DNA of 64,000 nt from Seriola aureovittata (lineage: Eukaryota > Chordata > Actinopteri > Carangiformes > Carangidae). Both the position numbers and the translations under genes were made by a program. Below the pieces are notes generated by a model. The model had not been told where the DNA came from, ran no database searches, and saw nothing but the letters and a program-made list of their open reading frames with translations. The stretch is taken from assembly GCF_021018895.1 (NCBI RefSeq), contig NC_079368.1, positions 714,501-778,500 of the forward strand, in the 5' to 3' direction. Positions 1-64,000 of the stretch are shown piece by piece (positions within the stretch are counted from its first letter, which is position 1; every line of letters begins with the position of its first letter).

Positions 1-594
1 TATATTTATGTAACATATGTCTACAATATAACATACATAAACATACGTGACATATATGTCATTATAGTTAAGTTAGTTCCGAGCATGTAATCTGATTGGA
101 TGAGAGTCATTCCATGAGTGCTTATATAGAGTATAACAGCACTGGGACTTTTAACTACATGTATCCCTCGGCTTAACCATTAAGTAGCTTTACGTTAACG
201 GTCGTTATCTATCTTAGATTGTAACAAACTTTGCAAAGATGAATATATTTCTAGAAATAACATTTGAATGAAATGATGTGTGGTCATCCGAAGCGGATGA
301 ATGGAAGAAGCCTGGGTACTTCAGCTCACACCTGAGGTTACGTGATGTGTTGGCCTTACCAAATAAATGATGAAAGAAACAAACAAATTATAATGTGTTG
401 TTGCTTATGTAACTAAGATGGTGCTCATAGAACTGTTGTATAAAAGCAATATCACACTGAGGTTGTGATGTTGTACTGAATATCAGCACAGCTGTGATTG
501 TCTTCGATACTCGGCCTGCGGCTTTGTGCCTATGACCGAAGCATTTGAAATTTATAAACTGAAGGAGATTCTGTAAATACAGCGAGCTGGGAGC
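1..594. other. Non-coding, no gene seen
   Basis: AT-rich DNA with no long open frame on either strand and no recognisable protein, RNA gene or element boundary. It may hold old repeat sequence that I cannot classify. Confidence 0.5.
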
Positions 595-598
595 TTAA

Positions 599-750
599 AG
601 GAGCTATTTGTAAGTTTAGCTATTGCTACATAGCTATCGTTAGCATTAGCAGCTGTTTACTCACAGGTCTAGAAGAGAAACGTTGTGAGTTCAGCAACAA
701 ACTTCATTCCTTTACTCACCAACGTCTGTGTGTTTCAGGGTCTATTGTAG
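599..750 (+). repeat. Half copy of a TTAA-flanked MITE
   Basis: A TTAA (595-598) is followed by AGGAGCTATTTGTAAG. The next 120 or so bases match, in inverted orientation, the right half of the complete element at 63268-63625, including the stretches around TTAGCATTAGCAGCTGTTTAC and TTCCTTTACTCACCAAC. The other terminal inverted repeat is not found downstream, so the copy is truncated or rearranged. The TTAA target suggests a piggyBac-type non-autonomous DNA transposon; no transposase is present. Confidence 0.55.
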
Positions 751-789
751 TGGCTCAACCGTCGCTCTTTCATTTACTGCTGCTTGATC

Positions 790-1995
790 ACCTTACCAAG
801 GTTCTCATCGTTAACTAAAACTAACAAAATAACGAAAAACTACATGTGAGAAACATTTTCGTTAACTGAAATAAAAAATAAAAAAACAAGGATTTATGAG
901 AAAAAATAAAAGTAAATATATATAATAAATAACTAAAATTGTATTGTGTGAGAAAATGTCTTTAGTTTCAGTCTCTGTGAGTTTGTTTCATACATCAGCC
1001 TGTAGTATTTTGGGTGGATATGAAATACATCTTCAGTTTGTCAGCTGTGTCAGATGGAGCAGTATCTCATAGCTGATTGGCTCTCAGTGTATGACCAGCA
1101 CATGTGACCTTTAAGTGTCCAAAACATTCTCTGTATTAACAATGTAAAGTATGTTATGGTTAATTACCTGCAGTGATGAGCCACAGAGCTGCAGCTGGAC
1201 AGTCCAATTGGTTGATGAGTTAATTTTGAGTTAGCTCATCTAAATGACACGGTTTGATGTTTGCTTGAGTTTTTATTACACAAAACTTTTTCTGACCTTT
1301 TTGAACCTCTCCCCTGACAAATATACCGCATATTACAAAAAAAATAGAAATAAATGAAACTAACACTAAAACTAATGAAGCTTAGTGAAGAGTTATCTGC
1401 CATTTCTTCACAAGTCACAAGCACTGTTTCTCTATAAGCTCCACCCGCTCATTCTTGTTTCATCCAATCACAACCTGACTCAGTGGCTTTCAGCCAATTA
1501 CTTGTAAGCTATCAAACTTTAAAATTGTTCTCTCACTCTGCTGTCATTTCAGTACCGTGATCACTCGGTGACCCAACTCCACCCTTTCACCTCAACCATG
1601 GACGCCAGACCGTCTCCAATCAAACCCTCCAATCAGAAGTTCCCTCTCATGAAGCTGTTTTGTCCTCCAGCTCCATGTCTCATCACAACCACTAGTGTCA
1701 AGGCTCCAGGGGAAGATTCCTCCAATAGGGAAGAGCTTAAACCTATGAACCACTTATCCACTTCCTGCCAGGATTTAAGCACCAAAGTCTGTTCCTCCTC
1801 TTTACAATAAATTTCATTTTACCTTAATTTCTCATAGTCTCTTATTAGTATCTCCTGATTGAAATAAAAACTAATCTAAAATGAAGCTTTTCAAAAAATA
1901 AAAACCAAACTAAACGAGCAAACCTGCTTTAAAAACTAATTAAAACTGAAAACAAAAAGTCAGAACAAAGTGAAAATAAAAACTAATGAAAAATC
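790..1995. repeat. Probable dispersed teleost repeat, unclassified
   Basis: Both ends are rich in GTTAACTAAAACTAAC / AATAAAAACTAATGAAAA type sequence, which I recognise as a common fish interspersed repeat. The interior (about 1500-1810) is less AT-rich, has an 80-codon open frame with no recognisable protein, and ends with a polyadenylation-like CAATAAAT, as a non-autonomous retroelement might. The boundaries are estimates. Confidence 0.3.
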
Positions 1996-2795
1996 GAAAA
2001 CTATTTGACTTTTCACTTTACAACTACAGGCTGAGGTCTGAGGCTCAGAAAGACTCGTGTCCACATCTGTCAATTAAGATCTTATGGCAATGTACTGTCC
2101 ATATTGTTGTTCAGACTTTATTAAAACATCTGGTAAACAGTGTCTTAAGTCCTGCTGGCTATTTACACTCTGACTTGCCTGAATTCTCCCCTCTGTTTTT
2201 GACTTTTGCATGTGCCCCCGCCGACTGAAGACACAGAGGCCATGTGGAATGAGGTGTGCCTCTGCTGATGAGGGAGAGATTGAAGGACCTACACACATTT
2301 CCTGTGTCTCTCCGGGCTTCTGAGGAGATCTGCTGCTTACTCAGGAGTGAAAGCCTCAAATTAAACTGTTTGTGCTGACAAAGGACAAATGGGATTTTTC
2401 CTTTGCGCAAACGGTGCAGGATTGTGTTGGCTTGCTCAAAGTGTCAGAGAAAAAAAGTCTCCTGCTCGACACCTCTAATGAAATATGCACGTGAAATTTA
2501 GACCTGCATATTGCTGCCAATGTTTAGGTTTTACATGTATAAAGAGGCAGCGAGGAAGAGAACAGGGGAGGAGGGAGAAGAGAGATAAGGCGAGATAGAA
2601 GAGGGGAGCAACAGAGAGAGAGAGATGCCGCTCCTCTCTCATGTGTATAGAAATGTCTTTTGTACCCTTGAAGTAAGAGTAAATTGAATATTCATGAGTG
2701 AGTATGAATAAGTGCTCTGTCAGCTGCCGGTGTCACTGATAGATGAGGGGTGGGTCTTCATGGAGCTCCACTGGCCAGCCACAGTCCTCGACAGA

Positions 2796-2817
2796 GGGGG
2801 GGGGGGGGGGGGGGGGG
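2796..2817. repeat. Poly-G run of 22
   Basis: An uninterrupted run of 22 G residues on the + strand. Such runs can form G-quadruplexes and are very prone to length error in sequencing, so the exact length is uncertain. Confidence 0.9.
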
Positions 2818-3117
2818 TACAGGTACAGAGCAGCCTGGCCCAGGAAACAGGCAGGTTAGAGGGGTTAACTTCAACCCGTACAGACCATGAACTCCACCGA
2901 AGGTGAGGCCGGTGTTGACTTGACAGTTTCAAGCTTCACTGACTGGAGATCAGTGGAGCTAAAAGCCACAAAAAGCTGATGGAGGAGAGAGATTCTTTTC
3001 CTTTCACACACGACTGGCCTGAAGTCTCCTCTGATTCCTGTTTTCCAGTCAGTGATGGTCCAGAAACCCCCTCTAATTTCCTCTGACAACTTCTCACAGT
3101 TGCTTCTCAATCCCCAG

Positions 3118-3183
3118 TGTCTACCTCCTCCTCCTCTGCCTCCCCCGCCACCTCCTCCTCTCCCCCTCTGCGAGAGAAGAAGG

Positions 3184-3228
<45 letters not shown>
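3118..3228. repeat. CCTCCT-rich tract followed by (CA)n microsatellite
   Basis: A polypyrimidine tract (about 3118-3170) is followed by a pure CA dinucleotide array from about 3186 to 3228. Open frames of up to 125 codons that cross it are low-complexity translations. Confidence 0.9.
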
Positions 3229-3231
<3 letters not shown>

Positions 3232-4480
3232 AAAACTGATAATTTCACCGCTGATATTTTGATATGATAATTTTATTCATGATGCCACTCCTCGGCCGCT
3301 GCGCCGCTCGTCTGTACAAGTGTAAATGAGGGGGGTTCCAAATGTAAAATGTTCTGCTGAGGGGGATCAATGAGGCGCTGTGGCCAAAACAAGGCAATAT
3401 ACAAAATGAGTTGTGTTCCAGTATGCAGACTGGCCTGGCCCACACCGACTCCAGTCAGCGAGCCTGGCTCCTCCAACACACACCAGATGGCCTCATCCTC
3501 AGGCAGAGAGCGAGAGAGAAACACAAAGAGAGAGAGAGCACTGGTGCATCATGTCCCAGAGGTGCCAGGTCCCAGTCAGTCGAACTTACATCCAACAATG
3601 TGCCTGGATGCTACTGGAGCTCAAGCCCCAATACCAAAAAATGTATATAATAGGTGGCCTGATCGCATCTCTTCACTCATCCTTCCATCTTGTTACATGT
3701 TACTGACATCTCGTTAGCGTCTGAAATCAGTGGAACCTGCAGAATACTCCCATCGGTGTGAAACAGGCTTTCTGTTAAAAAAAACGTGTCCTCTAACATG
3801 AATAAATAACACACAGACTTTAAAACATTTGTATATTTACCATGAATGTTATAAAATACTGTAGAAGTGTATTTTACTCTGTGTGCCACATGAGAGGGAA
3901 GAGAGAGGAAGTAACACCAACCTCCCTGGAGATCTCTGATAATCAAAACTACCATCTTATTGAAGAGCAATGATACCACATTATTCCAATAAGCTTTAAG
4001 ACCTGCAGGAAGGTAGAGCAGGAGCTGCTTTCACAGCGATATGTCAGACTAGTCTGTAGTGTTGGTCCAGTCCTACTTTGGCTCATAGATTAAATAAAGA
4101 CACAAAAATAATCATTGACTCATTTTAAGACAAAAACATTAGACACCTTACCCCCAGACTAATTCATGTCCAATGTTGCCATGGTAACAATCAATGACAC
4201 CTGCGCTGACCAGAAGCACCCAACAACAAAAAACTGGACAACGTGGCTCATAATTTGTGGTTTGCTAACATGTTATGGAGAGAGCAAAGAGAAGGAAAGA
4301 GAATTTAGACCAAATCCGATTTTTCTTTTTTTTGTTTCACTCTTCAAGTAAAACGTCTTGTAGCTGTTGAATTCTTCCTAATGCAAACATGTTCTGCTGA
4401 GGGTAAACTGAATAGTGTTTCCTTTGTTGGCTGTTTTTTTATATTGAAAAAAATCTTAACTGCAGAATATATAAGTAGTT

Positions 4481-5090
4481 AGGGCCCGAGCACCAAAGAT
4501 GCTGAAAATGTTTTATTTCTTCTCTGTAAAAATGTATTGCCTCTTCGAGCCTGAACATACTTGAAAACTCATGAAGGACACATAACATGTCAAGACTTAC
4601 AAAAAAGTCTATTGCACCCATTTCTTAAACCTAACAGGAAGTCAGTCATTTAGAATTCCTTCTGAAATTTTGGTGCAGTTTTTGCGATTTTCTGGCGTGG
4701 TACTTTAAGAACCTCCTAGAGAATTGATCAGATGGACATCATATTTGATCAGTCTAATGTAAACACCTTTGCGATGCTAAATTGGAAAGCTTTCGATTTT
4801 TCGTTGCTCATGGCGCTGCAGTGTTTTTGCCATGAAACAGAAAGATGTTCAAATAAACATTGTTCAATCTGCTTCAAATTTCACATTTGTTAAAGTCTGG
4901 CACTGAAGACATGCTTGCTAATATGACATCATAGTCACAGCGCCACCTACTGAAAACAAGAAGTAAACCTTGAGTGACAATCATCATTTTATTTAGATGA
5001 AGTTTTCTTGGTCTAGTTTACACTTGATACACAGGAACATGATGCATGTTGGCAAGTGGGGTCCTGACGAAGGCCCTGAGGTGCACGACG
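4481..5090 (+). repeat. Dispersed teleost repeat beginning AGGGCCCGAGCACC
   Basis: The start AGGGCCCGAGCACCAAAG and the internal CAGCGCCACCTACTG (about 4938-4952) are hallmarks, from general knowledge, of a very abundant fish interspersed repeat. I see no open frame of note. The family class is unknown to me, and the right end is estimated from the GAAGGCCCTGAGGTGCACGA region. Confidence 0.45.
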
Positions 5091-7450
5091 GGGTGAAAGC
5101 TGATTTAACATGTCGTTTTCAAATCCATTTTAAATATCTGGTTGTGTTTGTGCGACACAAAGTGTCAAAATTAATTTAATGATGAAGTTTGGTTGTTTAC
5201 ACGTGGAGCGGCTTGAAGAAAGTCAAACTTGCAGATATTCTTTAAAGTTTCTAAAAGTGCCAGAAGAATATGACAGCACTTAGAAATGTGAAGAGCGGGT
5301 GTCGTTTTCATCCCCAAACGGCCGTCCAAGGCCATAATACAGATGGCCCCGCGGCCCCCTCCTCACCGCCCACTGCTCTTTGTTTTCATTCCTCTCTTTT
5401 GGTGATAATGTATTGTCTACAGGGTGTGTAATGATCCTTGAGAGCAGCCGTATACGACTAACAGGCACTTCTGTCAAACACATCACCATCGCTGCGCTCA
5501 TTGATTTGTGTTGCCTTTAAAATGGGCCGTTTCCCTCCCGTGCCGGGCGCAGCCGTAATTGCATCTCGCTTAAATGATTCAACCAAGGCGCTCTGTAGCG
5601 CTTACCTCCGCCTCCCCTCCGCCTCCCCTCCGCCTCCCCTCCTTCCACTGTCACTGTCACCCTCACTTATTTCATTATGGATTCAGCAGACTTGATAAAA
5701 CAGCGGGGGTGCCCCATTCCACAGCGCTTAGCCAGCCTGGCTGAGACAAAGAAGTGGTCAAGCGGGGCAACAAATCTCACCAAATGGAGCGTTTGCTCTT
5801 TGTGCAGCCTAGTTATGGAAAACTGATAGCAGCATCCAGAATACTGAATAGGTGCATTAAATGCTGAAGAAGGGGGATTCTTCTCCTAATTGGGCGAGGG
5901 GGGGGGAGAGTTACCCATTTTGTATCTGACAATGAGTTCTGTGAAATAGTCTAATAGCCTGTACACAGTTAAAAGGGGCAGTGCAACCTCTCCCCAACCC
6001 CTCCCTCCACTCAAAACCATCCCATCCCGTCTTCAGCTGACAGATAAACATGTTCTCTGCTGGCTAATTGCACTACCTGTTTCTATCCAGTCTCCAGTGA
6101 CAGGCTGGCCGCGTCTCCGTGAAGCCTCAGATCTCCAGGACCACACGATGCCGGAGTAAAACATTCAAACACAGACACAACAGTGAAGCTGAGGAACTTC
6201 TAAAGGAGGAAGTGGAGGATTATGTAGCTTTGAATGTACTTCAAGGTGCATAATCTCATTTGTGTATCTTCCCCAAATGAGCAGCAAGGTTTGCAGCTAA
6301 AAGAGACAGCTGTTGGACAGGCGCTGATGGATTAACTAACATGACAAGTGCAGCAGGTAATGTCTAATGATATCACCGTCAACAAGAGGGGAAAGAAAGA
6401 CAGACAATTTTAAAGCTAACCCAAGAATTCACATTTCAGCATAGCAGGTCTTCTCCTTTTCACAATGAAATAAAGATGTTGAGAATCAATATGCAGCCGT
6501 ACACATCAATATACATGTCCTGCAGGTCCCACAAGTATTCCATGTAAGTACTGTTGTCTGAATGGACTGCAAGTGGCCATAAAAGATGCAGGCCCCCAGC
6601 TGGACACTGACTCCCTCCAGTCAGATGAATAATAGTACAAAGGGCTGCTAAATCATTGAGATAGCTACTCTGCTCTGTCCAGACTGTGCTGGTCCAGTGC
6701 TACACCACTAACAGATCAATGCGGAGGACATAAGAGGAACCAAGGTCCAGAATCCTCCAGACGAAGCCTCAGCAGTCAGAGCTCAGGAGGACTCTCAGCT
6801 GAAGGGAAAAGTCTGATTAGTGGGAAGCATCAAAACTGACTCTGCGTAATAAAAACAGGACTGTGTTCCAATTAATCTGAAGCTGCAGAGCTCTTAGAGG
6901 TTAAAGGTGTCGGGTCCTCTCAGAGATGAGAGGGCAGACTAATGGACAAACGGTATACTCCTTCCTCAGACCTGTGATGATCATTCTGAAGCTGGATGTG
7001 GCCGGCTCATCTCACACCATTGAGGAAGTGACCCAAATACAGGGCAAGGTCACTGCAAACCGGTTTCAGAGGATGTTAGCTGAGAGCGTGGCTATAGCTG
7101 GGAGAGAAAGGGAGAGAGACAGCATGTTGTTTAAGTAAAACCCTCAAGAACATTATGATTTATTTAAGTGAGGAGAAAATATGAATAATGTATTGGCTAT
7201 ACGGAGCATGAATCTCTTTTGTACTAATTGTCAGGAAGGCTTGCATCCAGTGTGTGAGGGGTGGAGGGGCTGCAGGACCCGGAGATCACAGGGTGCTACG
7301 GCTCAAAGAAGCTGGTCCTAGAGCCACAGCCATTGACTTGCAAATAAGCTGAAGAAGGCTAATTAATTGGGGGGCTAATGAAAGTAGTGGTTGGGCTTGT
7401 GAAGAAATAATCTCGGACCCCCTTTTCACTTTCCCCCTCTTTTTCTGACT
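5091..7450. other. Non-coding, no gene seen
   Basis: No protein-like open frame. Contains a short minisatellite (5609-5641) and mixed-composition DNA. Around 5500-5600 the sequence is GC-richer and looks like unique DNA, but no splice-flanked coding exon could be supported. Confidence 0.5.
5609..5641. repeat. 11-bp minisatellite, three copies
   Basis: Three exact tandem copies of CGCCTCCCCTC, a homopyrimidine-rich unit. Confidence 0.85.
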
Positions 7451-7451
<1 letters not shown>

Positions 7452-7483
<32 letters not shown>

Positions 7484-7594
7484 CAGTTCACTGGCTTGAT
7501 CATGCTCTCTCTTCCCACAAGATGGCTTGTGCTATTGAAGTTGATTGCAGAACGCATCAATATGTGAACAAAGTTGTTGGTGGTGGTGGTGGTG
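7452..7594. repeat. (CT)n and (GGT)n simple repeats
   Basis: A CT dinucleotide array (about 7452-7483) and a GGT trinucleotide array (about 7573-7594), separated by about 90 bp of ordinary sequence. Confidence 0.85.
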
Positions 7595-7660
7595 ATGGGG
7601 GGTGTTAGTAGAATTAGCATTCATTTGAAGAGAACCCCCCCCTTCTCCAGCTCTGTTATT

Positions 7661-8520
7661 TATTCTGTAGCTTTTGGCACATTTTCTGGTTCTCCACTCC
7701 CAGGAGGAGAGACGGAGGAAGATGGAGCAGGGTGTTTAAGATGTGTGATAGGCTGTAATCGTAACTTTTGCACTTTTTCTTTCTTGTTTGCACTGGAGAG
7801 AGTCACACAGCAGCAAATAGAGAAGTCGCTCTGTCGTTCTTGTTGTGGTGGTTAGAGGGTGGGAGTGCATTCTTGGATCAGATGCTTTGCCCTGCAGTGG
7901 TCTCTGTTTTCTTTGAAGCAGTGCGACTCCTCTCAGTGGAACTCCCTGTGACTGTTGCTACTACTACGACTGCTGTGACGACGAAATCTTAACCCTTAAA
8001 GACTGTCTCTCACTTAGACTGTTGAAAATCATCATGCTCATGCTAAAATGATGCTGCAGTGATTCAGGCTACATCCGCCCATGTTTTCATTTTAAAATCC
8101 GTCACTTTTCCTATTTTTGGCGTCCACACTACTCCATCGTTTTCAAGCCCCTAAAATAGTTTTAGGCTTCGTCCACACTACGACGTTTTTGTTTTAAAAC
8201 GCATCTCTGTTGCTCTTTTTTCAACTCCCTCCATGGTCTCTCCTGATTGGCTCTCATCAGCCTTGAATACCAGTAGTGAATACAACATGATAATGAATCA
8301 CAGTGTTACTGACCTTGTTGTCTTTGCTAGCAGCTGTTGTTCACTTACATTCTCAATTTCAATGCTACAACTGTCTTTGCTGTTCTTCCTTTAGAGGATT
8401 TACTGTAACTAACCAACTGCAGACAATCTGCTTCCTGTTTACACTAGTGGTCATTAATGTATGTGTTTTCAGGTGTTAGTCTGGATGGAGAACATTTTCG
8501 TTTTATAACACTGTTTCTCC
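7661..8520 (+). repeat. Diverged direct duplication, copy A
   Basis: The stretch from TATTCTGTAGCTTTTGGCAC (7661) to about 7945 is repeated at 10291-10587. The stretch from about 8065 to 8510 (for example GAATACAACATGATAATGAA and GAGGATTTACTGTAACTAAC) is repeated at about 11150-11570. Order and orientation are the same in both, so this is either a local segmental duplication or two copies of a composite repeat. The 8150-8500 part resembles fish MITE sequence (TTCGTCCACACTACGACG and TTTTAAAACGC ends). No coding capacity seen. Confidence 0.7.
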
Positions 8521-9257
8521 TCCAGCTTGCTGTGAAAATTTGAAGTTATTTAAAACTTTTCTCTCTTTCTGCAAAGTCAGGCTGTTCTGAAAACTGCCTA
8601 TGTAGATGAGACTGGTCCAGTCTTGTTCAGCCTCAAATGATATGTTCACAATTATGGTCATGGTTATGACATTGCAGCCACTTGTAGTAACTGTTACTGT
8701 TTCTCTCCATGGCATAAATAGATGCACCTACAACAGAGTATTATATAATATTAACTACCTTATCTAATGGTGATTTATAACCCCTCAGGAAGAGTATACA
8801 GAAGAAATATTAAAGGTCCACTTACTGGCTTGTGGAGAATTCAGCTTCAACACCTTCAGGTCTAAATTTCTTAAATAACAAGAACTCTGGTCAAAAGACT
8901 GAATGCATCCGCTGTCCGTGAAGACCAGAGCAAAACCAGGCACAGTGACAGTGGACGACTGGAGGACATTCACAATGGAGACCATCTATGAAGGGATACA
9001 TGGAGGACCACCTAATCTCATATGCAACCATTTGATAACAGGTGACACCCAGTCCAGCTCCACCTGCTACCTGAAGAAAGTGAGATGAGGAAAAGTGAGA
9101 GCAGATAGAACTTTTAACTTGTAAGCAGAAAATCTGCATTTCCGCATCGTAGATGAAGATTCCAGCAGCTGTGTTTACTGACTTCTGTTTGTGCTACAAA
9201 AAAATATCCAAGAAAACTAGAATCATCTCCTCACGTTTGTATCCCTCCTCCACTCAA
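8521..9257. other. Non-coding, no gene seen
   Basis: Open frames of 60 to 82 codons lie on both strands, but none resembles a known protein and none is flanked by convincing splice sites. Confidence 0.5.
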
Positions 9258-9502
9258 ACTAGTTTCAGGTCACATCCCTGTTTATCCTTAATCATTTAAA
9301 ATATGAACCATTTGCAAAAAAATTTGCCATAATTTCTGTGTGAAGTCTTGAGTAATGGCTAAAAAGTGTTTTCTGAGGTCACCATGACCTTCACCTTTGA
9401 CCCCCAAAATCTAATCAGTTCATCCTGGAGTCTAAGTGAATGTTTTTGCAAAATTTCAAGAAGCTCTGTCGTGGTGTTTCTAAGATATCGTTATCCACAA
9501 TA
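9258..9502 (+). repeat. Dispersed teleost repeat carrying nuclear-receptor-like motifs, copy 1
   Basis: From ACTAGTTTCAGGTCACATCC to about 9502 this is homologous, in inverted orientation, to 41462-41695. Shared landmarks are the CCCTGTTTATCC block, the AAAATAT block, the TGACCT-rich centre and a distal block (AGTTCATCCTGGAGTC here, CACTTCATCCTTGAGTCC in the complement of the other copy). It is non-coding and I recognise it as an abundant fish interspersed repeat of uncertain class. Confidence 0.65.
9376..9403. promoter_or_regulatory. ERE-like palindrome plus overlapping DR1-like motif
   Basis: AGGTCACCATGACCT (9376-9390) is a perfect inverted repeat of AGGTCA with a 3-bp spacer, the textbook estrogen response element. 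On the minus strand, 9391-9403 reads GGGTCAAAGGTGA, a direct repeat with 1-bp spacing (DR1) as used by PPAR/RXR, HNF4 or COUP-TF, and it abuts the ERE half-site. The motif is seen directly; binding or function is inference, and the motif belongs to a dispersed repeat. Confidence 0.45.
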
Positions 9503-10290
9503 ATGGGACAGATGGAAATCCAGCTCTGGCTGTCGCCAGCGTGGAGGAATAAAAAATGTATTTATGAGAAAATATTTTACAGGTGTGCAGCTCTCATTGC
9601 ATGAATTCACATACTGATTTGCAGATGTGCAGATTTTGTCCATGATTCCACATTTTGATTTGGGTGTGTGAATGTGTTGTGCACATTCACTGCAGCAACT
9701 GTAGCAAAAATGCAGCATATGAGTTTCTTATTTTGTGATTCATAAAACAGGATTTGTGCAGCTGCAGTGAAGAATCTGAGAAGGTGAAACTATTGTTGCG
9801 TTTGTGGTAGAGAAAAGAAATCTACAAGTCTTCATCTCCAAGAGCATCTTTTCTCTGTGACCTCAAACTTACTGAAACATGTGACTATTTTATATAACTA
9901 CTAACTCCACTGTCACAGCTGCTCATGTGTTCTTCACCAGAAACCTTTGGACTGTTTCTTTGATGTAGGACTTCATAGCCAAGTTTTGAGACTCTGTGAA
10001 AAACACTGACATTTTTTCCAAAAGTGAGCAAGTGGACCTTTAAGTTCATTTTCTTCGATGTAGCTTAAATCATGTTCAGTTATCTGCAAATTATTTATCT
10101 GCAAAACAACCAGTAAAGCTATCACTAATAATACTACTTCTGCTACTTTTTCTGGTTCTGCTACTACTATAGTACCTCAGTTACTTCAACCTCAACTACC
10201 AATACCACGATTGCTTCTTCAAATAGTACTACTACTTCAAAGCTTCAAGTTGACAGCACTTTTTAAAAGAAAATGTGTCTTTTTTAGTTT
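9503..10290. other. Non-coding, no gene seen
   Basis: AT-rich DNA without a protein-like open frame; includes a loose ACTACT/TACTTC-rich stretch around 10130-10250. Confidence 0.5.
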
Positions 10291-10703
10291 ATTCTGTAGC
10301 TTTTGGCACATTTTCTGGTTCTCCACTCCCAGGAGGAAAGATGGAGCGAGATGGAGCAGGGTGTTTAAGCTGCATGACGGGCTGTAACGGTAGCTTCTTC
10401 ACTTCTTCTCTCTTGTTCACACTGGAGAGAGAGAGAGTGAGGCAGCAGCGATAGAGAAGGCACCCTTTCTCCCCCCTCTCTCTCCTCCTTGCTGTGGTGG
10501 TTGGAGGGTGGAGGCACGTGCTCGGATCAGATGCTCTGCCCCGCAGTTGTGTCTTGTTTCTTTGAAGCAGTGTGACTCCTCTCAGCCACCCCAGCAGCTC
10601 CGGGCACTGCCACCGTCTGCAGGGTCCTGCTGCACAGAACCATGCCGCTGTTTGAAGATATGGAGAGAAAGCCTTCTCTGCTCGACCCAAGCTACTGCCA
10701 TGG

Positions 10704-10748
<45 letters not shown>

Positions 10749-11575
10749 TACATACACATGAATACTCACACACCAACTCCCACTCATACAATCAAAATCA
10801 TTCTCAGCTTCTTCTTGTTACCCTTTGATATGTGCTCATGCTCTGACTCCCACCCTCTCAGTAACAAGCAGCATCGCTGCCTGTACAGCAGTGACACTAA
10901 CAGTAAGATGTTTTCATCAAGTAATTATGCGCAGGTAATATTATATTATATATTTCAAACATGCAATCTGATTTGAGTTCATTGTGATGACTGAAAGTAC
11001 TTTTGGTGTCTGTCTATTTGTCTGCATCTGATCTTAGAAAAGCCACTGAATAAACTTAAAGGTGCACTAATCAATATTTATACAGTAGCCTGTTAATAAA
11101 GGGGCAAATGGGTGTTTCAGTGTGTTTCAGCTGAACTTTATCGTTTTGACTCAGGTTACATCCTCACACATTTAAGTTTTAAAACACATAACTTTTGCTA
11201 CGTTTACATCTTTCGTCACTATCCCTGGAGTTCTCAAGCTCCTAAAATGGATGGCTCTGGTCTACCAGTGGTGAATACAACATGATAATGAATTACAGTA
11301 CACCTGACCTTGTTGTTGTTGCTAGCAGCTGTTAATGCTACAACTGTCTTTGCTGTTCCTCGTTCAGAGGATTTACTGTAACTAACCAACTGCAGAGGAA
11401 ACAGTCTACTTCCTGTTTACACTGGCTCACACTTGCCCAATGTTTTTATATGGTCATGTGATGTGTTTCCAGACATGATCGTATATGATGCTAAAACACT
11501 CGTCTGGACGGAGATCGTTTTCATCTTAAAACGCCGTTTGAAAATGTAAAGGTATCAGTGTGGATCTAGCCTCAG
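10291..11575 (+). repeat. Diverged direct duplication, copy B
   Basis: Second copy of the 7661-8520 block, in the same order and orientation. It is longer because a CA microsatellite (10706-10746) and about 400 bp of other DNA lie between its two homologous parts (10291-10587 and about 11150-11570). A 156-codon antisense open frame (10289-10759) runs into the CA repeat and is not protein-like. The end GATCTAGCCTC (about 11563-11573) resembles a MITE terminus. Confidence 0.65.
10706..10746. repeat. (CA)n microsatellite
   Basis: Pure CA array of about 20 units within duplication copy B; copy A has no such array. Confidence 0.9.
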
Positions 11576-11871
11576 TCTCGCTGGTCTCATTACTGCCAGC
11601 AGCAGGAGGGGCTATGATGAACATAACGTAGTCTACACTACCTGCCCAGGACAGAATAGAAGATAAATAGAGTTAGCATCAAGTGTAGTGGAGGATTTAG
11701 CTTAAGACAAAATTTTCTCACCAAAACAGAACTAAAAGCTGAGCGAAAGTTGGACTTTATCAGGTGAACACAACAAATGAATAAATGAATGCTAATATTG
11801 CTCTGTAACTGCTGGACGTGTAAATAGGCAACTGTTCGCTAACATCTTTACAAGCTGATAATATCAGTGTT

Positions 11872-11974
11872 GTCAAGTCAAGTCAATTTTTATTCGTATA
11901 GCACCAATTCACAACATAAGTTATCTCAAGGCACTTTCCAAATAGAGCAGGTCTAGACCTTCTCTTTATAATAT
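11872..11974 (-). mobile_element. L2-type LINE, 3' end piece (first of three)
   Basis: Read on the minus strand, this ends in AATAAAAATTGACTTGACTTG, the (TTGAC)n tail typical of teleost L2 LINEs. It is preceded by CCTTGAGATAACTTATGTTG, part of the standard 3' UTR. The element is cut at 11974 by the Gypsy insertion and resumes at 16897. The rest of its 3' UTR is at 16897-17116 and its reverse transcriptase at 19291-21190. The target bases AATAT (11970-11974) are repeated at 16897-16901. Confidence 0.8.
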
Positions 11975-12187
11975 TGTAGTATCCTAAATACTTCTGGAGT
12001 TAGATAGAGGGAGCTGTAGGATCCATGGGTGGACCTGACAGGAAGTCCTGTCAGGAAGTATTTTATATAGGAAGTGATGTATGGATTGTGTGCTCTTTTG
12101 TCTGTCACTATCATCGATTAAAAGCCAAGAAATATATGATGGCGAGTTCTGTGTCCTCCTTGTGCTGCCTGGGCCCACAATATTACA
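11975..12187 (+). repeat. 5' LTR of the Gypsy element
   Basis: 213 bp, TG...CA ended. A TATA-like TTTTATATAGG lies near 12060 and the polyadenylation variant ATTAAA is at 12117-12122, giving a plausible U3-R-U5 layout. It differs from the 3' LTR by one change in TCTGTCAC/TCCGTCAC and two in GGGCCCACAA/GGGCTCCCAA. Confidence 0.95.
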
Positions 12188-12189
12188 TA

Positions 12190-12207
12190 TGGCGACGAGG
12201 ATAATTT
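12190..12207 (+). other. Primer-binding site
   Basis: TGGCGACGAGGATAATTT starts two bases after the LTR end. The leading TGG pairs with a tRNA CCA tail. I cannot assign the tRNA with confidence. Confidence 0.7.
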
Positions 12208-12328
12208 GGAGAAGAGTTTTTTGCCCTGCTCTCTGGCCACTGTGGAAGGAATTGCTTCTTTGATTGGAGGATAGGACTCCAGGTGAACAAAGGACTTGGG
12301 GGAAGGGAGGAAGACACATGCAGGTGAG

Positions 12329-13030
12329 ATGGCAACAATAGGATCCCTGCCACCATTTGATCCAAAAGTGCAAGCTTGGGAGGAATATTGCGAAATAATG
12401 GAACACTTCTTTATTGCAAATGTTATTGAGGAAGAAGAGATAAAGAAGTCCATTTTGCTTAGTGTGGTGGGAGCACAAACTTACAGTTTGATGAGAAACC
12501 TCTTAAGTCCTGCAAAACCAGGAGAGAAGACTTTTGGACAACTGGTAACTTTATTAAAGAACCACTTTAACCCCAAGCCAAGTGAAATTGTCCAGAGATT
12601 TAAATTTAATTCACGCTTGAGAAGATCCCCCGAATCTGTGTCTGAATATGTGGCAGAATTAAGGAAATTGGCACAAGATTGTGATTATGGAGCAACACTT
12701 TCACAAATGTTACGGGATAGACTGGTATGTGGAATAAATGATGACCGCATCCAAAGAAGATTATTGTCAGAGACTAATCTCACATTTGAAAGTGCCCTGT
12801 TTCTAGCACAAGCAATGGAATCTGCCAACAAGAATGTGCAGGATTTGCAAAGTAAGGCAGGAGCCATGTCCTGTAATGCAGTGAGGGCTGGAGGATCAGA
12901 GAGCACGGGGAAGAAGAGAGAGAGAGCCAGAGAAGAGCAGAAAAAGATAAAGATTGTTATCGCTGTAACGGTAAACATTCACCTGAGGACTGTTGGTTCA
13001 AATAGGAAAAGTGTCATGCCTGTGGAATAA
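12329..13030 (+). CDS. Gypsy gag (capsid), frame broken before the zinc knuckles
   Basis: Encodes the structural Gag protein that forms the intracellular particle and binds element RNA. The start chosen is the Met of MATIGSLPPFDP (12329), the usual N-terminus of this family; an in-frame upstream Met at 12296 adds 11 unlikely residues. Residues about 1-180 form the capsid-like retrotransposon gag domain (FKFNSRLRR, VSEYVAELRKLA and a cysteine-containing LVCGIND are visible). The last 30 or so codons (from about 12945) are out of frame. The expected nucleocapsid knuckles are present in the pol frame instead: CX2CX3HX4C at 12955-12993 and CX2CX4HX4C at 13012-13053. The frame offset arises in the GA/A-rich stretch about 12899-12950 and may be a slippage indel or a programmed shift. 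No perfect slippery heptamer is evident. Confidence 0.85.
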   Translation: MATIGSLPPFDPKVQAWEEYCEIMEHFFIANVIEEEEIKKSILLSVVGAQTYSLMRNLLSPAKPGEKTFGQLVTLLKNHFNPKPSEIVQRFKFNSRLRRSPESVSEYVAELRKLAQDCDYGATLSQMLRDRLVCGINDDRIQRRLLSETNLTFESALFLAQAMESANKNVQDLQSKAGAMSCNAVRAGGSESTGKKRERAREEQKKIKIVIAVTVNIHLRTVGSNRKSVMPVE

Positions 13031-16000
13031 CTGGACACATAGCTCGAGCGTGTCGCAATAAGAAAAAGTTAAATGCTGACAGGAGAAATGACAGAAGGCC
13101 CAGAGCAAGTGGAAGACGCTACACACAGGAGAGAAAAGTGCATTATTGTTCTCCCAGAGTGGCAGAAGGGAGTGATGAAGACGAACAGCCATTATCTTTG
13201 TATAATGTCTGGTGCGAAGATGAAGAGGAGGCAGTGCCCCCTTACAAGGTATGCATGACTCTAAATGGTGAACCAGTGATATTTGAAGTGGATACAGGAT
13301 GTGGACTCACCATAATGACTATGAAAGCATTCAAAGAAAAAGTGAAAAATGCCCCTCCATTAAAGAAAACTCGCCTGAAGTTGAAAACATATACAAAACA
13401 AAAGATAAAGGTGCTGGGGAAAGCATATGTGAAAGTGAATTACAAACAGCAAGAAAAGATATTGCCCATAATAGTAGTTAAAGGCACAGGTCCAAACTTA
13501 TTGGGAAGATGGTGGTTGAAGCATGTTAAATTGGACTGGGCTGAAATAAAGCACCTTGCACACCACCCACAGTCTCTGAACCTGGAGCAAGTGCACACTG
13601 CAAACCACTCACAGCTCCTGACCCTGCAGCGAGTGCTACAAAAGCATGAAGGAGTGTTTAAAGAGGAGCTGGGAATGTTAAAAGGGTTTAAAGCTACTAT
13701 TCATGTACCTGTTGATGCTGCTCCTCGCTTTTATAGACCAAGATCAGTTCCCTATGCTATGAAGCCTAAAGTTGATGCAGAGATTGACAGACTGGTAAAA
13801 GAGAACATCATTACTCCAGTCAAGTATTCTGAATGGGCAGCTCCTGTGGTTCCTTTGCTCAAACCGGATGGTGACTGTAGATTGTGTGGAGATTATAAAT
13901 TGACTGTAAATAGAGTCTCCACCCTAGAACAGTACCCCATACCCAAAGTAGAAGATTTGATGGCTGTGTTAGCTGGGGGGAAGCAGTTTACAAAACTAGA
14001 CATGAGCCATGCATATCAACAAATCCAAATGGATGATCAGTCTAAAAAGTACTTAACTGTAAATACTCACCGTGGAATGTTTACATACAACAGACTACCA
14101 TTTGGTGTATCCTCCGCTCCAGCAATATTCCAGCGAACCATGGAGGGGGTTCTCCAGGGAATTCCACATGTAGCGGTGTATCTGGATGATATACTGGTTA
14201 CCGGAGCAACCAAAGAAAGGCACCTAAAGACCCTGGATGAGGTGTTGAGCCGCTTAGAGGAGGCGGGTCTCAGATTAAAGAGAAGCAAATGCACGTTGCT
14301 GGCTGATGAAGTTCAGTATTTGGGACATAAAGTGGATGCTAAAGGAGTGCATACTGTGGAAGCCAAAGTAAAGGCTGTTGTTGATGCTCCCACCCCAACT
14401 TCAGTAACAGAGCTCAAGGCCTACCTGGGCTTGTTGAATTATTATAACCGCTTCCTTCCCAATCTCTCCACATTGCTGGCCCCTTTACATCATCTGCTGA
14501 GGAAAGATGTGGTTTGGAGCTGGGGCAAACAGCAAGAAGAATCCTTCAGGAAATCCAAAGACTTATTGAAGTCAGCTGATGTGTTAGTGCATTATTCTGG
14601 GAAGAAGGCTTTGCTATTAGCCTGTGATGCCTCACCCTATGGCCTAGGAGCCGTATTGTCCCACAAAATGGAAGATGGAACAGAAAAACCCATTGGTTTT
14701 GTATCTCGTACCTTGGCACCAGCGGAGAAGAAATACTCTCAGCTTGATAAAGAAGGTTTGGCTGTGATCTTTGGAATTAAAAGGTTCCACAAATACCTCT
14801 ATGGACGAAACTTTACAATTGTAACGGACCACAAGCCCTTGATATCCCTGTTCAATGAAACTAAACCTGTTCCTCAGATGGTGTCACCACGTGTTCAGCG
14901 TTGGGCTGTATGGCTCAGAGCTTATGAGTATCAGATTGTGTATAGACCTGGAAAGCAGCACATAAATGCAGATGCCCTCAGTAGGCTCCCCCTTCCAGAA
15001 ACATCACCTGCTGAGGAAGAGGAGGATCTGGTGCTGATGCTGGATGGAATGGATGATGCACTGGTGACCACGGAACAAATAAGACATTGGACAGCTAAAG
15101 AGGTGACATTGTCACGAGTGCAGGAGTATGTCTTAAAAGGATGGCCTTCTACAGTGGAGCCTGAACTCATGCCTTACTTCACCAGACGCTGGGAGCTCAG
15201 TGTGAGAGATGGATGTGTTCTGTGGGGGGCTCGGGTCATTATTCCTCAGAAAGGAAGGAAAACTCTGTTAAAGTTGCTGCATCAGTCCCACCCAGGAATG
15301 TGTAGGATGAAAGGACTAGCTCGGTCATATGTCTGGTGGCCACAGATGGATCGAGATGTTCAGAGGGAAGTAAACCAGTGTGACGCATGTCAACAGCATA
15401 GCATGTCTCCCTCTACAGCACCCTTACATCCCTGGGAATGGCCAGAAAAGCCTTGGACACGACTCCATGTGGATTATGCAGGTCCATTTTTGGGTAAACT
15501 GTTTTTGGTGATTGTTGATGCCCATTCTAAATGGATGGATGTATATCCAGTGACTACAGCAACCTCACATGCAACCATTGAAAAGCTCAGACAAAGTTTC
15601 AGTGTCCATGGATTGCCACAGATGTTGGTGAGTGATAATGCTACCTGTTTTACAAGTGCTGAGTTTGCTGATTTCATGTCTAAAAATGGGATCAACCATG
15701 TCACCTCAGCCCCTTTCCATCCTTCATCAAATGGACTGGCCGAAAGAGCAGTTCGAACCTTTAAGGAAGGGATGAAGAAGATACAAGGAGGAAATGAGAG
15801 CTTGGAAGCAAAAGTGTCCAGATTCCTTTTTAGTTACAGAATCACTCCACACTCTACTACAGGCTTGTCACCAGCTGAAATGTTGATGTCAAGGAGACCT
15901 AGGTCTGCCTTGGATCTGTTACTTCCAGACATGAAGTCTAAGGTGGAAAAGAAACAGTGGAAACAAAATGTTAATCATGACACGCACACAAAGCTCAGAA

Positions 16001-16407
16001 GTTTTGCACCTGGGAATCCTATATTTACAAAAAACTATGGATATGGTCCCAAATGGATTCCTGGAACGATCGAGAGCTGCACAGGTCCCCTGTCATGTAC
16101 AGTCCTCATAGGAAATGGACAGATCGTGAGGAGACATATTGATCAAATCAGGAAGAGAGAGTCCAGTGGTGTTCCTGATATAGATCCCAGTACACCTCAG
16201 GCTGTGAGCAGCCCATCTCTTATGGAGACAGGCCAAGTACAGTCCCCTGAGGTCCGGATCCCTGACTCTTCATCCCATGGGGAGGACTCTGGGAGTGCCC
16301 CACTGATACTGGGGAGTGAGTCCCCACATGTATTACAAGAACAGTTAACACCACCCTTAAGGTGCTCTATTAGAGAGAGACACCCGCCTGACTATTATAG
16401 GCCTTAA
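13006..16407 (+). CDS. Gypsy pol: protease, reverse transcriptase, RNase H, integrase
   Basis: Open from just after a TAG (13003-13005) to 16407, about 1130 codons; the first Met is at 13138 and is probably not a true start, since Pol is normally made with Gag. Counting from that Met: aspartic protease DTGCG at 52; reverse transcriptase about 210-385 with LPFGVSSAPAIFQ and catalytic YLDD at 348-351; RNase H about 490-610 with CDASPYG and TDHKPL; integrase HHCC zinc finger near 715-755 (HQSHPG...CDACQ); integrase core D779, D833, E869 with 35 residues between the last two; a C-terminal chromatin/DNA-binding tail follows. All key catalytic residues are present, which fits a young copy. A 174-bp piece around D833-E869 recurs exactly at 18370-18543. 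Only the upstream TAG between the two zinc knuckles and the gag frame offset break continuity. Confidence 0.93.
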   Translation, partial: EKCHACGITGHIARACRNKKKLNADRRNDRRPRASGRRYTQERKVHYCSPRVAEGSDEDEQPLSLYNVWCEDEEEAVPPYKVCMTLNGEPVIFEVDTGCGLTIMTMKAFKEKVKNAPPLKKTRLKLKTYTKQKIKVLGKAYVKVNYKQQEKILPIIVVKGTGPNLLGRWWLKHVKLDWAEIKHLAHHPQSLNLEQVHTANHSQLLTLQRVLQKHEGVFKEELGMLKGFKATIHVPVDAAPRFYRPRSVPYAMKPKVDAEIDRLVKENIITPVKYSEWAAPVVPLLKPDGDCRLCGDYKLTVNRVSTLEQYPIPKVEDLMAVLAGGKQFTKLDMSHAYQQIQMDDQSKKYLTVNTHRGMFTYNRLPFGVSSAPAIFQRTMEGVLQGIPHVAVYLDDILVTGATKERHLKTLDEVLSRLEEAGLRLKRSKCTLLADEVQYLGHKVDAKGVHTVEAKVKAVVDAPTPTSVTELKAYLGLLNYYNRFLPNLSTLLAPLHHLLRKDVVWSWGKQQEESFRKSKDLLKSADVLVHYSGKKALLLACDASPYGLGAVLSHKMEDGTEKPIGFVSRTLAPAEKKYSQLDKEGLAVIFGIKRFHKYLYGRNFTIVTDHKPLISLFNETKPVPQMVSPRVQRWAVWLRAYEYQIVYRPGKQHINADALSRLPLPETSPAEEEEDLVLMLDGMDDALVTTEQIRHWTAKEVTLSRVQEYVLKGWPSTVEPELMPYFTRRWELSVRDGCVLWGARVIIPQKGRKTLLKLLHQSHPGMCRMKGLARSYVWWPQMDRDVQREVNQCDACQQHSMSPSTAPLHPWEWPEKPWTRLHVDYAGPFLGKLFLVIVDAHSKWMDVYPVTTATSHATIEKLRQSFSVHGLPQMLVSDNATCFTSAEFADFMSKNGINHVTSAPFHPSSNGLAERAVRTFKEGMKKIQGGNESLEAKVSRFLFSYRITPHSTTGLSPAEMLMSRRPRSALDLLLPDMKSKVEKKQWKQNVNHDTHTKLRSFAPGNPIFTKNYGYGPKWIPGTIESCTGPLSCTVLIGNGQIVRRHIDQIRKRESSGVPDIDPSTPQAVSSPSLMETGQVQSPEVRIPDSSSHGEDSGSAPLILGSESPHVLQEQLTPPLRCSIRERHPPDYYRP

Positions 16408-16670
16408 ATAAACACTGAAAAGAAAGTGAATATTTATTCAGCTCTGCAGAGAATACCACCGTTGCTTAACTTTAATATAAAAAAAAAAAAGTAGTTGATA
16501 TAAGTTTAGTTTTTGGCAAGTTAAGTTCTTAAAGTTTGAAACAAATCTAAATTGTAAGTTACAAATTAAGAGTTAATTTGAAGTAAGTGCAACATATAAA
16601 GTTGAGTAAAGTGTATAATGTTGATTAACGTGTCTTATGTTCTCTTGCAGTGTATGTTGTCTGCAGACCT

Positions 16671-16683
16671 GAGAAGGGAGGGA
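16671..16683 (+). other. Polypurine tract
   Basis: GAGAAGGGAGGGA directly abuts the 3' LTR, the expected plus-strand priming site. The 263 bp between the pol stop and this tract are AT-rich and non-coding. Confidence 0.85.
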
Positions 16684-16896
16684 TGTAGTATCCTAAATAC
16701 TTCTGGAGTTAGATAGAGGGAGCTGTAGGATCCATGGGTGGACCTGACAGGAAGTCCTGTCAGGAAGTATTTTATATAGGAAGTGATGTATGGATTGTGT
16801 GCTCTTTTGTCCGTCACTATCATCGATTAAAAGCCAAGAAATATATGATGGCGAGTTCTGTGTCCTCCTTGTGCTGCCTGGGCTCCCAATATTACA
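16684..16896 (+). repeat. 3' LTR of the Gypsy element
   Basis: 213 bp, same ends as the 5' LTR, 3 mismatches. It is followed directly by AATAT, the duplicated target, and then by the resumed L2 3' UTR. Confidence 0.95.
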
Positions 16897-17116
16897 AATA
16901 TTATTTACAGAGACCCAACAATTCCCACCAAGAGCAGCACTAGGCGACAGTGGCAAGGAAAGACTTCCATTAAAGAGGCAGAGACCTCGAGCAGAACTGG
17001 ACTCAGGGTGGACGGCCACCTGCCATGTTGATAATAGTGATATTAGTGGCAGTAACAGCAATAGTAATGTAATGGCAACTGTAATACTCCTACTGATGAA
17101 AGTAATAATGAAGGCT
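16897..17116 (-). mobile_element. L2-type LINE, 3' UTR middle piece (second of three)
   Basis: Continues the L2 sequence interrupted at 11974 (ACAGAGACCCAACAATTCCC and GCAGAACTGGACTCAGGGTGG are familiar fish L2 3' UTR strings). It is cut again at 17116 by a second LINE. The last 13 bases, AATAATGAAGGCT (17104-17116), are repeated at 19278-19290 as the target duplication. Confidence 0.75.
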
Positions 17117-17149
17117 TCGTCTTCGTCGTCTCCCGCTTATCCGGATCCG

Positions 17150-19275
17150 GTTCGCAGGGGCAGCAGCCTCAGCAAAGAGGTCCAGACGGCCCTCTCCCCA
17201 GCCACTTCCACCAGCTCCTCCGGGAGAATCCCGAGGCGTTCCAAGGCCAGCCGAGAGATATAATCCCTCCAGCGTGTCCTTGGTTGGCCCCGAGGCCTCC
17301 TTCCCGGTGGGACATGCCCGAAACACCTCCCCAGGGAGGCGTCCAGGAGACATCCTCACCAGATGCCCGAACCACCTCAACTGGCTCCTCTCGACATGGA
17401 GGAGCAGCGGCTCTACTCCGAGTCCTTCCCGGATGACCAAGCTCCTCACCCTGTCTCTAAGGCTGAGCCCGGCCAACCTGCGGAGGAAACTCATTTCGGC
17501 CGCTTGTATTCGCAATCTTGTTCTTTCGGTCATTACCCAAATTTCATGACCATAGGTGAGGATTGGAACGTAGATCGACCGGTAAATCGAGAGCTTCGCC
17601 TTCCGGCTTAGCTCTCTCTTCCCCACAACGGACCGATTCAGCGCCCGCATCACTGCTGACGCCACCCCAATCCGCCTGTCGATCTCCCGTTCCATCCTAC
17701 CCTCACTTGTGAACAAGATCCGAAGATACTTAAACTCCTCCACCTGAGGCTGAGAACCATGGCCTCAGACTTGGAGGTGCTGATCTTTATTCGGGCCGCT
17801 TCACACTCGGCTGCGAACCACCCAAGCGAAAGCTGAAGGTCGGTGCCCGATGACGCTAAGAGGACCACATCATCCGCAAAAAGCAGGGACGAGATCCTCC
17901 CGCCACCGAACCCAAACACCTCCACCACCTGGCTGCGCCTAGAAATTCTGTCCATAAAAGTTATAAACAGAACCGGTGACAAAGGGCAGCCCTAGCGGAG
18001 TCCAACCCTCACCGGGAACAGGTCCAACTTACTGCTGGCTATGCGAACCAGACTCACACTCCTTTGGTACAGGGACTTAATGGCCGCTAACAAAGGGCAA
18101 TCCACCGCATACTCCCGGAGAGCCCCCCACAGGGAGCCCCTGGGAACCCGGTCGTAAGCTTTCTCCAAATCCACAAAACACATGTGGACTGGATTGGCAA
18201 ACTCCCATGCTCCCTCCAGCACCCTAGCGAGGGTGAAGAGCTGGTCCACAGTTCCACGCCCAGGACGAAAACCACATTGCTCCTCCTCGATCTGAGGTTC
18301 AACTATCGACTGGACCCTCTTTTCCAGTACCCTGGCACAGACCTTACCAGGGAGGCTGAGGAGTTTAACTGATAATGCTACCTGTTTTACAAGTGCTGAG
18401 TTTGCTGATTTCATGTCTAAAAATGGGATCAACCATGTCACCTCAGCCCCTTTCCATCCTTCATCAAATGGACTGGCCGAAAGAGCAGTTCGAACCTTTA
18501 AGGAAGGGATGAAGAAGATACAAGGAGGAAATGAGAGCTTGGACAGTCCTACAACATCCAGAGCCTTGAGATACCCAGGGCGGATCTCATCAACCCCGGG
18601 GCTCCGCCACCGCGCAGTTGTTTCACTACCTCGGCGACTTCTGCCCCGGAGATTAGACCATCCATCCCCAGGTCTCTTGACTCTGTTTCCTCCACGGAAT
18701 ACGTGTTGGTGGGATTGAGGAGCTCCTCAAAGTATTCCTTCCACCGTCCGACTATATCCTCAGTTGACGTCAGCAGCTCCCCGCCCCCACTGTAAACAGT
18801 GTGAGCAAGTTGCCGCCTTTCCCCCCGAGGCGCAGGACGGTTTGCCAGAACCTTTTTGGAGCCGATCGATATTCTTCCTCCATTGTATCACCGAATTCCT
18901 CCCACACCCGAGTTTTTGCCTCAGCAACTGCCGCGGCTGTGCTCCGCTTGGCCCACCGGTACCAGTCAGCTGATTATAGAGACCCACAGGCCAACCACGC
19001 CCTGTAGGCCTCCTTCTTCAGCCTGACGGCTTCCCCCACCCCTGGTGTCCACCAGCGGGTACGGGGGTTACCGCCACGACTGGCCCCAGCTACCCTGCGG
19101 CCACAGCTCCCAACAGCCGCCTCAACAACAGCAGAGCGGAACAAGGCCCATTCTGACTCAATGTCCCCCACCGCTCTCGGGACGCGATCGAAACTCTGCC
19201 GGAGGTGTGCGTTGAAAATCATCTTGACGGGTTTTTCCGCCAGGCTTTCCCAGCAGATCCTCACAACTCGTTGGG
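17150..19275 (-). pseudogene. LINE reverse transcriptase, broken
   Basis: Read from right to left: a linker region (18974-19279, FNAHLRQSFDRVPRA), then the reverse transcriptase entry ending near GYLKALDVVGL (18545-18580), then the foreign patch. It resumes with LLSLPGKVCARVLE, CGFRPGRGTVDQLFTLARVLEG and FVDLEKAYDRVPRG (17992-18369). A stop codon at 17992-17994 interrupts the conserved GLRQGCPLSP block at the glutamine. The catalytic block SSLLFADDVVLLASS follows in the same frame (17650-17982), then a frame change into the C-terminal part EEFKYLRILFTSEGRMEREI (17090-17743). At least one stop, one frameshift and the patch make it non-functional. Confidence 0.85.
18370..18543 (+). repeat. 174-bp exact copy of Gypsy integrase inside the LINE
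   Basis: Identical base for base to 15633-15806 of the Gypsy pol (TGATAATGCTACC to GAGAGCTTGGA), covering integrase D833 to E869 and beyond, in the same + orientation. It has no LTR, poly-A or target duplication. It replaces the LINE segment that in related copies encodes about 40 codons between ALDVVGL and LLSLPGK, so bases were lost and others put in. Confidence 0.9.
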
Positions 19276-19290
19276 CCAATAATGAAGGCT

Positions 19291-21190
19291 AATAACATTA
19301 ATAATAATTATTGTTAAAAAACAGGTTTAGCAGCAGGTGTTAAACAGGGTCATGGGGACAGTAGGTGGTTTGCAGTAGCAGATCCAGACTCTACAGCTGC
19401 AGCTCTGGAGGCAGAAGGACCTGTGGAGAGTAACAGGGAAGAGATAGAGAACGAGAACGGAGAGAGAGAGAGGCACAAAGTCTGGGCACTTCATGTGCTT
19501 GAGGGAAAAAACAAATGGTTAGAGTGATGCAGTGATATTCAGAAAGTTTACAGGGATCTCGTCAGCAGAACAACCTGGACTCTACTGTACTGAGTTTACT
19601 AATTTATTGAGACTGAGGCCCACCTGCCGCTGGTAGGATGGCAACAGGTACAGAGCGTGACTCTGTAAAAGAATAAGAAGCTAACTGAAGTTAAGGCATA
19701 AAAATACATGTTAAGTTTAGATTTAAAAGTCTGAACGGAGTCAGACAATCTGATATCAGCAGGGAGGTTGTTCCAAAGCAGAGGGGCCTGATAGAAAAAG
19801 GCTCTACAGCCAGCAGACGTCTTTTTAACTCTGGGAACAGACAAGAGTTATTGTTACTTGATCAAACTGGTGTCTATGTTGGGTCGGTCTAACAAGCAGC
19901 ATCTCTGTTTTGTCTGAATTTAGGAGCAAAAAAATATGAGACATCCAGCTTTTCACAGCAGACAAACAGACCTCTAAATTCTGATCTGAGAGGAATCATT
20001 AGACTTTATAGGTACATACAACTGAGTATCATCAGCATCAAAATGGAAATGAATTCCATGACTGCCAATAATTTGACCAAGAGGTGAAATATAGAGAGAG
20101 AAAAGCAGAGGGCCAAGAACAGAGCCCTGGGGTACTCCATATTTCACAGCAGAGTATGTCCATATAGTGTCATTATAGGAGACGCACTGTGTTCTGTCAG
20201 ATAAGTAGGACTTTTACCAGGTGAGGGCCAGGCCAGAAATACCAAATTTGCTTTCAAGTCGGTCTAAGAGAATACAATGAGCTATAGCTGCACTGAGATC
20301 CAGCAAGAGGAATACAGAGGAGTCGGAATCCATGCAGATCAGAAGATCATTTGCTACTTTAGTGAGCGCTGTCTCAGTGGAGTGACAGGCCCTGAAGGCA
20401 GACTGGAATGATTCAAAAAGATTGTTATTAGACAAATGACACAAATGAGACAAAAGCTCCTGAGACACAAGTCTTTCCAGTACTTTAGAAAAGAAAGGAA
20501 GGTTTGAGACTGGTTGATAATCATTTAAGGATCCTGGAACAAGGTATGTTTTTTTAAGTAAAGGTTTAACAGTAGTCTTAAAGCTACTGGGAACTGTGCC
20601 AGAAGTGAGTGATAAATTAATAATGTTCAGCACTGAAGGTCCCAGGATTGACCAAGAGGTCTTTGGAGAGCTTAGCTGGTAGAGGGTCCAGTAGACAGGC
20701 AGTGGGTTTAGAAGACAACACCAGCTTAGACAGTGCTTCAAGAGAGAATCTGTTGAAGGATAATGTATCAGGGACTCAATGTAGTGCTCTTCTTCTCCTG
20801 TAGAAGCTAGAGAAGAAGAGGTGATTTTATGTCTAATCTCATCTCTTTTATGACAGAAAATTTCTAGAAAGTCATGGGCTGTAAAGAGTGAGCAGCTAAG
20901 AGAAAAGAAATCTATCATTGTGTTTATTGTTACTGATTAACTGAGAGAAGAAGGCTGCTCTAGCAGTGGAGAGAGCACACTTATGTTTTAACACACACCT
21001 GTGCCACTGAAAGTAGAGTGCTTCAGATTTTGTTTTGTGCTATTTACTCTCCAATCTCCTGCAGGCCTGTTTCAGGGCTAAACCACGGTTTAGACCTCTT
21101 TAACCATCTGGTTTTAGTGATGAGAGGAACAACTGAGTCCAGGAGGCTAGACAGAGCTGTGTTTAATTTACTGTACAAATTTTGACTGAG
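19291..21190 (-). mobile_element. L2-type LINE, coding and 5' piece (third of three)
   Basis: Continues the split LINE after the second insertion. On the minus strand it reads an upstream coding part, reverse transcriptase, the C-terminal tail and the start of the 3' UTR (19291-19600). The 5' boundary near 21190 is where protein similarity stops and is approximate; the element appears 5'-truncated. Confidence 0.75.
19599..21165 (-). pseudogene. L2-clade reverse transcriptase, decayed
   Basis: From right to left on the minus strand: LLDSVVPLITKTRW and SKPWFSPETG (about 21060-21150); KRDEIRHKITSSS; the reverse transcriptase block SLNDYQPVSNLPFFSKVLERL; NNNLFESFQSAFRACHSTETAL; LLLDLSAA (20214-20918); then YGVPQGSVLGPLLFSLY and DADDTQLY (about 20020-20140). 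The tail APLLWNNLPADIR...TFKSKL (19599-19844) is the usual LINE C-terminus. Frameshifts and stops are frequent, and roughly 150 or more codons between the palm domain and the tail are missing compared with full-length relatives (from family knowledge). The clade call rests on these motifs and the TTGAC tail; Rex1-related CR1 is the alternative. Confidence 0.75.
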
Positions 21191-23030
21191 TCAGTTGCTA
21201 CAGTGCTGGACCAGTGTTTCGTGTGGTAAATACATTTCAGCTAGTAATGTGAGGACAGGATAGTGCTGCTTCAAACTTGTGTTTCCAGCTTTCCCCCAAG
21301 TGGTATTACAGATTTAAGCATTTGTGAGGGGTGACATACAGGGTGAGAACACTGACCTCTAGTTTGGGTTAGGGAGAGTTTCCTGCCTTTATAAGGACAG
21401 GTGTGGGCAATCAGTGCCTCTTTGTCTGAATCCTGGTAGATGTATGGTAGGACTGCTTGGTGTGTGCAGATGTAGAGTTGTGCCTGTCTGATATATGCTC
21501 TGCTGCCTCGTGTTGAAAAGGAAATTCAGCCCTCGTCTTTCCCTCCAGTGTGAGCCAGAATAGTTGGCCCGCTGACCTCTCCACTGTCACCTTTAATCAG
21601 GGCCCTGGATTTAGCAAGACTTAAGTGCCAGACTGCTGCTTTGCCTGGCCCCCTTGCTTTGCTTGCCTGTGCCAATTCATCTACATGGTCTGGCCTCCCT
21701 TGATTTGCTTTGTCGGAGCCAGTTCACTCCACATGTCTGCTGTCCTTGAACCTCTAAATGTGTATTGTGTTGAAATGTATGAAGTTGGGGCCTTCCATGA
21801 CCTATTGGGTTATATAGATACCATATTGGTCTCAAAAACTGTGTTCTGTCACACATTAACAACACCCCATCAGAGGCTTTTTCTTTCGTCTTAAGTATTT
21901 TCTCTGGTGTCCTGTACTGTTTTTACAATACCTGTGCAGAGAGAAGTGTCAGTGTGGAGCTGTTGTTAATTAAATAATTAGGAATAAATTTGCTGTAAAA
22001 TAAATAAAATAATCATTAGCAACTCGAATGAATGAATGAAAATACCACCTGCTTCTAATAAACATGACTTATGCTTTAATTGTGTGCTACACTCCATCAG
22101 TTATGTCAGTATCTGCTCCTGCCTTGGACTCGTGGTGTGGGCTCTCTGGTTGTTCCTCTCCTCACAGAGTCTTCTGGCCCCGGGGTTACTGGATCATTGG
22201 GCTGGTAGAGACCCCTGCCCTGCCTCCCTCTTTCCTCTCCCTAGGTATGTGAACCCCTTCTACTACTTGCCTCACAACCCCTTTTGCCCCATCTTCTCCA
22301 TCAGGGACCGGGAGCTGAGATGGATGGCGAGGCAGAGCACAGCCCCCCATATGGGCTGATTTATAGTTCCTCCTTTCCATCTAAGCAGAGCAGAGGACCC
22401 TGGGGGCCCTGCCTGGAGAGCGCTGGGGACATTTGCCGTCTCAGACCTGATGGCCCCGGGCTCCCAGTCCACCTTGATGCCAAGTACCAAACGGCCACTC
22501 CAGAATGGTCGCCATCCGTCATGTGGGCAGCCAGGGATCTGCCTTAAAGAGCTGGAATGCAGAGAGGAGGAACAATGAGACTTGCTTCCTTTCTCCTCCT
22601 CTTCCCACAGACATTGATCTGCACTGCAACAATTTATTATATCACCTCTGCTATGGTTGCTGTCTGGGGGGACCGTGAGAGACACCTCCATGCTTTTGTT
22701 TAACGGTTGGTGCAATCACTATAAATATAACAACATCACTGGAAGCTCAGAACAACATTTTCTGTGCTGTATTGACAGCGTGTGGCTACTTCCTACTTTA
22801 TTTAAACAGACCTCTGTGCACTGACACAGTAGCTACAGACATAATGAAATGTAAATGTAAACTGAGAAATGTCAACTGAACTGACCACTAATATATTTCA
22901 GGACAGCATGAATTCATATAGTTATCCTTTGAATGCCGTATTGTGAAATGAATGGATGTAGGACTTAACAACATTAGGTACAACATCTCACCTCACACAG
23001 ATTTTTTTTTAAAATATCTACAAATTCGAA
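21191..23030. other. Non-coding, no gene seen
   Basis: Open frames at 21625-21894, 22036-22359 and 22272-22715 (89 to 147 codons) were read and resemble no family. The 22100-22600 stretch is GC-richer and looks like unique DNA, but no coding exon could be supported. Confidence 0.45.
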
Positions 23031-23039
23031 ACACTGTCC

Positions 23040-23860
23040 GTTCACTAGTCAAGGAAGATAGATTAAGGTTATTTGAAGTAGAGAATATATTAATATCATC
23101 AACTACAATCAAAGGTAAAATCTGAGAATTTTATGATATCTTGTCTAAAGGTCATTCATCTTTCCAACCTCCATTAAAGATTTGGGAAAAAATGTCTAGG
23201 AATGGTTGTAAATAAAAATACCTGGTTAAACATTTGGGAGCTAAATTTAAGTTTACTCATAAACTCTGCCTCACTCCCATAAAGATGCACAAGATCTCTA
23301 AACATAATTCATCAAACTGTTCCACACCAAAGAGGGAACATTTATGTTTTGGCAATGAGATCTGTTAAAAACATTATGGAATCAGTCTTGAATATAGAAT
23401 ACGATTTACTACTTTGATTTATTTACGCCCAATTTTCATACAGATAAAAGAAAATTGTAGATTATTAATAACTATAACATACTTCGCTAAGAAATGTTGG
23501 AAAAATTATTCTCCTTCAACTTTTGGGATGTTTCTGGACCAAGAAACTGAATTTTGACCTTTGAAGGGACTAACTTTGGAAAAACATGACCGTGATTGTA
23601 TCTGGTACTGAACCACTGTGGATGTACAGTCGGCTCAACATGAATTAAGGATAAATGACGTTGCTTTTAGTTACAACTCAGTCACTGCTGTTATTGTTGT
23701 TCGGTTTCTTTCCTGAGGTTCACTTCAGTATGTATATGGTGTTGGTGTGTGTGTGTATGTATTTCTACATGGGTCTGAAGGGAAGGGATGGGGAGTATGA
23801 ACAATGTGTAACAACATTGTGTAGACTACATCACAACATATTGCATGAATGTAAAGCTGA
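23040..23860 (+). mobile_element. L1-like LINE fossil, C-terminal ORF2
   Basis: In pieces of the + strand one can read HKLCLTPIKMHKIS, CSTPKRGTFM and LLKTLWNQS, which follow the layout of the L1 ORF2 C-terminal region (LTPxKLHK, CxxxxGTFxH, FW motifs). Many stops and frame changes; no intact frame. Boundaries are approximate, and the call rests on a weak pattern. Confidence 0.4.
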
Positions 23861-26300
23861 ATAAGTAGGTCATTTTGGCCATCTGGAACAAGCTGAAAAG
23901 ATAAAATGGTGGTGGTCTTGACATGGGCTGGTCAAGCACTACTCTACATTTGGGTAGTTACATGTAGCATTAGAACTATTATACTGAGTTGATGTTAAAA
24001 GTCATTCAGTGTGTTTTGATGGAGATTCTCTGCAGTCTGTATATTTACAACAGTAAAACTGATCCATCTGAAAAATCTGAGATTATTTTTATTTTTTTCC
24101 CACCAGGTGTCATCCATATCTAAATGCAACAATGTTTCTATCTAACTATCAGTTTTCTTTATCATCATCAACATTAAAGCTTCCAAAGCAAAAAAGTGAC
24201 AGAACAACAAGCTGAAGCTTTTATTTTGAAGAGTTTTGTCTTATGTAAATTATGGAAGCCATTTTACTGCACTAAAAGTCAATGTCATTTTGACATTCAA
24301 ATATTGATGTAAATATAATGTTTTTGATTTCAACCATATCACTCAGCCCTACTTCATATGATCACTTCTATGGGATTTAAATTGATTAATTTGTTTTTGT
24401 TTTAAGGTTCTTGATATTATTGAGGCCTACTGCTCCTAAAGTTCTGATCTAATCTCTCATCCTGTGTCCATGTGTTAATATATTTCTAACTGCATGCTAA
24501 ATATGTGTCAAAAAAGAGTATTGGAGCATTCTTTTAAATCAACATTCACCTTTTTCCTCTTCCTTTAAAACATCAAAATAATTTTGATTGTCTCACGTAA
24601 CTTAACCTCAATCATATATTGTAATTCATTCAGAAATAAGAGACTGTCCTCCATTAACTTATGAACCCATTTTCATGCTTTCAAACACACCAGGAAAAGA
24701 CCCAAACACACAACTCAAACACAGTCAAGTTTCCAAAAGTGACACCCATAGGTTGTCTGTGCAGCAGGTTATTATAATATTATTAGGTTTTGTTGCTGGG
24801 CGACCTATAGTGGTTGTAGGGGTGCTATTTGAGGAGACACACGTCGTATCAGAGGGTTTATGGTTGGAGGACGAGTTGAGAAATACATCAACATAACATT
24901 CATTTGGAGGCATATTTCTATTTAACTATATAAATCCTCTATCTTCAATCCTCTACTTGCTCTTAGAAAATATTTGTAGGGAACAGTTTGTGCCTTGAGA
25001 TGAATGACAGTGGACATGTGGCTGCACAATGAAAACAATGAGCTAAAATAGCCCAAAAATCTTTTTAGAGCTAAGGAGACCTGAGAGCTTCACATCACAG
25101 ATTCATTTGATCCTTAATATAAAAAAATATTGATTAGTATATCTAAAATCTCTTATCCTGAGGTGTTCTGCGCTTTAATCTAAATAAAAGTGAAAACATT
25201 GATATGAACCACCCAGTAGCAAAAGGAAACATCTCAGTGCATCTTGAACACAGTGCTCCAGCTCTATGTTGGGTGGAGTGCAGGAAGTGTCAGGACTTGG
25301 ATGTGGTTTTGAGGTTAGAAGCCAAGGTCTGTGGCTGGAAGCACTGCCAGGAGCTCAGTGCCTCAGGCGTCAGCACGCAGAAATGTAAAATAGACTTTGT
25401 GGATTATATAATCCAATATAATTTTAACTGTTGAGGAATATTCATCCTCTTTGATTGATTAGGACATACACAAAAAAACACACACACAAAAGAAAAAATT
25501 TCTATACATCAGATGAATCCTCCGCAGAGCAGACAGACAGTGTTTCGTCTACACAGTAAAGGGATTTCTGTCTTTATGAGCTCTTTCTGATTCCCGTCAA
25601 CATTGTTTTCCCTGAATCTCAGCGGGCCATTAGTGAGTACACAGACAAAAATTGACAATAGGCGAAATACTATACGGGAAGGATCAGTGGTTCTGTTCTC
25701 TGTGTTATCAGTGTTTTTTTTGAAAGTGTTATTTCAATTAAAAAGCAGATAAACTGCTGATTAATTCAGCACACTTCCCAATTACAGATCAAACGGGCCT
25801 CCTGGGGGCTGCAAAGCCCCAAAGATGGCAGATGCTGTGCACACATTCAGGCATATTTCATACGGCTATGAAATATTGAGCTGGTGTGTGGGACTGTGGT
25901 ACCGCTGGGTGTCTGTGTTGTTGGAGCTGTATGTAAATCCGGCTGTGACACCCCTGTCTGCAGCAGGAGACTGATATCTGGGACATGTTGGGAGAGACTA
26001 CGGGGACAATGATGCAATCTGAAGCTAAGACGCTCCAGACGAGTTGTGTCTCACATTCTGCTCGCTGCAACAGAGCAACGCTGGTGCAACTGTGATGGTA
26101 AATTAATGTGAGTGCATTGTGATGAGATGTGCACTAATATGGACAAAAGTTCAGGTAATTGAGCATGTAAAACAAAAACTGGCTTATACACACATTTATA
26201 AAATTAGACAAAAAAGGCAGATTCAGCTCTTCCAAGATCCTTCATGAAATCCTTCATCTGGGTTACATAACAAACAGATGGCCATCTTAAATATTCCACC
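23861..26300. other. Non-coding, no gene seen; repeat at 24740-24840 and conserved-looking block at 25690-25870
   Basis: The 24740-24840 stretch (GGTTGTCTGTGCAGCAGGTT and TAGGTTTTGTTGCT) recurs at 32760-32830 and is a dispersed repeat. No open frame in the whole interval resembles a protein. Confidence 0.5.
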
Positions 26301-26317
26301 ATTCACAAATGGTCTTT

Positions 26318-26499
26318 AGTTTTTTTTTTTTTCAGGCTTTTTTGCCTTTATTACAGTAACAGTGAAATGAAGAAACAGGAAGGTCAGGAAAAGAGAGAGA
26401 GGTTGACACACAGCTAAGGGCCGCAGGTCAGGCTCGAACCCGGCCACTGTGGTTAGGACTGATGGTACGAGCTCTACCAGGTGAACCAGCAGACCTTTC
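26318..26499 (-). mobile_element. tRNA-derived SINE with 14-bp target duplication
   Basis: Read on the minus strand it begins with a tRNA-like head: box A TGGTTCACCTGGTAGAGC (complement of 26471-26488) and box B GGGTTCGAGCC (complement of 26431-26441). A tRNA-unrelated body follows, then TAAAGGCAAAAAAGCCTG and a poly-A tail. Flanks CACAAATGGTCTTT at 26304-26317 and 26500-26513 are an exact 14-bp target duplication. Mobilisation would depend on a LINE. It is not a tRNA gene: there is no acceptor stem or CCA-proximal pairing. Confidence 0.85.
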
Positions 26500-26513
26500 C
26501 ACAAATGGTCTTT

Positions 26514-27073
26514 CCTATCAGAATGGTATTCTTACCACTGGCCTGGTTTTCATCACTTTGCTGATGTATGGAAGTCTTATGGATCTCCTTTAAACAACTC
26601 CTCCTCCAACCTGAACAACCATCAACCCTCTGATACGAACATTAGCATGTATTCATACTTCTCATTATTTAACATAAGATATGTCCAACATTGCGATTTG
26701 TGCCATTAATTCATTGTAGCGCTGTGCACAGAGCATTGATTCACTGTTGGTACACTAAGGTGCAGTGCGCCTGGCTTTTAAATGGAATGGGAGATGCACT
26801 GTAATTGGTTTATTGTGTATTACGACCAAAACACTCCCATGAGATCCCATAAGAGACTAAGTACAACTCTTTTCTGACATTACAATAGTGAAAGTGACAT
26901 GGACATGCCCTGAATGTCCCACGTGTTTCAGACCGTGAGCTTTGGACCGTTAAGATAGTGACAGGTGCAAACATGGAAGCAAATTCTTTGATTTCAGAAT
27001 CTACAGCATCAGAAACCAATTGAACAAGATGATTTATATTTTTCTTTTTGCCAACAAATAACTATTGTGTGCA

Positions 27074-27121
<48 letters not shown>

Positions 27122-27850
27122 AAACTTGATATATCTTATTCCTTTGTGCCATACTATTGACTGGGTGACAGGTTCCTTCATTATCATGAACACACACACT
27201 GTATGTCATTTGGATTCAGTCCCACACATATGCTGTCCTGCTGTCCCGCTGTCCCGCTGTCCCAAATGCTCCCAAGAGCACCAAATGTGGATTAATCCGC
27301 TACTGAAAATAGTCCTCATCAAACGCATTTCCTGTAGAATAACGCTAGCTGTGTGCAGCTATGGCCATAGAACAAGTGCTGCATGAATGTGTGTGTGAAT
27401 GGGTGTAAAGTGCTTTGAAGAAAGGCAGTACATTCGCCCCTTTTGATTTAGTTCATCTACATGAATTTCAACTTCCACAGCCTCGTCTTGACCCAATGTT
27501 TTGAAGTTTTACAAAAATAAGTTTCCATCCTTGAGTTTCTGCAAGTTAAAGGTGAAACAATATTTTTTTCTGGATTTTTTCATGCTGAAAGGACCATAAA
27601 TAAAACTCCATTCACCTCGATTGTTTTGGGGCAGGGGCAGAAATCTCAGTAAAAGATATCTGGACAGATCAAACCAAAAAAATCTGCATGGATAGATGCT
27701 ACCAGGGATGAGTTACACAAATATGATTTTTGTAATTTGAGTGAAGCTGGGCTTAAGGGAAAAGTCTGTTTACAGGTTGTTATTTAAGTAAGCATAATGC
27801 CTTAAGTGTCTCTGAGGTGAGCTGTGTGAAGTCTGATAAACGTCCTCAAG
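26514..27850. other. Non-coding with (TG)n microsatellite and a short minisatellite
   Basis: (TG)n at 27076-27118. An 8-bp unit (GTCCCGCT) is repeated about 3.5 times at 27234-27263. No protein-like open frame. Confidence 0.6.
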
Positions 27851-27851
27851 T

Positions 27852-29560
27852 GATAGATAGATAGTTAGATAGATAGATAAACAATAATAATTAAATTAGT
27901 CCAAAGGATCTCCTGAACCTCTCTGTTCTGCAGCGCAGTGACATGAGACGTTTGCTGCACCTGTAGCTGCTTCTCTATCCTGCCAGAATGTTGTGGAGAG
28001 GATGGTTGGTATTGTCCAAGATGGCCTCCGTCTTACATTGCATGCATCTCTCCACAATAGTCCTGAGCGAGTCCAGACTCCTGCCAAGCACAGACCCTGC
28101 CTTTTTTACCAGATTGTCCAGTCTCTTTGTGTTCACATCTGACATGCTGCTGCCCCAGCAGACTGTTTACTGTCCTGGTGCACACCTAGGTATTTGTAAG
28201 TCTGCACCGCCTCAATGTCCTTCCCTTGAATGTTGACTGGCTGAAGGAGGCAGTTCTTGTCGCTCCGTTCACTGAAGGCCATCGTCAGAACCCTGTATTC
28301 CTCTTCCTGCCCGTTCCTGATACGCGCCACAATAGCTGTGTCATCTGAGTATTTCTGGATGTGGCAGGACTCAGAGTTGTACTTAAAGTCGGTCGTATAC
28401 AGTGTGAACAGGAACGGAACCAGAACTGTCCCCTGTGGAGCCCCAGTGCTGCTTATCATTGTCCCTGAGAAACAGTTACCCAGCCTAACGTATTGTGGTC
28501 GTCTTGTCAGGTAATCCACAATCCAGGACGTGAAGCACGGATCCACCTCCATCCCTTCCAGCTTGTCTTTAAGAATGGGTGGTTAGATGGTGTTAAATGC
28601 ATTTGAGAAATCAAAGACCATAATCCTCATGTAACTACCTGGCTTGTCCAAGTAAGAATGAGCCTGGTAGAGTATGTAAAGGACGCCATCATCCACTCCG
28701 TCTTCATGATGTGTGATGTGAGGGCAACCGGTCTGTAGTCATTTATCTCAGCCGGTCGTCCTACTTTAGGTACCGGAACAAGACATGATGTTTTCCACAG
28801 GACCGGGACCCTCCCTGTTTGTAGGCTTAAGTTGAAGATCCTCTGGAGAGGTTCAGCCAGCTGGGCTGCTCAGTCCTTTAACAACCTCGGACACACACCA
28901 TCCGGGCCTGTTGCCTTTCCAGGAAGTAGCCTCTTGAGCTCCGCCCTCATCTCCTCCGCTTAGACACTCACTGGCCTCCAGGGTCCAGGTCCTGAATGAG
29001 CGGGTGGTTGCAGCCTGCCTCAGTACACAGGGTTTGTAGGAAGGCTGAAGAAAAAACTGATTATGATCTGATCTGCCAAGTGGTGGTAGAGCTGAAGCAG
29101 TGTAGGCCTCCTTGACATTTGTATACAACATATTCAGTGTCTTATTTTTCCTTTGTGGGACAGTCAACATACAGAGTGAAGCCCGTTAGGTGAGAGGTGA
29201 GAGTGACATGGTTAAAATCCCCAAATATTGCAATGAATGCATCAGGGTGCTGGGTCTGTACTCTCGCAACAGTCTCGTGAATGACATCACACGTGACTGC
29301 AGGCTCTGCTCGTGGTTGAATGTATACACCAATGCCAACACTGCCTCCGGTTCATCACACTTGTTAGCCAGGGAGTTGACATTTCCCATTAGGATCGATG
29401 GTAGAACAGGCTTAAACCTCCATCTCCTAGCCTTTAGCTCAGCCCCGGCTCTGCATCCACAGTATGGCTTCTTCAGCTCAGCCAGTATGGTATGTTTAAC
29501 TCTATATCAGGACTTTAAAGCCAGGAGTTCTTTGTTCATGTACATTATTTTCTCCATCAT
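27852..29560 (-). mobile_element. Rex1/CR1-like LINE remnant with (GATA)n tail
   Basis: Minus strand. The 3' end lies in a GATA tetranucleotide array (27852-27879), the kind of short tandem tail these LINEs end in. Reading towards the right: C-terminal region (27896-28130), reverse transcriptase (28133-28700), endonuclease C-terminus (28853-29170, LPPLGRSDHN) and an N-terminal piece ILMGNVNSLANKCDE (about 29360-29400). Large parts of the endonuclease are deleted. The family name rests on motif layout and is probable rather than certain. Confidence 0.75.
27896..29470 (-). pseudogene. LINE endonuclease and reverse transcriptase, decayed
   Basis: The reverse transcriptase segment at 28133-28552 shows SWIVDYLTRRPQYVRLGNC, SSTGAPQGTVLVPFLFTLY, the catalytic-region variant KYSDDTAIV and YKYLGVHQDSK. 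A deletion follows soon after DDTAIV (EYRVLTMAFSERSDKN runs straight into PVNIQGKDIEAV). The upstream endonuclease fragment has the conserved GRSDH. Stops and frame changes separate the parts, so no functional protein is possible. Confidence 0.75.
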
Positions 29561-31315
29561 CAGACGAAACAACAACGTATAATAATAAACGTCAATCAAC
29601 AAAAAATATACTAATATATACAAATATATTGCAAAAAAAATACGAGCTCCGCGGAGTATTAAAAAAATCTGGGGGTGTGGAGTAAGAAAGAAGTGAGTTT
29701 ATTTTCCTCTCTGCTTAAGGCTTGAGGCATCAGGCTGCATTAACCACGACTAGCATAACACTTTTGTTTCCATTTATTTAAATTGTAAAATGTACAAACA
29801 ATCAGAAATATCAGTTCTTAAATAAAACAAACTGATGAAAATTCAACAAAAAAGGGTTAAATTGAAAAAAAATCTAAAGAATAAATAAACAAATACAGAA
29901 ATTTAAAAAAGACAAATATATAATCTAGACTTCTTCAGACAAGCATTTCATAATAGATATTAATTGCTGACATTCTCTTCTTCTTTGTTAAATATTTGAG
30001 AGACTCACTTAGGAACAAAAAATCCAGTGTTTAACCTTGTTAATGTCCATATGATGTTTTTATATAATATGATGAGGGAAATAATCATCAACACTATGAC
30101 TGAATGTTTCCACCTTGAACTGCATGGAACCAGTGACAGTCTCATAAAAGCAGATTCAGACAGCCAGGGTTTCATACATCACAAACCTAAGGAACCAATC
30201 CTGTCAACTTGTGGGGACAGGGGGGTGGAGCTAAATAAACAAGAAACCTTGTCAGTTCAGAGGGAGAGTTAGCATTAGCAGCTACCAAATAAAAGATGCT
30301 AACTACGCTAACTGTTCTGATACTAGTTAGTCTCTGGTTCTGGTCTCAACAGACTCCTCATCTGAGTCTGGGTCTGATTTTAGGCTGATTCATGTGGCCG
30401 AGTCTCTCTGATGTTTCCTCCTCTAACCAGCTTCATACTCTCTGCTCTTTCACCTGTCCACCTGGAGCAAGCAGGTGGTGGGCGGGCACAAGGCCTGATC
30501 CAGATTTCTCAACCAGGAATTAAGAGTAGGCGAGCTTCAGACACAGTTAAACAAAATATTAATCATAGCAGAGGATTTTTACAGAGTTTAAAACATGTCT
30601 AGAGGAACTTTAATATTCAGGAGAAAGAAGTAATTTTGCTCTTTCAGTGTTAATGTTGAGGTCACACATCACTGACATTAAACAAGAAATGAATAAAAAA
30701 GGCTTTTGATACTGAAATATTGTTTATGTATCTACTTCCTATTAAACCGACCCACACATACAGACGTCTTTAAAGAACCTCACATTGTGCTCTTTCTCTG
30801 TGCTTATATGTTTCCAGATGCTGCACACAGTTGCCTGATTCTTCTCTTTTACTAAGTTGTTGGGGCTTTAACTTTCACTAGTGTCAACCTGTCCTGATGA
30901 TAGCTTCTTACACAGACAGATTCATGGTGAGCCCCCCACCCCAAGTGTCCATAACTCATTTGAGTGTAAGAGCAAACAAACTGCTGTAACAGCTCTCTGG
31001 ACAGGAGTTTGCCTGGTCCAGTTATATGATGCTGCTCCTCTCTTGCTGTGCTGCCTACCAAACAAGCCTGCGGCACTTTGTAACCACCACTTTGTGTCCC
31101 AAAAGACACCGGACCAATAGTTGCAGAAATCCGATGTGACCATAACACATAAATCATCTTTTAAGCACTGAGAGGAGCAGGTGCGAGCATAAACAGTGTC
31201 GACGCTGCTTTCTCAGTGATGTAAATAATTTATCAAACCTACACACACAGCACTGTTTATTCCATCCCAGTCAGTGTGTAATCCTCAGACACCATTTTAG
31301 TGGAGGGCCTGTCAA
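29561..31315. other. Non-coding, no gene seen
   Basis: AT-rich, with A-rich runs near 29580-29900. Open frames up to 101 codons (30852-31157) resemble nothing known. Confidence 0.5.
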
Positions 31316-31319
31316 ACCA

Positions 31320-31630
<311 letters not shown>

Positions 31631-31632
<2 letters not shown>

Positions 31633-32590
31633 GTCCTGCTGACTGTCTGCTCATTCATCATGCGACCCCTCATGGAGTTGCTTGTGGGAGTCTGGGGATA
31701 CGATGGAGATGGAAGGACTGCGGAGGAGGTGGAGGTGTGGACATGGTGGTGGGGGTGGTGGTGGAGTGTTGGAGGACAGGGTGAGGCAGAGAGAGGAATG
31801 TGAGTTCTCAGACAGAGAGGGATGTGTCTGTACAGGCGAGGGACACTGTCATATAGAAGAGGAGGGAACTCATAGCTTAGTGCCTGGGGACTGACTTACA
31901 GGCAGAATGGGGAGGGAGGTGGGGGAGGCGGTGGTGGTGGTGATGGTGGGGCCCATGGGAACATACACCCACAACCAATCGACGCCTTCCCCCCACCAGA
32001 CTCAGAAGAAACTAACCTGGCCACCACCACTAAGCTGTTATTCAGGCTTCATTTTACCGGTGCAGAATATTCTCCCTTTCGTATTTCCCGGCCGTTACGT
32101 TGACAACTGTTTCCTCTCGCTCCCCCCGCCAGCAGCAAGACGTTACCTTCCCCAGGAGCATTAAATGCATATCTAAATAGTTGATGAGCACTAAGCTGTT
32201 GGGGAAAAGAGTCGCCGGCGGCTCCTCATTGAACGGCGCCTCAGAGACACCCAGTGGGACTGCTTTAAACAAGCTGGCATCTTGCTGCTCGGCAACCAGG
32301 GAAAGGAGTTGTTTTGGAGCCCAGCAGGTTCTTCACCTCCCCAATCTTTTAAGGTAATTATCAGAGGAAACACCTCTGTTCTGTTCCATTCAAACCATGA
32401 GTATGACGTGAGGATGAGGGAGATGTTCAGAGAAGAGCTTTAAAGGAATAGGTTTGAATGTACCTGTTGGTCATCACTTTTCCCATCATCCTGCTTCAGT
32501 TAGTCATTTTTCTACATTTCCCAGAATGCCCTCTGGCCACACTTATTGATTTTCATCAAACCAGGAAGGAAAATTGACAAGTAATCTCTT
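31631..32590. other. Non-coding, no gene seen
   Basis: GA/GGT-rich DNA (31690-31960) followed by a unique-looking, balanced-composition block (about 32040-32350). No coding exon could be supported. Confidence 0.45.
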
Positions 32591-32593
32591 ATG

Positions 32594-33640
32594 GGCTGGG
32601 TGATATCTCCATACAGCCCAAACATCACAATATACAATGTTGTTGTGATATTAGATTATTAAAAATTATTATAAAAACAATAGTTTCAGTTATTTTTCTA
32701 ATTATATATAATTATAGATCATTAATAATTAGAGAACGTCCTGTAAAAAACGAGCCTGCAGGTTGTCTGTGCAGCAGGTTTATCATGACCCATAGTTAGG
32801 TTTTGTTGCTAAGTGACATCTAGTGGCCATAGTAATTATGACAGGAGCAAAGAGAACAGTGAGGGGATGTAGTATAAAGAGAGACAAAGTTCACGTCAGG
32901 TGAACTTTGTCAGGTGGTGTTCCATTCCCGTGAAGCCCGGCTGTTTATATTGTTTCTATTATCCATGACTGTTATTGTTATTATTGTAACCATGGTGACG
33001 AAGGCAGGTACCATAGACTGTAAATAAAGCCTCCGTGAGGTCACCCATAGGTTTCTGAAGAGCAGTGTTAAAGCTCAGAGTGAGCTGCTCCACTGTCGCC
33101 ATCTTGGCAGTGTCTGACTCCACCACACTCCCAGCTATTCCAAAAATGTCAAAGAGTAGGGGCGCATGTGGAGCAGAGACTTCGGCTTCATGTCGGCTCG
33201 AGGCAATAATACGCTTACCCACCTGTCACTCAAAGAGACCACGCCTTCAATTCTCCATAGCTTTAATAAATGTAAACAGGTGAGTTATATAAACAGGTGT
33301 CATGAAGGAGGAAATTAGCTGTAGAGACCAAAACTGTTTTTGTACCACGCTGTAAACATGTTTATTTCTGCTGTAAAGTTGGACATTTTAACATGGGAGT
33401 CTCATTGTATTTTATGTTTCAGGTTTAATTGAGCTGCTGTTCAGTAGCAGAATCAAGTTTTATTTGTCACGTTAAGTTTCAATGTACAGTAAGCAAAGCA
33501 GAGACTCTGCAGCAGGACAGACTGACACAACTGAAAAAAATTTTTTTTTAATTCGATATTGTGAAAAATATCACATATAATGGTAAATAATAAATATTGT
33601 GACATCGATATTATTCAATATCATCCCGGGCCTATCTGGG
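32594..33640. mobile_element. Possible hAT-like MITE with other repeats inside
   Basis: The left end GGCTGGGTGATATCTCC and, near the right end, AATATCATCCCGGGCC read as diverged terminal inverted repeats (GGCxxGGxTGATAT type) known from fish hAT-like elements. AT-rich subterminal sequence (ATTGTGATATT / AATATTGTGACATCG) lies at both sides. The interior holds a repeat shared with 24740-24840 and another dispersed fish repeat at about 33003-33250 (ACCATAGACTGTAAATAAAG). Boundaries and class are tentative. Confidence 0.35.
33003..33250 (+). repeat. Dispersed teleost repeat (ACCATAGACTGTA type)
   Basis: ACCATAGACTGTAAATAAAG, GAGGTCACCCATAGGTTTCT and TCGCCATCTTGGCAG follow a string order familiar from an abundant fish interspersed repeat. 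No coding capacity. Confidence 0.4.
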
Positions 33641-33974
33641 GTTAATGTTCAGGTGAGACTGATGTGTGGATCTGCTGCTGTACATTAAACAGGACACAGA
33701 TGTGATCGGTGCACAGTGGCAGCTGTGTTTTGATTCATTTTGTCTATTTATTTTTGCTTGTTTCTTGTCATTAAACTCCACTGTGTGTCTATTTTACATT
33801 TAACCAGTCATCGTAGAACTATAAATTAAAAAAATTTATTTTTTTTTCAATTGATTGATTGTTTGGTTAGAAAATAGTGAAAAACACACATCATGTTGCC
33901 CAACACAACATTTTCAAATGACCTGCTTTGACTAACGAACAGTTGTCATCCCAAAGATGTCTGGGAGTGTACAG

Positions 33975-34166
33975 GTTACAGTAGCTCACCTGGTTCAGTG
34001 GCTCCATCTCTCTCCACTGTCACTGTCAAAAATAAATAAAACTTTTAAAAAAGACAAAAGGTATGAAGTGAACTATCACATGAGACAAAGAAAAAAGCAG
34101 CAAAGTCCCACAGCAGAGAATATGAAGATTGTTTGAAACATTTTTCTGATTAATTGATGGTTTCAG
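33975..34166 (+). repeat. 192-bp dispersed repeat, copy 1
   Basis: About 93% identical to 54104-54298, from GTTACAGTAGCTCACCTGG to TTGATGGTTTCAG. The start includes TAGCTCACCTGG, which fits a Pol III box A, but no box B is visible, so it may be a truncated SINE. Confidence 0.75.
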
Positions 34167-34473
34167 CTCTAAATCAACATCTGAAGAAGAAGGAGACAGT
34201 GAGTTGTGTTATTTTTGAATGAAAACAGCTGCAGCTCCAGGGTAAATACTCCTCAAGTCTTAGGTGTTGGGGTTTCAGACAGCACATGAACACATCAACA
34301 AGGAAGCGTTTCCACTTGGAGTCATGCAGTGACGACATAACTTTTATCAAATAAATAAAGTAATAAAATGACGTGTGTTTGCCATCAAGCAGCTGTCCTG
34401 CCTAAGTGCTGATAGTTATATGAAGCATCCTTGGTCACTGTAGAAAGTTTACACTTTCCAGCTGCCATTACTG

Positions 34474-34474
<1 letters not shown>

Positions 34475-34528
<54 letters not shown>
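34475..34528. repeat. (TG)n microsatellite
   Basis: Pure TG array of 27 units. Confidence 0.95.
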
Positions 34529-34529
<1 letters not shown>

Positions 34530-34805
34530 CTGCATGTGTGTCCAAGTGTGTGTTGCAGAGTGCGGTTCATGCTCCTCCAGAGAGTGGGGAGTTGATGCCC
34601 ACACTGTGGCAGTACAGAGATGGAGGAGCTGGCTTGTCCAGAGTTGATGTCTCTTGAAGGCGTTTTGTTGTTGCTCACCCCTGCACCCGAGGGACCATTA
34701 AGCTGAAAATAATTGGCTCTGAATCTCCTCCCTTCATCGATCCTTTAGAGTCAGTGAACTCTCTGAGACACAAGCGCCGGCGTATTCAGAGATGGAGAAA
34801 GAAAT

Positions 34806-34891
34806 GCACACACACTCTCTATCTCTCTCTCTTTCTCACACACACACACATACACACACACACATACGCACGCACGCACGCACGCACGCAT

Positions 34892-34930
<39 letters not shown>
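34806..34930. repeat. Compound (CA)n / (CT)n / (CGCA)n microsatellite
   Basis: CA arrays with an intervening CT run and (CGCA)n block; the overlapping open frames are low-complexity. Confidence 0.9.
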
Positions 34931-35514
34931 AAGAGAGCCAGAGAGGGAAGAGTGTGTGAGAAAAAAGGGGAAAAGAGAGGCAGACACAAGAGGGTTGAAA
35001 CACCAGCAGTCAGCAGCTCAATATGAGGAAGCACATGGCCTCAGAATAGCAGTCACTGGTTCTCAGTGGAGGTTAAATCAAGTGAATTTCTTCATCTATT
35101 TTTCATATTTTTTTCTTTTTTGGAACGGCACAGGAACAGTGGCCCTAACACTTCTGGACCCCCATTTATCTCCAGTGTGACACTCACACTGGCCCCCACA
35201 TCTCCTCCATGAGCGATGGAGCACAGGATGGTTGGCGACCAACAGAGGGAGCCCAAGCTTTTCCACAGACACAAAGCGATGATGAGGAGCCACACTGCAA
35301 AGAGCAGCTGCTGATACACTCAGCTCTCATCACACACTGTATTACATCTCAGGTCCAGTGAGTTTCACTGAGATCTACCTAACAACATCATGATAGTCTC
35401 ATTAACAACTTACAGAGCTGCATTCATTGATTGTTGACCAGGAGAACAAGCAGAAAAAACCACATTGACACATTATCACCTTGTAAAGCTGTGCAAATAA
35501 GGCTGTGGTTCCAT
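34931..35514. other. Non-coding, no gene seen
   Basis: Mixed-composition DNA. Open frames of 75 to 96 codons have no recognisable features. Confidence 0.5.
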
Positions 35515-35795
35515 CCAGCAGACATGGAGCAACATTAGCTTTCATTTGCAGTTATGTTTCCGTCCAACATCCACTCATCTGTCTGTCCTGGTTTAGTTTC
35601 CAAAAATTCCAGAGGAAAATATCTGGATCCTTATTCGCTTTAAGTTTCTTCAGCAGCTCGTCTCTGAGTTTGTCTGTCTGCTGTTTGGAGCATGGTGGAT
35701 TCATCAGAGCCTCTTTTTACTGCTACTATGAGCTAGAAGAGGCTGAAGAGGTTAGGTTTGTAACGAGTGACACCTTTCACATCACAGTCATTTCA
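35515..35795 (+). repeat. Dispersed teleost repeat, copy 1 of a pair
   Basis: GGAGCAACATTAGC, TGTCTGTCTGCTG, GGCTGAAGAGGTTAGG and GTAACGAGTGACACC follow the order of an abundant fish repeat. A diverged second copy is at 36955-37275. Confidence 0.5.
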
Positions 35796-36780
35796 TGAAT
35801 TGTTCATATAAAATATATTAATTATTATCGCTAAAACAGCCTCCACAAGGAACAAACCTACCTTGTCATTTTAGCCTGACATCATGAGTAATGGAAGTTC
35901 ACTGTGCAATGCAATATATTTTTTGGCCACTGAGCGGCAGTGTAACAAGCTATAAACACACCATTCACTTATTATTACTTGTTTATTATTACATGTTAAC
36001 AGACAGGGATGCAGGTTAGCACAGCTTGTGTCTCACTGACTTTGAATGAAACATGGCGACCACTTACTTTTGCTTTTTTGGCTCATGCACCAAAAAGCTA
36101 AAACTTTTTAGTGTGATCCACAGAACATGAGCTTTAGTGTCACCCAGAACTTACACCAAGTTTGACGTCACGAAAATAAAAATGACTTTTTAGGTTTTGG
36201 GAACATTTATTAAATGTGAAACCTCCATGGATTCATAACAGGACGAGTAATAACAGACCTTGTCACCAATTTCTCTCTGTTATAATGGTGGTGGTGTTTC
36301 TCGCATGGCCACTGGGAAAGGAATCACTTCCTTCAACACCTCCTTCAAAAACAAGCTAATAATCAAATATTTATGAAAACTAGAAGAGCATAAAAACAAC
36401 AACAAAGTTACTACGTATAAAGAAACTGTAAAATGTGTACCAAACAAACATCATGTCTGGTTTCTCTGGTTTTGTTCATCTACAGCCTGTGTGAGTGCTG
36501 TACATAAGGTCGCCACCTGTCCCGGTTTTCCCAGGATTGTTCTCTCTTTTGAGCAACACAATTATTATTCTTTCCCAGGACACAAATTGTCCTGCTTTTT
36601 GTGAAAATAATACACTTCTAATTTAGAATTTCATAGTTTTTAATAAAACCTTTTTTTTTCCTTCTACTGCTTTTCTGTTTTCATACTGGTTATGTCCAAT
36701 CCTGCGTCTGAAAACTTATGAAAATGAGTACAGTGGTAGTAACAGCGGGTGGCAGCAAGAGTGTTAGTAAAAAACAAAAA
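35796..36780. other. Non-coding, no gene seen
   Basis: AT-rich DNA, no protein-like frame. Confidence 0.5.
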
Positions 36781-36784
36781 AAAA

Positions 36785-36880
36785 CCTGTGTCACAGTGTG
36801 TACCATATAAGCGTACTGAGCCCTGAGCAGCCGATCCCCTGTTCGACTCCTGACCGGCCTTTTACTGCATGTCCTAAAAT
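36785..36880 (+). mobile_element. tRNA-SINE fragment
   Basis: CCCTGTTCGACTCCTGACC contains a good Pol III box B (GTTCGACTCC), followed by CCGGCCTTTTACTGCATGTCC, a string common just after box B in fish tRNA-SINEs. Box A is poor and no target duplication was found. Confidence 0.45.
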
Positions 36881-36954
36881 AAAACTTCAGTTTGTTTGTG
36901 TAGTGAAATGGGGGAGAGATGGATAAGGACGACACCAACATGTGCCAGCAGCGA

Positions 36955-37275
36955 ATCTATACACACAGAGCAACATTAGCATCTGTTTGGAATCATGTGT
37001 CATAATAATATCCAGCCTTCTTTCAAAGCTCTGGTTTGGTCTCCACCAACTCCTGACAGAAATGTCTGGCTCTTTAACTGCTAAATGTTTAGGCTACAGT
37101 AGGTTCACAGTTCATGAACTTATTTCTGCTGTGAATAGAAAAGGGACTGAAATGTAGACTCTCATATAAGAGAGAAAAGATTGTATAGATCCCACACAGA
37201 CTGAAACAACAAGCTCAAGTTTGAGTGTTGGGGGATTTCTGTGGTGTTGTCATTATGAGTGACCCCTCTCACATC
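36955..37275 (+). repeat. Dispersed teleost repeat, copy 2 of a pair
   Basis: AGAGCAACATTAGC, CTCTGGTTTGGTCTCC, CTCTTTAACTGCTAAATG and GAGTGACCCCTCTCACATCA match the family of 35515-35795 in order and orientation. Confidence 0.5.
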
Positions 37276-39165
37276 ATACAAAGAAAAACTGCTCCTACAA
37301 TTATGTATACATGAATACTATACAAATTAATTGATTTGAACAAGAACCATGTGCAGTTATCACTTCATTTATTCTGAGAAGCATTTGCTCCTTCATTTGC
37401 TGCAAAGCCTGTCGGCGTAATTCTCAGAACAAAGTTTCAAAGAAGGGGCTGGATTAGCAGCCATGGTGTGCATTCATCTTCAATTACCTCCTTCAATCTT
37501 CATATAGTCAGGTCAGGATTTAATTAAATCTATATCCATCTGTCTTCTTTATTTGTGTGGCTGCTCCAGAAGCTGGAGGAACCGCCGCTCCTGTCATCAA
37601 TACAGCGGATGAAGGCCACTCTCGGTGAAGAATTGATGGCCACTGAGGACACAACAGGGGGTGATCATCTTCAGTATCACTCATCCCCTCTCTGGCCTTT
37701 ACAATGCAGAGTAGTTCATCAACATGAATATGGAATATATTTACATGCCCTGTCCATCCATAACGTGACACCGGGGTAATTAGATCTCTTCATATTCATA
37801 TTTCAGAGATGACATGAATAATAATCCTGTGTCCCCACCATTGGAAATAGGTCAGGGATAATTGAATTTGTTTATCGTATTTTCTCCCATTAAGAGTAAT
37901 CAGATAAGTAGTGGGGTACAGCCCTGTGACAGAGTCCTCCACCACTGATGAACCATCACATTAATTGAAGCTAATGGGCAGAGTGGAGCGAGTGCGACGG
38001 CAGAAGAGAGAAGGAAGGAGGGAGGCAGCATGGATGATTGCATCGCATGGCAAAGGGAGGACAGAGATTGTCCTCCTTGTTGTTGCAGACCAGGATTGGA
38101 TGATAGTGTGAACCGGACCAGTCTGGATCAGCAAACACACAAACTCCCTGCATCAAATACTGAGACTGACTCCTCAGCAGCTCCCTGCTGTGGGAACACT
38201 TTGTTCAGTCTGAGCTCAAACACCACAACAATAACTCCCACATCATGTGACCGGCATGAAAACATTTAAACTTATGTTCTGCAGCTGTCTTTGGAGAACC
38301 CTCATCCTTCATGAAGGTCATAATGTTCAGTTTAGTCGACACTTTTTCAGAGGTGCTTGGAGGCTGCATTAGTTTAATGTACCAAATGAACTGAGTGTGC
38401 AGTGCAGTCAGTCATTTCGTGGCTGAAAAGGGTCAACGTGCTGCAACGGCCCAAAACACAAAACAAGCTGCAAATACAGAAACCAATATATACAATATAT
38501 ATAAATATTTATATAAATAAAAATACATGAACAGAGACGTGCTGCTGCAGGAAGACAAAACAAATGCAAACTCAGAAACGATGTAACAACATAAACACAT
38601 GAAATAAATGCAACAGAAAAAACGTTACATATCCAGACAACACAACGTCAGAGCTCCAGGCCTCTAGGGGGAGCTCTAAGTGGAGCACCCAAAGACTGTA
38701 TTTAAGAGAATGCAAATGCTCTCTACGTTATCTATTGCTCTTTTATAATATTGTAAAAATTATAGTCAAATGTAAAAAAGAAAACAAACCTTTTTATGTC
38801 ACCTCTTCTTTCTTCCCTCATACTCTCTCGTTTGGTCAAAGGTCAGAGATCAAAGATCAAAGATCCAGTTGCAGGTTTGGCCTCACGGGGGTTTGTGTGT
38901 TTTCATTGTTGCATTGTTTCTGAACTGTACAGACTTCATCAATGTACTTGTCCCTATCAAACGAATGAAATTCAAACCATAATCCAATAAGTGAAAATAC
39001 ACGAGGAAAGAAACACCAGACAGTTTTCAGTGATGTGTCAGATGTTTAGGCTGTCGGCAGTAACAGCACAGTCTTAGTGCAGGAGCGTAAACGCTTTAAG
39101 GTCTATCAGGTAAATGTGGCATGTTTAGACAATGAATGCTGTTCGAGTTGTCTTCGGAGTGCAAT
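37276..39165. other. Non-coding, no gene seen
   Basis: No protein-like frame. A GGTCAAAGGTCAG motif (about 38834-38846) is a DR1 nuclear-receptor-like sequence outside the other repeat. 38450-38620 is an A-rich stretch (CTGCAAATACAGAAACC) that may be a dispersed repeat. Confidence 0.45.
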
Positions 39166-39210
39166 ACAGACACAAACGCACACACACATGCATGCACGCG
39201 CGCACGCACG

Positions 39211-39266
<56 letters not shown>
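39166..39266. repeat. Compound (CA)n microsatellite
   Basis: CA and CGCA units followed by a pure CA array ending at about 39266. Confidence 0.95.
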
Positions 39267-39268
<2 letters not shown>

Positions 39269-39444
39269 GAACTCATTAGACTCCAGACATCAGCCCCCGT
39301 AGTGGGATGATTTCTGTCCAGGACAAACTTCATCAGTTGCTGTGATGCAGATGCACAGAAGACATTTCATTCAATCTTACAGGCTCATCCTGTAGAGAGC
39401 TTGATTTCTGCATGGGGCGGCTCCCTCTGTTTGTGTGCCTGAAC

Positions 39445-40109
39445 TAGAGCTGCACAATTAATTGAAATATAATGGAAATCACAATATAGCCAAGTGCAAT
39501 ATCAAAATCACTGGAGCTGAAGTTGTTTTGATGAAGGTAAAATGTGTCACATTGTTGTGCATTGTTAACACCATCAGTGTTGTCGTGCTACAGAGACGCT
39601 CCACCTGCAATATTCTCCAGAGGTAAAGGAACATGACTATTTCGTACAGGACCAACAAAAATCACATCCTCATTTAAATATTTTTTCAGTGAAAATAAAA
39701 TGAAAAAACAACCATCCCAACTGAAATCACAATATCTGCCAAAATAATTGTAAAATGATTTTCTATGAATTGTTTTCATAGCAGTACGGTGGTTCAGTGG
39801 TTAGCACTGTCGCCTCACAGTGAAAAGGTTCTGGGTTCAAAGCACCTGTGTGGAGTAGCATGTTCTCCCTGTGCCTGCACGGGTTCTCTCCGGGTACTCC
39901 AGCTTCCTCCCACAGTTCAAAGACATGCCCATTAGGTTAATTGGCGAGTCTAAAGTGCCTATACATCAGCCCTGTGATGGACTGGCGACCTGTCCAGGGT
40001 GTATCCCACCCTCGCCCAATGTCAGCTCGATTTGCTCCAGCCCCCCCACAACCTTGCATGGAAAAGCGGTATAGATAATGGATGGATGTTTGCATAGCAT
40101 GCAGCTCTA
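39445..40109. mobile_element. hAT-like MITE interrupted by a SINE
   Basis: The left end TAGAGCTGCACAATTAATTG and the right end GCATGCAGCTCTA (complement TAGAGCTGCATGC) are terminal inverted repeats of the AGAGCTGCAC type known from fish hAT MITEs. ACAATATAGCCAAGTGCAAT follows as expected. Flanks share CTGAA (a degraded 8-bp duplication). The interior is split by the SINE at 39784-40087. No transposase. Confidence 0.6.
39784..40087 (+). mobile_element. tRNA-derived SINE with RTE-like tail
   Basis: A tRNA-like head has box A in TGGTTCAGTGGTTAGCAC and a degraded box B in GGGTTCAAAGCACC. The body contains TGTTCTCCCTGTGCC and CCTGTCCAGGGTGTATCCC and ends GATAATGGATGGAT, a familiar teleost SINE. 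Flanks GTTTTCATAGCA (39772-39783) and GTTTGCATAGCA (40088-40099) form a 12-bp target duplication with one mismatch. It sits inside the hAT-like MITE and is therefore younger. Confidence 0.8.
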
Positions 40110-41461
40110 ATCTGAATACATAAACATTATGAATCCCAAACATTCAGCCATTCATTTGGATTTCCTGTATTACATTGTGATGTTACACATACTACATATA
40201 TATGTATACGTATATATGATATTGACTTTCTGATCATTTACCATTCACTGCTAAATACAATGTCCTAAAAAATAAAAATGGCATAAAATGCAACAAAATG
40301 TGCCACTCACATCTACAGTGGACTCAGATCATGTTGTGACAGTTGGTGATGGATTTTGTGCTCATCTCCAACAAGCCTTTTATTTAAGGCAGAGGTCAGA
40401 TATTGTTGCCATCTTTACCAGGATCACACATCATTTACAGCACAATTACAGCAGTGTGCTGCAGGGGTTAGAGCCTTCATGAAAACATTACTGGTCGAAC
40501 AAACACAGCAAAGAGCACCACCTGCAGAAACTATGTTGGCAAAAATGTGACAGAAATAAGTTTCAGAGTTAACTGACAAGGGCAGCGCCAAAACTTCAAA
40601 GCAACAACCATTAAATCCAAAGATGGAATCAACTGAAAAAAAACAAAACAAATGTGTCTGATGAAGCTCAGGAGCTGTTGAAATCACAGTCTGTACCACT
40701 GTAGTTATCTGCCGAAGCCAGGCAAAGGAGCGCTGCCGCCATGACAAGGCTTGACGGGGATCTCAGGAAGCAGCAACACACAACAATCAATAGGCCAGCC
40801 TCGGAGGAAGAGCATGGGGGGGGCTAGACTTCACAACCAATCTCCTCTGAATGCATCAGAGCGCCTCGCTTTCCACCCTCACTCTAACATGGCTTCATCT
40901 AAGTGAGAGAAGTGCTAAAGAGGAAGAGCGTGGTGACAAGTTGTATGAAGAAAGGTAAAGCAGTGACAGAGAGGCCTTTGTGGAGCTGATCTGCCGAGAG
41001 AGCTGCAGCTCCACTCCTCTACTCACAGCAGGCTCTGCTACTCTTCCTGGTGGCTCTGTCACTTCCCCTCAGGATTTGTCTGTGTGTGTGTGTGTGTGTG
41101 ATTCTATCCTTGTGAGAAGCAGCTTTAGACTTTTAGAGGCAGGACATGTTGGCTGGTCCTCAGTTTTTCAAAAATTCGAGGGTGACTTCAGGAGCAGGAT
41201 GAAGGTTTCCCACCGTGCAGGGCAGCAAGGGTTAATGAACTGATGGTATCAGGGGTAATTAACACTTGGTCTACCTAAAATAATAAATAAGTCAAAATCC
41301 ATCCTTTGTAACAGATCTTCAGAGCAGCTCATAATAATGCTGTCTGATAGATATGGTCGGGGTTTGGTTCACACAAGAGGTCAAATCTTTTTTTAAATGT
41401 GGGAGACCGCAGACATAACGACAGATTTAACTGAGTTATGTTCCTCCACATCCAAATTTTC
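40110..41461. other. Non-coding, no gene seen
   Basis: Open frames up to 107 codons (40424-40747, minus) have no recognisable domain and overlap a likely dispersed repeat (AGCACCACCTGCAGAAAC region). A short TG run lies at 41081-41100. Confidence 0.5.
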
Positions 41462-41695
41462 ACGTTGTCTGTCCATCCATCCCGTTCTCGTGGACACAAT
41501 GTCGTAGTAACACCTTGATGGAACTTCTTCACATTTGGCACAAACATTTACTAGGACTCAAGGATGAAGTGATTAGGGTTAGGTGCTCAAAGGTCAAAGG
41601 TCAAGGCCAGTGTGACCTCCCAATACACAAAATTTCACAGAAATATTTTATATGACTCTGGATAAACAGGGATGTAACCTGAAACTAGTCAGTAA
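41462..41695 (-). repeat. Dispersed teleost repeat carrying nuclear-receptor-like motifs, copy 2
   Basis: Inverted relative to 9258-9502. On the minus strand it reads ACTAGTTTCAGGTTACATCC, CCTGTTTATCC, GGGAGGTCACACTGGCCTTG and on to ATGGACAGACAACGTG. The ERE-like motif is here AGGTCACACTGGCCT, one base off the palindrome. Confidence 0.65.
41591..41603 (+). promoter_or_regulatory. Perfect DR1 nuclear-receptor-like motif
   Basis: AGGTCAAAGGTCA is an exact direct repeat of AGGTCA with one spacer base, the PPAR/RXR, HNF4 and COUP-TF consensus. It lies inside the dispersed repeat; function is unproven. Confidence 0.4.
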
Positions 41696-42839
41696 GAGTG
41701 GCGGAGGCACTCTGGTTAATTTTGTAATTGTAAGAGCGCACAAACCAGATCATTCAGTCCAGACTCAGGACCACACACTTGGCTTTTATACTAAACAAGA
41801 AGTTCCAGGGACTCCCACAGAAACTTGTGATCAAGTGTGACTTCAGAGCAAAACAAACCTGGAGATGGACTGTCGTTGTCAGCTGATTACACTTGTGTTC
41901 TGCAACGAAAACTAAATACAACAAAAAAAAGAGGATGAAGTCATGGCTGAGAAGACAAATTGAATGTGGTTTATACATTGTAGTGTGAGCTGGAAGCAAG
42001 GCTGATGCAAGCTACTGCTACAAGCTAATGGTAATGTTTTTTTTACACAGGTGGAGGTGAGAGTGAAACCTGTTTTCACCTGTGTCTGTTTGTTGGCTTG
42101 TTTGTTTGTTTATCAGCAGGATTACACAAAAGACTGAATTGATTTGCACCAAACTTGTTGGAAGGATGAGTCAAGGACCAGTGACAAACCCATTACACTC
42201 TGGTACTGTTTAAAGAGGCGGATACAATAAGTTTTTAAAATCACCTTCCGTAGATGCACATTCTGCGACACTTTGCGTCATCTTTGGATCAGTTAATGAA
42301 GAAATCACAAATTTATGATGCGTACTGGGCACATGTGTAGGATTATTTAGCCTTTGTGGAGGTATGATGCCCCCCCTGACAAACAAATCTGGTTTGAGGC
42401 TGGTCAGAACCAGTTGTATGCCTGAATGATCCCACAGTGTGAGAAACAGTGTGAGGCTCTCTTACACGACATACACTAGTGATGATTGGATCTTCAAAAG
42501 CCTAAAAAAATGAATGAATTTTAACCGGAGCGTTGTTATGTTGCACTCATAAATGAATGTCAGTGAACTGAATCGATCCAAGATCAGACACGCCACTTGC
42601 TCTCATGTGCACCCTGAATGTCAGGCACACAAAGAGGGCCACTGATGTGGCTGCCATGATTTGTCCCAGTATGTCCAATGGTGTGGAGGGTCTTGTTGGA
42701 CCTGGGTGGTGCACCAGTGGTCATAGTGAATATCTATAGGTGATAAAAATGTATCTAACTTAATGAAAGTGAAATCTACCTTTCTCTCTCTTCTTTGTTT
42801 TTCTCTTTTTTTCCTCTCCCCCTCTCTTTATGTCTTTTC
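41696..42839. other. Non-coding, no gene seen
   Basis: No protein-like frame; mixed composition. Confidence 0.5.
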
Positions 42840-43190
42840 AAATTAAAAGCCCCCCGCAGAGTTGGGTAGTTGCGACTTCATGACATCAAAGCAGCAGCAA
42901 AAATTTTGCAGCAAAAAAAAAATATTGGGAACTCTGTGGTGGATTACTTTGGAATGGGAACTGTATATTTATACTATTTATCTTGCGGTCGTCATGATGC
43001 AGCCCCTTGCATTGTATTAATACAGGCTTGTTTTCAGTCTGAACATCACCGCATGGCGTCAGCTAATTGATTTTCCCACTGTATGGCAGTCCTGTCTTCA
43101 AAAACAATTAGCCTCATTTACATCTAATTTGCATGAACAAATATGTTTTGGAGGAGAAATGTAACGCTGCCTGGGAGACCATTCTCATCA
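42840..43190. other. Candidate conserved non-coding element
   Basis: Unique-looking sequence with homeodomain-type TAATTGATT and CAATTAG sites and a POU-type ATTTGCAT (in CATCTAATTTGCATGAAC). It has balanced composition and no repeats or coding frame of note. The call rests only on sequence character. Confidence 0.25.
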
Positions 43191-43300
43191 ACGTAACTGA
43201 GAAAGGTTTATATTAAAGATGATGCTTAAAACTCGTCACTGCCAACACAAACTATATTTGTTTTTCCTACAGTAATCACTCATAGCAACTAAAACATGAT

Positions 43301-43486
43301 TTTTTTTTTTTTGTGCATTTTTACCTTTGATTCAATAGTTGCAGTAAGAGAGAGACAGGACAGTCGGGGAGAGAGGATGGATGACATGCAGCAAAGGGCC
43401 GCCGGTCGGATTTGAACACGGGCTGCTGCGGTTAGGACTAAGCCTTTGTGGTACGTGCTCTACCAGGTGAGCCACCAGGGCGTCGC
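43301..43486 (-). mobile_element. tRNA-derived SINE with 17-bp target duplication
   Basis: Minus strand: box A GTGGCTCACCTGGTAGAGC, box B GTTCAAATCC, a body with CGGCCCTTTGCTGCATGTC, and a poly-A end. Flanks AGCAACTAAAACATGAT (43284-43300 and 43487-43503) are an exact 17-bp duplication. It is related to, but clearly diverged from, the SINE at 26318. Confidence 0.87.
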
Positions 43487-43503
43487 AGCAACTAAAACAT
43501 GAT

Positions 43504-45300
43504 CAAAACACTCGCTTAAGGTTTGAGAAAGAATGAAAAATTCAACATTGACTGGAAGCTCACAATATCATTGTTGCTGTTATTATTTATAACACAGGTA
43601 TAATTGATTACAACAGTATATAGCATTGTTCCTGGTCTCCCTCTTCTTTCTTCCCCCTCTTTCTCTCCTTTCAAACCTCAAAACCTCAGTGTCAAAGTGC
43701 TGTGCTTTGTATGTTCAACCATCCACCCATCCTCTGCACACTTCCTGGATTGAGAGACAGTGCACACAATCAAACATGGTCAGCAAACATGTGAACATGA
43801 TGTAAAGAGGTAGAACCTGGTAACACAGAGGATGATTAAATGAGTGTGTGTGTAAAGTCAGATGTACATGTGATGTACACCTCTGTTTGCCTCTGTGTTT
43901 GCTGTTGTGTAGCCCGGTGTCTGTGCAGCGACCTCTCTGCAGCAGGGCGCCACAGAGTTCAGTAGGTTGCTGTCAGTGACATGGGGCGCCGGCGGGTTCC
44001 CAGCAGTGTTGTCTCAGTACCACTCACCCTGGGGTGGCCTCTCCTAGATAATTACCCCTGTCACTCTGTCACTCCAATCTGTCCCCACCCAAACAACATC
44101 ATCACCGTGACGATGGATAGGTTGATGCTACTAATCACCGGCTGCCCTCTGGATAACATGCCTCCCTGCCTCTCCTTCACATCACCTCCCTGCCTTTAGA
44201 AGCTTCTGTGTTCTGCATCCTCGCAGCAGCTCCTCTAGTTTGTATTTGCATAATTTTCACCCACTAATTGTAGTGGAGGATGACTGCGTGTTGGACGGTT
44301 ATGGCTGTTGGAGGTGATTTTAATGGGGGAGACACCAGATAATGGTGGTGCCCTCTCGCCCCTGTTTGTGCCTGAGCCTCATTAGGGTGATCAGGGAGTG
44401 CCAGTCAGAGAGGGCTGCAGCTGGGGTGAGAGGGCACAACACAGCACACTTATTTATCTAAAGACGAGTGTCATGAAAATATTTCATTATGGTCTGTTGG
44501 CCTTCCAAAACTTTTTTTTTTTTTTAAGAGTAATGATGTTAAGAAATTTTTGCTCAGGGATTTTATTTGCTCAAACTGAAAATAGACTGGCTGATTCAGT
44601 GCATGTTCTGCTTTTGTCTGCTCATTAACAAATGCTTATTCTCATGTATTTATACAGCATATATGCATGCCTTTCATTCACTTGTACTGTGAGGTATTCT
44701 TTCATAAAATATGAACTGAATGTGGACAGGAAGGTAAACAGAATGTAAATAACAGTAAAAACTTTTACATGCTTTTTTTCCCTAAATTTAAGAAACTTTT
44801 TATTTGCCTAAATATCACTTCTTATTTTTCCTTTCAATTTTATTATAAAAAAATGAAAAACAAGAATAGGGGAGCTGAGTAATGGTAATTTTTGACATTT
44901 CTGTCTGTATCTTTTAAGCCAGTGAATTTAAAATGTGATACCAACTAGTTCCATGTGTCTGCTGTAAAATGGTGCAGGTGTTATCTCAGCTACACAAACA
45001 GAAAATGCATCATTTAGTCTCAAACAAGGACTGAAATGTTAAAGTTCACCTCATAGTCAGGGTTAGTTGTAACATATCCTGGGGTGAAATACAGAGGAGG
45101 ACAAAGTCCACATCTCCATCACTGGAGTCAGAGTACAGATCCTAGAGGAGTAAAAGTCACAAGTTTCCAAAACTCAAGTAAAGAACAGATACTGGAAAAA
45201 TATACTAAAGTACAGAAGTAAATGTACTTCATTACTGTTCAGCCTGGTGAAATGTAACATTATGACATAAGGATTATGACAAAAACTTGATATTGAAATC
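43504..45300. other. Non-coding, no gene seen; possible dispersed repeat near 45085-45240
   Basis: 45085-45240 (AGAGGAGTAAAAGTCACAAG and GTACAGAAGTAAATGTACTT) looks like a common fish repeat. About 44240-44400 is unique-looking (TTTGTATTTGCATAATTTTC). No coding exon supported. Confidence 0.45.
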
Positions 45301-45336
45301 TTTTTATACAGCATTTAATGACTTTTTAACATAACT

Positions 45337-45338
<2 letters not shown>

Positions 45339-45403
<65 letters not shown>

Positions 45404-45418
45404 ATGTGTATGTGTGTG
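45339..45418. repeat. (TG)n microsatellite
   Basis: Pure TG to 45400, then imperfect to 45418. Confidence 0.95.
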
Positions 45419-45894
45419 CACTTGTCTTATGATAAAATAAAGTTTTATCCATTTGAAATATTTTCCGTTCATGATGAAACTCTGTTGGGACTAATCAGTC
45501 TGTGACAGAGGACGTCAGTGGAGTAGTCAGTCCTTCAATGTGGCCTGGGTCACATTTGCGTTCACAATGCTAAAAGAAAGTGGTCTCATGTGGTCCACAC
45601 CACCTCAGAATGTAGTCTGAATGATCACATCTCAAACGCGTTCTCAATGTGGGTGCATTCACACCTAAGCTTAGAGCTGATCACTTGTGATCGGATAACC
45701 TGAGCTGGATGTTAATACCAGGTCTGAACAGGGCCTTAGTTACTGTCAGCTACTTCACAACTAAAACATTAGCACTGACAACTAGCACGAAAAATATCTA
45801 CACAGACAAAATAAACATAAGTTTGAAAAGTAGAACTACAGAGCAGACAATGCTATTAGTAGACTGTTTTATCATTAATAATATTGTATGGAGA

Positions 45895-46445
45895 TATTTT
45901 TGGCCCACCACTTTGGTCCAGACTGAAACATTTCCAAAACAATTGGATGGATTGAATATGGTACATGTCCACTCACTGATCCTATGATCTCGTGCCACCA
46001 GCGACATTTAAGTTTTTTTACTAAAATATATCTTATTACTGGATGTATGGGGCTCAGAGACTGGATCCTACTGGCTTTTCCTGTTGGGCCGCCAGCAGGT
46101 AAATGTTTTCACTGTTCCTGTATAATATCTCAAAATCTTCCATGTGTTGACAGCTGAATCATCCTGAAATTTTAAGCTTCCTCATAAGATGAATTGTACC
46201 AGCAGAACATTTCTAGCACCATCATCGAGTTAGTACTTTGGTTTAGGACCTCCTACCTGCAACACTACTGACATCCCCATATCAGCCTCAGCTGTGCTAT
46301 CTGTTTCGGGCTAAATTAGCAAGTGTTAGCATGGGCATTCTAACATGCTAAACTAAGATGTTGAACATGATAAACATTATACCTGTTAGCAGGTATTAGT
46401 ATTGTCATTGTAAGCATGTTACTTAGTAACATCATCATCATTTAG
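45895..46445 (+). repeat. Dispersed teleost repeat (GGTCCAGACTGAAA / TTAGCATG type)
   Basis: TTTGGTCCAGACTGAAACAT, CAATTGGATGGATTG and, later, TTAGCATGGGCATTCTAACA and TGTTAGCAGGTATTAG follow the order of a very abundant fish interspersed repeat. The class is unknown to me. Confidence 0.5.
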
Positions 46446-47595
46446 CTCAAAGCTCTTATTGTTTGACACTTGGAGGCATTGAAACAGACGAAACACAATA
46501 TCCGAGGCTAATGAGACTCCGAGGCTAACTGCTGTGCTGGACTAACTAGTCAGTTAACATCTATTGAGATGCTGCAACTGCGATCTGCTAATATCTAACA
46601 TTGCTCAAAAAGAAACAAAACATTCATCTGTGTGGAGTTTCTTCCTTATCTTTGTTCAAGAGTGTGGTATTGCATTATTACCATTATTTTTTCATTGCAC
46701 GTTTAGATGTTGTAATGCTTTCCCTCAAAACCCTGCCCTCTTTCTCAAATCCCTAGCTCTTGCTCAAAACTGTTTGAATGCACTCAGATACTGTTGCTCC
46801 ACAAATGTGCTGTGCTTCAGTTTGAGTCCTTCTCCTCGCACTCTGGATCTCAGATTTCTGCTGTTGTTTTTGGGTTTTTGTAAAATGACATTGTCATAAA
46901 TTTAAGAGTATCAGATCAGAAGCTTCTCTGACTGGAAAAGGACAAGGTTAAAGCTGTCTCCAAACCCAGCAAAATCTATGAGTTGCATGGAGTGTAACGC
47001 TAGGAACACACTGCCTGCGTTGCATGTGCGTGGCGGCTGCTGACCTACTGCAGAGAAGCACGCATGCTTGAAGGTTACTGAAATGTTGGATTTCTTTTCA
47101 TTCTAAATTAATTTCTGATTTCGTTTTGACAGAAGACATCATTAAAATTTCACTGTCTCCACATGCATTTAGATCATGCCACGCAGCCGCAAGGCATGCC
47201 TTGTGTGTCCTCCTGGACTAATTATTTAGAGAGTAAGGTAGCTTGAAGGGAAGATTGTAACAGTGCATCAAATACATGAATGAGCAATTAACTGATTCTG
47301 TGCCAGCTACTGTACAAGGTTCAAAGCCACCAAATGCTAAAGCACATTCAGAGATTCTTATACGCAGGATTACATCGAATGTCGAGCACGTTGGATGTGT
47401 ACTGGATTTAGCTGTGGAGGCTCCCAAACCAGCCCCAGCCTTCCTTATGACCTGTCTTACTGGCACAGCGTTGAGCCAGGACCTGGTCTGAAGTTGTCCA
47501 TCACAGAGGCAAATCCAGCAAGAAATCAAACAAGAGAGCACCAAGGGTCACCATAAAGGGGAAACTGGCTCTGAGATCCTGAGACACTCACAAAA
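46446..47595. other. Non-coding, no gene seen
   Basis: Open frames of 108 and 111 codons have no recognisable family. The 47220-47590 part could be related to the flank of the BEL/Pao element but is not repeated at its other end. Confidence 0.45.
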
Positions 47596-47952
47596 TGTAT
47601 TCTGCCTTCCCTGTTTAGTTTGGCAGATAGGTAAACAGTTTTCCAAATGAGGGACAGAGGCTTGTAGGTTCAGGCTGTTTGTTTCTTGCCTCCCAAATGA
47701 AGGTACTGTAAAAAGGGATATGTTTCCTGAACTCTGTAGAAGCAAAGTTAGAACTGCTGACTTGTCAATGCTAGTCCAGTCTGCTGCTCTACATTGACCA
47801 GCTAAGGCATCCTGAAGGTGTCAAACCCAAACTCAAATTCTCAGTTGAATTTTTTTTTTTTAGGCTTTTTGTGCCTTTATTGATAGTGTCAGTGGATTTA
47901 ACAATACAGCCACCACTAGGTAAAAAGATGCATAGGAGGAGAGGGCAGCACA
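47596..47952 (-). repeat. BEL/Pao LTR copy, integrase side
   Basis: Read on the minus strand it begins TGTGCTGCCCTCTCC directly after GGGGAG, a plausible polypurine tract, and contains a polyadenylation-like AACAAACAG. It matches 52408-52737 closely except for a 48-bp SINE-tail insertion (47845-47892) and an 11-bp deletion near 47613. Confidence 0.75.
47845..47892 (-). mobile_element. Very short 5'-truncated SINE insertion
   Basis: Absent from the other LTR. On the minus strand it reads AATAAAGGCACAAAAAGCCT followed by poly-A, the 3' end of the SINE family seen at 26318. It is flanked by TCAG on both sides. Only the tail was inserted. Confidence 0.65.
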
Positions 47953-47959
47953 CTCCCCG

Positions 47960-49260
47960 ACAGGTATAATACAATGCCCTGCTTGACCACCTTAACTTCC
48001 ACCTTACGTACTCTATTGTTCTGGCTAGGCACAATCCTAACAATAAGTCCGATTGACCACTCACTTCCTCTAGCCTGGGAGTCCTTCAGCAGTACAAAAT
48101 CTCCCTGTAGGTTACACCTCTCAGAATGCTACTTTTTTCCTGGGTTGAAACGTCATCAAGTATTCTTGTCTCCATCTCCTCCGGAATACATCGGCAAGGC
48201 TTTGAACCCTTTTCCAGTGTTTGTTGGAGAGGTCATTGACATCAAAGTCCCCTTCAGGTGCAGACAGTGTATCCGCATACTGTGTCAACAACATTAACGG
48301 AGTGAGAACTGTAGGAGCTTTGGGGTCAGATGATATGAGAACCAATGGCCTCGATTTCATAATGGCAGTGACCACCGCCATCAGAGTACCTCATGTGTCA
48401 GATGGGATGTGTTCATCTTGAGTAGAAGGGCATCCAGAATGTGTCGTGCGATGCCAATCATCCTTTCCCACAGTCCACCCATGTGGGAAGAGTGGGGAGG
48501 TTTGAAGATCCAAGTACATTTGTTGTCCTGAAGATATGTCTTCAGATCAGGGTCCTCTGTGTTGAGGTTGAGTTCTTTACAGGCTCCAATTAAATTTGTA
48601 CCCCGATCCGATTGGAGCATTTTAATGGGTCCTCTAATTGCAGTGAAGCATCTGAGGCCATTGATGAAGCTTGCAGTGGTCAATTTTCCATTTTGTCTTT
48701 GATGAAGTCTGCCAAAGTTCAAGACAAGGAACTGTGTGAGCCGGATGTGGAGCTAGCTTGGATTTTCCCATGACAAATCTTACATGACACTTCCCTGTTG
48801 TAGACACAGTTTTCAAGTAGGCGACAGCAGCTATAACCATGTTTGAGGCATCTGAAAAAACACAAAGCTCCCTGTATTGTGTCTGTGTAGCCCAAGTAAC
48901 AGGAATGTAATGTCTTAGGATCTCAAGCTGCCCCAGGTCTTTCATGGAGTCTCTCCAGAGCTTCCATTGTTCCTGCTTTACTGTTGGAAGTGGAGTGTCC
49001 CAATCATACTGTTCGACAGAGAGTTCTCAGAGAGGGTCGAACAGGCTGTTCACCATAGAAAGAATACCTTTGTTGGTCAAAGGCTTCTCCTCTTGGGACA
49101 CACAGAAGGTAAAGCTGTCTGTCTCGAGTTTCCAGCTGAGACATAGACTTCTTTGAAGGGACAGCGGTTCCACTCCCAAATCTAGGTCCTTCACATCCTT
49201 AGCTCGGTCTTCTGGAGGGAATGCTCTCAGAGTGAACCAAGTTCTCTCTGAGACACAAGG
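47960..49260 (-). pseudogene. BEL/Pao pol, C-terminal part (end of RT, RNase H, integrase)
   Basis: From right to left: end of reverse transcriptase AFPPEDRAKDVKDLDLG and the SFTFCVSQEEKPLTNKG block (about 49027-49250); RNase H VFSDASNMVIAAVAYLK and KSKLAPHPAHTVPCLEL (48634-48945). A jump then leads into the integrase core QSDRGTNLIGACKEL and PPHSSHMGGLWERMIG, which keeps the second Asp and the Glu (48381-48722). It continues with RPLVLISSDPKAPTVLTP and WKRVQSLADVFRRRWRQEYL (48121-48381) and the C-terminal KDSQARGSEWSIGLIVRI (about 47970-48110). The end of RNase H and the integrase N-terminus, with the first Asp, are deleted. Several frame changes. Confidence 0.85.
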
Positions 49261-49296
49261 CCAGCTGATTTTCCAAGCAACAGGAGTCATAGCAGA

Positions 49297-50295
49297 GTTA
49301 GCATGGAACAGCTAACTCTGTGAGGAGAACAAAGGAGATAACAGCAAAGCAACACAGCCAGACAGGACTTTACTCCACCAGGAAGCCTCTCAACTCACTG
49401 GACTTTACAACAACACTGGAAAGCACCTCTTTGTTTGTTCCAAGGACTGGGTAACGTTAACTGACTGGGCCTAACCTCTCCCAGCACAGCATAGCACAGC
49501 ATAGCTAAGCAGCAGAAGTCTTAACTTTGTTAATGTACTTATTGATTGATGTCTTGATGATGTAATGTTTGCTTAGGTTGTGGTCAGTCATATAGTTAAT
49601 CGGGTACTCGTATGTTCACACACATAGTAGTACGTCTCAGTTCTAGAAACTGCATGAAGCTAACCTCCTCCCTCTAACCTGGTACCTTTAGATTACATGA
49701 GCTAGGCTAACAAAGAAACTCACACCTTCCCTCCCACACACTAGGTGGTCTCAGCGGCCATTCTGAGTAGTTACTTTGTTTACCGCCATCTTGTGTAGTC
49801 TTCTTTGTTCAGGTCATGTGGTCACAGTGATCACTTTGAATCGGCCATCTTGCCTTTGTTTGTGTCCCCACAGACACACACACATACCCCTACACACACA
49901 CATACACACACCTGTATGTACTAGATTAGACATTGTGCTTTACTCTGCTCCATTGTAAATAAATGCCTTTAAGTATAACTATTGGTGTGTTTAATGTTGC
50001 ACAAGCGTGAATAGTGCCAACCTCTACTTTGTAGAATTCCAATCCTTCAATTTTAACTTACTGTTGATATGGTAATTTGGTTATACTTAGTAAACTCAAA
50101 TTGTTCATCAGAGTTCCAGATTAATGGTAATAAATTGAGACTGAAACCATATTGGCTATTTTGCCTATTAGTTTAGGCTGGTGCCCCGAGGACTTTCATT
50201 AATTTTAAAGTTATTATTTAACATTAATATTTTTAATATTAATATTTTTTTAATTTATGATAGCCAATAAATTGATAGACAACCGAAATCCAACA
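49297..50295. mobile_element. LTR-like insertion inside the BEL/Pao reverse transcriptase
   Basis: Non-coding, interrupting the RT between the catalytic YMDDG (about 50350) and AFPPEDRA (about 49225). It contains TGTAAATAAATGCC, a polyadenylation-type signal (about 49954), and ends ...CCAACA at 50295. Its last 45 or so bases (50250-50295, GATAGCCAATAAATTGATAG) recur at 59972-60017. A solo LTR of another retroelement is likely, but no target duplication was seen, and the left end (a short inverted repeat AGAGTTAGC...GCTAACTCT at 49294-49319) is uncertain. Confidence 0.45.
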
Positions 50296-50329
50296 TATTT
50301 GCCGTCCAGCTCATGAGATAGAGCTCAGA

Positions 50330-51500
50330 CCCAACAGCAGTCAGATGTTGATGGCATCTGTTCCATCGTCCATGTAGTAACTGCGCATGACAAACTCTCT
50401 TGCATCAGCACTGGAGTCTGCTGCTTGCAGGGAAGCTCGTCGTAGGCAGTAAATGGCAACTGCTGGCGATGGACTGTTGCCAAATACATGCACTGTCATG
50501 CGACACTCTTTCACTGGTTTCCCTGGTAAAACATCTATTGCACGTCTGCTGTAACTGCGACTGGTTCTCTTTGTAGAAGCGCATCAGACTTCCAACAAGG
50601 GTATTGTTCAGATCAGGTCCACTAAAAAGCATGTTGTTGAGAGAAACTCCTTCATGTTTGGCACTGGAGTCGAACACTACTCTTATCAGGTCTGGCTTGC
50701 AAGGATGGTAAACACCAAATAATGGGAGGTACCAACACCTTCCTTTAGTGGTGGAGCTGGCTCTGCTTGCTTGGCGTCAAACATCTTTTGCATAAAGTCG
50801 ATGAAATCTGTTCTCATCTGTGGTTTCTTGTCTAACGTACGCCGTAGGGATGACAGATGCTTTACGGCTTGAGGTCTATTATTTGGAAGACGGTGCCGTG
50901 GTGACCGAAAAGGTAAGGGGGGGAACCCAGGTGTTTGAACTATCCTTGTACATTTGTTGATCCAGCGTTTGCAGGAAGAGCTTATCTTCAATTGACAGAG
51001 CAGGTTTATCATCGTGCTGCGTTCTCTGAAACACATGGCTGCTAAGATCATCTGTCTCTCTCTCCAGGTGAAGCGTGGAGTTTTGAAGACTCAGGTCTGG
51101 GTTTGACAACTGCCTCTCTTTGATCTGAATGCTCCTCTTACATGGACTCAAGAGTGAAGCTCGTCCATTTTGTAGGATATTGGTCTTGTAGACACTGATG
51201 CTGGCTGACTTATGTGCCGCCCCAAGACACGTCTCCCACAATGACCCAACCCAAGGTAAAGACGTTGAGCATATGGTTCATTGTGGAGTCCATTGTATTG
51301 TTCCCTGACCTGCTGCACGCATGAATGAATGTCTCTGCCAAGGAGGAGGAGAATTTCAGCATCTGGATCGATCTGGAGACCTGCCCTAGGGTTATTGATG
51401 TAGGTGGCTCTGATTCTCTTTGCTTATGCAGCTGACTGCGGTCCAACCCATTTGGAAAGCAGGTCTTGCTTTTCTTGAAGTGACAGACTCAGATCCTAAA
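50330..51500 (-). pseudogene. BEL/Pao protease region and N-terminal reverse transcriptase
   Basis: Reading leftwards: AGLQIDPDAEILLLL (about 51350-51385), GWVIVGDVSWGGT (51210-51250), then VYKTNILQNGRASLLSPC, FQRTQHDDKPALSIEDKLFL and NTWVPPL (50879-51241). A frame change leads to FRSPRHRLPNNRPQAVKHLSSLRRTLDKKP and AEPAPPL (50686-51051), another to VFDSSAKHEGVSLNNMLF and GPDLNNTLVGSLMRF (50405-50677), and finally GNSPSPAVAIYCLRRASL and the catalytic YYMDDG (about 50345-50460). All are diagnostic BEL/Pao blocks. The frame breaks rule out function. Confidence 0.85.
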
Positions 51501-52260
51501 CTGCACTTTGGAAATATGTTTTCCACGTCCAGTAATTTTCTGGTTGGTGATCAAATTTCAGCAACCCAGAACTGACCATCTCTCGTCGCATCAGATATTT
51601 TGCTAGGTCTGGAGGTCTGGGTGTTGATACATTGAGATGAGGATAGTAAAACTGACTATTGTTCATTGATTTCCCTCGATAGGGACCGTAGTTCCAGCTG
51701 GTAGGCTCCCTCTTTGGGCTTAAAGCACGGCTGCACTGTGGTATAATCCTTCGTGCCTCATGTGTTTAAACTCCTCACTGCTATACTCACTGCACTGGTA
51801 ACCACTCGGTTCTTTGTTGCTTAGTGCTGCTTCATTGTGTCCATGGCTGGCTGTGGCACTGATGAAGCTATGGGCTCAGGAGGATTTACCTGAAGCATCT
51901 ATAGATCAGAGTTTAATTCTGCGTGTTGCTGCACATATTTGTGTTTGTTGAGCTGGGTTACTAGGTGGCATCTCGTCCAGTTGGGGCCGTTGTGGGTCTC
52001 CACTTTCTTGCTTGGATGCTTCCCGAGCTTGAGCCTCAGCTAGTGCTGCCGCAGCTGCTTTCACTGATTTGAGTCCATGTTGGTCGGCGTCTAGGTCAGC
52101 TTTTCTTTTTAAGCTGTTCAGCTTGTTGTTTCAAGATGTTTGCTTCTTTTTGCGCAAAGGAAAGTTTCACTTGGGCAGCTTCAGCCTTCGCTCGTGCCCT
52201 GGCGGCAGCAGCGGATGATGATGTAAGCTGACTGGAGCGTGATAAACCTTATACTATTGA
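51400..52260 (-). pseudogene. BEL/Pao gag remnant
   Basis: On the minus strand, about 52060-52240 encodes an Ala/Lys/Glu-rich coiled coil (AAARARAKAEAAQVKLSF, AQKEANILKQQAEQL), typical of BEL gag N-termini. Around 51410-51540 LSLSLQEKQDLLSKWVGP and AKRIRATYI mark the gag centre, which runs straight into the protease region, so the distal gag and zinc knuckles are deleted. Stops in between. Confidence 0.65.
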
Positions 52261-52407
52261 TCTAGCTTCCAGTGTATCTTTGTATCTTTGGTTCCTCTGC
52301 AGAAGTTGCCATGCTTGATGAGCCTTCTCTGATGCTTGAAACACTTGCAACTATAGAGCAGTTCGTCTGTTTCCCAGCAGAGTGTGATGAGAAGGATGCC
52401 TTTTTAC

Positions 52408-52737
52408 TATTCTGCCCTCCCTGAACATTGTCTTTAGTTTGGCAGATAGGTAAACAGTTCTCCAAATGAGGGACAAAGGCTTGTAGGTTCAGGCTGTTTA
52501 TTTCTTACCTCCCAAATGAAGGTACTGTAAAAAGACATATGTTTCCTGAAATCTGTAGAAGCGAAGTAAGAACTGTTGACTTGTCAATGCTAGTCCAGTA
52601 TGCTGCTCTGCTGCTTTGGCACTCTACACTGACCAGCTACGGCATCCTGAAGGTGTCAAACCCAAACAAATTCTCAGTGGATTTAACAACACAGCCACCA
52701 CTAGGTGAAAACATGGATGCCGGGAGAGGGCAGCACA
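52408..52737 (-). repeat. BEL/Pao LTR copy, gag side
   Basis: 330 bp, closely matching 47596-47952. On the minus strand AAATAAACAGCC is a good polyadenylation signal. It lacks the 48-bp SINE tail and keeps the AACATTGTCTT segment lost in the other copy. Confidence 0.75.
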
Positions 52738-54049
52738 AAGTGGATTTATCTAAAGGAAAGGAATCAGGTCTTTTAGTAGACCCCTGGACTTGAATACACA
52801 GCTGGCCTCACCCATGGGATAAAGTTTATTGGCAATATCTGTCTTTTGGATCTGTAAAGACCACCTTATGGGGTTCTGGATCCAGGTTACTCATGTAGCA
52901 TGAACACCACAATTTAGAAATTGCTCTCGTTGAAAGGGGGCACCAGTCCTCAGGGAGGACAACAATAAATTACTTAATTGATTAATGTTAACAGTCTCAT
53001 ATCAGAAGCCATGATTTCTCGATTCAATGGATGTCCAGTCTCTTCTTCAAAAGAACACAACAGGACAACACCTGAGGGTAAATAAAGAAGTTTAATAACT
53101 AAACTACTATCTACAGAGTAAATGCAATGTGTCCTGTTATCACAGTGACGGATTCTGCCGGTGTCTCTCTGGTGGAGTTTGCCAGGAGACTTTCTGTCTA
53201 GGGAACTCTTGATTTCTGGCAGGCTTATCTGCAGGCAGTCGTGGGAGATGTGTTATCTGCTGGCGTCTCTTGCGGATTGAAGCGACACTAATGCACTCAA
53301 CTCTTACCTGGAGCATGTGCTAAGATAGCACAAGCTAAGAGCTTGGAGCTCTTAGCAATGTGTGACTTGATTACAACTTTTTTATCCCCAGGGGGCTGTT
53401 ACAAGTTTCACGGGCATTACCTGTCTTCTTCTGTGTTTCAACTTGGAGAAGAGAGTAATTTTTCACGTAACTTTTGAATTGTTTAATTGTAGTTTACTTA
53501 TAAACTCACACATCCGTCTTCCACTATGGTCATAAAACATTCAAATAAAACAACATATACACCTAATGGCACTAATAATGACGGACAGGAATAATATAAG
53601 TGTGGATTTCATATTACATCCTTCAAACCTGGAATTAATCATAAAACAAGTCGTTAACTGATCAAACATAATAACATTTCCTAAAGCTAATAGTCTATAA
53701 ATGTGGATTACACAGCAGTTCTTTAACTGTAATACTAATAGTAATAATAAATACATTCTGGATGTCATGTAGTGAGTGTTACATTGTGTGAAGGATGTTG
53801 ACAGTATGGTCACATAAAAGACATTGTCTTAAAGTCTACATGTTACATTTCAACCATCTCACCGGATAGAGGTTTGGGATTGACCTATTACATAGAAACA
53901 TCACATGCTTTACAGAACAGTTAGATATTTAATTTCATATTCTTCCTCAGATCTGTGTCTGTGAAGAGAGTTCTGCTGGTCACTACCAGGATTGGAATGA
54001 GGGTTGTAGATTATGACTCTTATCTAGAGAGGGACAGAGGAAGGGAGGT
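52738..54049. other. Non-coding, no gene seen
   Basis: AT-rich, with no protein-like frame. A 90-codon antisense frame (53541-53813) is hydrophobic by composition only. Confidence 0.5.
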
Positions 54050-54050
54050 T

Positions 54051-54060
54051 TGTGTGTGTG

Positions 54061-54103
<43 letters not shown>
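54051..54103. repeat. (TG)n microsatellite, left of a repeat copy
   Basis: TG array with one CG interruption. Confidence 0.95.
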
Positions 54104-54108
<5 letters not shown>

Positions 54109-54295
54109 AGTAGCTCACCTGGTTCAGTGGCTCCATCTCTCTCCATTGTCACTGTCAAAAATAAATAAAACTTTTAAAAAAGACAAAAGGTATGAAGTGA
54201 ACTATCACATGAGTCAAAGAAAAGCAGCAAAGTCTCAGAAGACAATATGAGGATTGTTTGACATGTTTAACATTTTTCTGATTAATTGATGGTTT

Positions 54296-54298
<3 letters not shown>
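54104..54298 (+). repeat. 192-bp dispersed repeat, copy 2
   Basis: About 93% identical to 33975-34166. It lies exactly between two TG arrays. Box A-like TAGCTCACCTGG near its start; no box B. Confidence 0.75.

Positions 54299-54351
<53 letters not shown>
54299..54351. repeat. (TG)n microsatellite, right of a repeat copy
   Basis: Pure TG array of about 26 units. Confidence 0.95.
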
Positions 54352-54352
<1 letters not shown>

Positions 54353-55445
54353 CATGCATGGCACAGAGAGGCCAGGGTTTACACCTTAGTGATAATCAGT
54401 CCTTTCAGTGTTATTTGTCCTATATAAGAAACAAACAAATATCATTAGACAGAATCTTATTTTTACAGACTGGAGATTTTCCCTATGCTCTCCAGTTTGT
54501 CTGGTGTCCATTCGTTGATCCTCCTGAGCTGACCCTTTGACACATGATCTGGTTGAGTGTTTCTCTGACATGGTAAAAACATGGTCTGTTTGTGAGAGAA
54601 GGGTCCTTTGTCTCAATTTGATAGTTTTTATGGTGGGAAGAGTAAGTAGGTATCAATTTTGGGTCCATACCTCTGCATGCCCTTACAATGAACTTCTTTA
54701 ATGGCTTGTGACTGATGCCAGTCCAGGTATGTCCACTACACTCGTTTCCAACTTAGTCCTGCTCTTGAGATGCTGTACCCGGGCAGACAGCCTGTACCTC
54801 TATCCCCTCACCTGACCCTCTGATCCACATCACCCCAGGCATTCAGAGGATGTCTCTGTCCCAGTCAGGGACCCAACAATGCCCAAGCTGCCACACTGAA
54901 GCTCAGTCACACTGATGAACTATTAAACAGCAATAACGACAGACATCACCACACAGGTGTCTACCGGAGATGAGACAGACCATATACCACTTCCTTAAAC
55001 AAAATGGTGATCTTAATCAGCTGGTGTCGTGGTTAAACACATTGTAGCAATCACAGACCATCTGGTACTGGTCTCAGTGATCACACATCTCTTTCCTGTC
55101 ACAGAATCCCTGCAGCTGAAATGAGCTCCTTCTAATGTCACAAATCATTTCTGGTTCATGATCATTGAAAAGAATCTGAGTAGATGTTCTTAGTTGAGAC
55201 CTGGTTAAACAGCACTACTGGTGTAGCAACACAAATAAAAAGTAGTCAGATGAGTGCAGAGTAGATGTGTTTTTTTGAGCTCCTCACAGCACACTAAGTA
55301 ATATCAATTGATCAATTCATTATCAGCATTTGACAATTTCTTTTATCAAACTTTGACTGGTTATCTTCCTCTACACCACCGAAGAATGGTACATAAACAT
55401 CTCGAGTAAAACTGCATGGGGCAGAAAGGGTCCTGCACGCCAGCT
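54352..55445. other. Non-coding, no gene seen
   Basis: No protein-like frame. Open frames up to 84 codons begin in the TG repeat. Confidence 0.5.
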
Positions 55446-55449
55446 AACC

Positions 55450-56455
55450 GACGCTGTGGCTAACGTTAGCTGTGTTCAATCCAGCAAGACATTTCAAGAC
55501 ATGTCAGCAGCCGAAGAGGAAGATGAGCTTCCACTCATCTGGCAGAAAATGTCAAACAGAGTCTTTTGTCCCCCCAGCAAGTCTCAACGGGAGGCTAGCC
55601 AACACCGAGAATCAGGCCGCAGATCACGAGCGGCATATTCACGCTGTGGAAACCTCAGTTGCTGAGTTACAGCAAGGAAATAAAAAAAATATGGCCCAAG
55701 CTTTCAGATCTGGAAGAGAGATACAGACGCAATAACATCAAGATTGTCGGCATCTCGGAGGGCAAGGAAAAGGGGAGGCCCACCAAGTTTGTCTCCAACC
55801 TGAATCCCTAAGCTGCTAAGGGATAACAACTTCACCAAGCCGGTCGTCATCAACAGGGCGCACCGCATACAACAGCCCAAACCACCAGATGGCTCCAAGC
55901 CCCGCACCATAATTGCCTGGGTGCATTTCGCACAGGAGAGGGAAAACATTCTGCAACTCGGCTATCTGGACCCAAATTTAGATACGCTCTCCTCTGCTAT
56001 CTGATCATAGCCCTGTCATTCTCAACCTCCAGCTGTCCCTCTCCAGACAAGCTTACAGCTGGCGTTATGTAATTCCAATATAATTCCAGCCGTTTCTCGC
56101 AGTTCCTCGAGACCACACAACGGTGAGGTGAATGATTCAACACTGTGGGAAACACTCAAAGTGTATATCAAATTATTTCTTACAAAGCTACACTGAAAAG
56201 AGTCTGGCGAGGTTGTTTAAAAGAGAATGAGTGAGAACTACTAGCTGTTGAACAGGCTTACAAAAACTCTTTGCTCCAAACATATTAAATCAACATTTTA
56301 GCATTTCTCTCCACAGTTCGTCTGTAATGACACTGACCTGGGTGGATTCACATCATTTAAATATATTACTCTTGAGCTCAAAGCAGCATTATCAGTGCTG
56401 ATCATAACATTATATCCACCATCAGGAGATTCATCACTATTTCTACACACTGTTA
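55450..56455 (+). mobile_element. L1-like LINE remnant, ORF1 joined to ORF2 by deletion
   Basis: A coiled-coil stretch (NGRLANTENQAADHERHIHAVETS region, about 55585-55670) is followed by NIKIVGISEGKEKG, VVINRAHRIQQPKPP and RTIIAWVHFAQERENIL (about 55730-55950), the L1-type ORF1 RNA-binding layout. Directly after comes SDHSPVILNLQLSLSRQAYSWRY (about 56000-56065), the end of the ORF2 endonuclease (SDHxPV), then STLWETLKVYI. Most of the endonuclease is therefore missing. Frame changes and stops; no function. Confidence 0.65.
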
Positions 56456-56473
56456 AAAAAAAAAAAAAAAAAA
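56455..56473. repeat. Poly-A run
   Basis: About 19 A residues. They lie just after the L1-like remnant and may or may not be its tail, since the preceding text is not an L1 3' end. Confidence 0.8.
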
Positions 56474-56877
56474 TTGACAGCTGTGGTTGCCAGAATAATA
56501 TTGTAAATATATGGTTACCATGTTTTATGGTAAAACATTTTAAATTGAAACTGCTGTAATTTACAAAATTACATTTTAAACTGGTCGGCCTGATGGTAAC
56601 GTCAGAGGTGCATCAGGCAGAAAATCCTTGCAGGTGGTCTCAGCTGTGCATAATTCTGTCATTTCTCAGAACACATATTTGTAATATCTAGCCTACCTGT
56701 ACTAATAATAGAGAGAATGTGACAGATTAGTTGTCAACTCTTTGAAACTGAAAGAGTAAAGATGGGAAGAGGACAATTAGGTTGTTTTTATTAAATGTAA
56801 GAATTTTTAACACTTTAAGGATTACTGCATTTCCTTATTAGAAAAGAACACATGTACCAATATTTTCAAACAAGCTC
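56474..56877. other. Non-coding, no gene seen
   Basis: AT-rich, no open frame. Confidence 0.5.
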
Positions 56878-56879
56878 TT

Positions 56880-57610
56880 GCAAATGAGGAAATAGGCTAC
56901 AGGTGTAATGGGGTGTGATAGGACCCAATTGCAGCACAACTAAACAGATGGATAGTTGGTAATGACTTTTATAGAGAAACCAGCAGAGAGAACAAACACA
57001 GGTGGTGGGTATTAGGGGTCGAGGAATGGATGTGGGGCTCGAGAGCCGGGGGTCAGGTGAGTGGAGCGAGGTGACTGAGCTCACACACACAGGGGAAAGT
57101 TCGTGGACCCGAAGGTTGGGGCTGGCGGTGCCGAGCGTTAGGGAGCAGGCTGGAGACGTTGTCGAGGGAACAGGAGGATCAGAACCAGGTAAGAAGTCGG
57201 CGGGGAAGACGAACCAGGAAGGAGCAGGCGAGCAGGTAAACGGAATCAGACGAAGGATTGGGAAAGCAGCAGGGAAACACTCACATTGCGACGGCGGAGC
57301 TGGAGAACGCCAAACAGCCACAGGGACAGGCAGACAGGGACCAGGAAGCGCACAGGCAGAACTCGTGGTCAGGGACAGAAGGCTGAGGTGTTTACCAGGG
57401 CAGAGACGAGGCAGGATGGTCAGGGACGAACAGAGTCGAAATCAGTCCGGAGATCAGTGCTGGAAAGTCTAGCATGATACTGAGAACAATCTGGCAAAGA
57501 GCAAGTGAACCAGGGATGTATATATACTGGCCTGATTGGAGCTAGAGTGCAGCCGGGGGCAACAGGTGAGGACAGCGAGGCTGGTTAGAAGGTGTGGCAG
57601 AGGACTCTGG
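56880..57610 (+). repeat. Probable dispersed repeat with purine-rich body
   Basis: ATAGGACCCAATTGCAGCAC near the start and a long AGG/GGA/CAGGAA-rich body are familiar from fish non-autonomous retroelements whose leader follows GGACCCAAxTGCAG. The 156-codon frame at 57002-57472 is low-complexity (Gly, Arg, Glu, Gln) without a domain and is not counted as a gene. Confidence 0.35.
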
Positions 57611-59165
57611 GCTTCACACGAAGACGGGATGTTTTTTTTCCTATCCACTTTAGTGCCCTTCTCTGGGTTGATGGAGAAAAAACATCTCAGGAAATAGAAG
57701 AAAAACAGACAACTTATTCTGTCCTCAACATGTGTATGTTTGTACAAGAATCGACAGACAGCTAACAGTCTTCCAAGAGAAATTCTACAAAAGATAATAA
57801 CAATTACTGAATGCTATTTAAACAACACAATATGTGACCAAACATGAAATTACAAATACCACATTCAGGTGATGTGTTAACAGCTGTACATAACTTGTAA
57901 ATAATGTACATTAAGTTCACCAGCTTATAGAAACAATACTGATATACATGCAGCAGAAAGCTGAAGGGAGCTGAAGCTGCACTCTGACCACATGTAACTT
58001 GTCAACTACATGATTTCCTGACTGTCTTCTCTGAGCTGTGACCTGGCTGCATCACATGACTAAAACAACCAATGAAAAGAAAACAGCATTAGAAAGGAAA
58101 GCATTGTGGATTACTCACAAACGAACACTAGGGGGAGAAATACTAAAACTAAATACAAACTTATACAGAGCATTATACAACTGCATTAATGATCAATTCG
58201 CTTCATTAATAACAACATTCATATTAAAAAATCTTTTATTCAACCTATTATTTTAAAGCCTCAGAGGTGATCTCACGTGGTTTCACTAGATATGACATTT
58301 AACCTGAATATTCATATTAATAACAAGAATGACTTAGAAAGAGAGAGTGAATTTACTGGAAAGCCTGAACTTGCCAACATATAAATGAAGCCATGTACAC
58401 TTAGTAATAACAGCACAAACATTGATAATGTCTGAGTAATCAAATGACCTTTTTCTGAGCCTCAACCTCAACAAAGACTAAAAGGGTTTAACGCAAAAGT
58501 GATTCCTGGATGGTGAGACAGAAACGCTCTCTGATATTATCATTTGAGCCATACAGTTGTGACTGCTTGATTTGAACATTTCAACAATACTTGGTCATTT
58601 GCTTCAAATACAGCTGCTATCTCAGTGTATTCTGTAATTAAAGCACAGAACAAATCAAATATTGTGCAGAAAGTTGGTCCCAACACTCACATCGATACTG
58701 TATATGGGCACACTGGGTACTTTTATTTATGGTTGACCATGCTAGCCTGTGTAACAGGAGAGAAATTTAGTTGTTCTTAACCCTTTTAAACTTATTTAGG
58801 AATTTATATTTAATGGCGGTGCCTCCATTTAACAGGAAAAATATGAAATATTGATTTTAATTCCATTAAAAAAAATTTCTCTTTTCTTGATATTCCCCTT
58901 TTAACTCAAAACGTAAAGGTAAAAATGTAAATACCTTAAAGAGATGCAAATATGACACAAAGACAATACTGTAAATTCAAATGAAGAATTTATATATAAA
59001 ATTATAAAATGCACATAAAATGTGTTTCAAAACACTCTGAGATTAGGTTGTGAGCTGACTACGCTACTCTTTGTTCACTGTAAACAAACCTGTTTGAATT
59101 TTTGCTTATATCTCTCTTTTTTTTAATCCCTTATGAACTGTTGTGTTTTTTTTAACACAAATTAA
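57611..59165. other. Non-coding, no gene seen
   Basis: AT-rich DNA. No frame over 92 codons, none protein-like. Confidence 0.5.
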
Positions 59166-59185
59166 CAGATTTAATTATGACATTT

Positions 59186-59377
59186 TTTTTTTTTTAGTAT
59201 ATTTTTTGGGCTTTTATTGCACAGGATAGTAGAGAGAGACAGGAAATGGGGAGGAAGAGAGAGGGGGAATGACATGCAGTAAAGGCCGTTCGATGCAGGA
59301 CTCGAACTGGGGCCGACTGCAGCGAGGACTGTAGCCTCTACACACGCCTGCTTAGACCACTACGCCACACAACGCCC
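59186..59377 (-). mobile_element. tRNA-derived SINE, Leu/Ser-like head
   Basis: Minus strand: box A TGGCGTAGTGGTCTAAGC and box B CAGTTCGAGTCC, both near consensus, then a body with CTTTACTGCATGTCATTCCC and a poly-A end. Flanks CAGATTTAATTATGACATTT (59166-59185) and CAGATTTTATCATGACATTT (59378-59397) are a 20-bp duplication with two mismatches, so it is older than the SINEs at 26318 and 43301. Confidence 0.85.
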
Positions 59378-59397
59378 CAGATTTTATCATGACATTT

Positions 59398-60700
59398 TAT
59401 CTCCATTTAATATCTTATTATCTTAATTATTTATTAACAATCATTCCTCTGAAATATAGTTTTTTAGACTGGGCTACATAATTATATACTGTATATACAC
59501 AGAAATATACGCAGTGGTCTACCAAAGGGGAGATGTTGGAACAGAATGTCTAATGTAGAGTACAAGTCCTGGAGGGTGGGCAGGTTGGCAGCAGGTGAGT
59601 CCACAGATTTATTGTCACTGAAAAGTGAGGCAGCTGCCTTTTACAAAGTCAACAAACTGCCTTATCTTTATTTGTGACTTTGCCATCCATGGAGTAGAAC
59701 CCAAAATACTTGCACACGCTGCTCTCAGATGTTTTGATGTTGTGATTATCCGCTCAGGACAACTCTTCTTCCTGTTGTCCTCCATTTTCATAACAAAACA
59801 ACACTGCATTATAATTAGCTCAGTTTACTGACAGGTCAATAGGGCATTCAATAGGTCAAGCTGACAGAGTACCCTTAGCTGGATCACAAGGCAACTACTG
59901 CTTCAAATAGTTTGATGCGCTTATAGAGACTGCAGCCTACATTGCGAACAGCATTCATTTGTCATTACAGCTTAATTTATGATAGCCAATAATTGATAAA
60001 CTACCGATGCGCCAACAAAATGGTGCCTCGTGTGTGAAGTTTAGTACCAATGCCCAAAAATGGGACTTATGTTTGATTTGAACATTATAGAACTATGGAT
60101 ATAATAAGGATCTAACCAGATAAATGGCAAACAAAAAATGTATTAAAATAAAGAAATGCGGTCAAAGAAGCATATGAGTGAGTTTTTATTAATTCAGTGA
60201 ATAATTGTGTGTTTACTTCATAATTTATATGGCTACGCCAACACAAATAGTTCCACAACTGGACTAAAGCATGGCATTCAATAGGTAACCATAACTAGTG
60301 GTCAGTTTTATCATAATTTACTTCAGTTTCATATTGATAACTCTATATATAACTGTCAACACTGATTATTATCAATACACCACTGAAGCTGTATATGAGT
60401 CTGAGAAGGTGAATAAACTCAGTTTAAAGCTCCCATATAGTATAAAAGTAGATGTCTTTGTGTTTTTTGATTATAAAGCAGTTCTAGTTTTTGTCCACTG
60501 TGGTGGTCTGTAGCAGCCAGGAGAGTGAAGCAGGGGCAGTGGACTCCACCACTCCTGCGTTGGACCTGGACGCTGAAACAACGTGGCCTCATTGCTGCCA
60601 AATGATCCAGGCCCAAGGTTCTATCTGTTTGGCCCATTTCAGTGCCTATTGGTAAGTTTCACCAAGCTACAGTCATAGGCTACACTCTGTTTCCTCAGGT
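59398..60700. other. Non-coding; LTR-end-like sequence at 59972-60017
   Basis: 59972-60017 shares its sequence, including the end ...CCAACA, with the insertion end at 50250-50295. Three bases later comes TGGTGCC (60021-60027), which could be a primer-binding site of the tRNA-His type. No gag or pol follows. 60420-60480 (TTTAAAGCTCCCATATAG) looks like a common fish repeat. Confidence 0.35.
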
Positions 60701-60711
60701 TAACTTGGCCG

Positions 60712-60770
60712 TGACAGTCAGCCAATCAGAAAAGAGGCTCTGAGCCTCTCTTCTGATTGGCTGACTGACA
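60712..60770. repeat. Near-perfect 24-bp inverted repeat with 1-base loop
   Basis: Arms 60717-60740 and 60742-60765 match at 23 of 24 positions with a single T between them, and 4 of the next 5 pairs also match. Each arm carries an inverted CCAAT box (GCCAATCAG / CTGATTGGC). It could fold as a cruciform or hairpin; it may be the centre of a palindromic MITE. Confidence 0.85.
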
Positions 60771-61027
60771 GAAAAGGCGTTGTTCTTGCTAAAGATCCAG
60801 AGAGAAGCATGGCAGAGATGTACATCTCCATTGAGATGGTTTTTGGTTTGTAAAACCACAAATATATCTTATAGATATCAAACGTCAAGTAAACACTGGA
60901 AAAGTGTAAAATAAGAGTGTTTACCCTCCTGATGTTTGACAGAGAAGGAAGTATAGATTGAAGTACACCACACACACTTACACACACACCAAACTTATTT
61001 ATTAAAAGAGAGCAGGGGGTGGGGGTG

Positions 61028-61028
<1 letters not shown>

Positions 61029-61064
<36 letters not shown>

Positions 61065-61106
61065 TGTGTGTGTGTGTGTGTGTGCGTGTGTGCGTGTGTG
61101 TGTGCG
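61029..61106. repeat. (TG)n microsatellite
   Basis: TG array with TTTT and CG interruptions. The 159-codon frame starting at 61032 begins inside it. Confidence 0.95.
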
Positions 61107-61233
61107 CATAAAGGGGGGATCGATGGCTGTTCCCCCAGCCTCAGTCAGCGGAGAGTTAAAACGCAGTTAAACTCCTGCCGAGCGGACGCTCTCCCTAACC
61201 AACCAGCCTCACTCTCATTGATTTTTTATTTAG

Positions 61234-61442
61234 CTTCCAGCAGTGATATGTCTTCCAATGCACAGAGAACACACCAAGCCTCCACAGCTTGTCAGCACAT
61301 AAATCAGGTCCTACTGAGCCTGGCCTGCCCAGTGTGCAGAGAGCAGTCTGTTAACAGAACTAAACTCTTACTTAGTCCAGAGGTGAACGCAGAGCTGCAC
61401 AACCAAGCTCGGACAGCAAATCAACCGCTCCGCACTGCCAGG
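61234..61442 (+). other. Speculative coding exon
   Basis: A 209-bp open stretch is preceded by GATTTTTTATTTAG (acceptor-like) and ends AGG before GTGAGA (donor-like). From a Met at 61248 it encodes 65 residues including LLSLACPVCREQSV. I do not recognise the protein. The composition is not repetitive, unlike most of the window. A chance open frame is the main alternative. Confidence 0.15.
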
Positions 61443-61511
61443 GTGAGACAACGCCTCAAAACGCTTTGCATTCATTTATATCTGTTTGTATGGAGGCAGA
61501 AGATACAATAA

Positions 61512-63110
61512 TGCAGATAACACTTGACCATCATCTATGTTAAATCTGACATGTTGCTGCTGTAGAAGTAGAACAGACAACAAACACAAAACAGAAGAAA
61601 ACGTGCATTTCCAGATTACATACTACGTTGTACAAAAATGAAAATTAATGCATTGGAAATGATCCACACTCTGACAGATGTTAAAAAATCAATCAGTGTC
61701 TCTATCGTGTCCCTCGTGTAGTAATGACAGTAAGAAGTCCTGCAGCTCAGTGCAAGCAAAACCAAGAACCAGCTGGTGGATTCACAAGGAGCAAAACCTC
61801 CCCCCACTACACCTGTGAGCATCCAGACGGTGGACATCAAGATTTTCTTTGTCATTTTATGCCTTTGTTACTAAAGCCATGTTGCAGGTAATAGTCAGCG
61901 CCTCAGGGCCGGGTTGTGCTAGAGAAGAACTAGTTCCTACGATGATTGCTTTATCAAAGTGCTGTTCTGCAGCCACAGTCAAAGGTCATCACAGACAGGA
62001 AGGAGCCCTGCTCAAATAAACATGGGGATAAGACTGCACACTTTAAGACAGTGTCCTGGAAGACGTTGCATGTAAAGTGACAGAAACAGTGTATTGCCCT
62101 GAAGCTGTTCGACCTGATGAAATATATTGGCAACCCCAAAAGTCCACGATGGCAAATAATGAAACACAGAGACATTGTGCAGTTGAGTCTAAACAATAAG
62201 TTGACTGATTAATAATTTGTGAGAAAATTAACTGGCAATTTTTTTTGATAATCCATTTATTGTTTTAGTTGTTTATCAATCCACCTGACATCATGGACAA
62301 AAACCACAGTACAGAATCACCAGCGCTCTGCTTTCATCTCTGAAAAGTGTCTGTGAACACCGACCATTTAAATTTTGAGGACTCTGACCAAAAGTTGTAA
62401 AAGCACTCAGTGTCCACTCCAGAGACCAATTTACAGTCCAGTCCCTGCAGCGGTGCTCCTGGCTGAGCGAGGAGCTCCATCCATCATAACAAGCAGTGCT
62501 TGTGGGTGGGAAGACAGTGAGGGATCATGTCCTCGTAGCTGCAGTAGAGACTCCTACTGATTTGTCAGGGTGCCTGTGTGGGGGGGGTGGGAGAGTGACG
62601 CTCTTTATAGGCAGGAGAAGAAGAAGCAGCTGGCAGACAAGAATAACTTCAGAGTGTTTGAGCTTTATGACCTTTGGGAAAAAATATAACCAAAGGTTTT
62701 GAGATCTGGATGAAAGCTCGGAAAGCTACTATCTATAACTTTTAAGTCATATCATTTTGTTTCATTTGAATAGTTTTCATTCAGCATGCTCATAGTCATA
62801 CTGCAAATAAATCTTTCATTTACTCTTGGATACAGGATCTCTAGATATATCTAGAGTTCGGGTTAGACATGTGGACCTTTGGAGATTTCTCTAATACTTC
62901 AAAATGACCATTAAGTTGACTAACATGTCGCTAAAGCAGTTTCAACAAGAACTAATTGTTACAACCTTCATGAGGAGGATTTACTGCAGGACTGTTGTGT
63001 CAGGCTGCATTAGTTTCAGCTGCTTGTTTCTTAAATTGTTTGACATATTGTTTGAATAAGTTTGAAAAGTTCGTAAAAGTAAATCAATATTTTTCTCCCC
63101 CAGAGTTAGA
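61512..63110. other. Non-coding, no gene seen
   Basis: Mixed composition, no protein-like frame. Confidence 0.5.
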
Positions 63111-63114
63111 TGAG

Positions 63115-63690
63115 AATATTCACACCACTGTTTATACAGTAAATATATGTATGAAGTTAAAGCCTGCCCAGATAGCTTAGCTTAGCTTAGCATTAAGACT
63201 GGAAATGGGAAAATAGTTAGCCTGGATTTGTGCAAAGGTAATAAAAGACAACTACTGGCACCTTTAAAGATGCTATTTGTAAGTTTATTGTCAGGAGCAG
63301 GTGGGGGTGCCATTGCTGTGTTTACAAGACAAGTGGTTATCATACATCCTCTGAGCAGCACTTCAGGACAGACTGGAGGCTACAGTGAGTAGCTATCAGA
63401 AAGTGAGAGGCTAGCTGGTTAGCATGCTAACTTCAGTAAAAGAAAAGATGTTACAGAGACAGAAGTTAATATTGGTGTTTGTTTCCACCTCTGGAGACAG
63501 CTGTTGGTGAGTAAAGGAATAAAGTTTGATGCTGAATTCACAATGTTTCTTCTAGACTGGTAAGTAAACAGCTGTTAATGCTAATGTTAGCTATGTAGTA
63601 ATAGCAAAACTTACAAATAGCTCCTTTAAAGATCACATTATCCCTTGATTGTTTAATCCATAAAAACGACTATATGTGGTTTTACAGGGG
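63115..63690 (+). repeat. Dispersed teleost repeat (TAGCTTAGCTTAGC type) split by a MITE
   Basis: GATAGCTTAGCTTAGCTTAG, AAGACTGGAAATGGG and GTGCAAAGGTAATAAA, then CACCTTTAAAGA, are typical of a very abundant fish repeat. After the MITE it resumes with GATCACATTATCCC, TTGTTTAATCCATAAAAACG and GTGGTTTTACAGGGG. Confidence 0.6.
63268..63625. mobile_element. Complete TTAA-flanked MITE, 358 bp
   Basis: Flanked by TTAA on both sides (63264-63267 and 63626-63629). Terminal inverted repeats are AGATGCTATTTGTAAGTTT and, from the other end, AGGAGCTATTTGTAAGTTT (17 of 19 identical). No coding capacity. The TTAA duplication indicates a piggyBac-type transposase in trans. A half copy lies at 599-750. Confidence 0.75.
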
Positions 63691-64000
63691 TAGGACCTTT
63701 CATCTCACTCTCATAAAAAAGTGAAAAAGTATATTTACCAAAATTAATTTGAGAAGACAACATAGACATTCATATGCAAAAATATTTCTCCCAATGTTCC
63801 AAACTGTGCCAGTGGTGGGATGCAGAACATCAAAATATAATCAATACATCATTATTCAAATCTTAGTGTATTAATACATTTACTGTGAGATTATTGCAGC
63901 CGTAATATTTCACGACAGTTGTGTTGCTATTAGTTAGTTAGTGGCTCTCTAAATAAAGGCTATATTTCCCATGAGCCCGATTGCTTGATTTCCCCCTGGT

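Follow-up and report, generated by a model that had tools for sequence, protein, structure and literature searches.

A 174-bp stretch of Gypsy integrase DNA lies inside an antisense LINE in the window, the whole 64,000-nucleotide stretch of DNA analysed here, and our analysis suggests that it is probably a repair-mediated (templated) duplication copied from a nearby template. The patch and its donor segment agree at 174/174 bases on the same strand, the next base differs at each end, and the end of the donor is 2563 bp from the start of the acceptor.

18370..18543, + strand: acceptor patch, exact Gypsy integrase DNA within the LINE (174/174 identity, no extension at either end)
15633..15806, + strand: donor segment, Gypsy pol (integrase) region (exact match; top relatives with Pfam PF00665, precomputed)

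In a self-BLAST of the window this pair was found with an E value of 3.5e-88, so that chance is excluded as the source of the identity. At E 1e-5 the patch and donor are the sole exact long repeat of the window self-comparison, the remaining pairs being 79-99% alike, and the 98.6% pair among them represents the Gypsy LTRs. N is absent from the whole window. We looked for an LTR, a poly-A stretch and a target duplication at the patch and, reading from the sequence, found none. The initial annotation had described an exact same-orientation match with none of these marks, and both observations are borne out, with ends that are abrupt on both sides. The same window holds a ~195-bp repeat pair (33975-34166 and 54104-54298) that is 91% alike, one repeat of which is flanked by TG/GT dinucleotide runs at 54051-54105 and 54298-54351.

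The donor segment belongs to a Gypsy element that extends from 11975 to 16896, and it corresponds to residues 876-934 of an open pol frame.

11970..11974, no strand: Gypsy target-site duplication AATAT, left copy (from the sequence)
11975..12187, + strand: Gypsy 5' LTR (3/213 differences from the other LTR)
13006..16407, + strand: open Gypsy pol frame that holds the donor segment (1133 codons without a stop)
16684..16896, + strand: Gypsy 3' LTR (3/213 differences from the other LTR)
16897..16901, no strand: Gypsy target-site duplication AATAT, right copy (from the sequence)

Among the best 120 of 1271 Gypsy relatives, the integrase region has its closest named relatives in fish, with 90% identity over the searched region to the top one, from Myripristis murdjan; lower matches include lungfish, starfish, sponge and many unnamed proteins. 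The gag and pol matches of this copy fall in two separate frames, with the changeover near 12907-12934, while in the relatives P0122 and P0124 they form one continuous protein of 1340 and 1357 residues; this indicates that the Gypsy copy is frameshifted, and it is probably not autonomous, though its pol frame is open. Within the patch, seven of the 120 listed relatives are gap-free at the two flagged columns, and they share the residues of the local Gypsy in 1/7 (N897) and 0/7 (I926) cases; as these relatives are from other species or unnamed, the comparison has no copy-level resolution. From the LTR divergence, the initial annotation had expected two or three changes in a patch of the same age as the Gypsy insertion, against none seen. 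By our calculation such a patch should carry 2.45 changes over its 174 bp, and 0 are seen. The chance of this is 0.086 under a Poisson model and 0.09-0.12 as a posterior predictive value that allows for the uncertainty of 3/213, so the difference between 0/174 and 3/213 is not significant and is too weak for an inference of age. The identity of the patch is compatible with a recent origin and gives no date. Of the three LTR differences, two lie within 2 bp of each other, close to the end of the LTR; they may represent one event, in which case the Gypsy is younger than 3/213 implies.

The acceptor is a LINE copy on the opposite strand, bounded by a 13-bp target duplication, AATAATGAAGGCT.

17104..17116, no strand: LINE target-site duplication AATAATGAAGGCT, left copy (+ strand matches at 17104 and 19278 only)
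17117..19277, - strand: LINE copy, truncated and decayed, in which the patch lies (five tblastn relatives, three minus frames; a stop ends the open piece 17992-18726)
19278..19290, no strand: LINE target-site duplication AATAATGAAGGCT, right copy (+ strand matches at 17104 and 19278 only)

For the relatives search the chimeric piece was used as the query against a database of 5.8 billion proteins, and 120 listed of 763 matches were examined. The named relatives among them are mostly from fish, and relatives of this kind are the ground for taking the window to be probably fish DNA. P0005, which is among the closest, shows 85% identity in 18369-17749 and 82% in 17746-17615, and the region 18058-18369 is weakly similar to the solved LINE-1 and R2 reverse transcriptases (E 0.00035 to 0.03). 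Four relatives are filed as bacteria, namely P0074, P0079, P0117 and P0014 (Enterococcus faecium, Vibrio parahaemolyticus twice and a Pseudomonadota MAG); their contigs measure 0.5-2.1 kb, a sign that animal DNA may have entered bacterial assemblies. Elsewhere on the minus strand there is a second, more distant reverse-transcriptase-like fragment (28714-29019), with ~32-33% identity to three LINE relatives out of five, and a 240-codon open frame (20214-20936) that presumably resembles part of a further LINE reverse transcriptase, which could be of the CR1/L2 type.

Comparison with the LINE family shows how much of the element the patch has replaced. Both of the motifs that flank the patch, ...GL and LLSL, could be matched in 59 of the 120 listed of 763 relatives, the other 61 being dropped because the pattern was unmatched. 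The motifs enclose 44 codons in 55/59 relatives (43, 41, 39 and 34 in one each) and 60 codons in the patched LINE, where the interval is made up of the 174-nt patch and 6 nt. The loss of 'about 40' codons that had been proposed from this interval is therefore close to what the family gives. If the LINE copy had the family length, it would have lost about 123-132 bp (~41-44 family codons) and gained 171-174 bp of Gypsy DNA, the range of the loss depending on whether shared and doubtful junction bases are assigned to the LINE or to the Gypsy. No LINE relative was confirmed at the DNA level in viral_contigs (6 pattern matches), genome_contigs (10) or plasmids, and the junctions were therefore read from protein relatives and the genetic code.

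18541..18543, + strand: GGA, common to the patch end and a LINE Ser codon, probable 2-3 bp microhomology (Ser-Trp-Leu after GL in 14/14 aligned relatives)
18364..18369, + strand: TTTAAC at the other junction, filler or diverged LINE (at most 4/6 bases fit any Ile-Thr coding; Ile-Thr in 14/14 relatives)

At the upstream junction, in the sense of the LINE, the first family residue (Ser in 14/14 chosen relatives) is still encoded, by bases that are shared with the Gypsy end; past GGA the Gypsy reads AGC and the LINE reads CAG. A microhomology of 2-3 bp is likely here on the basis of the aligned proteins. The chance of at least three shared bases at one junction is ~5% and that of at least two ~16% (the same formula, by hand arithmetic), and the microhomology is thus weak evidence when taken alone. 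At the other junction, the poor fit of TTTAAC to Ile-Thr coding suggests that it is filler or altered LINE sequence. A template for such a filler was sought within the window and none was convincing; GGAGTTTAAC recurs once in the window, on the opposite strand at 61166, and we took this recurrence to be chance.

Taken together, these features point to repair-mediated duplication. The exactness and sharp ends of the patch in an otherwise collinear LINE, the loss of the 44-codon family segment, the signs at one junction or both, the proximity of the donor at 2563 bp and the absence of an LTR, tail or target duplication all support this explanation, and the class is known in zebrafish. As such duplications require, the patch is an insertion of more than 50 bp in a transposon, its translation has no match among the 120 listed relatives of that transposon, its donor is more than 50 bp and less than 5 kb away, and the breakpoints show a deletion of ~123-132 bp, a likely microhomology and up to 6 nt of possible filler without a poly-A/T tail. 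Both elements would already have been present when a double-strand break or a broken fork arose in the LINE copy. The broken end would have been resected, and its 3' end may then have primed on the Gypsy, ~2.6 kb distant, where it had scant homology or none. Approximately 174 bp would have been copied from the Gypsy template before the new strand left it and joined the other end through the 2-3 bp of microhomology. The route could have been synthesis-dependent strand annealing at an ectopic site, or MMBIR/FoSTeS with the template switched twice; a single scar does not discriminate between annealing of strands, end joining of the theta type and a replicative switch of template. We take the patch to be a mutational scar without function. 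The deletion, as estimated from the family, exceeds the 1-15 nt given in Table 1 of PMC2671141, and this counts against the explanation.

Break repair on a Gypsy DNA or cDNA template, or alternatively gene conversion, had been suggested in the initial annotation. The break-repair part is the best-supported reading, given the sharp and exact patch, the LINE loss, the junction signs and the lack of marks of retrotransposition, and the position of the donor would favour the chromosomal copy nearby as template rather than free cDNA. Strict gene conversion does not fit, since it depends on homology between donor and recipient beside the converted tract, and the LINE and the Gypsy share no identity adjoining the patch save for the ambiguous GGA inside the patch end. 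Nor does the patch show signs of an insertion retrotransposed by TPRT, as the flanks are unduplicated and there is no 3' tail.

The template may have been another Gypsy copy, or Gypsy RNA or cDNA, the nearness of the local Gypsy then being a coincidence or the outcome of a shared regional preference. Gypsy families are usually multi-copy, and with a young LTR pair other copies could match all 174 bp. Capture of cDNA at breaks is known, cDNA being named among the capture sources in PMC2671141, and tails and target duplications are likewise absent from the class 2 templated insertions of PMC5110952, which have been proposed to pass through RNA intermediates. If many copies could serve, however, a donor at 2563 bp would be an improbable accident, and 824 of the 1,136 published donors are within 5 kb (PMC2671141). 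We consider such a template unlikely. That Gypsy RNA or cDNA in particular, and not a chromosomal copy, served as a germline repair patch in a probable fish seems to us quite improbable; if true, the patch would document, in nature, that nucleic acid of an LTR retrotransposon had mended a break in another transposon. The same final structure could also be reached in two steps, in which a tandem duplication joins the LINE near 18369 to the Gypsy at 15633 and a deletion that starts at Gypsy 15806 and ends farther along in the LINE leaves 174 bp. This route needs the direct orientation in cis that is seen here, but it also calls for two independent rearrangements and an intermediate that left nothing, whereas one templated event covers everything, and we regard it as very unlikely.

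An assembly error was held to be the chief alternative in the initial annotation. The patch does sit in repeats. An assembly or library chimera would nevertheless require two coordinated false joins in a window without N; an overlap join needs a long shared sequence, while 3 bp is the most that either junction has in common, and one junction carries up to 6 nt with a poor fit to both elements. A chimera of this kind is thus highly improbable. An old chimeric LINE subfamily, or a LINE RNA that switched to an antisense Gypsy RNA template during retrotransposition, could account for the 244 codons over which the chimera keeps the LINE frame open. Of the antisense 174-nt windows of the Gypsy interior, 384/4026 are open in a given frame, which multiplied by one third gives a chance of ~3% for an open patch frame. 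We take the open frame to be chance, the LINE being otherwise broken, although it counts mildly against a random scar; selection for an open chimeric frame is ruled out by the other frameshifts of the LINE and its stop. With the chimera as the query, a patched relative should rank near the top, and there is none in the 120 listed of 763: these matches cover no more than 91% of the query, the best is 63% identical, and the patch translation in the LINE frame has no BLASTP match to them at E 10. The same patch in other LINE copies, which the initial annotation had named as the mark of an old chimeric subfamily, accordingly finds no support among these relatives, and we consider an origin by such a subfamily or by RNA switching extremely improbable.

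The repair-mediated duplication proposed here is a kind of DNA-repair scar that is already known from vertebrate genomes. Replicative template switching by MMBIR/FoSTeS, described in PMC2621351, is similar in combining a complex duplication with deletion and in its junction microhomology of 2-5 bp, but most of the switches reported there span tens to hundreds of kb and those considered here ~2.7 kb. The class 2 templated sequence insertion polymorphisms of PMC5110952, which are ascribed to break repair, also have microdeletions, microhomology and added junction nucleotides without a target duplication or poly-A; they are defined there by distant templates, and in the present case an identical template is found 2.6 kb away. 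A rice study of patch-mediated repair is cited in PMC7407515 and PMC6097286. The closest comparison is with Pace, Sen, Batzer and Feschotte 2009 (PMC2671141), who report 1,136 interrupted transposons holding DNA that is found at one other place. The donor is within 5 kb in 824 of them, counted in human, and within 3 kb in 753, and 80 events are given for zebrafish. Their proximal copies average 162 bp (median 147 bp), and 39/39 of the proximal cases inspected show microhomology, filler, deletion or short duplication and no poly-A/T tracts, tracts that are present in 17/29 interchromosomal cases. One case of opposite orientation is described, which indicates that direct orientation is not diagnostic of repair-mediated duplication. 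As in the proximal class, the LINE is interrupted by a short copy from less than 5 kb away, with likely microhomology, possible filler and deletion and without poly-A, and both its size of 174 bp and its distance of 2563 bp are typical. Unlike in that class, the donor segment belongs to a transposon too, and the loss of LINE sequence is larger. The screen in PMC2671141 called for a donor at one other place and for transposon parts whose ends are no more than 30 bp apart in the consensus. The patched LINE lies outside the second limit owing to its missing codons, and probably outside the first, as its donor lies in a Gypsy element; a copy from transposon to transposon with a deletion of more than 30 bp would therefore be missed by that screen. 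The patch is a clean natural instance of break repair borrowing nearby DNA in a probable fish genome, and as a single case it leaves views of the mechanism unchanged. Because the screen filtered nested transposons and multi-copy donors, patches copied from one transposon into another may be undercounted.
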